Positions 1 to 40,016 of a DNA stretch of 40,016 nt are shown here, piece by piece. Made by a program: the position numbers and the translations under genes. Where the stretch lies: the NCBI GenBank assembly GCA_029261405.1, contig JAJDBK010000073.1:1-40016 (forward strand). Reading direction: 5' to 3'. The number at the start of each line of letters is the position of its first letter. The first letter of the stretch is position 1. The stretch is from Nitrospinaceae bacterium (GTDB taxonomy: Bacteria > Nitrospinota_A > UBA7883 > JAJDBK01). Below the pieces are notes generated by a model. The model saw nothing but the letters and a program-made list of their open reading frames with translations. It had not been told where the DNA came from and did not search any database.

Positions 1-219
1 AACCCCACTAAAAAAAAAAAATCCAAAACCCCCCCCCCCATTTTGTGTCGTATTGTGTTTCCCCCCCACCGCCAAATACCATCACGACACTATCTGGGGC
101 CTATGATATTTTAACTCTGTCAAGTTATTTCAGGTTCTTGGCGGCCTAAGTGTATTGCGGACAGAAAGAATCCATACTCCCATGATATGGAAAGAGATAA
201 CTTCTATCCTGAGACTGGA
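1..219. other. low-complexity contig edge, no gene
   Basis: The first 70 bases contain runs of 12 A, 10 C and 7 C, a composition seen nowhere else in the window. No coding potential is visible before the stop codon of the minus-strand glycosyltransferase. This looks like an assembly edge with homopolymer errors rather than a biological feature; that reading is an inference. Confidence 0.6.
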
Positions 220-1998
220 TCAGAAAAGTTCTTTTGCTTTTACCGCCAATGGATCGGCCGGTCTTATTATTCCGAGCAGATCGGTCACGACTTTTTTTGA
301 TGCGGCGACATCTCCTGAATCTTTGTACGCTTTGGCAAGGGCGTAAAGTGTCGCAGGGTTTATGGGCCGTTGAAGTTTTCTGGTTCGTTCAAGATAGTCA
401 ATCGCCTTGGTGTAATCCTCCAGCCCCAAACTTGCCACGCCACTGTTGTGAAGCCCTTCCGGGTTGTCGGGTTTAATGGCAAGGGCCTTATTCAGGTGCC
501 TTTGCGCGATGTCGTACCGCTCCGCGCTTATGGCGATGGCGCCCATCATGACAGGATACCTCTCCTGATCCGGGAATGATAAAAACCCCTCTTCGGCAAG
601 TTTCATGGCTGAAGGAATATCCCCGGAACGCCAGTAGGCTTTTGCAAGCAGATACCTATCGTTCCCCCCGAAAGGAACAAGGGGAATCGCCATCGATGTG
701 ACAAATATAACTACTACAAGAATCGAGGTTGCAATCAGCGGTATATACCTCTTCCCTCTCAACCAGTCAAAGAGAAGGGTAAGTGTTATCCCGGCCCCGA
801 CCAGCAGGGACGGAACCATCGGAATTCGCAACCGTGACGATGTGTAAAAAATCAGGATTGTTCCCATGGTGACGGCGACCGGGAGAAAGAGCCAAAGGGC
901 TTCCCGCCTCCTGAACGGAGCTATCAAAAGACCGGGCAGACCAAACGCAATTACAAAAGCGTAGTTCGGGAAAGGTGCGGCCAATACTGGCGCAAATATA
1001 GCCCACGTATCGATCGATACATTCGCGGGTAGCTCTTCGTTCCCAAGAGTTCCCTTGAGCTTGTTGTAAACGAGGAGGAGCGCTTTGTCGGGATTGTTGA
1101 GCAGGAACTTCATCCCTTCTCCGCCCCAGTAGCTCGACGCTTCGGTCTCCGACAGTTTTTGTCCGGTCCTTCTCTCGGCTTCCCGGTGAAAATCTATGGG
1201 CGCTTTTACCGGATGCCTTCGCGCAAATGATGGGGGGTTGTAACGACCGGTCAGGTTACCTGCGTTATTGCTGACAAAAAACGTTGCGCCACCCTGGGTG
1301 CGAACCACCACCATCTCTCCGCTGACAATATAGTTCCTCGCGGTACTTGCGCCGAGGACGATCCAGACGCCCACGCAGAAAAGGATCGTATGTTTAATAT
1401 AAACCTTTATCGCTGGTCTCGATTCGAGCCAGTAGATGATCGGAACCGCCACTGCAAAAAGGGCGAAGTTGCTTCGTAGCAGGCAGAGTAATCCGGCGAA
1501 GGCGCCTAGATAAAACCATAGGGAACTCCTCCCTTTCCTCGATACGTTTATAGCCGCCAGCAGAAACAGGAGTGTGAAAGTTACGGCGAACGTAGTTTTT
1601 AACAATAAACAAGAATAGAAGAAGGCGACTTTATAAAGGGCGTAGAAGAAGGCGGCCAGCAATCCGGTTCGTTCGTCTGCGGTTTTTTTTCCGAGAATGT
1701 ATATCAGGTAGACGTTCAGCGTATCGGCGAAGAGCTGTATCACCCTCGGTACTATCAGGTCTTCACCGAAAATGAAAAAGAGCAGTCCGAGATAATAACC
1801 GTAAAGTGGATCGAGCTGGAACGCAGTATTCTCCCCGATCAGATAACCACCGGCGATCTTTTTTGCGAAATCGACATAGTAGGCTTCGTCGAGAAGCGGC
1901 ACCGCCACCAGCGGATTGTCGAGGCTTTGTAAAAGTGTGACGAGCCTCAAAACGAACGCAATCCCCACACATACGAACAAGGCAGAGCGGTTATTCAT
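220..1998 (-). CDS. GT-C family (GT39/PMT-like) membrane glycosyltransferase with C-terminal TPRs
   Basis: The 592-residue protein is a polytopic membrane protein. Its first loop carries acidic residues after TM1 (LLDEAYYVDFAKKI, about residues 35-48), as in lipid-linked-sugar glycosyltransferases of the PMT/ArnT (GT39) type, which transfer sugars on the outer face of the inner membrane. About ten hydrophobic segments occupy residues 5-440. The last 140 residues are soluble and hold about three TPR-like repeats (YLLAKAYWRSGDIPSAMKLA, AERYDIAQRHLNKALAIKPD, YALAKAYKDSGDVAASKKV), probably for protein contacts. The start is ATG at 1998 and the stop TGA. It stands alone: the neighbouring 2.0-3.4 kb zone is degraded mobile DNA. 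The acceptor and donor cannot be deduced. Confidence 0.8.
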   Translation of the reverse strand: MNNRSALFVCVGIAFVLRLVTLLQSLDNPLVAVPLLDEAYYVDFAKKIAGGYLIGENTAFQLDPLYGYYLGLLFFIFGEDLIVPRVIQLFADTLNVYLIYILGKKTADERTGLLAAFFYALYKVAFFYSCLLLKTTFAVTFTLLFLLAAINVSRKGRSSLWFYLGAFAGLLCLLRSNFALFAVAVPIIYWLESRPAIKVYIKHTILFCVGVWIVLGASTARNYIVSGEMVVVRTQGGATFFVSNNAGNLTGRYNPPSFARRHPVKAPIDFHREAERRTGQKLSETEASSYWGGEGMKFLLNNPDKALLLVYNKLKGTLGNEELPANVSIDTWAIFAPVLAAPFPNYAFVIAFGLPGLLIAPFRRREALWLFLPVAVTMGTILIFYTSSRLRIPMVPSLLVGAGITLTLLFDWLRGKRYIPLIATSILVVVIFVTSMAIPLVPFGGNDRYLLAKAYWRSGDIPSAMKLAEEGFLSFPDQERYPVMMGAIAISAERYDIAQRHLNKALAIKPDNPEGLHNSGVASLGLEDYTKAIDYLERTRKLQRPINPATLYALAKAYKDSGDVAASKKVVTDLLGIIRPADPLAVKAKELF

Positions 1999-2173
1999 AG
2001 AGTGAACCGATATCAGAGGGATGCGAATACATGTATCGTCCAGCGTTTCTCTTCTCTACAGTACAAGCGCCAAGCGAACCCGTTCTTCCCACCACCACAG
2101 TTAGGAGCCACTTTGTAAAGGTTCCCCGATTGCATCTATACCCTCTCCCCGGCGCGTTCCACTCCAATTTCGG

Positions 2174-2551
2174 CTATCTCCTGGACCAACCACCCAGGAG
2201 TGTGGGCAATGGCGACGCCTGGGAGAGAACTCCCTGGTCCACATTTTTCTTTGAAAATTTGGTTATGGCGTCTTCAATCGTTATAAGGTCGGAGTTGTCC
2301 TGGCGGATTGCTTTTCCCAGATAACTTGCAACCGCCTCAACCTCGGACTTTGTTACCGCAAGGTCGGCCTTGGATCCTTCATGAGTGATCTTGGTCATGG
2401 CAAGATGATATCCTGGCATGAATTTGCTGTCTACATAGTCGCTCCTGAAAAAGCGAAAATAGCCTTCTAAACATTGGTTATTCTCAACTCGGGCAGTGTA
2501 TAATATCGCAATGTAATCACCAACAGCTTTCAAAACCTGGAGATTATTCAT
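2174..2551 (-). CDS. unknown 125-residue protein, second gene of a coupled pair
   Basis: I do not recognise this family. The ATG at 2551 overlaps the TGA of the upstream gene remnant in an ATGA arrangement, so the two were probably translated together. The protein starts MNNLQVLKAVGDYIAILYTA and has a mixed alpha/beta look with no membrane segment. The last 15 residues are low in recognisable pattern and may be out-of-frame readthrough after a lesion. A second, broken copy of the first part of this gene lies at 39878-40014, about 90% identical over 137 bases by hand alignment (13 differences, no gaps). That conservation, including the overlap with the upstream frame, is the main reason to believe the gene is real. 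An alternative upstream start would run into the other gene. Confidence 0.45.
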   Translation of the reverse strand: MNNLQVLKAVGDYIAILYTARVENNQCLEGYFRFFRSDYVDSKFMPGYHLAMTKITHEGSKADLAVTKSEVEAVASYLGKAIRQDNSDLITIEDAITKFSKKNVDQGVLSQASPLPTLLGGWSRR

Positions 2552-2750
2552 TGAAATCCAAACCTGAATCTGGCCAGATTGATATTTTCTCCACCCCCAT
2601 CGAATAGATAATCGATCTGTCCCATTCTCTTTGCAAACTGGCAAATGAGATAGACTGGCGCCGGCTCGACGTTCAATTCGGTCGGTTTTATTGCCCTGAC
2701 AATGGTCGCCCCGCCAAGCCAGCCCGGTTGATGGTGGGTCAGCAATATCT
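2548..2750 (-). pseudogene. 3' remnant of unknown first gene of the coupled pair
   Basis: This minus-strand frame ends at TGA 2548-2550 inside the ATG of the next gene. Only its last 60 or so residues remain (for example APVYLICQFAKRMGQIDYLF and NLARFRFGFQ), because the upstream part is replaced from about 2754 by an IS5-type transposase sequence running in the opposite direction. The open frame continues to 2964 only as antisense of that transposase. The final residues RFRFGFQ are also encoded in the second repeat copy at the window end, which supports a real C-terminus. Function unknown. Confidence 0.4.
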
Positions 2751-2753
2751 TAA

Positions 2754-3300
2754 ATTCACTTTCAATCTTGGCGATGAGGTTTTGATCGAACGTTGGGAGG
2801 AAAATCCCTACTGGCAATATTTTTGTGGGGAGACGACTTTCACACATAAGCCTCCCATCAACCCAAGCCTGATGACAAAATGGCGTGATCGTGTCAAGAG
2901 TTACGGTGTGGAGAAACTTCTCGAAAAGACTATCCATGCCGGGTTGAAACTCAATGTGATACACATCTCAACGTAGATACTACTTGTTCAGGAGAAAGCG
3001 ATAACTCACCCCACTGACGCCACCCTTTGCCACCGAATGCGCGAGAGGCTTGCGCGCAAAGCCTTCGAAAATAGTTCAGGCGCAGGTCTGCGATAGAGCC
3101 GTTGATTGGTCATGTGAACAACGATGGTCGTATGGGACGTAACTATCTGAAAGGGACCGAAGAGGAATAGATAAACGCGATACTTTCAGGGTGCGGTTAT
3201 AATCTGGGAAAGATCTTCCGGGATCTTTTATCGTCTCTCATTACGAGGTGGCGATTTTCAACTCATGAGCTTTATTACATCTGGGAGTCTGTCAGACCTA
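2754..3300 (+). pseudogene. decayed IS5-family transposase
   Basis: The N-terminal part (2754-2960) reads FTFNLGDEVLIERWEENPYW followed by the CGETTFTHKPPINPSLMTKW region typical of the DUF772 domain of IS5-like transposases. After a frame break near 2974, the same family's VQEKAITHPTDATLCHRMRE segment follows. Then a large internal deletion near 3105 joins it to the C-terminal signature (IEPLIGHVNNDGRMGRNYLK) with an in-frame TAG at about 3169. The central catalytic part is missing, so it cannot be active. The reading frame runs into the terminal inverted-repeat-like sequence at 3283. A nearly identical copy of the first 200 bases lies at 38421-38620. Confidence 0.75.
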
Positions 3301-3366
3301 GGATGATTCCGCTACAAGTGGTCGAGCCACTTCGCGAACAAACCCTAAGTTAAGGCAGACTCCTAG
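3283..3366. repeat. short MITE-like element with IS5-type terminal inverted repeats
   Basis: The left end GGGAGTCTGTCAGACCTAGG and the right end, reverse-complemented CTAGGAGTCTGCCTTAA, match the two ends of the longer element at 25648-25815. The sub-terminal sequences also match (ATGATTCCGCTACAA next to the left end, CGCGAACAAACCCTAA next to the right end). It is therefore a deletion derivative in reverse orientation. Its left end coincides with the end of the decayed transposase, so these termini probably belong to the same IS family. The right end overlaps the stop codon of the DUF72 gene. Confidence 0.65.
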
Positions 3367-4169
3367 AGGAGTTTTTTCAGGGACCAGGCGTTTTTTACCG
3401 CTGTGCCCTGGTAATGGTTGTTGAAAAAGATTACTGTGCGGTCGGTCATGGCTGAAATCTTGTGGATGGGGGTCAACAGTTCTCTTAATTCGAATTCTGT
3501 ATATTTGTAGTTGTACCCTTCGTTGATGGGAACGTTGGACCAGTTTATATTTCTTCCATACAACCTGAAATAACCGAGGCTGGATGTGCCCACCGGTGTG
3601 AAGAGTGGGAATTTTGGGTGGTCTGGCGCGTCGATGATGCAAAACCCGACATCGAGACTTTTCAACAGATCGAATATTGTAAGAGAGGTCCAGCTCTCAT
3701 GTTTAAACTCCACAACAAGCTCCGTTCGCGGCTTGAGCCTTCCGGCGAACCATTTCAGATGTTCTATAGAATCCCTGCTTTTTGTAAAGCTGTATGGGAA
3801 CTGGGCGAGGATACCTATCAATCTGTTACTGTCGAACATCGGTTCCATTCCTTCAAGGAAAGTCTCCACCGCATATTCGTTGCGGAGGAAGTGACCGCTT
3901 TCATCCCATAATTTCTTGGTCAATTCCTGATTTGCTTTAATGACAAACTGGAAGTTATCGGGAGTCTGGTTAATCAACCCCTCCATACCGCTTACCGTTG
4001 GCATGGTGAAGTAGGTGTCGTTTATCTCCACCAGCGAGAATCCGAGTTCTTTCGCATAAAACGGGAGCATTTCATCTACGGCAATATCTTTCGGGTAGAC
4101 TTTACCTCTCCAGTCGTCATAAGAGTAGCCGGAAGTCCCTATCAGGATCTCAGGTTTGGTTTCATCCAT
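3363..4169 (-). CDS. DUF72 family protein (YecE-like)
   Basis: The protein has the DUF72 TIM-barrel pattern: N-terminal LIGTSGYSYDDWRGKVYP, then INDTYFTMP, the central LAQFPYSF and VEFKHESW motifs, FRLYGRN and a C-terminal FFNNHYQGTAVKNAW. The biochemical role of the family is not established, though a link to nucleic-acid or Fe-S metabolism has been suggested. I prefer the ATG at 4169, close to the first conserved strand; a GTG at 4199 would add 10 residues. Neither has a clear ribosome site. It follows the cytochrome b fusion gene by 30-60 bases on the same strand. The stop TAG lies within the terminal repeat of the mini-element at 3283-3366, so the extreme C-terminus may have been altered by insertion. 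Confidence 0.85.
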   Translation of the reverse strand: MDETKPEILIGTSGYSYDDWRGKVYPKDIAVDEMLPFYAKELGFSLVEINDTYFTMPTVSGMEGLINQTPDNFQFVIKANQELTKKLWDESGHFLRNEYAVETFLEGMEPMFDSNRLIGILAQFPYSFTKSRDSIEHLKWFAGRLKPRTELVVEFKHESWTSLTIFDLLKSLDVGFCIIDAPDHPKFPLFTPVGTSSLGYFRLYGRNINWSNVPINEGYNYKYTEFELRELLTPIHKISAMTDRTVIFFNNHYQGTAVKNAWSLKKLL

Positions 4170-4229
4170 ATCAGTTGAACTGACAGTCGTTAACTCCACG
4201 ATGTTTCGGCGTCTCCATCCGGGTAATTA

Positions 4230-6038
4230 TTATGGTGCGGCATTCAGCTCGTTGGTCCTGGGGTCATAAATCACAGTATGAACCCTGCCTGTTAAAAAGT
4301 GATCCATGGACAGGGTAACAGTTTTTTCAGATAGCGCAGTGGAAACCTCGATTGTGGTCTCTTTTTGACCAGGCTCGATATCAAAAGCCTTGTGGAAAAC
4401 AGAACCGCCGAGGGGAGTGTCGGGAGCGATTTTTTCATTCAACAACAACGTCCCGCCCAGTTTTACTGTTATTGCTGTTTCCGCAAAAACTTCTCCTGTA
4501 ACCACAAGCTGTGATCGGTTCTTATCGATCAGCGCGACCTTGTAACTGTCGCTTGCCCACTGAAACAAAAGAATCAGAACAAAAGTCACTAGAGCGGCAG
4601 AAACTGTTTTTACGGGCCAGGCGGTTTCGCTCGACACATATTCGCGATCACCCGGTTCGTTTGAGAACTCCTTCCTGACTGAGGCGATCTTTTGCTCAAT
4701 TTCATCGGTGGTCCCACCGCCATCTGCAATCAGTTTCAAAGGCCCGGAGCGATACTTATCTCTTAACCACGGTTTACGAAGATGAAACATGCGCATTCGG
4801 GTAAACATTGAGCCGAGCCTGCTCTTGCAAGCGCTCTCTTTACAGGAGAGGATTATTACGGCTTTGGCGCCACGTTTGTAATCGAGCGCAACCTGGTTTG
4901 CAGGTAGTTGACCTGCGCAGATAAGCGGAACAACCAGAGTCGATTTGTCGCCCGGAAACTTTTGCGAAGGGTACGATTCCTTGCACGCATAGACGATTAC
5001 AGGATCAGTGGCCCTTGCCAGAAAGGCGCTTGTCTCTTCATTGATTGCGGTTATCCCCCGGTCAGGCGCCGACAAAGCTCCGAATCCGCACGACCCGACA
5101 CAGACAGGACAACCGGCGCATAGATCTTCATCAAGCTCCACGAGCCAGGGGTGATGGTTTTCCAGAGGCGCTGGAGTCATCGACAATGCGCCATACGGGC
5201 AGTCGGCTTCACAAAGGGCGCATCCCACACATTTTTCAAGGTTCAGCTCAACAGGTTTTACCGCAAACCTCTCACCAAGGGATTTTATAAAATAAATCGC
5301 TATCGCAATGCCAATCAACAATACCAACAATGTGAAGGCCGGACCCGCCACAGTTACGAATAGCAGAGGTGTCATGAACTGCCAGTAGAAGGGGAGTTTA
5401 CCGGTAAGGATCGAAAAATCGGCTATTGGCGCCAAGTTAAGCGGGAAGAAAATCGCCGTCAGGAACAGGCCGATGGTGATTCCAGCGCTTGTTCCTTTGG
5501 AAGGCCAGAGCCTCGGCATGTTGATTCTGTGAAAATGGAGTAGCAGAGCTGTCCCTGCCACAAATACAGGTACTATATGCAAAGCCAGCAGAACAACGGT
5601 AGATCCGACCGGAACAGCGTCATTGACTGCAAACGCATTACGCGCCGTCTCACCCGGAATGATATCAAGAAAAACTTGCAGGATCGACCGGGCGACCATA
5701 TCCATCGGCAGGATAAGGCCGGTTATTCCCTGTGCGGAAAAAAAGAGCGCCAGCCCTACTGCGCTAACCCAGGTTAGCCACATCCCCTTTGCTCTGGCGC
5801 GTTTGGCGACCAGGACATATACAAGGTGAGCCACGACAGCGCAGACGGTCAGACTGGCGGCGAAATGGTGAATGGATCGAAGTAAATAATAGAGGGGGTT
5901 ATCGTCCGGGGCGTTTATTATGTAGCGGTAATTATCGGGAAAAACAGGAATATAAAACGCAAAAAGGATAATACCTGAAACTGTCAGGGTTAAAACGAGA
6001 ATGAAGAGCAACGCTCCGGCTTGTGTAAACCTGTTCAC
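4230..6038 (-). CDS. cytochrome b6-like / 2[4Fe-4S] ferredoxin / MvhD-like fusion protein
   Basis: From a GTG at 6038 the protein has 602 residues. Residues 10-260 form a cytochrome b6-type membrane domain. Two His pairs spaced 13-14 residues apart (about 57/58 with 71, and 154 with 168) fit two heme b groups. Residues 270-320 hold two ferredoxin clusters (CVGCALCEADCP and CAGCPVCVGSC). Residues 345-430 resemble the delta subunit of methyl-viologen-reducing hydrogenase (MvhD), with ICAGQLP and ILSCKESACKSRLG. A further TM segment (about 475-495) precedes an exported C-terminal domain. The likely role is passing electrons between a soluble donor and the quinone pool; partners are not visible. 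The GTG overlaps the kinase stop (GTGA), indicating coupled translation. The longer open frame upstream lies inside the kinase gene and is not real coding. Confidence 0.8.
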   Translation of the reverse strand: MNRFTQAGALLFILVLTLTVSGIILFAFYIPVFPDNYRYIINAPDDNPLYYLLRSIHHFAASLTVCAVVAHLVYVLVAKRARAKGMWLTWVSAVGLALFFSAQGITGLILPMDMVARSILQVFLDIIPGETARNAFAVNDAVPVGSTVVLLALHIVPVFVAGTALLLHFHRINMPRLWPSKGTSAGITIGLFLTAIFFPLNLAPIADFSILTGKLPFYWQFMTPLLFVTVAGPAFTLLVLLIGIAIAIYFIKSLGERFAVKPVELNLEKCVGCALCEADCPYGALSMTPAPLENHHPWLVELDEDLCAGCPVCVGSCGFGALSAPDRGITAINEETSAFLARATDPVIVYACKESYPSQKFPGDKSTLVVPLICAGQLPANQVALDYKRGAKAVIILSCKESACKSRLGSMFTRMRMFHLRKPWLRDKYRSGPLKLIADGGGTTDEIEQKIASVRKEFSNEPGDREYVSSETAWPVKTVSAALVTFVLILLFQWASDSYKVALIDKNRSQLVVTGEVFAETAITVKLGGTLLLNEKIAPDTPLGGSVFHKAFDIEPGQKETTIEVSTALSEKTVTLSMDHFLTGRVHTVIYDPRTNELNAAP

Positions 6039-7669
6039 TCCTCCGTGGCCGCCCGCTCCCCAAAATCGATAGCGCCCCAGACAGCCAGCGTTATAAGAGG
6101 CAAGTGAAGATAATCGGGCTGATCCATGGAAAAAACGGAATCGGCGATGTTGTTGTATACGACCAGGGAAGTTGCGACAATGGCTACCAGCGGATAGAGC
6201 ATATTCCGCAAAAAACCTTTCCATACACGAAAAACAGAATGCGTAAATCCGGCTACCAGCGCTACAGGGATGCCGACTGCCAGATAGAGGATCGTGAAAT
6301 AGAGGTTCCACATATCCTGTTCAACTGCGTGGGCCTGAAAGGAGCCGCTGATGGCAAAGACTATAAACCCCAAAGCAAAACCGATAAATGCGCAGACTCC
6401 GGCGGTTTTGTATCCGTACCTGAAATAAGCGGGAACACCGAGAGCCAGGACTATCGAGACGATGGTGGAGACAAGCGCGTATGTTTCATCGGAGCCAAAT
6501 TCGCCGAACGCGTCACTTTCGAGTTGAATCTTCGCGTAGGCCGCTATCGCTCCGGTTATCAGAGCGATAACGGACATTACAAAGGGGTCGTGGCTGATAT
6601 CTTGTGTGCCATCGATATTTATGGCGCCTGAAGGTTGTTTCAAGTTTGATTGGGCGTAATCGCGCTGATCGGCGTATCTTTCCCTTTCGAGATCCTGTTT
6701 TTCGCGGGCGAGACGGCGTTTATCGTACTCCATTTTCGACTTCATCCGCTTCAACTGGTCCGCTTCGTCCAGACCGAGATAGCGGGAGAAAGCCGCCCCA
6801 AGTTCTTTTGCGCTCTGGTACCTGGCGTTAGGCTTTTTCTCGAGACACTGGAAGATAATTTTCATCAGTTCGCGGCTAACGAAAGTGAGTGTCGCAGGTT
6901 TTGTCTGAAAATGGTGGTTGATGATATCTTTTGCGGTATTCCCACCGAAGGGATGGTTTCCTGTCATCAACTCGTAGAGGGTCAGACCCAGCGCGTAGAT
7001 ATCGACCCGCGCATCCGGTCTGGCGCCTTCGAACACTTCCGGCGCAATATACGCCAATGTTCCGGCGATGGAATCGTGGTCGGCGTCTTTCTCCACAAGG
7101 GCTTTTGCTATGCCAAGGTCCATCAGCCTTACTGACTGGGACCCGCAAACCATTATGTTGGACGGTTTGATATCGCGGTGGATGATATTTTTCTGGTGAG
7201 CGTACTCAAGGGCCTGGCAAACCTGCAAACCGATTCTGGCGACGTAATCGGGTGAGAGGCGTCCGTTCTCTGTCTTCTCAGCCAGCCCGTCGAGGGTATT
7301 GCCATCCACATACTCCATGAGCAGGTAGACGTTCTTGCCATCGTCTTCGAAGTTGATCAGGCGCATGATGTTTGGGTGGGTCAGCATCATCGCCACTTGC
7401 GCCTCCTGCTTGAGCCGCTCCACTGAATCCCGGTTCTGGCTCATGCTCTTTTTCATCAGTTTGATGGCTATAGGGGTGTTCAGTTGTCGGTCGAAACCTT
7501 TGAAAACCAAACCCATTCCACCTTCGCCTATCTTCTCGACAACCTCATATCGATCACCGAGAACGGAGCCTGAGCCGACCTCTTCGCCGGATGACGAACC
7601 TGTGTCGGTAGGTTCGCCCAAACCTGCTTGAATGGTTTGAGCCAGTCTGGCGGTTTTCTTTAAATCCAT
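6035..7669 (-). CDS. membrane-anchored Hanks-type Ser/Thr protein kinase
   Basis: The 544-residue protein has a complete PknB-type kinase domain at about residues 40-300: glycine loop IGEGGMGLVFKG, catalytic Lys in IAIKLMKK, HRDIKPSNIMV catalytic loop, DLG in place of DFG (LMDLGIAKA), and the APEVFEG motif. A basic, charged linker (about 305-345, KRMKSKMEYDKRRLAREKQD) is followed by about five hydrophobic segments (370-540) with no clear extracytoplasmic sensor domain. The kinase should act in the cytoplasm while tethered to the membrane. The stop overlaps the GTG start of the cytochrome b fusion protein, so the electron-transfer protein is a natural candidate partner or target; that is inference. 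DLG for DFG is common in bacterial kinases and does not imply inactivity. Confidence 0.9.
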   Translation of the reverse strand: MDLKKTARLAQTIQAGLGEPTDTGSSSGEEVGSGSVLGDRYEVVEKIGEGGMGLVFKGFDRQLNTPIAIKLMKKSMSQNRDSVERLKQEAQVAMMLTHPNIMRLINFEDDGKNVYLLMEYVDGNTLDGLAEKTENGRLSPDYVARIGLQVCQALEYAHQKNIIHRDIKPSNIMVCGSQSVRLMDLGIAKALVEKDADHDSIAGTLAYIAPEVFEGARPDARVDIYALGLTLYELMTGNHPFGGNTAKDIINHHFQTKPATLTFVSRELMKIIFQCLEKKPNARYQSAKELGAAFSRYLGLDEADQLKRMKSKMEYDKRRLAREKQDLERERYADQRDYAQSNLKQPSGAINIDGTQDISHDPFVMSVIALITGAIAAYAKIQLESDAFGEFGSDETYALVSTIVSIVLALGVPAYFRYGYKTAGVCAFIGFALGFIVFAISGSFQAHAVEQDMWNLYFTILYLAVGIPVALVAGFTHSVFRVWKGFLRNMLYPLVAIVATSLVVYNNIADSVFSMDQPDYLHLPLITLAVWGAIDFGERAATEE

Positions 7670-7732
7670 TTAACCAAAATGAGAATAGAGGGAAGCGACG
7701 ATTTTACCATTTATGGAGAGTATTGAAAACGA

Positions 7733-7777
7733 CCTAACCCCGATTATTCTGTTGCCTTCTGAATAATCGGGGTTAGG
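7733..7777. terminator. perfect 17-bp hairpin between mrp and kinase genes
   Basis: The arms CCTAACCCCGATTATTC (7733-7749) and its exact reverse complement (7761-7777) enclose an 11-base loop. On the minus strand it sits 20 bases after the mrp stop and is followed by TCGTTTTC, a weak U-tract. It most likely ends the nfu-mrp transcript, isolating the downstream kinase gene. No kinase promoter is obvious between the hairpin and 7669. Confidence 0.7.
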
Positions 7778-7797
7778 AACAATTACATTTTTAAAGC

Positions 7798-8883
7798 TCA
7801 GGCGGTTACCGCGCCGACAAGTTTGTCGGTTTTTCGGGCGAGTTTATCGAAAACATCGGCAAGTTGCGGGTCCTGCTCCCTATCCACGATAGGGGAGCCA
7901 GCCTCGGCCGCCTCGCATATTGTCTTCACCAGAGGAACACCGCCAAGGAAAGGAACTCCGATGGCCGCCGATTCCCTTTCGCCGCCGCCATGTCCGAAGA
8001 GATGAGCGATGTCGCCGCATTTGTCGCACCTGTAGTAACTCATGTTCTCCACCACACCAAGAATTCTGGTATCGGTCTTCTTGAACATCTGTACAGCCCT
8101 GCGAACATCTATAAGGGAGATGTCTTGTGGTGTTGTGACAACTACGGCGCCTGTAATATCGAGGTTTTGAACCAGAGAGAGGGGAACGTCACCTGTTCCC
8201 GGAGGCATATCGACTATCAGGTAATCGAGTTCGCCCCATTGAACCTCGTTCATAAGCTGGTTAAGGAGTTTCATCACCATAGGACCACGAATAATCAAGG
8301 CTTCGTTCTCGCCCATCGCCATGCCGATAGAGACGACCTTGAGCCCCCACTGTTCGTGAGGGTCGATCATGTCGCCGACCATGGCCAGCCTGGCGTTCTT
8401 TGTGCCGAGCATCCGGTGAATCGAAGGTCCGAAAAGGTCCAGATCGAGCAAGCCAACCTTGTGGCCCAGCTGGGAGAGACCATAAGCGAGGTTGACCGAG
8501 ACGGTCGATTTACCAACGCCACCTTTGCCGGAGACCACGGGTACAATATGCTTAACACCCGGAATCTTGTTCCTTTTGAAAGGTGATTCGTCATGCCCCT
8601 GTCCGTGACCCGATCCGCAAGAAGCGCCGGATGACTGGGGGGCCCCTCCGAAGAGTACATCGATGTTCACCGCTCCGGTCTTGTCCCGGACCACTGCGTT
8701 GATATCCTCCACCAGGCGGTCGAGGATATCAGGATCGGCGGAGATGGTTTTCATGTCGATAACGACATGACCGTTCTCCTCTACCGAAACGGTATTAACC
8801 GCGCCCAGCGTAACTATATCCTTTGAAAATCCGGGGTAGTTTACCTCTTTTAGAGAGGACAGTATCTCATCTTTATCAGGCAT
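7798..8883 (-). CDS. apbC: Mrp/ApbC/NBP35-type iron-sulfur cluster carrier ATPase
   Basis: The 361-residue protein has an N-terminal MIP18/DUF59 domain (about 1-85), a linker rich in Gly, Ser and His, then a ParA/MinD-like P-loop ATPase. The deviant Walker A motif is GKGGVGKSTVSVN (about 120). Motifs DLDLFGPSIHRMLG, DMPPGTGDVPLSL and the C-terminal YRCDKCGDIAHLFG with a CxxC pair are diagnostic of Mrp/NBP35 proteins, which bind and deliver [4Fe-4S] clusters in the cytoplasm. It follows the NifU-like gene by 10 bases in one operon, linking a cluster scaffold with a cluster carrier. The window is rich in Fe-S proteins that could be clients. Confidence 0.93.
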   Translation of the reverse strand: MPDKDEILSSLKEVNYPGFSKDIVTLGAVNTVSVEENGHVVIDMKTISADPDILDRLVEDINAVVRDKTGAVNIDVLFGGAPQSSGASCGSGHGQGHDESPFKRNKIPGVKHIVPVVSGKGGVGKSTVSVNLAYGLSQLGHKVGLLDLDLFGPSIHRMLGTKNARLAMVGDMIDPHEQWGLKVVSIGMAMGENEALIIRGPMVMKLLNQLMNEVQWGELDYLIVDMPPGTGDVPLSLVQNLDITGAVVVTTPQDISLIDVRRAVQMFKKTDTRILGVVENMSYYRCDKCGDIAHLFGHGGGERESAAIGVPFLGGVPLVKTICEAAEAGSPIVDREQDPQLADVFDKLARKTDKLVGAVTA

Positions 8884-8893
8884 AACTACGCCG

Positions 8894-9124
8894 TTACATT
8901 ATGGCCTGGACAGCCGTAATCCCGGGAACCTTCTCCACCAGGGTGCGTTCGATCCCCATTTTAAGGGTCATAGTGGCCGAAGGGCAACCGGAACAAGCCC
9001 CTTTGAGCCTTACAAGCGCCACACCATCTTCATTGAGATCCACAAACTCCACATCGCCACCGTCCGCTTGCAAGGCGGGCCTGATCTCGTCCAAAGCCGC
9101 TTCGACAGCGTCTCTTTCAACCAT
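8894..9124 (-). CDS. NifU C-terminal domain (Nfu-type) Fe-S scaffold
   Basis: This 76-residue protein is a single Nfu domain. It starts VEAALDEIRPALQADGGDVEF and carries the cluster-binding CSGCPSATMTL motif with its CxxC pair. Such proteins accept Fe-S clusters and pass them to targets. A clear ribosome site (GGAGAAATTCA) precedes the ATG at 9124. The gene opens the two-gene operon with the Mrp ATPase and is preceded by a strong sigma-70-type promoter at 9192-9220. Confidence 0.93.
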   Translation of the reverse strand: MVERDAVEAALDEIRPALQADGGDVEFVDLNEDGVALVRLKGACSGCPSATMTLKMGIERTLVEKVPGITAVQAIM

Positions 9125-9191
9125 TGAATTTCTCCTATTATTATATAATCCGCTCAGGGTAGCCGGAGCGTGATAACAACATTCAGTTCTA

Positions 9192-9220
9192 AGTATACTA
9201 AATTAGTCAAGTATTGCCAA
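9192..9220 (-). promoter_or_regulatory. sigma-70-type promoter of the nfu-mrp operon
   Basis: Read on the minus strand, TTGGCA (9215-9220) and TATACT (9192-9197) are separated by exactly 17 bases. The predicted start of transcription is near 9185, leaving a leader of about 60 bases before the nfu ATG. Confidence 0.65.
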
Positions 9221-9386
9221 ACCGTTTTTTTTGAAACCTTTTCCATAAACCTGAATCTATACACGAGAACGGGAGTTGTGGGGGTGGATCGGTCTCTGTC
9301 CAGAGACGCTGTTGAAGCTCTGTTCCCACCTTACGATTTTTACATGTAACCATATAGTTCATAACCTGAGGAGAGGAGCGTTTCGA

Positions 9387-10769
9387 ATGCACAAGTCGAT
9401 CTTGATCGCCGCTGTTGGATTAGTCCTGGTGGCGCAAACCGCCTTTGCCACCAACGGTCACCAATTAATCGGAATTGGCGGGTACCAGAAGAGCATGGGT
9501 GGCGCAGTGACAGCCGCTCCGGACGGCGCGTCTACAGCCGTAAGCAACCCGGCCGGGATGGCCCTGATCGGTACCAAGGCCGACTTTAACTTCGACGCGT
9601 TCTTCCCCGGAAGAACCGCCGATTTCACAGACCTGGGTGGCCAGGAGAATGACGGTGGATCCCCGATGTACCTGATTCCTGCTGTCGGATGGGTCGGCCC
9701 GGTAGGTGATAGCGACGACCTCTTTTTCGGCGGGGGAATGTTCCTGATGTCTGGCATGGGGGTCGATTTTGACACCATCAACGCCGCCCCGTTTAACGCT
9801 GTGATGGGACAACTCTCCGGCGTAACGGACCCGAGCCAGCTTGACATGACGATGTGGAAGGCTAACCTCTACAGCCAGTACCAGTTCTGGAAACTGGCGC
9901 CTACTCTGGCAAAAAGATTTAGCGAACAGTTATCTGTTGGTATCTCCCTTAACGTCGATTACCAGCAGATGGCTTTCAAACAGAAGTTTTTTAACCCGTC
10001 TAATCCGGGTCAGTATATGGGAGTCGATCTTTCCAGAGCCGTGGGCGCATTGGGTTTTGGCGTCACAGTCGGGGCGATCTATAAAGTCAGCGACACAGTG
10101 CAATTAGGTTTCAACTATATCTCGGAACAGTCTTTCGCCGATATGGAGTACCGCGTTTCGGCTGGCGATATTGTTTCACCACCGAACGGACTTGGGCAGT
10201 CCCTGGTCAACGACAACGGCACATACAGCATGGGCATGAACTTTCCCCAACAGCTAGCTTTCGGAGTGGCTTTTACGCCGACGGAAAACCTGAAGATAAC
10301 CGCCGACTATAAGTGGATCAATTTTAGCGCAACCCACGATGTTATCGATCTGACCGGAAATTACGCCCTGGTCGATTTCAGTGGAACACCGGTTGGACAG
10401 GCCACATCGATGCCGCTTAACTTCGGCTGGAGCGATGTGAGCGTTATCGCCATCGGCGCCGAGTTCAAGGTTAACGAAACGGTCACCCTCAGAGCCGGGT
10501 ACAACCACGGTGATTCTCCCATCGGTGAGGAGGATGTCTGGAACAACATGATCTTCCCCGCCATCACAACAGACCATATTGGGCTGGGAGCCGAGTTCGC
10601 CTTGACAGACAGATGGGGACTTGGACTTGCCTACATGAAGGCTTTCAAGGAAGAGTTGGTCGGAAGCCAGGACATGACTGTTTTGGGCCAGACCCTCGAT
10701 TCCGGAGCCAAAATAGCCCTTGAAGAGACGAGCCTGGTCCTCTCCCTCTCTTACAATTACGGGAAATAG
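9387..10769 (+). CDS. OmpP1/FadL/TodX family outer-membrane transporter
   Basis: From the ATG at 9387 the protein has 460 residues. It opens with a signal peptide (MHKSILIAAVGLVLVAQTAFA) and the mature N-terminus TNGHQLIGIGGYQKSMGGA, the FadL-type hatch region followed by the SNPAGMALIG motif. The rest alternates short amphipathic strands as expected of a 14-stranded beta-barrel and ends in an aromatic-rich strand (LVLSLSYNYGK). Members import long-chain fatty acids or other hydrophobic compounds. A GAGGAGAGGAG ribosome site lies just upstream, so the longer open frame starting at 9276 is rejected. It is monocistronic, with its own terminator at 10783-10818. The substrate cannot be told from sequence. 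Confidence 0.9.
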   Translation: MHKSILIAAVGLVLVAQTAFATNGHQLIGIGGYQKSMGGAVTAAPDGASTAVSNPAGMALIGTKADFNFDAFFPGRTADFTDLGGQENDGGSPMYLIPAVGWVGPVGDSDDLFFGGGMFLMSGMGVDFDTINAAPFNAVMGQLSGVTDPSQLDMTMWKANLYSQYQFWKLAPTLAKRFSEQLSVGISLNVDYQQMAFKQKFFNPSNPGQYMGVDLSRAVGALGFGVTVGAIYKVSDTVQLGFNYISEQSFADMEYRVSAGDIVSPPNGLGQSLVNDNGTYSMGMNFPQQLAFGVAFTPTENLKITADYKWINFSATHDVIDLTGNYALVDFSGTPVGQATSMPLNFGWSDVSVIAIGAEFKVNETVTLRAGYNHGDSPIGEEDVWNNMIFPAITTDHIGLGAEFALTDRWGLGLAYMKAFKEELVGSQDMTVLGQTLDSGAKIALEETSLVLSLSYNYGK

Positions 10770-10782
10770 ATTTCAGCTTTAC

Positions 10783-10818
10783 AGGGGGGGCGTCGTCCGA
10801 ATACGCTCCCCCTTTTTT
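10783..10818 (+). terminator. Rho-independent terminator after the FadL-type porin gene
   Basis: A G-rich arm (AGGGGGGGCG) pairs with CGCTCCCCCT across a short loop and is followed by a run of six T. It lies just after the porin stop codon on the plus strand. Confidence 0.8.
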
Positions 10819-10919
10819 GCGACCAAAATTAAATTTTCCGCTAAAAAAAGTCTGATACCGCAAAAATATCAGCCAGTTCCAATCGCCAGATACGTCTGGA
10901 AATTGTTGAGAACAAATAT

Positions 10920-10948
10920 TTGACGCACAAGATGTTGTGGTGTATACT
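10920..10948 (+). promoter_or_regulatory. sigma-70-type promoter of nrdJ
   Basis: TTGACG (10920-10925) and TATACT (10943-10948) are spaced by 17 bases. Transcription would start near 10955, giving a 165-base leader. The leader contains a CGCC/GGCG mini-hairpin and the stem at 11079-11099. I do not see a cobalamin riboswitch core or a convincing NrdR box in it. Confidence 0.65.
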
Positions 10949-11078
10949 CTTCACTTATACTAAATGATGGCTTTGGGGGTTGAAAAGGTTATCTGACGTA
11001 ATCACCAGATGGACGTTTTCTTTTTTCAGATATTCTGTATTCGCGCCAATGGCGCTTCAGTCTATCGTATTCATATCT

Positions 11079-11099
11079 AAAGAGCAGAGATTGCTCTTT
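11079..11099 (+). promoter_or_regulatory. hairpin in the nrdJ leader just before the ribosome site
   Basis: AAAGAGCA (11079-11086) pairs with TGCTCTTT (11092-11099) across a five-base loop and is followed by TATT. It ends only 10 bases before the GGAG ribosome site. It could be a weak attenuator or a translation-tuning stem; this is inference. Confidence 0.4.
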
Positions 11100-11121
11100 T
11101 ATTCAGTTGGAGAATTGGTTA

Positions 11122-13527
11122 ATGGGCGACAATGATCGGGATAACACGGGGATATCAGTGATGGAAGATTCCAATCTTACATCGTCAAACCACGACTATG
11201 TAGCCGAGGAAATAAACCTTAAAACCCCCGATCCGACGAAGCATATGACCGAAAACGCCCTTCGTGTCCTGGAACGCAGGTACCTCATGAAGAACATGGA
11301 GGGCGAAATTATCGAAACCCCCGCCCAGATGTTTCACAGGGTTGCCGATAACATCGCCCGCGCAGAGCTTGAATACAAGACCACTCAGGAAGCCGCCGAT
11401 GTGGCCAACGCATTTTATAACATCATGGCCAGGCTTGAATTCCTGCCTAACTCGCCGACCCTGATGAACGCCGGCAGAGAGTTGCAACAGCTCTCCGCCT
11501 GTTTTGTTCTGCCGGTGGGGGACAGCATGGAGTCGATCTTCGATGCGGTCCGTAACACGGCTCTTATACACAAGTCGGGTGGTGGCACCGGATTTTCCTT
11601 CTCCCGACTTCGCCCAAGTGGTAGCCGGGTCAAATCTACAAGCGGCGTCTCTTCCGGGCCGGTATCGTTCATGCGGGTATTCGACGCCGCCACAGAGTCT
11701 GTCAAGCAAGGCGGCACAAGACGTGGCGCAAACATGGGAATTCTGCGGATCGACCACCCCGATATCCTCCAGTTCATCGACTGCAAGAAGGATATGACAC
11801 AGTTCACCAACTTCAACATATCTGTCGCCATAACGGACGAATTCATGAAGGCCGTGGAGAAGGGGGGGGCCTACAACCTGATGGCTCCTCACAACGGCGA
11901 GGTAACCGGAACTCTTGACGCTCGTGAGGTTTACGCAAAGATAATCGACTCCGCCTGGGGGAACGGTGACCCCGGCATAGTCTTCATCGACCGGATCAAC
12001 CGGGATAACCCGACTCCGCATTCAGGAGAGATCGAAGCCACGAACCCTTGCGGGGAACAGCCGCTATTACCTTTCGAGTCGTGCAACCTGGGGTCGATCA
12101 ATCTTTCAAGGATGGTTGATGAAGACGACGGCATGGTCGATTGGGGCAAACTTCGCCGGGTGACACATCTGGCGGTCCGGTTTCTGGATAACGTCATCGA
12201 CATGAACAACTACCCGCTCGCCGAAATCGACAGGGTAACCAAAACCAACCGGAAAATAGGTCTTGGCGTGATGGGCTGGGCCGACATGCTGATAAAACTT
12301 GAGGTTGCGTACAACTCTGACGAGGCTATTACGCTTGCTTCGGAGGTGATGGGGTTTATCGACAAGGAGAGCAAAAAAGCGAGCGCGAAACTTGCGAAGG
12401 AACGGGGCGCTTTCCCCTCATACGAAGGCTCGGCTCTCGACAAGGAGGGCGCCAGAAAGATACGAAACGCCACCACCACAACCATCGCCCCCACCGGCAC
12501 TATTTCGATTATAGCCAGTTGTTCGTCAGGAGTTGAACCCCTCTTCGCTCTTTCGTATGTTCGCAACGTCATGGACAACGACAAGCTTGTGGAGCTACAC
12601 CCGATCTTCGAGAAGGTGGCCAACGACCGAAAATTCGCCAGTGAAGACCTGATGGAGCGTGTGGCGTATACGGGGCATATAGAGGACGAGAAAGATATTC
12701 CGGCAAAGACCAGGGATGTCTTTATCACCGCCCACGGTATCAGCCCGGAATGGCACATCAGAACCCAGGCGGCGTTCCAGCGCCATATCGACAACGCCGT
12801 CTCGAAAACTGTCAACTTCCCGAACTCGGCGACAGAAGAGGATGTCGCCAAAGCGTACTCGCTGGCATACCAGTTGGGATGCAAAGGCATTACGATCTAC
12901 AGGGATGGCTCCAGAGCGATGCAGGTTCTATCGACCGGCGCAACTAACGACAAAACCGCTGATGAGACAAGCCAGACAACGGAAGAGAAGACCGTATCAG
13001 AACCTGAGCGCAGAACACCGAAACCGAGACCGGAGATAACATTCGGCTCCACACAGAAGATCAACACCGGGTGTGGTGGAATGTATGTGACGATCAACCA
13101 GGACGAAGATGGCGCCCCGTTCGAACTTTTCACCCAGATCGGTAAAGCGGGTGGATGCGCCGCCTCACAAACAGAATCTATCGGCAGACTGGTATCCCTC
13201 GCGCTAAGGGCCGGTGTGGATATTGAGCAGATCAGAAAACAACTGCTCGGCATATCGTGCCACCAACCCGCGTGGGAAAAAGGGGTAAAGATAACCTCGT
13301 GCGCCGATGCGATCAGCAAAGGCATGGGCCGTTGGATAAGAACCAGAGAACATTTTGAGGAGTCGGAAGTCCCGAACGGAACCGCTGTAGCAACCCTTCC
13401 CCCCTTGAATTCGCCAAAAGATGAAGAGGCAATGCAGATAGGCGGCGCCTGCCCCGAATGCGGAAGCGCGTTACAGCATATAGAAGGATGCCTCAAATGC
13501 GAAGGATGCGGATACTCGAAATGCTGA
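11122..13527 (+). CDS. nrdJ: vitamin B12-dependent (class II) ribonucleoside-diphosphate reductase
   Basis: The ATG at 11122, preceded by GGAG at 11109, gives an 801-residue protein. Family motifs are all present: NSPTLMNAG, CFVLPVGDS, HKSGGGTGFSFSRLRP, the substrate-site NPCGEQPLLPFESCNLG with its catalytic Cys and Glu, and ATTTIAPTGTISIIA. The C-terminal domain (from about 620) carries the family's usual GCGGMYVTINQDEDGAPFE segment and ends in a four-Cys zinc-finger-like tail (CPECGSALQHIEGCLKCEGC). The enzyme makes deoxynucleotides with adenosylcobalamin as radical generator, with or without oxygen. A TTG at 11107 is an alternative start without a ribosome site. Its own promoter is at 10920-10948. 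Confidence 0.96.
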   Translation: MGDNDRDNTGISVMEDSNLTSSNHDYVAEEINLKTPDPTKHMTENALRVLERRYLMKNMEGEIIETPAQMFHRVADNIARAELEYKTTQEAADVANAFYNIMARLEFLPNSPTLMNAGRELQQLSACFVLPVGDSMESIFDAVRNTALIHKSGGGTGFSFSRLRPSGSRVKSTSGVSSGPVSFMRVFDAATESVKQGGTRRGANMGILRIDHPDILQFIDCKKDMTQFTNFNISVAITDEFMKAVEKGGAYNLMAPHNGEVTGTLDAREVYAKIIDSAWGNGDPGIVFIDRINRDNPTPHSGEIEATNPCGEQPLLPFESCNLGSINLSRMVDEDDGMVDWGKLRRVTHLAVRFLDNVIDMNNYPLAEIDRVTKTNRKIGLGVMGWADMLIKLEVAYNSDEAITLASEVMGFIDKESKKASAKLAKERGAFPSYEGSALDKEGARKIRNATTTTIAPTGTISIIASCSSGVEPLFALSYVRNVMDNDKLVELHPIFEKVANDRKFASEDLMERVAYTGHIEDEKDIPAKTRDVFITAHGISPEWHIRTQAAFQRHIDNAVSKTVNFPNSATEEDVAKAYSLAYQLGCKGITIYRDGSRAMQVLSTGATNDKTADETSQTTEEKTVSEPERRTPKPRPEITFGSTQKINTGCGGMYVTINQDEDGAPFELFTQIGKAGGCAASQTESIGRLVSLALRAGVDIEQIRKQLLGISCHQPAWEKGVKITSCADAISKGMGRWIRTREHFEESEVPNGTAVATLPPLNSPKDEEAMQIGGACPECGSALQHIEGCLKCEGCGYSKC

Positions 13528-13541
13528 CCGACAGACTCCTG
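13528..13541. repeat. solo terminal-repeat-like sequence after nrdJ stop
   Basis: CCGACAGACTCCTG is the exact reverse complement of 14 bases inside the left end of the MITE at 25648-25815. It begins on the base after the nrdJ stop codon. It may be an excision or deletion scar of that element family; chance is not excluded at this length. Confidence 0.4.
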
Positions 13542-13542
13542 A

Positions 13543-13572
13543 ATCCGGGTGGGCGCGTAACGACACCCGGAT
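13543..13572 (+). terminator. hairpin downstream of nrdJ
   Basis: ATCCGGGTG (13543-13551) pairs perfectly with CACCCGGAT (13564-13572) across a 12-base loop. There is no T-run after it, so termination would be weak or factor-dependent. It lies 16 bases after the nrdJ stop. Confidence 0.5.
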
Positions 13573-13602
13573 AGACTCTACCGCAGGTCTATAATCGTAG
13601 TC

Positions 13603-14326
13603 ATGCAAAACCTTATCGACACTCGTATTGAGGAGATTCGGAACGACCACGACTCCGGGGCTGTACAGCTTGCCGAAAAAGGGTGACTCCTGGACGAACC
13701 CTGAACCAGTACTTGCAAACCTTCTGGAAGAGAGAGAAACGGGAATAAAGAACCAGATCCGGGTCGCCACGGAAATTTTGGGCCATTACGAAAAGGTTTT
13801 TACCCTCAGCTATTCTTCAACAGCGCATAAAATCCTTAAACACTCGCTAAAATCAGGCGCCAACATCGTCGTGGCGGAGTCGAGGCCGCTCCTTGAGGGG
13901 GGACGGTTGGCAGAATGCCTTCCGAACGTCACCATTGTTACAGATTCGTCTATCCCGGATAATTCATGAAGGTTTGTGATGAAACGTCGTAGGCGCTTGT
14001 CACTGGGGTGTTTTCGTTTGTTTTGGCTCGGAGCGGACATGATCACCCTGGACGGTTCGATAATAAATAAAACAGGCAGTTATCTGGCGGCTTTGGCAGG
14101 CCGGGATATGGGAAAGCCGGTTTACGTTATTGCGGATACCTGGAAGGTAACAACAGACACCGACATAGAAAAAGTAGTTTTGGAGGAAGGTCCAAAAAAG
14201 CTGGTCTGGCCGGAGAGACCGGAGCTTTGCCGAAATGTGACTTTCGAGCCTGTCCCCGCATCCCTTATCACAGGTTACATCACCGAGAAGGGTCTGCTCT
14301 CTGTCAAAGAAATTAGAGAAACATAA
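13603..14326 (+). pseudogene. disrupted eIF-2B alpha/beta/delta-family gene
   Basis: Three pieces together resemble one eIF-2B/MtnA-type sugar-phosphate isomerase-fold protein. The first frame from ATG 13603 gives IEEIRNDHDSGAVQLAEKG and stops at TGA 13684. The next frame continues SWTNPEPVLANLLEERETG, TLSYSSTAHKILKH and VVAESRPLLEGGRL up to TGA 13967. The same frame then resumes with LGADMITLDGSIINKTGSYL and PVYVIADTWK to the end. Removing one base from the AAAAAGGG run near 13676-13683 would join the first two. The segment 13955-14030 (SIPDNS, stop, then an Arg-rich stretch) does not fit the family in any frame. Alternatives are sequencing errors or recoding. The end overlaps the convergent nhaB by 14 bases. 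Confidence 0.65.
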
Positions 14327-15815
14327 TCGTCGCAAAAAGGCCTGTAACGCTCATGGTGATTGTATAGGGGAGGGCGAGCAGTAGCATCTTTATGTACGAC
14401 AGGCGTATCAACTGGGCCACCGCTGAGGTTAGCAGGAAGAGGAACGCCGCCTGACCGTTTGGTGTGGCGACACTTGGAATGTTGGTGCCGGTATTCACGG
14501 AGACGGCTATCAGTTCATACTGTTCCAGGGTTATCTTGCCAGCTTCAAAGGCTTGTTGCGCTTCACTGATATAGACCGTGGCGACGAACACGTTGTCGCT
14601 TATCATCGACAGAAGACCGCTGGCGCAATAGAAGGCGGTCAGCTGGGTGTTACCCTCCAGAGAAAGTGTCCAGTCAATTATCGGTTTGAACAGGTGTTGT
14701 TCGTGGATCACTGCGACTATGGCGAAGAAGACCACCAGCAGGGCGGTAAAGGGTAACGCTTCCTCAAAAGCCTTCCCTATCTGATGCTCTTCCGTTATTC
14801 CGTTAAAGGCGGTCAACAAAATGATTACCGCAAGACCGATGACACCGACCTCAGCCAAGTGGAAAGCAAGCGCGAGAATGAGAAGGATTCCAACGACCCC
14901 CTGAACTATAAGTTTGGCATTGTCTCGATGGTCACGTTTCTTGTCTTCTTTGGCGGCAAACTCCTGAAGCACGGCAAGGACCGATTCGGGTAGTTCGTGG
15001 CCGTAATCGAATTTTTTATATTTCTCCAACAGAAAACATGTCAACATTCCTACCGCGAAGACAGGCATTGTTACAGGCGCCATACGGAGAAAAAATTCGC
15101 CGAAATGCCAATCCATGACGGTGGCTATAAGCAGGTTCTGCGGCTCCCCCACAAGAGTGGTCACACCACCCAACGCCGTACCCACTGCGCCGTGCATCAT
15201 GATATTACGCAAAAAAGCGCGAAACCTGTCGAGGTCGGATTTGTGATCTTCATCGACTTTGGAGTCGTCCGTATGATCATGGGCGGCATGACTCTTGGAC
15301 GCGAACCTGTGATAGACGCTATAAAAACCGATAGCAACGGCGATAAGCACAGCCGTAACGGTCAATGCGTCGAGAAAAGCGGAGAGAAACGCTCCTGAGA
15401 AGCAGAACAATAACGAAAGAATAATCTTGCTTCGCACCTTCACCAGCATGTTGGTAAAGATATAAAGAAGCAGATCTTTCATGAAATAGATACCGGCTAC
15501 CATGAAAACAAGCAGGAGGATAACCGGGAAGTTGTTCAGAGCCTCTTCGTATACCTTCTCGGCCGGCGCCATACCTATAACTATCGCTTCAATGGCCAGC
15601 AGACCGCCCGGCGCCAATGGGTAGCATTTTAACGCCATGGCAAGGGTGAAGATGAACTGGGCGATCAGCACCCAACCGGTAACAAAAGGACCAGCTATGA
15701 GGAGCAGGATCGGATTAATAACGAGAAAGGCAATAATGGATATTTCATACCAGGCGGGTGAGTGACCCAGGAAGTTTATTTTAAAGCTCTGAAAGGTGAC
15801 TTTCGATCCAGCCAT
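14313..15815 (-). CDS. nhaB: NhaB-type Na+/H+ antiporter
   Basis: The 500-residue polytopic membrane protein closely follows NhaB from its N-terminus: [20 protein letters not shown], then [36 protein letters not shown] and [17 protein letters not shown]. About twelve TM segments are visible, with a charged cytoplasmic loop ([20 protein letters not shown], about 172-192). NhaB exports Na+ in exchange for protons in the inner membrane and is best known from gamma-proteobacteria. The gene lies 101 bases after purQ on the same strand and could be cotranscribed or carry its own promoter in that gap, where I saw none clearly. Confidence 0.93.
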
Positions 15816-15916
15816 GTGGTTATAACCAATAGTGATGTTTTATTAAAGTTCGCAGGATAGATAATATCTGCGCACATAATGAATGGCAAGTACTGCTTGC
15901 AAAAGAAATACGCCCG

Positions 15917-16606
15917 TTAATTAAAGACCTCCATCACTGACTGAAATATGGTCAGGCCGTGGGAGCCGCCCAGTTCTTCCTCGCAGACCCTTTCCGGGTG
16001 GGGCATCATACCGGCCACTCTCCTGGATTCCGAGATAATGCCAGCGATATTTCTGGCGCTACCGTTCGGGTTTGCCAATTCGGACACGTTTCCTTCCTGA
16101 TCACAATATCTGAAAACCACACGGTTTTCACGATCCAGTTGATCGAGGGTATCTTCGTCCGCGACAAAACAGCCCTCCTTGTGAGCGATAGGAATTTTCA
16201 GGATATCGTCAACTCCACATTTTGAAGTTACGAAAGAATCCCCCGTTTGCGCTTTGATGTAGGAATCTTCGCAAATAAACTTTGTGGACCTGTTCTGTAT
16301 CAGCGCGCCGGGCAGATGTCCCGCCTCGGTCAGGATCTGGAAACCGTTGCATATGCCAAGAGCGTATCCACCCTTGCGGATATGCTGGTCAAGCCCTTTC
16401 ATAACATCGGAAAACCGGGCGATCGCCCCGGCCCGAAGGTAATCACCGTAGGAGAAGCCTCCCGGCAGGATGACAACATCGTATCGGGTCAAGTCACGAT
16501 CACCATGCCAGACAAAATCGACACTGATACCCAAAACGTGTTTTAGCGCATGATAACAGTCGTGGTCACAGTTCGATCCGGGAAAGACCAGGACGGCGAA
16601 TTTCAT
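15917..16606 (-). CDS. purQ: phosphoribosylformylglycinamidine synthase subunit PurQ
   Basis: This is the class I glutamine amidotransferase subunit (229 residues) that feeds ammonia to PurL for FGAM formation in purine synthesis. The N-terminus MKFAVLVFPGSNCDHDCYHA, the GGFSYGDYLRAGAIA motif, the nucleophile Cys in GICNGFQIL and the C-terminal MMPHPERVCEEELG with catalytic His and Glu are all present. It needs PurS and PurL; purS is two genes upstream, while purL is not in the window. A small cNMP-binding gene separates it from purS. Confidence 0.96.
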   Translation of the reverse strand: MKFAVLVFPGSNCDHDCYHALKHVLGISVDFVWHGDRDLTRYDVVILPGGFSYGDYLRAGAIARFSDVMKGLDQHIRKGGYALGICNGFQILTEAGHLPGALIQNRSTKFICEDSYIKAQTGDSFVTSKCGVDDILKIPIAHKEGCFVADEDTLDQLDRENRVVFRYCDQEGNVSELANPNGSARNIAGIISESRRVAGMMPHPERVCEEELGGSHGLTIFQSVMEVFN

Positions 16607-16624
16607 TTGGAGACCCGAAACATC

Positions 16625-17098
16625 TTAACGGAATACATCGGCGAACCTGCCAGAGGTAAAACGTAACCGGACCGCTAAAGATCGCGCAATGTTTTTCAGG
16701 ATTTTGACACCGGTACGAGGGTGATCGGTAACCAGCTTTTCGAAGTTGTCCCTGCTTAAGGAGAGGATTTCAAGGTCGGATATGGCCGTAGAGGTCGCTG
16801 AGCGGGGCGCGTTGTCTATCAGCCCCATTTCACCCAGGGTAGCCCCTTTGCCGAACTGGGCCAGCGCCTTGTGTTTACCGTCGAGAGACTCTTTTTCAAC
16901 TTCGATCATGCCGTCAAGGATGTAGAACAGGGTATCCCCGGCGCTCCCCTCTTTTGTCAGGACCGACCCTTTGTTTATTTTTCTGCGGATGACAAGACGT
17001 GAAAGAATGTCGATCTCCGCCGGAGCCAGATTGTCGAATTGGGGGATTTCGCACATCATGGTCTTGATGCGCTCCAACTCTTCTTCTTCGAAGCTCAT
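16625..17098 (-). CDS. stand-alone cyclic-nucleotide-binding domain protein
   Basis: The 157-residue protein is a single Crp-type cNMP-binding beta-roll. It shows KGSVLTKEGSAGDTLFYIL, LDGMIEVEKES and the phosphate-binding cassette GEMGLIDNAPRSATSTA, then a short C-terminal helix region with no helix-turn-helix. It therefore cannot act as a Crp-like DNA-binding regulator on its own. Its ATG overlaps the purS stop (TAATG) and purQ follows after 18 bases, so it is firmly embedded in the purine genes. A regulatory role for purine synthesis or a separate function are both possible; the ligand is unknown. Confidence 0.88.
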   Translation of the reverse strand: MSFEEEELERIKTMMCEIPQFDNLAPAEIDILSRLVIRRKINKGSVLTKEGSAGDTLFYILDGMIEVEKESLDGKHKALAQFGKGATLGEMGLIDNAPRSATSTAISDLEILSLSRDNFEKLVTDHPRTGVKILKNIARSLAVRLRFTSGRFADVFR

Positions 17099-17346
17099 TA
17101 TCCCTCCGAATCCATCTCGATAGAGTAGTCTTCTATAACCGGATTCGCCAGAATCTTGTCACACATCTCTTTTACGGCTGTCCGGGCTTTCATGATATCG
17201 GTTTCATCAAGTTTGACCTCAATATATTTTCCGATACGAACCCCGTCTATAGTCGCCTGATCGAGAGTCTTTAGAGCGTCGTGAACCGCTCTGCCCTGGG
17301 TGTCGAGGACTCCAGGTTTCAGGGTGACAGTAATCCTGGCTATCAT
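17098..17346 (-). CDS. purS: phosphoribosylformylglycinamidine synthase subunit PurS
   Basis: The 82-residue protein matches PurS in length and motifs: IARITVTLKPGVLDTQGRAV, then VRIGKYIEV and ANPVIEDYSIEM. PurS bridges PurQ and PurL in the three-part FGAM synthase. It follows purC by 9 bases and overlaps the cNMP gene start by one base. Confidence 0.95.
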   Translation of the reverse strand: MIARITVTLKPGVLDTQGRAVHDALKTLDQATIDGVRIGKYIEVKLDETDIMKARTAVKEMCDKILANPVIEDYSIEMDSEG

Positions 17347-17355
17347 ATGTTTTCC

Positions 17356-18078
17356 TTAAGAAATACTCAGAATGCGGTCACGCATCTCAGTGTAGACCTC
17401 TTCAAGACGACCAAGGTCACGGCGAAACCTGTCCTTGTCCATCTTTTCCCCGGTCTTTTTGTCCCACAGCCTGCAACCGTCAGGGCTGATCTCGTCGGCA
17501 AGCAATACACCCTCCGGTGAGATACCAAACTCAAGCTTGTAATCGACCAGAGTGATTCCAAGTCGATCGAAAAAAGAGACAAGCCAATCATTTATTCTAT
17601 ACGCTTGTTCTTCGATTATGTCCATATTCTCTACGCTGGCAAGATCAAAAGCGCTGATATGGCTTCTGTTAATCATCGGATCACCCAGATCGTCGTCCTT
17701 ATAATAATATTCGAGCACGGTCTGTTTGATCGGTGCGCCTTCATCAAGCCCCATTCGCTTGGAGAGGGAGCCTGCGACTACGTTTCGTAACACCACCTCC
17801 ACGGGGATTATCTCAACCTTTTTAACCAGCATCTCTGTCTCGGAAGGCCGGTCCACAAAGTGTGTGCGGAACCCCTCTTTTTCGAGGAGCGCAAAAATGT
17901 GGGAGGAGATGGCGTTGTTACACGCTCCCTTATTGCCGATGGTCCCTTTTTTCAGGCCGTTGAAAGCTGACGCATTGTCTGTGAAATATTGTATCAGGAG
18001 ATCAGGGTTGGAGGTGGCGTAGAGTATCTTCGCTTTCCCCTCGTGGACCTGCTCGCCTCTGGTAACAGTTTCGGTCAT
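17356..18078 (-). CDS. purC: SAICAR synthetase PurC
   Basis: The 240-residue enzyme joins CAIR and aspartate using ATP in purine synthesis. Motifs include GKAKILYATSNPDLLIQYF, VEVVLRNVVAGSLSKRMG, the DFKLEFG-type strand (VDYKLEFGI) and DEISPDGCRLWD. Length is normal. It sits 5 bases after purB and 9 before purS. Confidence 0.96.
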   Translation of the reverse strand: MTETVTRGEQVHEGKAKILYATSNPDLLIQYFTDNASAFNGLKKGTIGNKGACNNAISSHIFALLEKEGFRTHFVDRPSETEMLVKKVEIIPVEVVLRNVVAGSLSKRMGLDEGAPIKQTVLEYYYKDDDLGDPMINRSHISAFDLASVENMDIIEEQAYRINDWLVSFFDRLGITLVDYKLEFGISPEGVLLADEISPDGCRLWDKKTGEKMDKDRFRRDLGRLEEVYTEMRDRILSIS

Positions 18079-18083
18079 TATAT

Positions 18084-19379
18084 TTACGCCTTGAATACCT
18101 TGTTAAAAATGTAATCGACCTGGGTTAGATAATATGACAAGTCAAAAGATCGTTCAAGCTGATCCCGTGTCAGCTTGTCAGTAACGTTCTTTTCTTCCAT
18201 CAGCAGGTCGATAAAAGGGGTTTTCGATTTCCAGCATTTCATGGCGGCACGCTGGACCGATTCGTAAGCCGCCTCCCGTGAAAGCCCCGCTGAAATTAGG
18301 TCGAGCAAGGCTTTCTGCGAAAAGATCAGGCCGTGTGTCGTGTCGAGATTTTCGAGCATCCGATCCGGGTAGACTGTCAGCTCACTGATAAGCCGGGTCA
18401 TCCTGGCGAGCATGGTATCGAGCAGTATGGTGGAGTCGGGCGCAATGATACGCTCTACAGATGAGTGGGAGATGTCCCGTTCGTGCCAGAGCGCGATGTT
18501 GTCGAGGGCGGCAAAAAGATTACCTTTCACCACACGGGCAAGACCGGTCAGGTTCTCCGCTGTTATCGGGTTACGTTTGTGTGGCATGGCGGACGAGCCT
18601 TTCTGCCCTTCGTGAAATTTTTCCTCCGCCTCAAGCACTTCGGTCCTTTGCAGGTGCCGCAACTCCACCGACATCTTCTCGATGGTGGCCGATGTGATGG
18701 CAAGGGCTGAAAAATATTCGGCGTGCCGATCCCGCTGGAGAACCTGGGTTGATATAGGCGCCGCCTCAAGCCCCATCTTTTCACATACATACTCTTCAAT
18801 AGCGGGATCGATATTTCCGTAAGTTCCTACAGCCCCCGATATCTGGCCCACCGAAATAGTCTTGACAGCCCTTTCCAGCCGGACTCTGTTTCTTTGCATC
18901 TCGGCGTAATAGATAGCCATTTTCAGGCCAAATGTGGTCGGTTCGGCGTGTATACCGTGGGATCGGCCGACACATACGGTCATTTTATGTTCAAACGCTT
19001 TATTTTTCAGGGCTATAAGAAGTTTGTCCACCCCTTCCAGGAGAAGGAGGCCAGCTTCCTTGAGCAGGTATGAGAGGGCCGTATCGACCACATCGGAGGA
19101 GGTCAGGCCGAGGTGCACAAACCGGGAGTCTGGTCCGATATTTTCGCCAACGCAAGTCAAAAAAGCGATGACATCGTGTCGCACCGTAGCTTCGATCTCG
19201 TTGATACGCTCTACAGAAAAGGTGGCTTTATTTTTTATATTCGCCAAGGCTGACGGAGAAATCTTCCCTTTTTCCGCCCACGCTTCACAAGCGAAAAGCT
19301 CTATCTTGAGCCATGTGTCAAACTTCGATTCGTCGGTCCAGAGAGCGCCCATATCGGGTCGGGTGTAGCGAGGTATCAC
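18084..19379 (-). CDS. purB: adenylosuccinate lyase PurB
   Basis: The 431-residue lyase cleaves SAICAR and adenylosuccinate. The signature SSAMPHKRNPITAENL with the flexible catalytic Ser loop is present, along with HLGLTSSDVVDTALSYLL and VGRSHGIHAEPTTFG holding the catalytic His. Length is normal for the bacterial short form. It lies 12 bases after the metallo-beta-lactamase gene and 5 before purC, catalysing the step after PurC. Confidence 0.96.
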   Translation of the reverse strand: MIPRYTRPDMGALWTDESKFDTWLKIELFACEAWAEKGKISPSALANIKNKATFSVERINEIEATVRHDVIAFLTCVGENIGPDSRFVHLGLTSSDVVDTALSYLLKEAGLLLLEGVDKLLIALKNKAFEHKMTVCVGRSHGIHAEPTTFGLKMAIYYAEMQRNRVRLERAVKTISVGQISGAVGTYGNIDPAIEEYVCEKMGLEAAPISTQVLQRDRHAEYFSALAITSATIEKMSVELRHLQRTEVLEAEEKFHEGQKGSSAMPHKRNPITAENLTGLARVVKGNLFAALDNIALWHERDISHSSVERIIAPDSTILLDTMLARMTRLISELTVYPDRMLENLDTTHGLIFSQKALLDLISAGLSREAAYESVQRAAMKCWKSKTPFIDLLMEEKNVTDKLTRDQLERSFDLSYYLTQVDYIFNKVFKA

Positions 19380-19391
19380 AAGGTTATTCCT

Positions 19392-20168
19392 TTATTCAAC
19401 AATAGTTACAGGAGTGGCGCGCTCCTGGGATGCGATAATAAAAGGTATCTTTTTCGATTCGAGGGTTTTTTTCGCCATGATATCGACCAGATAAGGGCTG
19501 TTGTTTTTTTCTGAAAGGTGCGCGAAAGTCACCCCCTGAAGGCCTGAATGGAGAAGACCGGAGAGTAGCTCCATACACGCTTCGTTGGAGAGATGTCCTG
19601 TGTTGGAGAGGATTCTTTGTTTCAGTTCCCACGGATACGGTCCGGCCTTGAGAGTATCGACATCGTGGTTGGCCTCCAGCACAATATAATCCGCCCCTTT
19701 CATACGGGCGTGGACCAGGGTTGTCGCAACGCCTGTGTCTGTAACGTAAGCGAGACTTTGGCCTTTGCCGGTCCTGAACAGAAAGGCGCAAGGGTCAACG
19801 GCGTCGTGTGGGATCGGAAACGGCGTAACTTCGATTCCACCCACCTCAAAATTTTCACCGTTATTGAACCGGATATTGGAAAAGGTCTTCCCCAAAGCAG
19901 GTTCGATCCGTTCCATAGTCATTTCGTTGGCGAATATCGGGACATTGAGTCTTCTCGAAAGCGCCCCGGCTCCTTTGCAGTGATCGCCATGTTCGTGGGA
20001 TATCACGATACCCTTGATTGAAGCCGGATCAAGCCCGCAAGCTTTCATCCGCTCAAGAACCTTTTTGCCGGAAAATCCGGCGTCGAGCAGTAGACCGGAG
20101 GCGCCATCACCGATATAAGAGCAGTTACCCGCAGAGCCGGAGCCTAAGGAGCTAAGAGTCAGGGGCAT
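19392..20168 (-). CDS. metallo-beta-lactamase fold hydrolase (YycJ/WalJ-like)
   Basis: The 258-residue protein starts MPLTLSSLGSGSAGNCSYIG and has the metal-binding HEHGDHCKGAGAL motif, an Asp in TDTGVATTL and EANHDVDTLK, then FAHLSEKNNSP, the order seen in YycJ-type proteins. These are putative nucleases or phosphodiesterases tied in some bacteria to cell-wall or DNA-repair functions. It overlaps the upstream gene by 10 bases and precedes purB by 12, so it is cotranscribed. Confidence 0.85.
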   Translation of the reverse strand: MPLTLSSLGSGSAGNCSYIGDGASGLLLDAGFSGKKVLERMKACGLDPASIKGIVISHEHGDHCKGAGALSRRLNVPIFANEMTMERIEPALGKTFSNIRFNNGENFEVGGIEVTPFPIPHDAVDPCAFLFRTGKGQSLAYVTDTGVATTLVHARMKGADYIVLEANHDVDTLKAGPYPWELKQRILSNTGHLSNEACMELLSGLLHSGLQGVTFAHLSEKNNSPYLVDIMAKKTLESKKIPFIIASQERATPVTIVE

Positions 20169-21127
20169 GCGCTTTTACCCTCTTCGAGAAGGAGGTGGTA
20201 TACAAGCGGAATCATGATCTCGTGATGACCGGTAAGAGAAATCCCTTTTCCAGCCCCTTGTATCGGACGGTTGACGACGTTGGCGTGTGGTCTGTAATGC
20301 TGAATCATATCCATATTGACGGTGGTAAACCCGGTTACGTCGTTACCGAGGTTTCTGGCCGCTGAGAGCGCCTTGATAAAAACCTCCGGCAAAATCACAG
20401 CGGAGCCTATGTTGAGGTAAACCCCCCCGTTACCGAGTTCCCCTACAATTCCGGTGAAGAGTTTAAAATCGTTCATGGTGGCGCGGCCTGTAATCTCGCC
20501 TGAGGCTGTCGGGTCGATATGCACGATGTCAGCGCCGATGGCCACATGTACCGTCACAGGTTTGCCCAGTTCGTATCCCCTGCCGATGATGGAGAGAGGG
20601 CCATGGGGTGTCTTCTCCTCCGAAATAAAACGACCAAGCGCGGCGCCGAATCCGGTCTCATCCGATACAAATCGAGCCAAAGCGCCGTTCAGGTACTCGG
20701 CGGTCTCCCGGACCATGCCAAACCGGCCCTCTTTTATCTCGTCAGCCACAATCTCGGATGTTGCGCCATGATAAGCGATCTCCAGGTCGTGGACCGCGCA
20801 GGCGCCGTTCATGGCAACAGCGTCGATAAAACCACGTTCCATCAGGTCGATAAGGATCGGCGCCATACCGCATTTGATGACATGAGCCCCCATACCAACC
20901 ACTACAGGTTTATTTTGGCTTTTGGCGGTCCTGATTGCATCGACAACATTTCTGATATCCCGGCCTTTAAGAATATCGGGCAGAAGATCAGCGTAAAAAC
21001 CACTTTTTCTGTAAGTCTCAAGATCGGTGAACATGCCGGTGTTCACGACACTTTTCCGTTCCGTTATCGAATATGTCGATAATTTGCCGAAATCAGCCGG
21101 TTTGAATCTGTAACCGGGGCGTTTCAT
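20159..21127 (-). CDS. deoxyhypusine-synthase-like protein of unknown role
   Basis: The 322-residue protein has a Rossmann-like layout. The stretch VVGMGAHVIKCGMAPILIDL is followed by AVAMNGACAVHDLEIAYHGA and a gated segment EIVADEIKEGRFGMVRETAE, then VHVAIGADIVHIDP and a C-terminal GHHEIMIPL. The pattern recalls the deoxyhypusine synthase superfamily, but no lysine context for eIF5A modification is recognisable and bacteria lack eIF5A, so the substrate is unknown. Its ATG overlaps the hldE stop (ATGA), tying it to LPS-heptose synthesis genes. Assignment to the superfamily is from memory of motif style only. Confidence 0.6.
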   Translation of the reverse strand: MKRPGYRFKPADFGKLSTYSITERKSVVNTGMFTDLETYRKSGFYADLLPDILKGRDIRNVVDAIRTAKSQNKPVVVGMGAHVIKCGMAPILIDLMERGFIDAVAMNGACAVHDLEIAYHGATSEIVADEIKEGRFGMVRETAEYLNGALARFVSDETGFGAALGRFISEEKTPHGPLSIIGRGYELGKPVTVHVAIGADIVHIDPTASGEITGRATMNDFKLFTGIVGELGNGGVYLNIGSAVILPEVFIKALSAARNLGNDVTGFTTVNMDMIQHYRPHANVVNRPIQGAGKGISLTGHHEIMIPLVYHLLLEEGKSACP

Positions 21128-22587
21128 TTCGCCATGCTCCGCTCGATCCTTTCGATAATCGTGGTGGTGGAGATACCGGGCAATAACGGGATAATCACCA
21201 CCTCGCCCCCCTCTTTCTCCACTAGATCTTTTCCAACCACCCGCTCCGGGAGGTAGTCACCCCCCTTGACCAGAATGTCTGGCGCGACCTTCTTTATAAG
21301 TTGCAACGGTGTCGCTTCGTCGAAGATCGTCACAGCGTCGATGCAAGAGAGCGCTTCGAGCACTTTGAGTCTATCCTTTTCTCCGGTTATGGGGCGCCCT
21401 TTTCCCTTGAGCCTTCTGACCGACTTGTCGGAGTTTAGGCCCACCACCAGCGCGTCACCCTTCGCTCTGGCTTTTTGAAGGTAATCGACATGCCCGGCGT
21501 GCAGGATATCGAAACAGCCGTTGGTGAACACAACGCTTTTACCTTCGGCTTTTAACTTCTTTGCAAATGCTGTCACCTGTCTGCGGTTCATATGTTTGGC
21601 TACGGAGGCTTCGTCGGCGTCGAGTTTGTATAACACCTCCTCTTTTGTCACCGCTTTGGCGCCGACATGGCCGACTTCGATAGAGGCGGCTATATTAGCG
21701 ATTCTGGCCGCCGTTTCAAGCCCCGCGCCTGAAAACATGATGAGGGCGATGGCCGCCGTAACGGTGTCCCCCGCCCCGGAAACATCAAACACCTCCAGAG
21801 CTTCGGCTGGAAGATGAAGTTTTTCGCCGTTTGCGTGAAAAACCGTCATGCCTTCGGCGCCACGGGTAATCATCACATCCTCCGCATTGGTCAAACGGAA
21901 AAGCCGTTTGGCCGCCTCGGTATAGTCGCTCTCTGTTTCTATGGCGATACCGGAGGCCAGGGAAGCCTCTTTCCGGTTGGGCGTAATAAGGCTGGCCCCT
22001 TTGTAGCGTGAGTAGTCTGTCCCTTTCGGGTCTACGATCACCTTTTTTCCCGCTTTGCGCGACGAATCGAAAATATGCTGTAACGTTTCGATTGAGAGGG
22101 CGCCTTTCCCGTAATCGGAGATTATTACACCATCACATCGTTTTATATTTTTTTCTATGGCCTGCAGAAGTCTTTTCTGAACCGATTCGGGTATATCAAC
22201 ACACAGCTCCCGATCAACCCGCAACATCTGTTGCCGCAACGCCATGAATCTTGTTTTGATGGTGGTAGGGCGTTTTGAATCGGTGACCAGCCCTTTGTGG
22301 TCTATCGACCATTTTCCGAGAAGCGATTTTATAGTGTCGGCGGAGTCATCCCGACCAACCACACCGGAAAGCATAGCTCTCCCTCCCAAGGCGGCCACGT
22401 TGGCGGCCACGTTGGCGGCCCCACCCAATAACTCCTCTTCGTTTGTGACATCGAGAACCTGGGCCGGTGACTCCGGGGAGATTCTATCGACCACACCCCG
22501 AACGTAACGGTCGAGAATTACATCGCCCACTACAAGGATCGATACCGGTTTTATATTCGTCAGAATGTGGCTAAGTTTTGAGCGCAT
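21124..22587 (-). CDS. hldE: bifunctional heptose-7-phosphate kinase / heptose-1-phosphate adenylyltransferase
   Basis: The 487-residue protein is the usual HldE fusion for ADP-heptose synthesis. The N-terminal ribokinase domain (about 1-320) shows VVGDVILDRYVRGVVDRISP, ELLGGAANVAANVAALGG and the anion-hole motif DVSGAGDTVTAAIAL. The C-terminal nucleotidyltransferase (about 345-487) shows FTNGCFDILHAGHVDYLQKA with the HxGH motif. It implies a heptose-containing LPS core. The ATG overlaps the radC stop (TAATG) and the stop overlaps the next start (ATGA), so the three genes are coupled. Confidence 0.95.
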   Translation of the reverse strand: MRSKLSHILTNIKPVSILVVGDVILDRYVRGVVDRISPESPAQVLDVTNEEELLGGAANVAANVAALGGRAMLSGVVGRDDSADTIKSLLGKWSIDHKGLVTDSKRPTTIKTRFMALRQQMLRVDRELCVDIPESVQKRLLQAIEKNIKRCDGVIISDYGKGALSIETLQHIFDSSRKAGKKVIVDPKGTDYSRYKGASLITPNRKEASLASGIAIETESDYTEAAKRLFRLTNAEDVMITRGAEGMTVFHANGEKLHLPAEALEVFDVSGAGDTVTAAIALIMFSGAGLETAARIANIAASIEVGHVGAKAVTKEEVLYKLDADEASVAKHMNRRQVTAFAKKLKAEGKSVVFTNGCFDILHAGHVDYLQKARAKGDALVVGLNSDKSVRRLKGKGRPITGEKDRLKVLEALSCIDAVTIFDEATPLQLIKKVAPDILVKGGDYLPERVVGKDLVEKEGGEVVIIPLLPGISTTTIIERIERSMAK

Positions 22588-23300
22588 TAATTAATGTATC
22601 CTTCGTCGGAGAAGGAATAATAGATTCCATCGCCAATAATCAGGTGGTCGAGAACCTCGATACTCATGACTTTACCCGCTTCAACCATCATATTTGTCAG
22701 TTTTTTGTCAGCCGGAGAGGGGGTTGGGTCACCGCTGGGATGGTTGTGGGCCATCAGGAGAGCCGGTGAGGACTCCCGTAAAGCGTGGGCGAAGACATCT
22801 CGCGGCTTTATGATAGAAGCGTCAAGGCCACCTGCGGAGATCATCAAACACTTTTGCAGTTTATGACGTGTATTGAGCAGGGCAACTACAAAATGCTCCT
22901 GTTTCAGGTTTTTTAACATCGGGAAGAAACAGTCGAAAGCCTCCAGGCTTGTTTCGATCGGTTTTTGTTTCAGGTCGGAGCCGCTTGCAACGAACCTCCT
23001 GCCCATCTCAAGGCCGGCTTTGACAGCGACAGCCTTTGAACTATCCATTCCGTTGACCGATGCGATTTCGCTTACGGTGGCCCTCTCAATTCCGGGGAGG
23101 GAGCCGAAACGGCGGATCAGTTCCCTGGCCAGATCGACAGAATCTGGACTGTCGGCCCCCGGGTCTGTAAGGAGAGAGAGGAGTTCCGGGTCGGTCAGGA
23201 AACTTGCGCCATCGAGAGCCAGTTTCTCCGCCGGTCTGTCACCTGTCGGCCAGCTCCTGATCGCCTCTTTAAACCGGTATCGCCTTGTTTGGCCTGACAT
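22587..23300 (-). CDS. radC: RadC/JAB-domain protein
   Basis: I start at the ATG at 23300, giving 237 residues beginning MSGQTRRYRFKEAIRSWPTG; the open frame above it lies in the preceding sugar gene. The N-terminal helix-hairpin-helix region (ELLSLLTDPG, IASVNGMDSSKAVAVKAGLE) is followed by the JAMM metal site HNHPSGDPTPSPAD. RadC proteins were once linked to DNA repair, but their role is unsettled. It lies 7 bases after the decarboxylase gene and overlaps hldE. Confidence 0.92.
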   Translation of the reverse strand: MSGQTRRYRFKEAIRSWPTGDRPAEKLALDGASFLTDPELLSLLTDPGADSPDSVDLARELIRRFGSLPGIERATVSEIASVNGMDSSKAVAVKAGLEMGRRFVASGSDLKQKPIETSLEAFDCFFPMLKNLKQEHFVVALLNTRHKLQKCLMISAGGLDASIIKPRDVFAHALRESSPALLMAHNHPSGDPTPSPADKKLTNMMVEAGKVMSIEVLDHLIIGDGIYYSFSDEGYIN

Positions 23301-23307
23301 CGTCTCT

Positions 23308-24249
23308 TCAGTTAGTAAGATCTGACCGGAAATAATCGATAATTTTTTCCAGCCCCTCCTCAAGAGAGACCTTCGGCTCCCATTCGAGAAGTTTTTTGGC
23401 CTTTTGAATATCGGGTTTCCTCTGTTTCGGATCGTCTTCGGGCAAAGGTTTATAGACGATAGAGCTTTCGGTTTTGGTAAGCTCAATAACCTTTTCCGCA
23501 AATTTTTTGATCGACATCTCAGACGGGTTGCCTACGTTTACAGGCTCCGTAACGTTCGACCGCAACAAACGGAGGATTCCCTCCACCAGATCATCGACAT
23601 AACAGAACGATCTTGTCTGCGAACCGTCTCCGTAGATGGTTATATTTTCCCCATGTAGCGCCTGACATACGAAGTTTGATACCACCCGACCATCCACGGC
23701 TCGCATTCGTGGCCCGTAAGTATTGAAGATCCTGACGATCCTCGTATCGAGCGAATGGCTTCTGTGATAGGCCATGGTGAGCGCTTCTCCGTACCGTTTC
23801 GCTTCGTCGTAGCAGGATCGTGGCCCTATAGGGTTGACATGCCCCCAATATTCTTCGTTCTGAACCGCCATCTCAGGGTCGCCATACACCTCCGAAGTGG
23901 AAGCCTGCATGAATACCGCTTTGTCCCGCAGGGCGAGTTCCAGGGCGAACATGGTCCCCCTCGATCCAACCTGCAGGGTTTCAATCGGCATTTTCATGTA
24001 ATCGTCGGGTGATGCGGGAGAGGCGAAGTTGAGTACATAATCGAAGGGTCCCGCAATATCGTCCAGACCGTCTGTTATGTCCCTTTCGATAAATGTGAAA
24101 CGGGGACCCTCAAGGTTTGTGACGTTGGCTCTGGATCCTGTGCAGAAATTGTCCACAGCCGTAACTTCGTTTCCTTCGTCCAAAAGTCTCTGGCAAAGGT
24201 GGGAGCCGATAAACCCGGCTCCCCCTGTTATTAAAATTCCGCTCATCAA
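23308..24249 (-). CDS. UDP-glucuronate decarboxylase (UDP-xylose synthase), extended SDR
   Basis: The 313-residue protein has the NAD-binding [10 protein letters not shown] motif and Asp (VDNFCTGS), the [13 protein letters not shown] strand with catalytic Ser and Thr, the YDEAK catalytic pair in [11 protein letters not shown], and the [10 protein letters not shown] and [12 protein letters not shown] motifs typical of UXS enzymes. It converts UDP-glucuronate to UDP-xylose and pairs with the UDP-glucose dehydrogenase gene 29 bases upstream, giving a complete UDP-glucose to UDP-xylose route. The start may be either of two adjacent ATG codons. Confidence 0.92.
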
Positions 24250-24278
24250 CTACAACCACTTTCCACAGCAAACATAAG

Positions 24279-25574
24279 TCAGGGCCTTCCGACGCTGTAA
24301 TATTCGAATCCAAAGCTACGTTTTCTCTCTGGATTGTACATGTTTCGTCCGTCGAAAATCACCGGGGTTTTCATTAGCCCCCTGATCTTTTCGAGGTCGA
24401 GTTGCTGAAACGCTCTCCACTCGGTGACTATCACGATGGCGTCGGCGCCCTCGGCTGTTTCGTAGGGGCTTTGGCAGTAGGTGATATCGGGAAGAATCGA
24501 CCGCGCGGAATCCATCGCCACCGGGTCGTACGCCTTGATCTTCGCTCCGACAGATACGAGAGAGTTTATGATCGCAATAGATTTTGCATCCCGCATATCA
24601 TCAGTCTCCGGTTTGAACGCAAGACCGAGAATGCCGATGACACGGTCTTTCATCTCCGGGAAACGGTTATGAATTTTTCCGACGAACCGGTCGATCCGGT
24701 TGTTGTTTACGTTTACGACCTCTTTTAACAGGCCGAAATCGATACCAAGCTCGCCTGAACTGTGTATGAGCGAGAGTACGTCTTTAGGGAAACAGGAGCC
24801 GCCGTATCCGAGACCCGCATTGAGAAACATGCCGCCGATTCGTTTGTCGAGTCCGAGAGCTTTTGAAACATCGATAATATTGGCGCCAGCCTCTTCGCAA
24901 ATATCGGCCACCTGATTTATGAACGATATCTTCATGGCCAAAAAGGCGTTGGACGCGTATTTGATAAGCTCTGCGGACTGGACATCGGTGATTATGATCG
25001 GGGCGCCCAAGGTCGCGTAAAGCTCCAGAAGTTTCATCGCCACCTTTTTGCTCGGAGCGCCCACTATTATCCGGTCAGGTTTCAACGCATCGGCGATCGC
25101 CTGCCCCTCCCGCAGGAATTCGGGGTTTGATACCACGTCAAAATCCCGCCCAGAATTACCGTGGGCCTCTGTAATGACTCTTCTGACCAGATCGCCAGTA
25201 CCGACGGGAACGGTGCTTTTGTTTACGACAATTTTATATCCGTTAAGACTCCCGGCGATTGTCTTTGCGGCGGCCGTGACATAAGAGAGGTCGGTTTGGC
25301 CGTTCTCCATGGCGGGGGTGCCTACACAGATGAATATTATCTCTGAGCGAGTAACAGCCGCGTCAACTTCTGTCGAAAAAGAGAGGCGGTTCTGCTTTAC
25401 GTTTCTGGCGACTATCTCTTCAAGGCCAGGCTCGTAGATCGGCATCTTTCCGGCGTTGAGTTTCTCGACCTTTGCCCCATCGATATCGACACATTCGACT
25501 TCGTTGCCAAGATCACTGAATACCGCGGCGGTTACCAATCCGACGTAACCGGACCCGATGACACAAATTCGCAC
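24279..25574 (-). CDS. ugd: UDP-glucose 6-dehydrogenase
   Basis: The 431-residue protein has the N-terminal NAD fold (CVIGSGYVGLVTAAVFSDLG), NKSTVPVGTGDLV, NPEFLREGQAIADALKPDRI and the catalytic Cys motif GYGGSCFPKD. The C-terminal domain has GLAFKPETDDMRDA. It oxidises UDP-glucose to UDP-glucuronate for surface polysaccharide. It begins with a GTG at 25574 and is the first gene of the long minus-strand run reaching nhaB. The MITE at 25648-25815 lies just upstream of it. Confidence 0.95.
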   Translation of the reverse strand: MRICVIGSGYVGLVTAAVFSDLGNEVECVDIDGAKVEKLNAGKMPIYEPGLEEIVARNVKQNRLSFSTEVDAAVTRSEIIFICVGTPAMENGQTDLSYVTAAAKTIAGSLNGYKIVVNKSTVPVGTGDLVRRVITEAHGNSGRDFDVVSNPEFLREGQAIADALKPDRIIVGAPSKKVAMKLLELYATLGAPIIITDVQSAELIKYASNAFLAMKISFINQVADICEEAGANIIDVSKALGLDKRIGGMFLNAGLGYGGSCFPKDVLSLIHSSGELGIDFGLLKEVVNVNNNRIDRFVGKIHNRFPEMKDRVIGILGLAFKPETDDMRDAKSIAIINSLVSVGAKIKAYDPVAMDSARSILPDITYCQSPYETAEGADAIVIVTEWRAFQQLDLEKIRGLMKTPVIFDGRNMYNPERKRSFGFEYYSVGRP

Positions 25575-25647
25575 AGGTAATATCCAGAAAATTTATGAAA
25601 CGAGAATTGTAACGTACCTAACCCCACCAACGCCCGGTTATTTTTTC

Positions 25648-25815
25648 CCAGGAGTCTGTCGGACTTAGGGGTTCGTTAGCGAAAAAGTTTGGTTTTGAGT
25701 CAGATTGTTCGCTGTTTTAAGGTGGATAGTGAACCTATTCGCCGAAAAAGGGCGGGAAATCTGGCCAAAACCGGGCTTTTGTAGCAGAATCATCCTAAGT
25801 CCGACCGACTCCTGG
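25648..25815. mobile_element. 168-bp MITE with 22-bp terminal inverted repeats
   Basis: The left end begins CCAGGAGTCTGTCGGACTTA and the right end is its reverse complement with one mismatch over 22 bases (25648-25669 and 25794-25815). The interior has no gene. Both ends and their sub-terminal sequences recur at 3283-3366 beside a decayed IS5-type transposase, suggesting mobilisation by that family. I could not see a convincing target-site duplication. The element separates ugd from a plus-strand higA fragment and may affect ugd expression. Confidence 0.8.
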
Positions 25816-25914
25816 CCCGTTTCAGGGCCGTAAAGCTCTAAGCACAATTCTGAGAAGAGCCAACTTACCCTCGTTGGAATCACTCGTGACAAATCTGGGA
25901 TAAAAGAAACTACC

Positions 25915-26118
25915 ATGACCACACTAAAAAATGTTCATCCGCCTGAAGTGTTACTCGAAGAGTTCCTCAAACCGATGGAACTTAGCCCGAATCAGGTTGC
26001 GTGGAATATTGCTGTGCCGCCGAGGAAAATAAATGAAATCGTAGATGGTAAACGAGCGGTAACAGCCGATACCGCCCGGAGGTTGGCTCGCTATTTTGGA
26101 GTTACAGAAAACTTCTGA
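25915..26118 (+). pseudogene. higA: truncated HigA-type antitoxin, no toxin partner
   Basis: The 67-residue frame matches the HigA/VapI XRE family: VHPPEVLLEEFLKPMELSPN, VPPRKINEIVDGKRAVTADT and RLARYFGVTENF. Family members continue past this point with a Trp and a further 20-30 residues; here a TGA directly follows ENF. Genomic higBA pairs have higB upstream, but only the MITE is found there. This is a solitary, probably degraded antitoxin. The helix-turn-helix is complete, so residual DNA binding is possible. Confidence 0.75.
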
Positions 26119-26207
26119 TCTGGTGAGCAGGGTTCCTGATCCCGTTGCTCTCAATCCAAGTCAATCCTGTCGTTGTCAGCGAACCGCGCCCAATCTCCAA
26201 GGGTCAT

Positions 26208-26511
26208 CGAAGCCCGGGCCACAGGCCCCGGCGAACGAACGTAAAAAGCCTATCGGTTCCCAGCGTCAGCGTAGCTGGCTGTGCGCCACGCACTATTCGC
26301 TGTGGTCGCGCCACCGAAGCCCGGGCCACAGGCCCCGGCGAACGAACGTAAAAAGCCTATCGGTTCCCAGCGTCAGCGTAGCTGGCTGTGCGCCACGCAC
26401 TATTCGCTGTGGCCGCGCCACCGAAGCCCGGGCCACAGGCCCCGGCGAACGAACGTAAAAAGCCTATCGGTTCCCAACGTCAGCGTAGCTGGCTGTGCGC
26501 CACGCACTGCC
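26208..26511. repeat. 107-bp tandem repeat, about 2.8 copies
   Basis: Units start at 26208, 26315 and 26422 (spacing exactly 107) with the sequence CGAAGCCCGGGCCACAGGCC and are nearly identical; the last is cut after about 90 bases. Each unit holds several inverted-repeat stretches (CCGGGCC/GGCCCCGG, CCAGC/GCTGG, CCAC/GTGG). The array extends into the 3' end of the chemoreceptor gene. An 18-base piece (TCGCTGTGGTCGCGCCAC) recurs at 31645-31662 after clpX. Several plus-strand frames stay open across the array, but no translation signals suggest a gene. Confidence 0.85.
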
Positions 26512-27921
26512 ACCGTCCACCATTTTCAGTAGTTGGTTTACGAGGTCGTCGAGGGCGTCTACTTGCATTGACAGGGCTTCTGCGGATGTGGCGGCGGCGT
26601 TAGCGGCGTTGGTTGTGTCATCGCTCACCTTGTTTAGCTGGGACATGTTTTCGTTGACATCGCGAACCGTCATGGTCTGTTCTCCGGATGCGGCGACGAC
26701 CATGTCGATCCGGCGATGAACCTCCTTGATGGCCTTGTTCACACGCTCCAACGATTCGCCCGTCTCCCGCACAATGACTCCTCCGTTGCTGGAGGCGTCC
26801 ATCGCTTCGTTAAGGAACCCGGATATATCTCCTGCGGCGGCGGCGCTTCTGGTGGCGAGGTTTCGCACTTCCTCGGCGACAACTGAGAACCCTTTCCCAC
26901 TCTCTCCGGCCCGGGCCGCTTCCACGGCGGCGTTCAAGGCAAGCAGGCTGGTCTGGAACGCTATCTCTTCGATCAGCTTGATTATGGTTCCGATCTTGCC
27001 GGAGGACTGGTTGATCGAATCCATAGCCGATACGGTTCGCCCCATATCGGCGCTTCCTTCTCCAACAAGTGACTCCACATCTTTCATCAGGGCGCCGACC
27101 TTTGTGGAATCATCGCACGATTTTTCTATGGTGGATGTCATGCTACGCATCGAGTCGTTGGTGGTGGAGACCGAATCGATTAACTGGTTTGCCGACATCG
27201 CCATGGAGGCGCTCGATTCGCTGATCTGTGCCGCCGCCCTGGCGACTTCCGCTGATCCTTCGGCCAAGGTGTTAGCCACTTCCCTTAAATGGGTAGAAAC
27301 TTTTTTGGCGATAAGGAAATAGGAGATCAGGAGAAGTCCAATTCCTTCCAGCAGAAAAAATATCGCAAGGGTTCGGTTGTTATCGTCGGCGGTTTTTTCA
27401 ACCTTCGTCATATCAAGCGAAAGGGTCAACGCTCCAATGGCGTCCCCCTCTTTTCCTTCGTGGCAGTCGAAACAGTTAACACCTCTCCAATCCTTTTCCA
27501 GGAGGAACGGCTCCGTGGCGGTAAAAGTTCCCTTTTCACTGTCGTATGTATATTCTGGTTTCGCAGTGGTCAAAACTCTTTTGGCGACTTCGGTATCCGG
27601 CGCCTCGTCGGGAAAACCTTCGCCATAGGCTTCGTTAATGGACTGACCACGGCTGATCTTTATTTCGTTGACCCCCTCCATCTGTATGATCATTTTCAGG
27701 AGTGTTCCTCTTTTGTCCATGGAGTCGGCGACCATCAGATTATTCAGGGCGCTAAGAGTCATGTCTGTGATTTTTTTTGCTGTGGCTTCGGCGTTATTAA
27801 TGGCCATGTCGTTCTGGCGCGATCCAACCCAAAAGATGTTCAGGACGGATGCGCTGGTGAAAGTTAATCCCAGAACCAGCATTATTTTTACGGCCAAGGA
27901 TTGGCGTTGAAAGAGTTCCAT
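26464..27921 (-). CDS. methyl-accepting chemotaxis protein with periplasmic c-type heme sensor
   Basis: From the ATG at 27921 the protein has 485 residues. TM1 (about 9-30) is followed by a periplasmic domain of about 160 residues holding a single CxxCH heme-attachment motif ([19 protein letters not shown]). TM2 (about 185-205) leads to a HAMP-like segment and a signalling domain with the hairpin tip [20 protein letters not shown] and [16 protein letters not shown]. Such heme-containing receptors sense redox state or gases in deltaproteobacteria. The last 15 or so residues, after [10 protein letters not shown], are encoded by the 107-bp repeat array, so the native C-terminus has been replaced. 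No CheR/CheB pentapeptide is seen. A TTG at 27942 is an alternative start. Confidence 0.92.
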
Positions 27922-28208
27922 ATATACCCCGATTTCAGACAATAACAGGCTTGAGACGGTTTATTATTTCGATGCCGATTATACCATCATGTAACTGTAA
28001 CTTTATCCTGACCGGATGGATAATATTACCTCTGTTGCTGTTCAGAAACGCTGAAAAAGCCGATCCCTTTTCTTTTTCAACCCCCTGAAAGGGCAACCCA
28101 TGATACCATGGCAAGGTTACAAGCCGCGTGAATAATCGCCGTGACACCGTCCTTTCGATTTGGTAGAAGTTGCCTGTCGTTGTGGTCGATCCACTTGGCG
28201 CGGGCGTT

Positions 28209-28293
28209 GCGAGAGTGGCGGAATTGGTAGACGCACTGGATTTAGGATCCAGCGGGGTTACCCGTGGGGGTTCGAATCCCCCCTTTCGCACCA
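28209..28293 (+). tRNA. tRNA-Leu (anticodon TAG)
   Basis: The 85-base gene includes an encoded CCA. The acceptor stem pairs GCGAGAG with CTTTCGC (one G-U). The anticodon stem CTGGA/TCCAG encloses TTTAGGA, giving anticodon TAG for CUA. The long variable arm and the GGTTCGAATCC T-arm are as expected for leucine. It lies just upstream of the trigger factor gene. Confidence 0.97.
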
Positions 28294-28315
28294 CGCGAAA
28301 TAATTTGAAACTTAT

Positions 28316-29641
28316 GTGAATATGGGAATGACAGATACTATTACCGACCTGAAAATAGAACTGACTGATCTTGAACCTTGCGTCAAGAAAATCACCATAG
28401 AGGTTCCGACCTCCAATGTGACCGATGGTGAAGAAAACATGTACAAGGATCTCGTGAAAACGGTCAATATACCCGGATTTCGCAAAGGAAGAGCTCCTCG
28501 CCGGGTAATCGAAAAAATGTACGGGGAAAAAGTCCGGGCCGATGTAACCCAGCGGCTCGTTCAGGACGCTTATCGCCAGGCTCTCAAGACAAACGAAATC
28601 AACCCTATCGGCGACCCGATGATCGACGACCTCAAGTTCGACGCAGGCGCCCCGATCTCTTTTACCGCCACAGTGGAGATCTTTCCGGAGGTCGAACTTG
28701 GCGACCTCGCATCGATCAGCCTTGTCCGTAAGGTAGCTAAAATCACGGATGACAGTATCAACACAGCGCTCATGCGGTACCGCGAACAACAGGCGCGTTA
28801 CGAACCTGTAGAGGGGAGGGATAATGTACTGGAAGATGACTACATCGTTATCGACTACTCCGCTAAAAACGAGGACGGAACGGCGGTTGACAATTTTACG
28901 GGCGAAGGGCGCCAGGTCAGAGTCGTCAAGAACGAATTGTTCGCAGGGTTCCATGATGGCATTCTGGGGCTGACCAAAGGAATCAAGGGACAATTCGACG
29001 CCGATCTACCGAATGACTTCCCTGAAGCGAGTCTTGCTGGCCAGAAACTGTCGTTTGAGGTATTGGTCAACGAGATAAAGGAAAAAGTCCTTCCTGAGAT
29101 GGATGACCAGTTGGCCCAGGAGGTTTCCGAATTCGATACTCTGGATGAACTTAAAAACCATATCAGAGAGGGTATTGAAAACCGGAACCGCGAAATGGCA
29201 AACCACTCACTGCGCGATGACCTTATCAACAAGTTAATAGACGAGCATCAGATTGACCTGCCACCGGGGCTTGTGGAAGATCAGGTCAATGCCATTGCCA
29301 AACGAGCGGAAGAGAACAGAAAAAATCAGGAGCAGGGGGGAGAACCGGCGTTGGATCCGGAGAGAACCCGCGCTACCGCGATCAGGGGTTTAAAAGAGCA
29401 AGTGATCCTGACTTCCTTCGGGAAAAAGGAGAAGATCGAGGTCACCGATCAAGATATCGATAACGAAGTGACCAAAATTGCCGGAATGATGCAACTGCCG
29501 GTGGAGACCGCCAAGGGATTTCTCACGCAGGGAGACTCGATGGTCAAACTGACCAATCAGGCCTTCACCGAGAAAGTATTCACCATATTGTTTTCAAAAA
29601 TCGATATCACCGACCAAACAGTAGAGGAATTAGATGAGTAA
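28316..29641 (+). CDS. tig: trigger factor (ribosome-associated chaperone and prolyl isomerase)
   Basis: The protein has about 440 residues. The N-terminal ribosome-binding domain includes the signature [20 protein letters not shown]. The central FKBP-type domain carries [20 protein letters not shown], and the C-terminal helical arms follow. It binds nascent chains at the ribosome exit. The exact start is unclear: GTG 28316, ATG 28322 and ATG 28328 are all in frame with poor ribosome sites. The gene begins just after tRNA-Leu and its stop overlaps clpP by 8 bases. Confidence 0.95.
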
Positions 29642-30302
29642 CGATTCGATGTTTCATACGCCCATGTCCCAGACCCTGGTGCCGATCGTGGTGGAACAGA
29701 CCAACCGCGGCGAACGCTCCTACGATATCTTCAGCAGGCTTCTCAAAGACAGGATCCTCTTTATCGGAACTCCGATTGACGATTATGTGGCGAACCTTGT
29801 CATCGCCCAGCTTATCTTTCTGGAGGCCGACGACCCGTCTCAGGACATATTTATCTATATCAACAGCCCCGGCGGAGTAGTGACTTCCGGTCTTGCCATC
29901 TACGACACGATGCAATATGTGAAACCGGACATCCAGACCATCTGCATCGGCCAGGCCGCCTCCATGGGCGCTTTTTTATTGGCCGCTGGCGCCAAGGGTA
30001 AAAGGCACGCTCTACCCAACTCCAGGATCATGATCCACCAGCCGAGCGGCGGATTTCAGGGGCAGGCGTCCGATATCGAGATCCACGCCCAGGAGACCAG
30101 GAAAATCAAGGAGAAACTGAACACGATCCTTGCCAAGCATACAGGCAAAACAAAAGAGACCATAGAGAAGGACTCCGACAGGGATAATTTTATGTCGGCA
30201 ACTGCGGCGAAGGAATACGGACTGGTGGATGAGGTGATCGTTTCAAGGCCCGACGCGAAGGCTGGAAAGAAAAATGAGAAGGAAAAACCGGAAGCGGAAT
30301 AA
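29634..30302 (+). CDS. clpP: ATP-dependent Clp protease proteolytic subunit
   Basis: The 222-residue serine protease has Ser110 in [12 protein letters not shown], His135 in [10 protein letters not shown] and Asp184 in DRDNFMSA, the full catalytic triad. The N-terminus [20 protein letters not shown] is typical. The C-terminus carries an extra charged tail ([14 protein letters not shown]). It overlaps tig by 8 bases with GAGGA as ribosome site and is followed by clpX after 15 bases, forming the usual ClpXP operon. Confidence 0.97.
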
Positions 30303-30317
30303 GAATCGGAGCGGTGT

Positions 30318-31571
30318 ATGAGCAAGAAAAAAACAGTGGGCGGCAATCTTCATTGTTCGTTCTGCGGGAAAAGTCAGTCTGAAGTAAAGAAATTAATAGC
30401 AGGCCCGACGGTCTACATATGCGACGAGTGTGTCGATCTTTGCAACGAGATTATCATGGAGGAGTGGAGTCAGGAGAAGGGCGCCTCCTCCACCAACATA
30501 CCGAAACCGCACGAGATCAAGCTCTCCCTTGACGATTATGTGATCGGTCAGGAGCATGCCAAAAAAGTCCTCGCCGTAGCCGTCTACAACCACTACAAGA
30601 GAATAGAGGCCAACCTCGGAAACGATGACGTGGAGTTACAGAAGAGTAACGTCCTGCTCATCGGGCCGACAGGAACCGGGAAAACCCTGCTGGCTCAGAC
30701 GCTGGCGAAACTGATCAATGTCCCCTTCACCATCGTGGACGCCACAACGCTGACCGAAGCGGGATATGTAGGCGAAGACGTTGAGAACATTATCTTGCGG
30801 CTCTGCCAGTCGGCTGATTTCGACATGGAGAAAGTCGAGCGGGGCATCATATATATCGACGAGATAGACAAGATTTCACGCAAGTCGGAGAACCCCTCCA
30901 TTACCCGTGACGTATCTGGCGAAGGGGTGCAACAGGCCCTCCTCAAGATTATCGAAGGCACCATCGCCTCCGTTCCTCCCCAAGGGGGAAGAAAACATCC
31001 GCATCAGGAGTTCATGCAGATCGATACGTCGAACATCCTCTTCATATGCGGAGGGGCTTTCGTTGGCCTCGACCAGATCGTCGAAAGGCGTATCGGCAAG
31101 ATGGCCATGGGGTTTGGCGCAAAGATACGCGACAAAAAAGAGGTTACGATGTCTGAACTTCTGAGTGAAGCGTTGCCGGAAGATCTGCTCAAGTTCGGTC
31201 TCATTCCAGAGTTTATTGGGCGGATGCCGATTTTGGCCACGTTGACCGATCTCGACGAAGATGCTCTGATTCAGATTCTGGTTGAACCAAAAAACGCCTT
31301 GGTAAAGCAGTTCCAGAAATTCCTGGAACTAGAGAAGGTCAAGCTCAAGTTCACCGACGGCGCATTACGCGCCATTGCAAAAGAGGCGATCAACAGGAAA
31401 AACGGCGCTCGCGGACTCCGTTCCCTGATGGAAGAGGCCATGCTCGATTCGATGTACGAATTACCGGAAAAGAGCGATGTCGTTGAGTGTATCGTCAACG
31501 AAGACGTAATCACCAAGCATGAGAGACCGCTTCTGCTCTACGAAAAAAAGAAAGAAAAACAGGCCAGCTAA
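30318..31571 (+). CDS. clpX: Clp protease ATP-binding subunit ClpX
   Basis: The 417-residue unfoldase has the N-terminal four-Cys zinc finger ([25 protein letters not shown]), Walker A GPTGTGKT, pore loop GYVGEDVE, Walker [11 protein letters not shown], the RKH loop (GGRKHPHQE) and sensor motifs. It partners ClpP. No lon gene follows, unlike many deltaproteobacterial tig-clpP-clpX-lon clusters. Confidence 0.97.
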
Positions 31572-31615
31572 CCTCCGCCATGTAGATGGTCTACAGCCAA
31601 TACATGGAACGGAGG
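31572..31615 (+). terminator. long hairpin after clpX
   Basis: CCTCCGCCATGTA pairs with TACATGG and CGGAGG (31601-31615), interrupted by a two-base bulge. It starts right after the clpX stop. There is no T-run, so it may protect the 3' end or act with Rho. Confidence 0.6.
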
Positions 31616-31778
31616 CGTAACGGTCGCAGTGGTCGCGCCACCCCTCGCTGTGGTCGCGCCACTGGATATCCGGGATAGGCTCCGATCAAATACCGGACCT
31701 TCAGCGTTCGTTTTCCAAGTGGAGTCGCAGGCATTAAATCTGTTGCCGTAAAATATTGATAAACGACAAACAGGCGGT
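31616..31778. other. intergenic segment with short repeat
   Basis: Contains a two-copy mini-repeat (CGCAGTGGTCGCGCCACC, then TCGCTGTGGTCGCGCCAC) matching part of the 107-bp repeat at 26208-26511. No promoter for the following redox genes was clear to me. Confidence 0.6.
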
Positions 31779-33215
31779 ATGGACGACCATCTTAACAATC
31801 TCATCTCAGGTGTCAGGCTGTTTGCGGACGTTGACCGCAAGGCCCTCTACGACCGCCTGAAATACTGTAGGGTTGTCGCCTACTCCCCGGACGAATATAT
31901 CCTCCGTAACGGCGAATACGACGAGAACTGTTGCGTTCTGCTTGCGGGAAAAGCCAGAGTCGATATACCGGGGGAGAGCCGGGATCCCGGAGAGGAAAAA
32001 TTCATGATCGCCGGGGATGTGTTCGGAGAGATCTCCGCCATGTCTGGTGTCCCAAGAACAGCCGATATCGTAGCTGTTGAGTCTTGCGAAATCATGGAGA
32101 TTCCGAAGGATACGATGTTTCATCTGCTGGATGATTTTACGCAGGTGAAAACCCGGATGGACGAGATCTACAAGAACAGAATCCTGGGCGACCACCTCCG
32201 TAAAAACCCTATCTTTTCTGGACTTCCAGAGAGTATCCTCGACAGGATCAAGGAGAAATCTCAACTTCAGGTATGCAGGAAAGGCGAGGTTGTATTCGAG
32301 CAGAACGACGAGGCGGACGCCTTCTACCTGGTTCTTTTCGGGATGGTGAAAATAAGCAGAACCCGCCGGAGCCGGATTGAGGTATTGGCCTACCTGAGCG
32401 GTGAACAGTATTTCGGAGAATTCGCCCTGCTCTCAGATGGCGAAAAAAGGACTGCTACGGTGACAGCCATTGGACGGACCCAGCTTATAAGAATCGACCG
32501 CACCGACTTCCTGGAACTTCTCGATGAGTTTCCCTCGACTAAAAAAGATTTTCTGGAGGCTGGCAAAAAACGGAGGGAAGCGGGAAAAAAACTGGCGGGG
32601 GATACCCTTTTGTCTGACACTTTAAGGGCCACTGTCGATACCGGCCTTTTCCAGAGCAATACCGCTCATCTGCTCGACACAACGAAATGTATCCAGTGCG
32701 ATATCTGTGTGGAATCTTGCGCCGCCCTGCACGACGGTGTCTCCCGGCTGGCCCGGAAGGGGGTTCGATTAAACGGGTTCCTGATGGCGGCTACATCGTG
32801 CAGACACTGCAAGGACCCGGCTTGTATGTACCAATGTCCAACCGGCGCAATAACCCGCGATGTGAACGGTGAAATCTACCACAAGAGCAACTGTGTCGGA
32901 TGCGGATCGTGCGCCAGAAACTGTCCATACGACAATATCACCATGGTGGACGAGAAACCTGTGGTAACAGAAGGGGTTTTCCGAAGGACGATTTTTGCCA
33001 TTCCCCGGATGATATCCCGGAGATGGGGAGATACGGAAAACGAAAAGCGGGTCGATGACGATAGTGGCAGGATCAGGAAATCTGGCAAGAAGGTGGTTAA
33101 ATGCGACATGTGTCGTGATTACGAAATCTTCGGCTGTGTTTATAACTGTCCCACAGGCGCCATGATAATGGTTGATCCGGGCGAATATTTTTCCGAACTG
33201 TTACCGGTAGATTAG
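31779..33215 (+). CDS. double cNMP-binding domain fused to 4x[4Fe-4S] ferredoxin
   Basis: The 478-residue protein has two Crp-type cyclic-nucleotide-binding domains (about 10-125, with GEISAMSGVPRTADIVA; and 135-255, with GEFALLSDGEKRTATVT). The C-terminal ferredoxin part (about 300-470) has four Cys clusters like DmsB/HybA subunits: CIQCDICVESC, CRHCKDPACMYQC, CVGCGSCARNC and CDMCRDYEIFGCVYNC. It has no signal peptide, so it is likely cytoplasmic. It would shuttle electrons under allosteric control by a nucleotide; that is inference. Its stop directly abuts the ATG of the membrane cytochrome b-like gene. A promoter was not identified. Confidence 0.88.
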   Translation: MDDHLNNLISGVRLFADVDRKALYDRLKYCRVVAYSPDEYILRNGEYDENCCVLLAGKARVDIPGESRDPGEEKFMIAGDVFGEISAMSGVPRTADIVAVESCEIMEIPKDTMFHLLDDFTQVKTRMDEIYKNRILGDHLRKNPIFSGLPESILDRIKEKSQLQVCRKGEVVFEQNDEADAFYLVLFGMVKISRTRRSRIEVLAYLSGEQYFGEFALLSDGEKRTATVTAIGRTQLIRIDRTDFLELLDEFPSTKKDFLEAGKKRREAGKKLAGDTLLSDTLRATVDTGLFQSNTAHLLDTTKCIQCDICVESCAALHDGVSRLARKGVRLNGFLMAATSCRHCKDPACMYQCPTGAITRDVNGEIYHKSNCVGCGSCARNCPYDNITMVDEKPVVTEGVFRRTIFAIPRMISRRWGDTENEKRVDDDSGRIRKSGKKVVKCDMCRDYEIFGCVYNCPTGAMIMVDPGEYFSELLPVD

Positions 33216-34043
33216 ATGAAGAAAATAGATGAAACCGGCCAAGGTCCGGGCAGGGCATGGTGGTCGTTCGTTTACATCCTTATTGCTCTCTCGATACTGG
33301 GGCTTTACGCTGTTGAAAAAAAATGGGCGTCTGTCGCTCTGGCTGAAAATATCCATCTGACTTTCGGAATTTTGTCCGCCATTCTGATTCTGACTCTATC
33401 CGCCTACAGGCTGAGAAAAATGGTCTATAAACGCCTGATCGGTTCGATGAACGGATGGAGGCAGACTCATATATATCTGGGTCTTTTGTGCGCTCTCACA
33501 GTCCTCGTGCATACCGATTTTAATGTGGACGGTATATTCGCGATAGTTATTACCGCGATATTCACAATCGTCACTATTAGCGGCATAGCGGGGTCAATCT
33601 TATATAAGACTATTCCGGTCTGGTTGGCGAAACAGGGTGGTTCGATTCTGGAGATGGACAATCAGCGAAAAGCGCCTGCTGAGTATCTGACTGAGGCGGA
33701 AAGGCTGGCTGGTAAGGCTTCTTCCGAGTTCAAGGAATATTACGAGGAGAACATAAAAAGGAGATTCACCCGGATCTCCTTTATCCCGATCTACTGGTTC
33801 AGGGATGAAAAGGATGTGGGGAAAGGCGTGAAAGAGATTTTTGAGGAGCTGTACGAAGGAACCCCGGCTCAGGACAGGTACACTCTCAAGAGTCTGGAGA
33901 ACCTCTATCTGGAACGGGAGAAGACGGAGTTTCGATGGGCCAGACGTGAATCTTTACGATGGTGGCTCCTTGTCCATGTCCCGGCGAATGTCGCCCTGCT
34001 TGCGGGGCTAGTGGCGCATGTAGCCGCAGTGTTGTATTACTGA
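33216..34043 (+). CDS. membrane cytochrome b-like (ferric reductase-type) protein
   Basis: The 275-residue protein has about five hydrophobic segments (residues 15-33, 45-65, 88-107, 112-132 and 250-272). His residues lie near the membrane faces (NIHLTFGIL, THIYLGLLC, TVLVHTDFNV, LLVHVPANVAL, GLVAHVAAV), suitable as heme b ligands. A soluble loop of about 100 residues (145-245) separates the last helix. It lies between a cytoplasmic ferredoxin protein and an exported octaheme cytochrome, so it probably carries electrons across the inner membrane. No FAD/NADPH domain is present. Exact family not recognised. Confidence 0.75.
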   Translation: MKKIDETGQGPGRAWWSFVYILIALSILGLYAVEKKWASVALAENIHLTFGILSAILILTLSAYRLRKMVYKRLIGSMNGWRQTHIYLGLLCALTVLVHTDFNVDGIFAIVITAIFTIVTISGIAGSILYKTIPVWLAKQGGSILEMDNQRKAPAEYLTEAERLAGKASSEFKEYYEENIKRRFTRISFIPIYWFRDEKDVGKGVKEIFEELYEGTPAQDRYTLKSLENLYLEREKTEFRWARRESLRWWLLVHVPANVALLAGLVAHVAAVLYY

Positions 34044-34059
34044 TGATGGTGGGTTGAAG

Positions 34060-34782
34060 ATGCGTCTCTGGTTATCGGTATCGTCTCTGCTGGCGGTGTT
34101 AGCCTACGGGGGTTATAACTTTGTTTACGAAAATGGCGAGATCTTCATGAACCAGCCGTTATCCTCGAACCACAATCATCTTGCGGGCAAGTGTGCGAAA
34201 TGCCACACCCCCTGGGAGGGGATAAAGAGCGGAACGTGCAAAGAGTGCCATTCCAACCGTAACCACATAAAAGAGGCGAAAACAAAAAAGGAGGGGGAGT
34301 GTTCTTTTTGCCACAAGGAGCATGGGGGGGTACAGAAGGATCTAACATTTGTGAAGGATGAAAACTGTGGATCGTGTCACGGCGGTGGGGCGTCGAAAGT
34401 GTGGAAACATGACAAGGAGGTGAAATCGGCCCGTGAAGGTATCCTGCTCTCCCACAGAACCTTCTTCTCCCGTGGCGCATACAAAGAGAAAATCTGCGCC
34501 GTATGCCACAAACAACAGGCCTTTTCGATGGCGAAAGATGGCGCGACAAAAGCCCGGCTGGAGGTCATGGTCAGACATTTGAAAAAGCCGAATATAGTCT
34601 GTTCCGACTGCCACTTAAAAATTGTTGCTAAAGGATTTTCGGCCAAAGGTGGTGGGGCCGACCCGGCTAAATGCGTCGGTTGTCATGAGAAGAGTGGCAT
34701 AAACGTAGGGTGCAAGAAATGTCACACCTACCATAACCAGAAAACAGGGCAACTAGCAGGTCTGACAGTTCCGCATTACTGA
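34060..34782 (+). CDS. octaheme c-type cytochrome
   Basis: From the ATG at 34060 the 240-residue protein has an N-terminal hydrophobic signal or anchor (residues 2-20) and eight CxxCH motifs: CAKCH, CKECH, CSFCH, CGSCH, CAVCH, CSDCH, CVGCH and CKKCH. Many non-motif His residues could serve as distal ligands. It resembles cytochrome c3/c7-type multiheme proteins. It is likely periplasmic and membrane-tethered, serving as the outer end of the electron path formed with the two upstream genes. The first ATG is preferred over the TTG six bases upstream. It ends overlapping a convergent gene by 7 bases. Confidence 0.93.
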   Translation: MRLWLSVSSLLAVLAYGGYNFVYENGEIFMNQPLSSNHNHLAGKCAKCHTPWEGIKSGTCKECHSNRNHIKEAKTKKEGECSFCHKEHGGVQKDLTFVKDENCGSCHGGGASKVWKHDKEVKSAREGILLSHRTFFSRGAYKEKICAVCHKQQAFSMAKDGATKARLEVMVRHLKKPNIVCSDCHLKIVAKGFSAKGGGADPAKCVGCHEKSGINVGCKKCHTYHNQKTGQLAGLTVPHY

Positions 34783-35051
34783 TCGCCCTTTTTCCGTTTC
34801 GCCAATATCGTATCGACGCAGGAGCCTTCGGCCGGAGCCTCGCAGATTATATAGTCGTAATCCCTCAGTTTTTTTCCTCGCGCGCTCGCTTCAAACTTTA
34901 TGGCTACCATCGCTGAATCGTAGCTACTGAATTCCCCCACCCGGAACTTTTGAAAACCGAGGTCCAGGTAGGCTTCATACTTCTGGCTGGAGCATGATAA
35001 GGGAAGCGCCAAAAGCAGGAAAATAATGAGTATACGGGTTGCCTTGTTCAT
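34776..35051 (-). CDS. small exported protein, possible lipoprotein
   Basis: The 91-residue protein opens with a basic N-terminus and hydrophobic core (MNKATRILIIFLLLALPLSC). The Cys at residue 20 sits in an imperfect lipobox (PLSC), so lipidation is plausible but uncertain. The mature part is charged, with two further Cys (residues 70 and 78). Its ATG overlaps the stop of the transporter gene (ATGA), so translation is coupled. No family recognised. The longer open frame reaching 35552 is only a shadow of the transporter gene. Confidence 0.7.
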   Translation of the reverse strand: MNKATRILIIFLLLALPLSCSSQKYEAYLDLGFQKFRVGEFSSYDSAMVAIKFEASARGKKLRDYDYIICEAPAEGSCVDTILAKRKKGDQ

Positions 35052-36577
35052 TTTAGAGCCGCCCAGTCGGGAAAATTCGCAGGGGAAGCGTCGAAGAAAA
35101 GGGGTAGCAGTACCCATGTCGCCAACGTAAGAATGACGACCCCGGCAAGGTTGAGGAAAATACCCGCCTTCGCCATATCCATGATGGTGATACGTCCCGC
35201 GCCGAAGATTATGGCGTTCGGTGGTGTCGCCACGGGGAGCATGAAAGCGAACGAAAAAGCCATGGTGGCGGGAATCATTATCGCAAGCGGATGGATTTTT
35301 ATGGCTGTGGCGAGGGAAGCCAAGATCGGCAATAGTATCTGGGCCGTTGCGGTGTTTGATGTCAGCTCTGTCAAAAATGTGCAGAGGGTACAGATGATCG
35401 CCACCAGATATACCGGGTCGAGGGTCGCTACCATAGTCAGACTCTCGCCGACCCACATAGACAGCCCGGAATCCTTGAAGCCGTAAGCCAGCGCGAACCC
35501 GCCACCGAAGAGCAGAACGATGCCCCACGGAAGATCTTTCACCGCATCCCAATCGATAAGCCTTTTGTCAGGCTCCGAGCGTGAAGGAATAAGGAAGAGT
35601 AGAGACGCAACGGCAATGGCCACTGTGCCATCGTTGAAATAATCGGGAGCGGTAAAGAGACCGGACCATCCCGGGATTTTGTGTCCAGCGATACTTACGC
35701 CCGACCTTGTTAGCCAAAGGACCGCCAGCGCCAGAAAATCGAAGAAGACAAATTTCTCCTCATAACTCATCGGGCCGAGTTCGTTGTATTGTTGTCTGAA
35801 TTCCTTTACATCGATATCGACGGGAAGTTTCCGGCAGTAGAGCGTTCCGATGTAGAGCCACACCAGACCGAGAAACACCAGCGCCACCGGCATGGCGAAT
35901 AGAAACCATTGGGCGAACGATATTTCGGGAGCGTTGGGGAACGATATGGCGAAGATTTTTATGAAGACCGGATTCGGAGGTGTTCCGACCAGTGTTGCGG
36001 CGCCACCTATCGATGCGGAGTAGGCGACACCGAGTAAGAGTCCGACGGCGTACCTGTGGGTCGCTTCTTTTCCCGCCATCTCCTCGAATTTGAGAATGAT
36101 CGCAAGGATAATCGGCACCATCATCATGGTGGTGGCGGTGTTTGATATCCACATGGAGAGAAAAGCCGTGGCGACCATAAACCCCGCCAGAACACGTTTC
36201 GGTTTAACACCAAAAACCATCAGGATACGCAGGGCTATACGTCGATGCAGGTTCCACCGTTGCATCGACTGGGCCACCATGAAACCTCCAAGGAAAAGGA
36301 AAATCACATGGTTGAAATACTGGGCGGAAACGGTCTTGCCATCGGTGATGCCCATGGCGGGGAAGAGTGTAACAGGGATAAGCGCGGTAAGGTAGAGGGG
36401 CGCCGCTTCGGTTATCCACCAGATCGCCATCCACGTGGAGATACCCGCCATCTCGGTAACTTCCGGTTTCCCCGGTTTAAGGTCGCAGAACAGGAATATT
36501 ATTGAAGCCAGAATAGGCCCAGCCACCAGCCCGATCAGCTGTACAGGTTTGTTAACGTTCTCGGAGGTGTCGCTCAT
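35048..36577 (-). CDS. SLC13/DASS-family sodium:dicarboxylate or sulfate symporter
   Basis: The 509-residue polytopic protein has the two SNT motifs that form the substrate and sodium sites (WISNTATTMMMVPI and LTSNTATAQILLPI), plus WWITEAAPLYLTALIPVTLF and the family ending ATPPNAIIFGAGRI. DASS members carry C4-dicarboxylates, citrate or sulfate with Na+; the substrate is not evident here. It fits with a Na+ cycle also served by NhaB. It is coupled to the small exported protein downstream. Confidence 0.92.
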   Translation of the reverse strand: MSDTSENVNKPVQLIGLVAGPILASIIFLFCDLKPGKPEVTEMAGISTWMAIWWITEAAPLYLTALIPVTLFPAMGITDGKTVSAQYFNHVIFLFLGGFMVAQSMQRWNLHRRIALRILMVFGVKPKRVLAGFMVATAFLSMWISNTATTMMMVPIILAIILKFEEMAGKEATHRYAVGLLLGVAYSASIGGAATLVGTPPNPVFIKIFAISFPNAPEISFAQWFLFAMPVALVFLGLVWLYIGTLYCRKLPVDIDVKEFRQQYNELGPMSYEEKFVFFDFLALAVLWLTRSGVSIAGHKIPGWSGLFTAPDYFNDGTVAIAVASLLFLIPSRSEPDKRLIDWDAVKDLPWGIVLLFGGGFALAYGFKDSGLSMWVGESLTMVATLDPVYLVAIICTLCTFLTELTSNTATAQILLPILASLATAIKIHPLAIMIPATMAFSFAFMLPVATPPNAIIFGAGRITIMDMAKAGIFLNLAGVVILTLATWVLLPLFFDASPANFPDWAALK

Positions 36578-37085
36578 GATTCAGTTATCTCCGGGTGTAT
36601 GCTCGGTACAGGATCGCATACACCTGTCCAATTCGCAATCGGGAACAGGGTGAAAGAAAGTTCTGAACCACACTTTCCATGGTAATTGGGTTTTTACCGC
36701 AACCATATGCTACCATCAAAGTAGGTGGCTTATACACTTGGCGCCCCAAAACAACCCATGTATAATACCAAGAGTTTGTCAGGCTCCTAGGCGCAATCGA
36801 ACGAGTGGGCGCATCTCGCTTGTGACGATATCATATGTCCTTTTGAATTTTCGGCAAGGTTTTATTTTGAAACCACCAGATGGAATGGAAAGCCTGTGGC
36901 CCGTATTTTGACCACGATCAGATTACCCTTTTTTGGCGTTAATCATTTGGCAAGGTATGTAGGCGCATTTATCTTCCGCCTCAATGATGGTGACGCCGGG
37001 ATTCATACGATGGACAGGATGAATTGCTTGGTCCTGGTAAGGTCGGCTGGAGATTGACGTATAAGATTTTGGTTCGGGGGTAAAT
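36578..37085. other. gene-free, AT-richer boundary of the restriction-modification island
   Basis: No gene is supported in these 508 bases. They hold a near-consensus promoter at 36738-36766, a solo terminal-repeat-like sequence at 36773-36792 (GAGTTTGTCAGGCTCCTAGG) related to the IS5/MITE ends, and AT-rich sequence leading to the methyltransferase. Base composition shifts here from the more GC-rich neighbours, suggesting an island edge. Confidence 0.55.
36738..36766 (+). promoter_or_regulatory. sigma-70-type promoter upstream of the methyltransferase
   Basis: TTGGCG (36738-36743) and TATAAT (36761-36766) are separated by 17 bases on the plus strand. The start of transcription would fall near 36773, exactly at the terminal-repeat-like sequence. 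The leader to the methyltransferase would be about 310 bases. Confidence 0.55.
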
Positions 37086-38093
37086 GTGAGGCAAGCGACG
37101 TTTTCATTTATTGATCTTTTTGCGGGAATAGGCGGGTTCCATTTAGCCGCAAAACAAAATGGTGGTCATTGTGTCTTTGCGAGTGAAATTGATCCTGCCT
37201 CGAAAATAGCTTACGAGCATAATTATGGAATACAGCCTTTTGGTGATATTACAAAAGTATCTGTTAAAGAGATCCCGGATCATGAGATCTTGCTCGCTGG
37301 TTTTCCTTGCCAACCTTTTAGCATCATTGGCAAGCAACTCGGGTTTGATGATATGAGGGGTACGCTATTTTATGAAATAGCTCGTATTTTAAAGAGCAAG
37401 AAACCTCCTGTAGTAGTATTGGAGAATGTAAAACAATTCGCCAGTCATAATAATGGCGACACCATCAAGCAAGTAATTTCGACATTAGAGAACTTTGGGT
37501 ATAAGACCAAATGTACCATCCTGAACGCATTACACTATGGATTGCCACAAAAAAGAGAGCGTGCCATAATCGTCGGCTTCCTGGATCATGCTGTTGACTT
37601 CAAGTGGCCTAAAAGAAAGGGGTCATACAGAGGCTTGGATAGAATTATTGAAAAAAATGTGAGTGATAAATACTTCGTTAGCGAAAGAATTCGAAAAAAA
37701 AGAGAAGATTCCCATAAAAGCAAACACCGACTGGGTATCTGGCATGAAAATAAAAGTGGTAACATTTCCAGCTATCCTTATTCATGCGCTTTAAGGGCTG
37801 GCGCATCATACAATTATCTACTGGTCAATGGCGAAAGGCGATTGACACCCAGAGAGATGCTGAGGCTTCAAGGCTTTCCCGATTCGTTTGAGATAGTTTG
37901 TAGCGATTCACAAACCCGCAAACAGGCTGGTAACGCCGTACCAGTACCAATGATTAAAGCCGTAATAAAAGAGGTTCTCAATGCGACGACCAAATCTGAG
38001 GGATGGGAAAGAATTAACCAGCCCGGAATTGTACCCTCCTGGAATAATTCCAAACGAAATAATTTCAGGAATAAGTCGATGGTTTGTCTATAA
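37086..38093 (+). CDS. DNA (cytosine-5-)-methyltransferase
   Basis: The 335-residue protein has all key C5-methylase motifs: I (DLFAGIGGFHLAA), IV with catalytic Cys (GFPCQPFSIIG), VI (VVLENVKQF), VIII (LPQKRERAIIVGF), IX (RRLTPREMLRLQGFPDSFEI) and X (KQAGNAVPVPMI). The target-recognition region is about residues 185-255, so the recognised site cannot be predicted. It starts with GTG after GGGGG. The last 37 residues overlap the nuclease gene by 113 bases, more than usual, so a frameshift near 38000 or a later nuclease start is possible. Codon and base use are AT-rich, suggesting recent transfer. Confidence 0.92.
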   Translation: MRQATFSFIDLFAGIGGFHLAAKQNGGHCVFASEIDPASKIAYEHNYGIQPFGDITKVSVKEIPDHEILLAGFPCQPFSIIGKQLGFDDMRGTLFYEIARILKSKKPPVVVLENVKQFASHNNGDTIKQVISTLENFGYKTKCTILNALHYGLPQKRERAIIVGFLDHAVDFKWPKRKGSYRGLDRIIEKNVSDKYFVSERIRKKREDSHKSKHRLGIWHENKSGNISSYPYSCALRAGASYNYLLVNGERRLTPREMLRLQGFPDSFEIVCSDSQTRKQAGNAVPVPMIKAVIKEVLNATTKSEGWERINQPGIVPSWNNSKRNNFRNKSMVCL

Positions 38094-38445
38094 CTTTGCC
38101 ATAGGCAAGTCTGATATTAGCGGCGAAGATTGGGGAGATATCTTTGCAAAATCCATACAAGGCGACCATCTATCCAGCCCTGCAGGTTTAGCTGATGTTG
38201 TCGTTGAGGGAAAGGCATGGTCAGTTAAAAGCGTTAAGCGGGACAGACCGCATAAATGCTCCGAGATACGTGTAATATCAGGCAGGAATTCACCTGACTA
38301 CTCCTATGGTATCGGAAATCCACATGACGACATACAGAAAACAGGCGAAGCGGTTCTTCGTATATGGAATGAACGTATAAATATAGCTCTTGATAAATTT
38401 GATTCATTAAGAACTTCATTTTCAATCTTGGCGATGAGGTTTTGA
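37981..38445 (+). pseudogene. restriction endonuclease gene truncated by an IS5 fragment
   Basis: The frame gives 154 residues, of which the last 10 (TSFSILAMRF) come from the IS5 fragment starting about 38414. The native part includes ISRWFVYNFAIGKSDISGED, LADVVVEGKAWSVKSVK and RVISGRNSPDYSYGI. The Asp then Lys pattern around GLADVVVEGKAWSVK could be a PD-(D/E)xK-like nuclease core, which together with the adjacent methylase suggests a type II restriction enzyme. The family was not recognised. The C-terminal part is lost, so it is probably inactive. Confidence 0.6.
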
Positions 38446-38636
38446 TCGAACGTTGGGAGGAAAATCCCTACTGGCAATATTTTTGTGGGGAGACGACTTT
38501 CACACACAAGCCTCCCATCAACCCAAGCCTGATGAAAAAATGGCGTGATCGTGTCAAGAGTTACGGTGTGGAAAAACTTCTCGAAGAGACTATCCATGCC
38601 GGGTTGAAACTCAATGTGATTCAGAAGAGTAGTTTT
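38414..38636 (+). mobile_element. IS5-family transposase N-terminal fragment
   Basis: Bases 38421-38620 match 2761-2960 at 196 of 200 positions without gaps. They encode FNLGDEVLIERWEENPYWQY and the following DUF772 region, ending after LNVIQKSS. No inverted repeats, start region or catalytic part are present. The left junction cuts the restriction gene; the right junction lies 15 bases before tRNA-Phe. Confidence 0.8.
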
Positions 38637-38650
38637 ACACACCTCAACAA

Positions 38651-38726
38651 TGGTGCCGAGGGACGGAATCGAACCGCCGACACGGGGATTTTCAGTCCCC
38701 TGCTCTACCGACTGAGCTACCTCGGC
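38651..38726 (-). tRNA. tRNA-Phe (anticodon GAA)
   Basis: 76 bases with encoded CCA. Acceptor GCCGAGG, D-arm AGCTCAGTCGGTAGAGC, anticodon loop CTGAAAA (GAA) and T-arm GGTTCGATTCC. It is the third gene of the Lys-Glu-Phe cluster. Confidence 0.97.
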
Positions 38727-38746
38727 ACACACATATAAAGCTTAAA

Positions 38747-38822
38747 TGGCGTCCCCAGCGGGAGTCGAACCCGCGTTGCCGCCGTGAAAGGGCAGTGTCC
38801 TGGGCCACTAGACGATGGGGAC
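38747..38822 (-). tRNA. tRNA-Glu (anticodon TTC)
   Basis: 76 bases with encoded CCA. Acceptor GTCCCCA, D-arm CGTCTAGTGGCCCAGGACA, anticodon TTC in CCTTTCA, T-arm GGTTCGACTCC. Second gene of the cluster. Confidence 0.97.
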
Positions 38823-38870
38823 ACGCACAAGATACCTCAGAAACCCTTGCGCATTTGTTAAATGGGAATC

Positions 38871-38946
38871 TGGTGAGCCGGGAAGGATTCGAACCTTCGA
38901 CCCACTGCTTAAAAGGCAGTTGCTCTGCCGACTGAGCTACCGGCCC
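38871..38946 (-). tRNA. tRNA-Lys (anticodon TTT)
   Basis: 76 bases with encoded CCA. Acceptor GGGCCGG pairs with CCGGCTC (one G-U), anticodon TTT in CTTTTAA, T-arm GGTTCGAATCC. First gene of the cluster, about 20 bases after the predicted transcription start. Confidence 0.97.
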
Positions 38947-38971
38947 ATGACTTCCATAAAACAAGGGGATG

Positions 38972-39000
38972 ATACTATTTACTTAGGGCTTCAGTGTCAA
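38972..39000 (-). promoter_or_regulatory. strong promoter of the tRNA-Lys-Glu-Phe operon
   Basis: Minus-strand TTGACA (38995-39000) and TAGTAT (38972-38977) are 17 bases apart. The -35 element is the exact consensus, as often seen for stable RNA. Confidence 0.75.
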
Positions 39001-39090
39001 GGGAAAAGGGAATTTCATATAAAGGTTTCAAACCGAGATAAAGGAGCCTATAGTTAGGATCTACTATTTTAACCACCCGGGAAAGAAGCG

Positions 39091-39369
39091 ATGGCTGTTG
39101 GACGACTAGATACTTTCTCCATTGAAAGGGTTACATCCCGCGACTCCGCCATAGAGAAGTCCACGACACAGGTTGCGGCGACCGGGGAAGCCATCAAAAG
39201 TAAAGTCAGCGAAGGCTCCGCCGATATCGGCGTTCCGGGGGTGGGACTCTACTCCGATGGCAGATACCTGAATGACGACAACGTAGTGCAGGCGGCTTCA
39301 CAGAACGTTTCAGGTTTCATCCAGGGAATGGTCGATGGGACCGGAACGAAAATCGACATTACAGGATAA
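39091..39369 (+). CDS. small protein of unknown function
   Basis: The 92-residue protein starts at an ATG preceded by GGGAAAGAAGCG. It is rich in Ser, Thr, Gly and Val (RVTSRDSAIEKSTTQVAATG, YLNDDNVVQAASQNVSGFIQ) without signal peptide, membrane segment or Cys. It is divergent from the tRNA operon. I do not recognise a family. Codon choice resembles the core genes of the window, which favours a real gene. Confidence 0.55.
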   Translation: MAVGRLDTFSIERVTSRDSAIEKSTTQVAATGEAIKSKVSEGSADIGVPGVGLYSDGRYLNDDNVVQAASQNVSGFIQGMVDGTGTKIDITG

Positions 39370-39418
39370 TCTTCCGCAGAATCCATAGTATGGAGGAGTC
39401 CGGCATCCAGGCCAGGTG

Positions 39419-39875
39419 TCACTCCAGGTTCACGGCTTTTGTGGTGAAATCAAAACCGTTCATATACCAGATTCCGTAGCCGCCCGTATTTACATTTTTC
39501 CACATGATGTCACTGGTGCAGTCGCTATTAAAAAAACCTGTCTCCGCTATACGCCAGGACATACCTGGCACATTTGCGATCCCTGATCTTTAAAAGGTCA
39601 CCGTCAAAATCGTTATTCAGGTTGGTCCCACACGCGCCCGGTGGGCAGGTGTATATTGACCATACGCCGCCCAGACGTTGTAGACAGCGCCGTCATATTG
39701 GCTCCATACCACGATGGCGTTACCATTGGAATCCATGGCAACCGTGGAGAGCCTGCGTCACCAGATTTATCACTGATAATTACCGGCGTACCCCAGCTAA
39801 ACCCCGCATGGGCCGGAGCGATAAAAGAAGAAGTTACAATAAGAAGTGAAAAGAGGAAAATGGATATTTTCCTTA
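39419..39875 (-). pseudogene. degenerate exported FG-GAP/VCBS-repeat protein
   Basis: Minus-strand fragments in different frames read as one broken secreted protein. First comes a signal peptide without start codon (RKISIFLFSLLIVTSSFIAP, cleavage after AHA), then FSWGTPVIISDKSGDAGSP. A frame change gives VAMDSNGNAIVVWSQYDGAV, typical of a secreted beta-propeller-like repeat. Another frame gives SDIMWKNVNTGGYGIWYMNG, the FG-GAP-like repeat, ending at TGA 39419. Several frameshifts and internal deletions separate them. The start codon was replaced at the junction with the repeat at 39878. Confidence 0.6.
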
Positions 39876-39877
39876 AA

Positions 39878-40016
39878 TAGTCGCCCCTGAAAAAGCAGAA
39901 ATAGCCCTATAAACGTTGGTTATTCTCAACTTGAGCAGTGTATAATATTGCCATGTAATCACCAATACCTCTCAAAACCTGGAGATTATTCATTGAAATC
40001 CAAACCTGAATCTGAC
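39878..40016 (-). pseudogene. second, broken copy of the unknown coupled gene pair
   Basis: Matches 2436-2572 at about 124 of 137 positions without gaps. On the minus strand it repeats the ATGA overlap (upstream frame ending RFRFGFQ, downstream frame MNNLQVLRGIGDYMAILYTA), but the downstream frame meets a TAG after 28 codons (ENNQRL, stop) and is cut at 39878 where the exported-protein pseudogene begins. The sequence continues past the window end. Confidence 0.7.

Follow-up and report, generated by a model that had tools for sequence, protein, structure and literature searches.

Each part of the locus described here resembles a known system. Cytochrome b6 and the cytochrome b of bc1 complexes are built on helices A-F with two heme ligand pairs, while HdrA and QmoB carry a dicluster ferredoxin domain followed by FlpD. 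Ammonia oxidizers possess the norSY-senC-orf1 cluster, whose gene order equals that of a cluster type discussed below (PMC4940428). In chloroplasts, the membrane-associated Ser/Thr kinases STT7/STN7 are coupled to the cytochrome b6f complex. There b6f activates STT7, and PetD, a subunit of b6f, is a substrate of the kinase, so both directions occur in one system (PMC13287000). A survey of Nitrospinota leaves open unknown ferredoxin-reducing complexes in the non-Nitrospinia classes (PMC10839748). In the open literature searched, no paper was found that mentions both a cytochrome b/MvhD-type fusion and a kinase, which is weak evidence.

The window (the whole stretch of DNA analysed, 40,016 nt) is one contig of a 3.27 Mb genome, G000. 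It is placed in Nitrospinota, in the same order as nNGHbin12, a Nitrospinota bacterium assigned to class UBA7883 (PMC10839748), and hence in that class. G000 and G006 share this order. Two further genomes, G001 and G006, belong to family f2 and the window's genome to family f1, and G004, G007, G008 and G009 belong to the sister family f5. On the minus strand, which carries all features of the locus given below, the window encodes a Hanks-type Ser/Thr kinase of 544 aa (6035..7669; ORF, Pfam, motifs, hydropathy) followed by a 602-aa cytochrome b/2[4Fe-4S]/FlpD fusion with a GTG start (4230..6038; ORF, Pfam, ligands). The kinase stop (TGA, 6037-6035) and the redox start (GTG, 6038-6036) overlap as GTGA at 6035..6038, exactly as the first-pass annotation had read them. 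GTG is the likely start codon since homology of the G006 protein begins there. Translational coupling was proposed from this overlap; in the window GGAGG lies just 1 nt ahead of GTG, and initiation of the redox gene would therefore need coupling. However, the two genes stand 50 nt apart in G001 and 79 nt apart in G006. The adjacency is conserved and the overlap is confined to the window.

The pair is flanked in the window by DUF72 and, next upstream, an mrp/NUBPL gene (Pfam). Between the latter and the kinase a terminator-like hairpin of 17 pairs (7733..7777; -27.8 kcal/mol, z -5.5) separates the pair from mrp/NUBPL. One operon of mrp, kinase and fusion was considered and is unlikely, given this strong hairpin and the lack of mrp upstream of the pair in G001 and G006. 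A comparison with MvhADG-HdrABC found no HdrA, HdrBC or hydrogenase gene adjoining the fusion.

The redox protein was said at first pass to unite a bis-heme b6-type domain, two [4Fe-4S] clusters and an MvhD-like domain in one chain, and Pfam hits and a full set of ligands bear this out. Cytochrome_B matches residues 4-171 (E 5.6e-9), Fer4_7 residues 269-321 (E 1.1e-7) and FlpD (PF02662) residues 360-422 (E 3e-5, above the cut-off). The b6-type domain with helices A-F spans residues 1-256 (5271..6038). Its heme-b ligands H57/H71 and H154/H168 have b6-type spacing and are invariant across 28 relatives; hmmsearch against cytochrome b6 gives E 1.2e-15, the closest solved chains by sequence are cytochrome b6, and the best Foldseek matches of the structure model (modest, pLDDT 67) are bc1 and b6f cytochrome b. 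The dicluster ferredoxin domain (residues 264-321, 5076..5249) holds eight cysteines in two CxxCxxCxxxC sets, C270/273/276/280 and C307/310/313/317. Among solved chains it is closest to polyferredoxins, formylmethanofuran dehydrogenase subunit F and HdrA. The FlpD/MvhD-like domain (residues 347-422, 4773..5000) follows, with C352, C374, C399 and C404 retained in nearly all relatives. We infer from positive-inside loops that the Fe-S part is cytosolic. By hydropathy and the model, a seventh membrane helix is formed by residues about 474-499 (4542..4619). The remaining beta-rich tail (residues 500-602, 4233..4541), which the first-pass annotation took to be exported, is probably located outside the cytoplasm, as predicted from the helix and the model.

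In comparison with cytochrome b6 and bc1 cytochrome b, the window protein shares the helices and both heme ligand pairs, but it lacks the DWFY/PEWY motif and has Fe-S domains fused to its C-terminal side. No Rieske gene was found among the flanking genes tested. The order of dicluster ferredoxin and FlpD is that of HdrA/QmoB and of a QmoB-like protein in the same genome, but the window protein has no flavin domain and carries its cytochrome b in cis. This QmoB-like gene, the closest other ferredoxin-FlpD module, lies beside a QmoC-like gene on another contig (L006:221-3408, G000:C78). Rieske matches in G000 are located on contigs C17 and C76, and the one on C17 stands beside a cytochrome b match. 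Therefore the window fusion is not the only quinone-linked complex of this genome.

The window kinase is a Hanks-type Ser/Thr kinase by its motifs and by PF00069 (E 5.6e-59; residues 41-286, 6812..7549), and the catalytic residues are present: K70, D166 of HRD, N171, D184 (DLG for DFG) and APE at 209-211. Its kinase domain is most similar to PknB/Stk1-type bacterial kinases (NF033483, E 4.6e-87, below the cut-off of that model). Unlike these, it has no PASTA repeats and instead possesses its own coiled coil and membrane domain (residues about 302-542, 6044..6766; hydropathy and alignment) with 5-6 predicted membrane helices. This domain was found in 9/385 genomes, all of them in the window's order. 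A structure model of the kinase reached pLDDT 40 from a two-row alignment and was not used.

Outside the window, fusions of the same type are found in G001 and G006. They are 31-32% identical to the window protein and together with it form a clade with 100/100 support. In all three genomes a full-length kinase gene is located directly upstream. The pair is not a chance arrangement because it recurs in two more genomes at this level of divergence. Its surroundings are different in each case: an ArsP_1 permease lies downstream in G001 and probable flagellar hook genes lie upstream in G006, and protein comparison of the three loci found no homologs among the flanking proteins. The pairing is thus genuine, but its range is narrow. 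No window-like kinase was found in the 33 non-Nitrospinota fusion loci or in 12 further loci, several of them short contigs.

The kinase also has a life apart from the fusion. Full-length orthologs without a window-type fusion are found in these four f5 genomes, where a CcmH-like gene follows instead (Pfam match in G004, G007 and G009; product similarity in G008). The kinase is thus specific to this lineage, is partnered by two or more different genes, and has another or broader role. These f5 loci are L128:4980-7667, L130:4804-7405, L131:4050-6287 and L132:5293-7948. In three of them a second small gene follows the CcmH-like gene (in L128 it encodes a zinc-ribbon protein), and TsaD is divergent at L128 and L130. 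In G000 the CcmH genes sit on contigs other than the window's. Conservation of the gene pair, named at first pass as one point to check, extends over two families with non-homologous flanks and stops at f5, where the kinases precede CcmH.

The three-domain fusion itself is much more widespread. Ligand-matching relatives occur in Chloroflexota, Pseudomonadota, most Nitrospinota and also Melainabacteria, where FlpD is encoded by its own gene. As a rule they sit in clusters of the heme-copper oxidase or NO-reductase type that have no kinase. The fusion is a recurrent module of such clusters and the domain combination is already known. The idea that the fusion is an unprecedented architecture was rejected on account of these relatives and of a paralog in G000 itself (L039:7819-9480). 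Fusion homologues without a kinase were seen beforehand as the sign of incidental adjacency. They are regular in the wider family, the G000 paralog included, while the window-type clade is paired throughout. The refuting observation named at first pass is thus made for the wider family, and the first-pass interpretation is supported in part.

The cluster of the paralog (L039:435-10036, G000:C3) holds genes for a nirS-like cytochrome cd1, COX2, a COX1-like protein and SCO1, then the fusion itself and, as a gene of its own, the tail. The COX1-like proteins of this cluster type read GHSSQQ, compared with GHPLVY in the Anaerolineae version. They therefore lack the tyrosine that oxygen reductases have in the active site, and an NO reductase is likely. 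Judged from these residues, the cluster is a probable alternative NO-reductase cluster, one that surveys could readily take for a cytochrome c oxidase. Its order COX2-COX1-SCO1-fusion-tail is the one shared with norSY-senC-orf1, a likeness of gene order in which orf1 may correspond to the fusion. Such fusions have the three domains, domain order, ligands and a recognisable tail in common with the window protein: hhalign of the window tail against the separate tail protein gives E 3.8e-5 at 71% probability. In contrast to the paralog, the window gene has no COX2, COX1 or SCO1 upstream. It belongs to a separate clade, its tail is fused, its Qo-like motif is eroded and its partner is a kinase. 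Other kinases do occur near NO-reductase-type clusters (G001 L038:908-2248, G008 L134:11393-12697), but they are different kinases on the strand opposite the fusion and some kilobases away, and were treated as unrelated. In Anaerolineae (L043:5494-10223), COX2 and COX1 (GHPLVY) are accompanied by an 815-residue cytochrome b/Fd/FlpD/tail chain with a cytochrome c domain added C-terminally. Its domains make it look like a quinol-to-oxidase unit in a single chain, equipped with an Fe-S wire on the cytosolic side. A plasmid search returned one near-full-length copy, from a Defluviimonas SCO1 cluster, annotated as 'cytochrome b N-terminal domain-containing protein'. The wider family deserves biochemical study, since it could either supply low-potential electrons or take them up.

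Alignment of the helix E-F loop (residues 208-228, 5355..5417) sets the kinase-linked clade apart. The 25 relatives outside it mostly read DWF(Y/F); the Asp is N in two and D in the rest, with later residues variable in Chloroflexota. The kinase-linked fusions read DWL (G001, G006) and YWQF (window), yet 16/16 heme and Fe-S ligand positions are retained. The Qo-like quinol motif is eroded only in this clade, and because of this erosion the window-clade fusion probably no longer performs normal quinol oxidation.

The reading that we prefer, at a probability of roughly 0.5, is that the two genes encode a respiratory unit specific to this lineage, a redox relay and a kinase functionally coupled to it. 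The fusion would descend from the wider family at work in heme-copper oxidase/NO-reductase-type clusters. Its b6-type diheme cytochrome b, joined to a cytosolic wire in which an FlpD-type Fe-S centre accompanies the two [4Fe-4S] clusters, would link the quinone pool to a partner in the cytosol and pass electrons in one direction or the other. The kinase would use its own helices as a membrane anchor, with the catalytic domain in the cytosol, and would either phosphorylate the redox protein or be switched by its redox state. We infer the electron-transfer role, the cytosolic placement and the functional coupling of the pair; phosphorylation control of electron flow is a plausible hypothesis. 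A redox relay changed from its ancestor and given a dedicated kinase is favoured because the motif is eroded, the ligands are kept and G000 has other quinone-linked complexes. The 3/3 pairing in changed surroundings, the fully supported clade, the hairpin, the 16 ligands and the intact catalytic residues speak for this reading. Against it stand the small number of genomes (three) and their relatedness, the fact that adjacency can persist by descent, the fusion-free f5 kinase orthologs ahead of CcmH and the non-conserved overlap. Persistence by descent would make the two genes incidental neighbours, the kinase serving general cell physiology. The f5 orthologs beside CcmH point this way, as do the seven Ser/Thr kinase matches in G000 and a kinase tree that did not resolve a fusion-linked group including the window. 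The pair has nevertheless been retained in three genomes that share none of its flanking genes, and very divergent fusions are still paired, which makes this rather unlikely.

The same CcmH neighbour, a cytochrome c maturation factor, also fits a kinase that acts on how heme/Fe-S membrane proteins are made, with CcmH as its partner in f5 and the fusion in f1/f2, and not on electron flow. The mrp/NUBPL Fe-S carrier gene next upstream in the window would agree with this, but the hairpin and the mrp-free G001 and G006 loci, whose pairs have no accompanying maturation factor, leave it very unlikely. CcmH is equally another redox membrane protein, and by analogy with b6f-STT7/STN7 the fusion might instead sense the quinone or cytosolic redox state and switch the kinase, whose targets would lie elsewhere. 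The b6-type fold, the membrane-tethered kinase, the retention of cofactor ligands with loss of the Qo-like motif and the dual behaviour of STT7 are consistent with such a sensor. However, STT7 activation needs an active Qo site, whose motif is eroded here, the complete cofactor wire suggests a working enzyme, and the analogy is functional with neither homology nor orthology claimed. Sensing by the fusion is accordingly unlikely, and a full bacterial module in which a kinase senses the quinone redox state, evolved independently of the chloroplast switch but equivalent to it, is slightly less likely still. For the preferred relay-and-kinase reading, the conserved pairing suggests, short of proof, that signalling is wired to respiratory electron flow in one branch of Nitrospinota. 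A functional pairing would give bacteria an example of a Hanks kinase dedicated to a quinone-linked electron carrier.

Elsewhere in the window, two dispersed repeats were found near both contig ends: one of 212 nt (97%; 2752-2963 and 38412-38623), beside tRNA-Phe/Glu/Lys genes, and one of 141 nt (90%; 2432-2572 and 39874-40014). They possibly represent a mobile or assembly-breaking repeat. A 107-nt unit is present in three tandem copies (100, 98 and 84%) at 26205-26525, directly before the ORF at 26464-27942.
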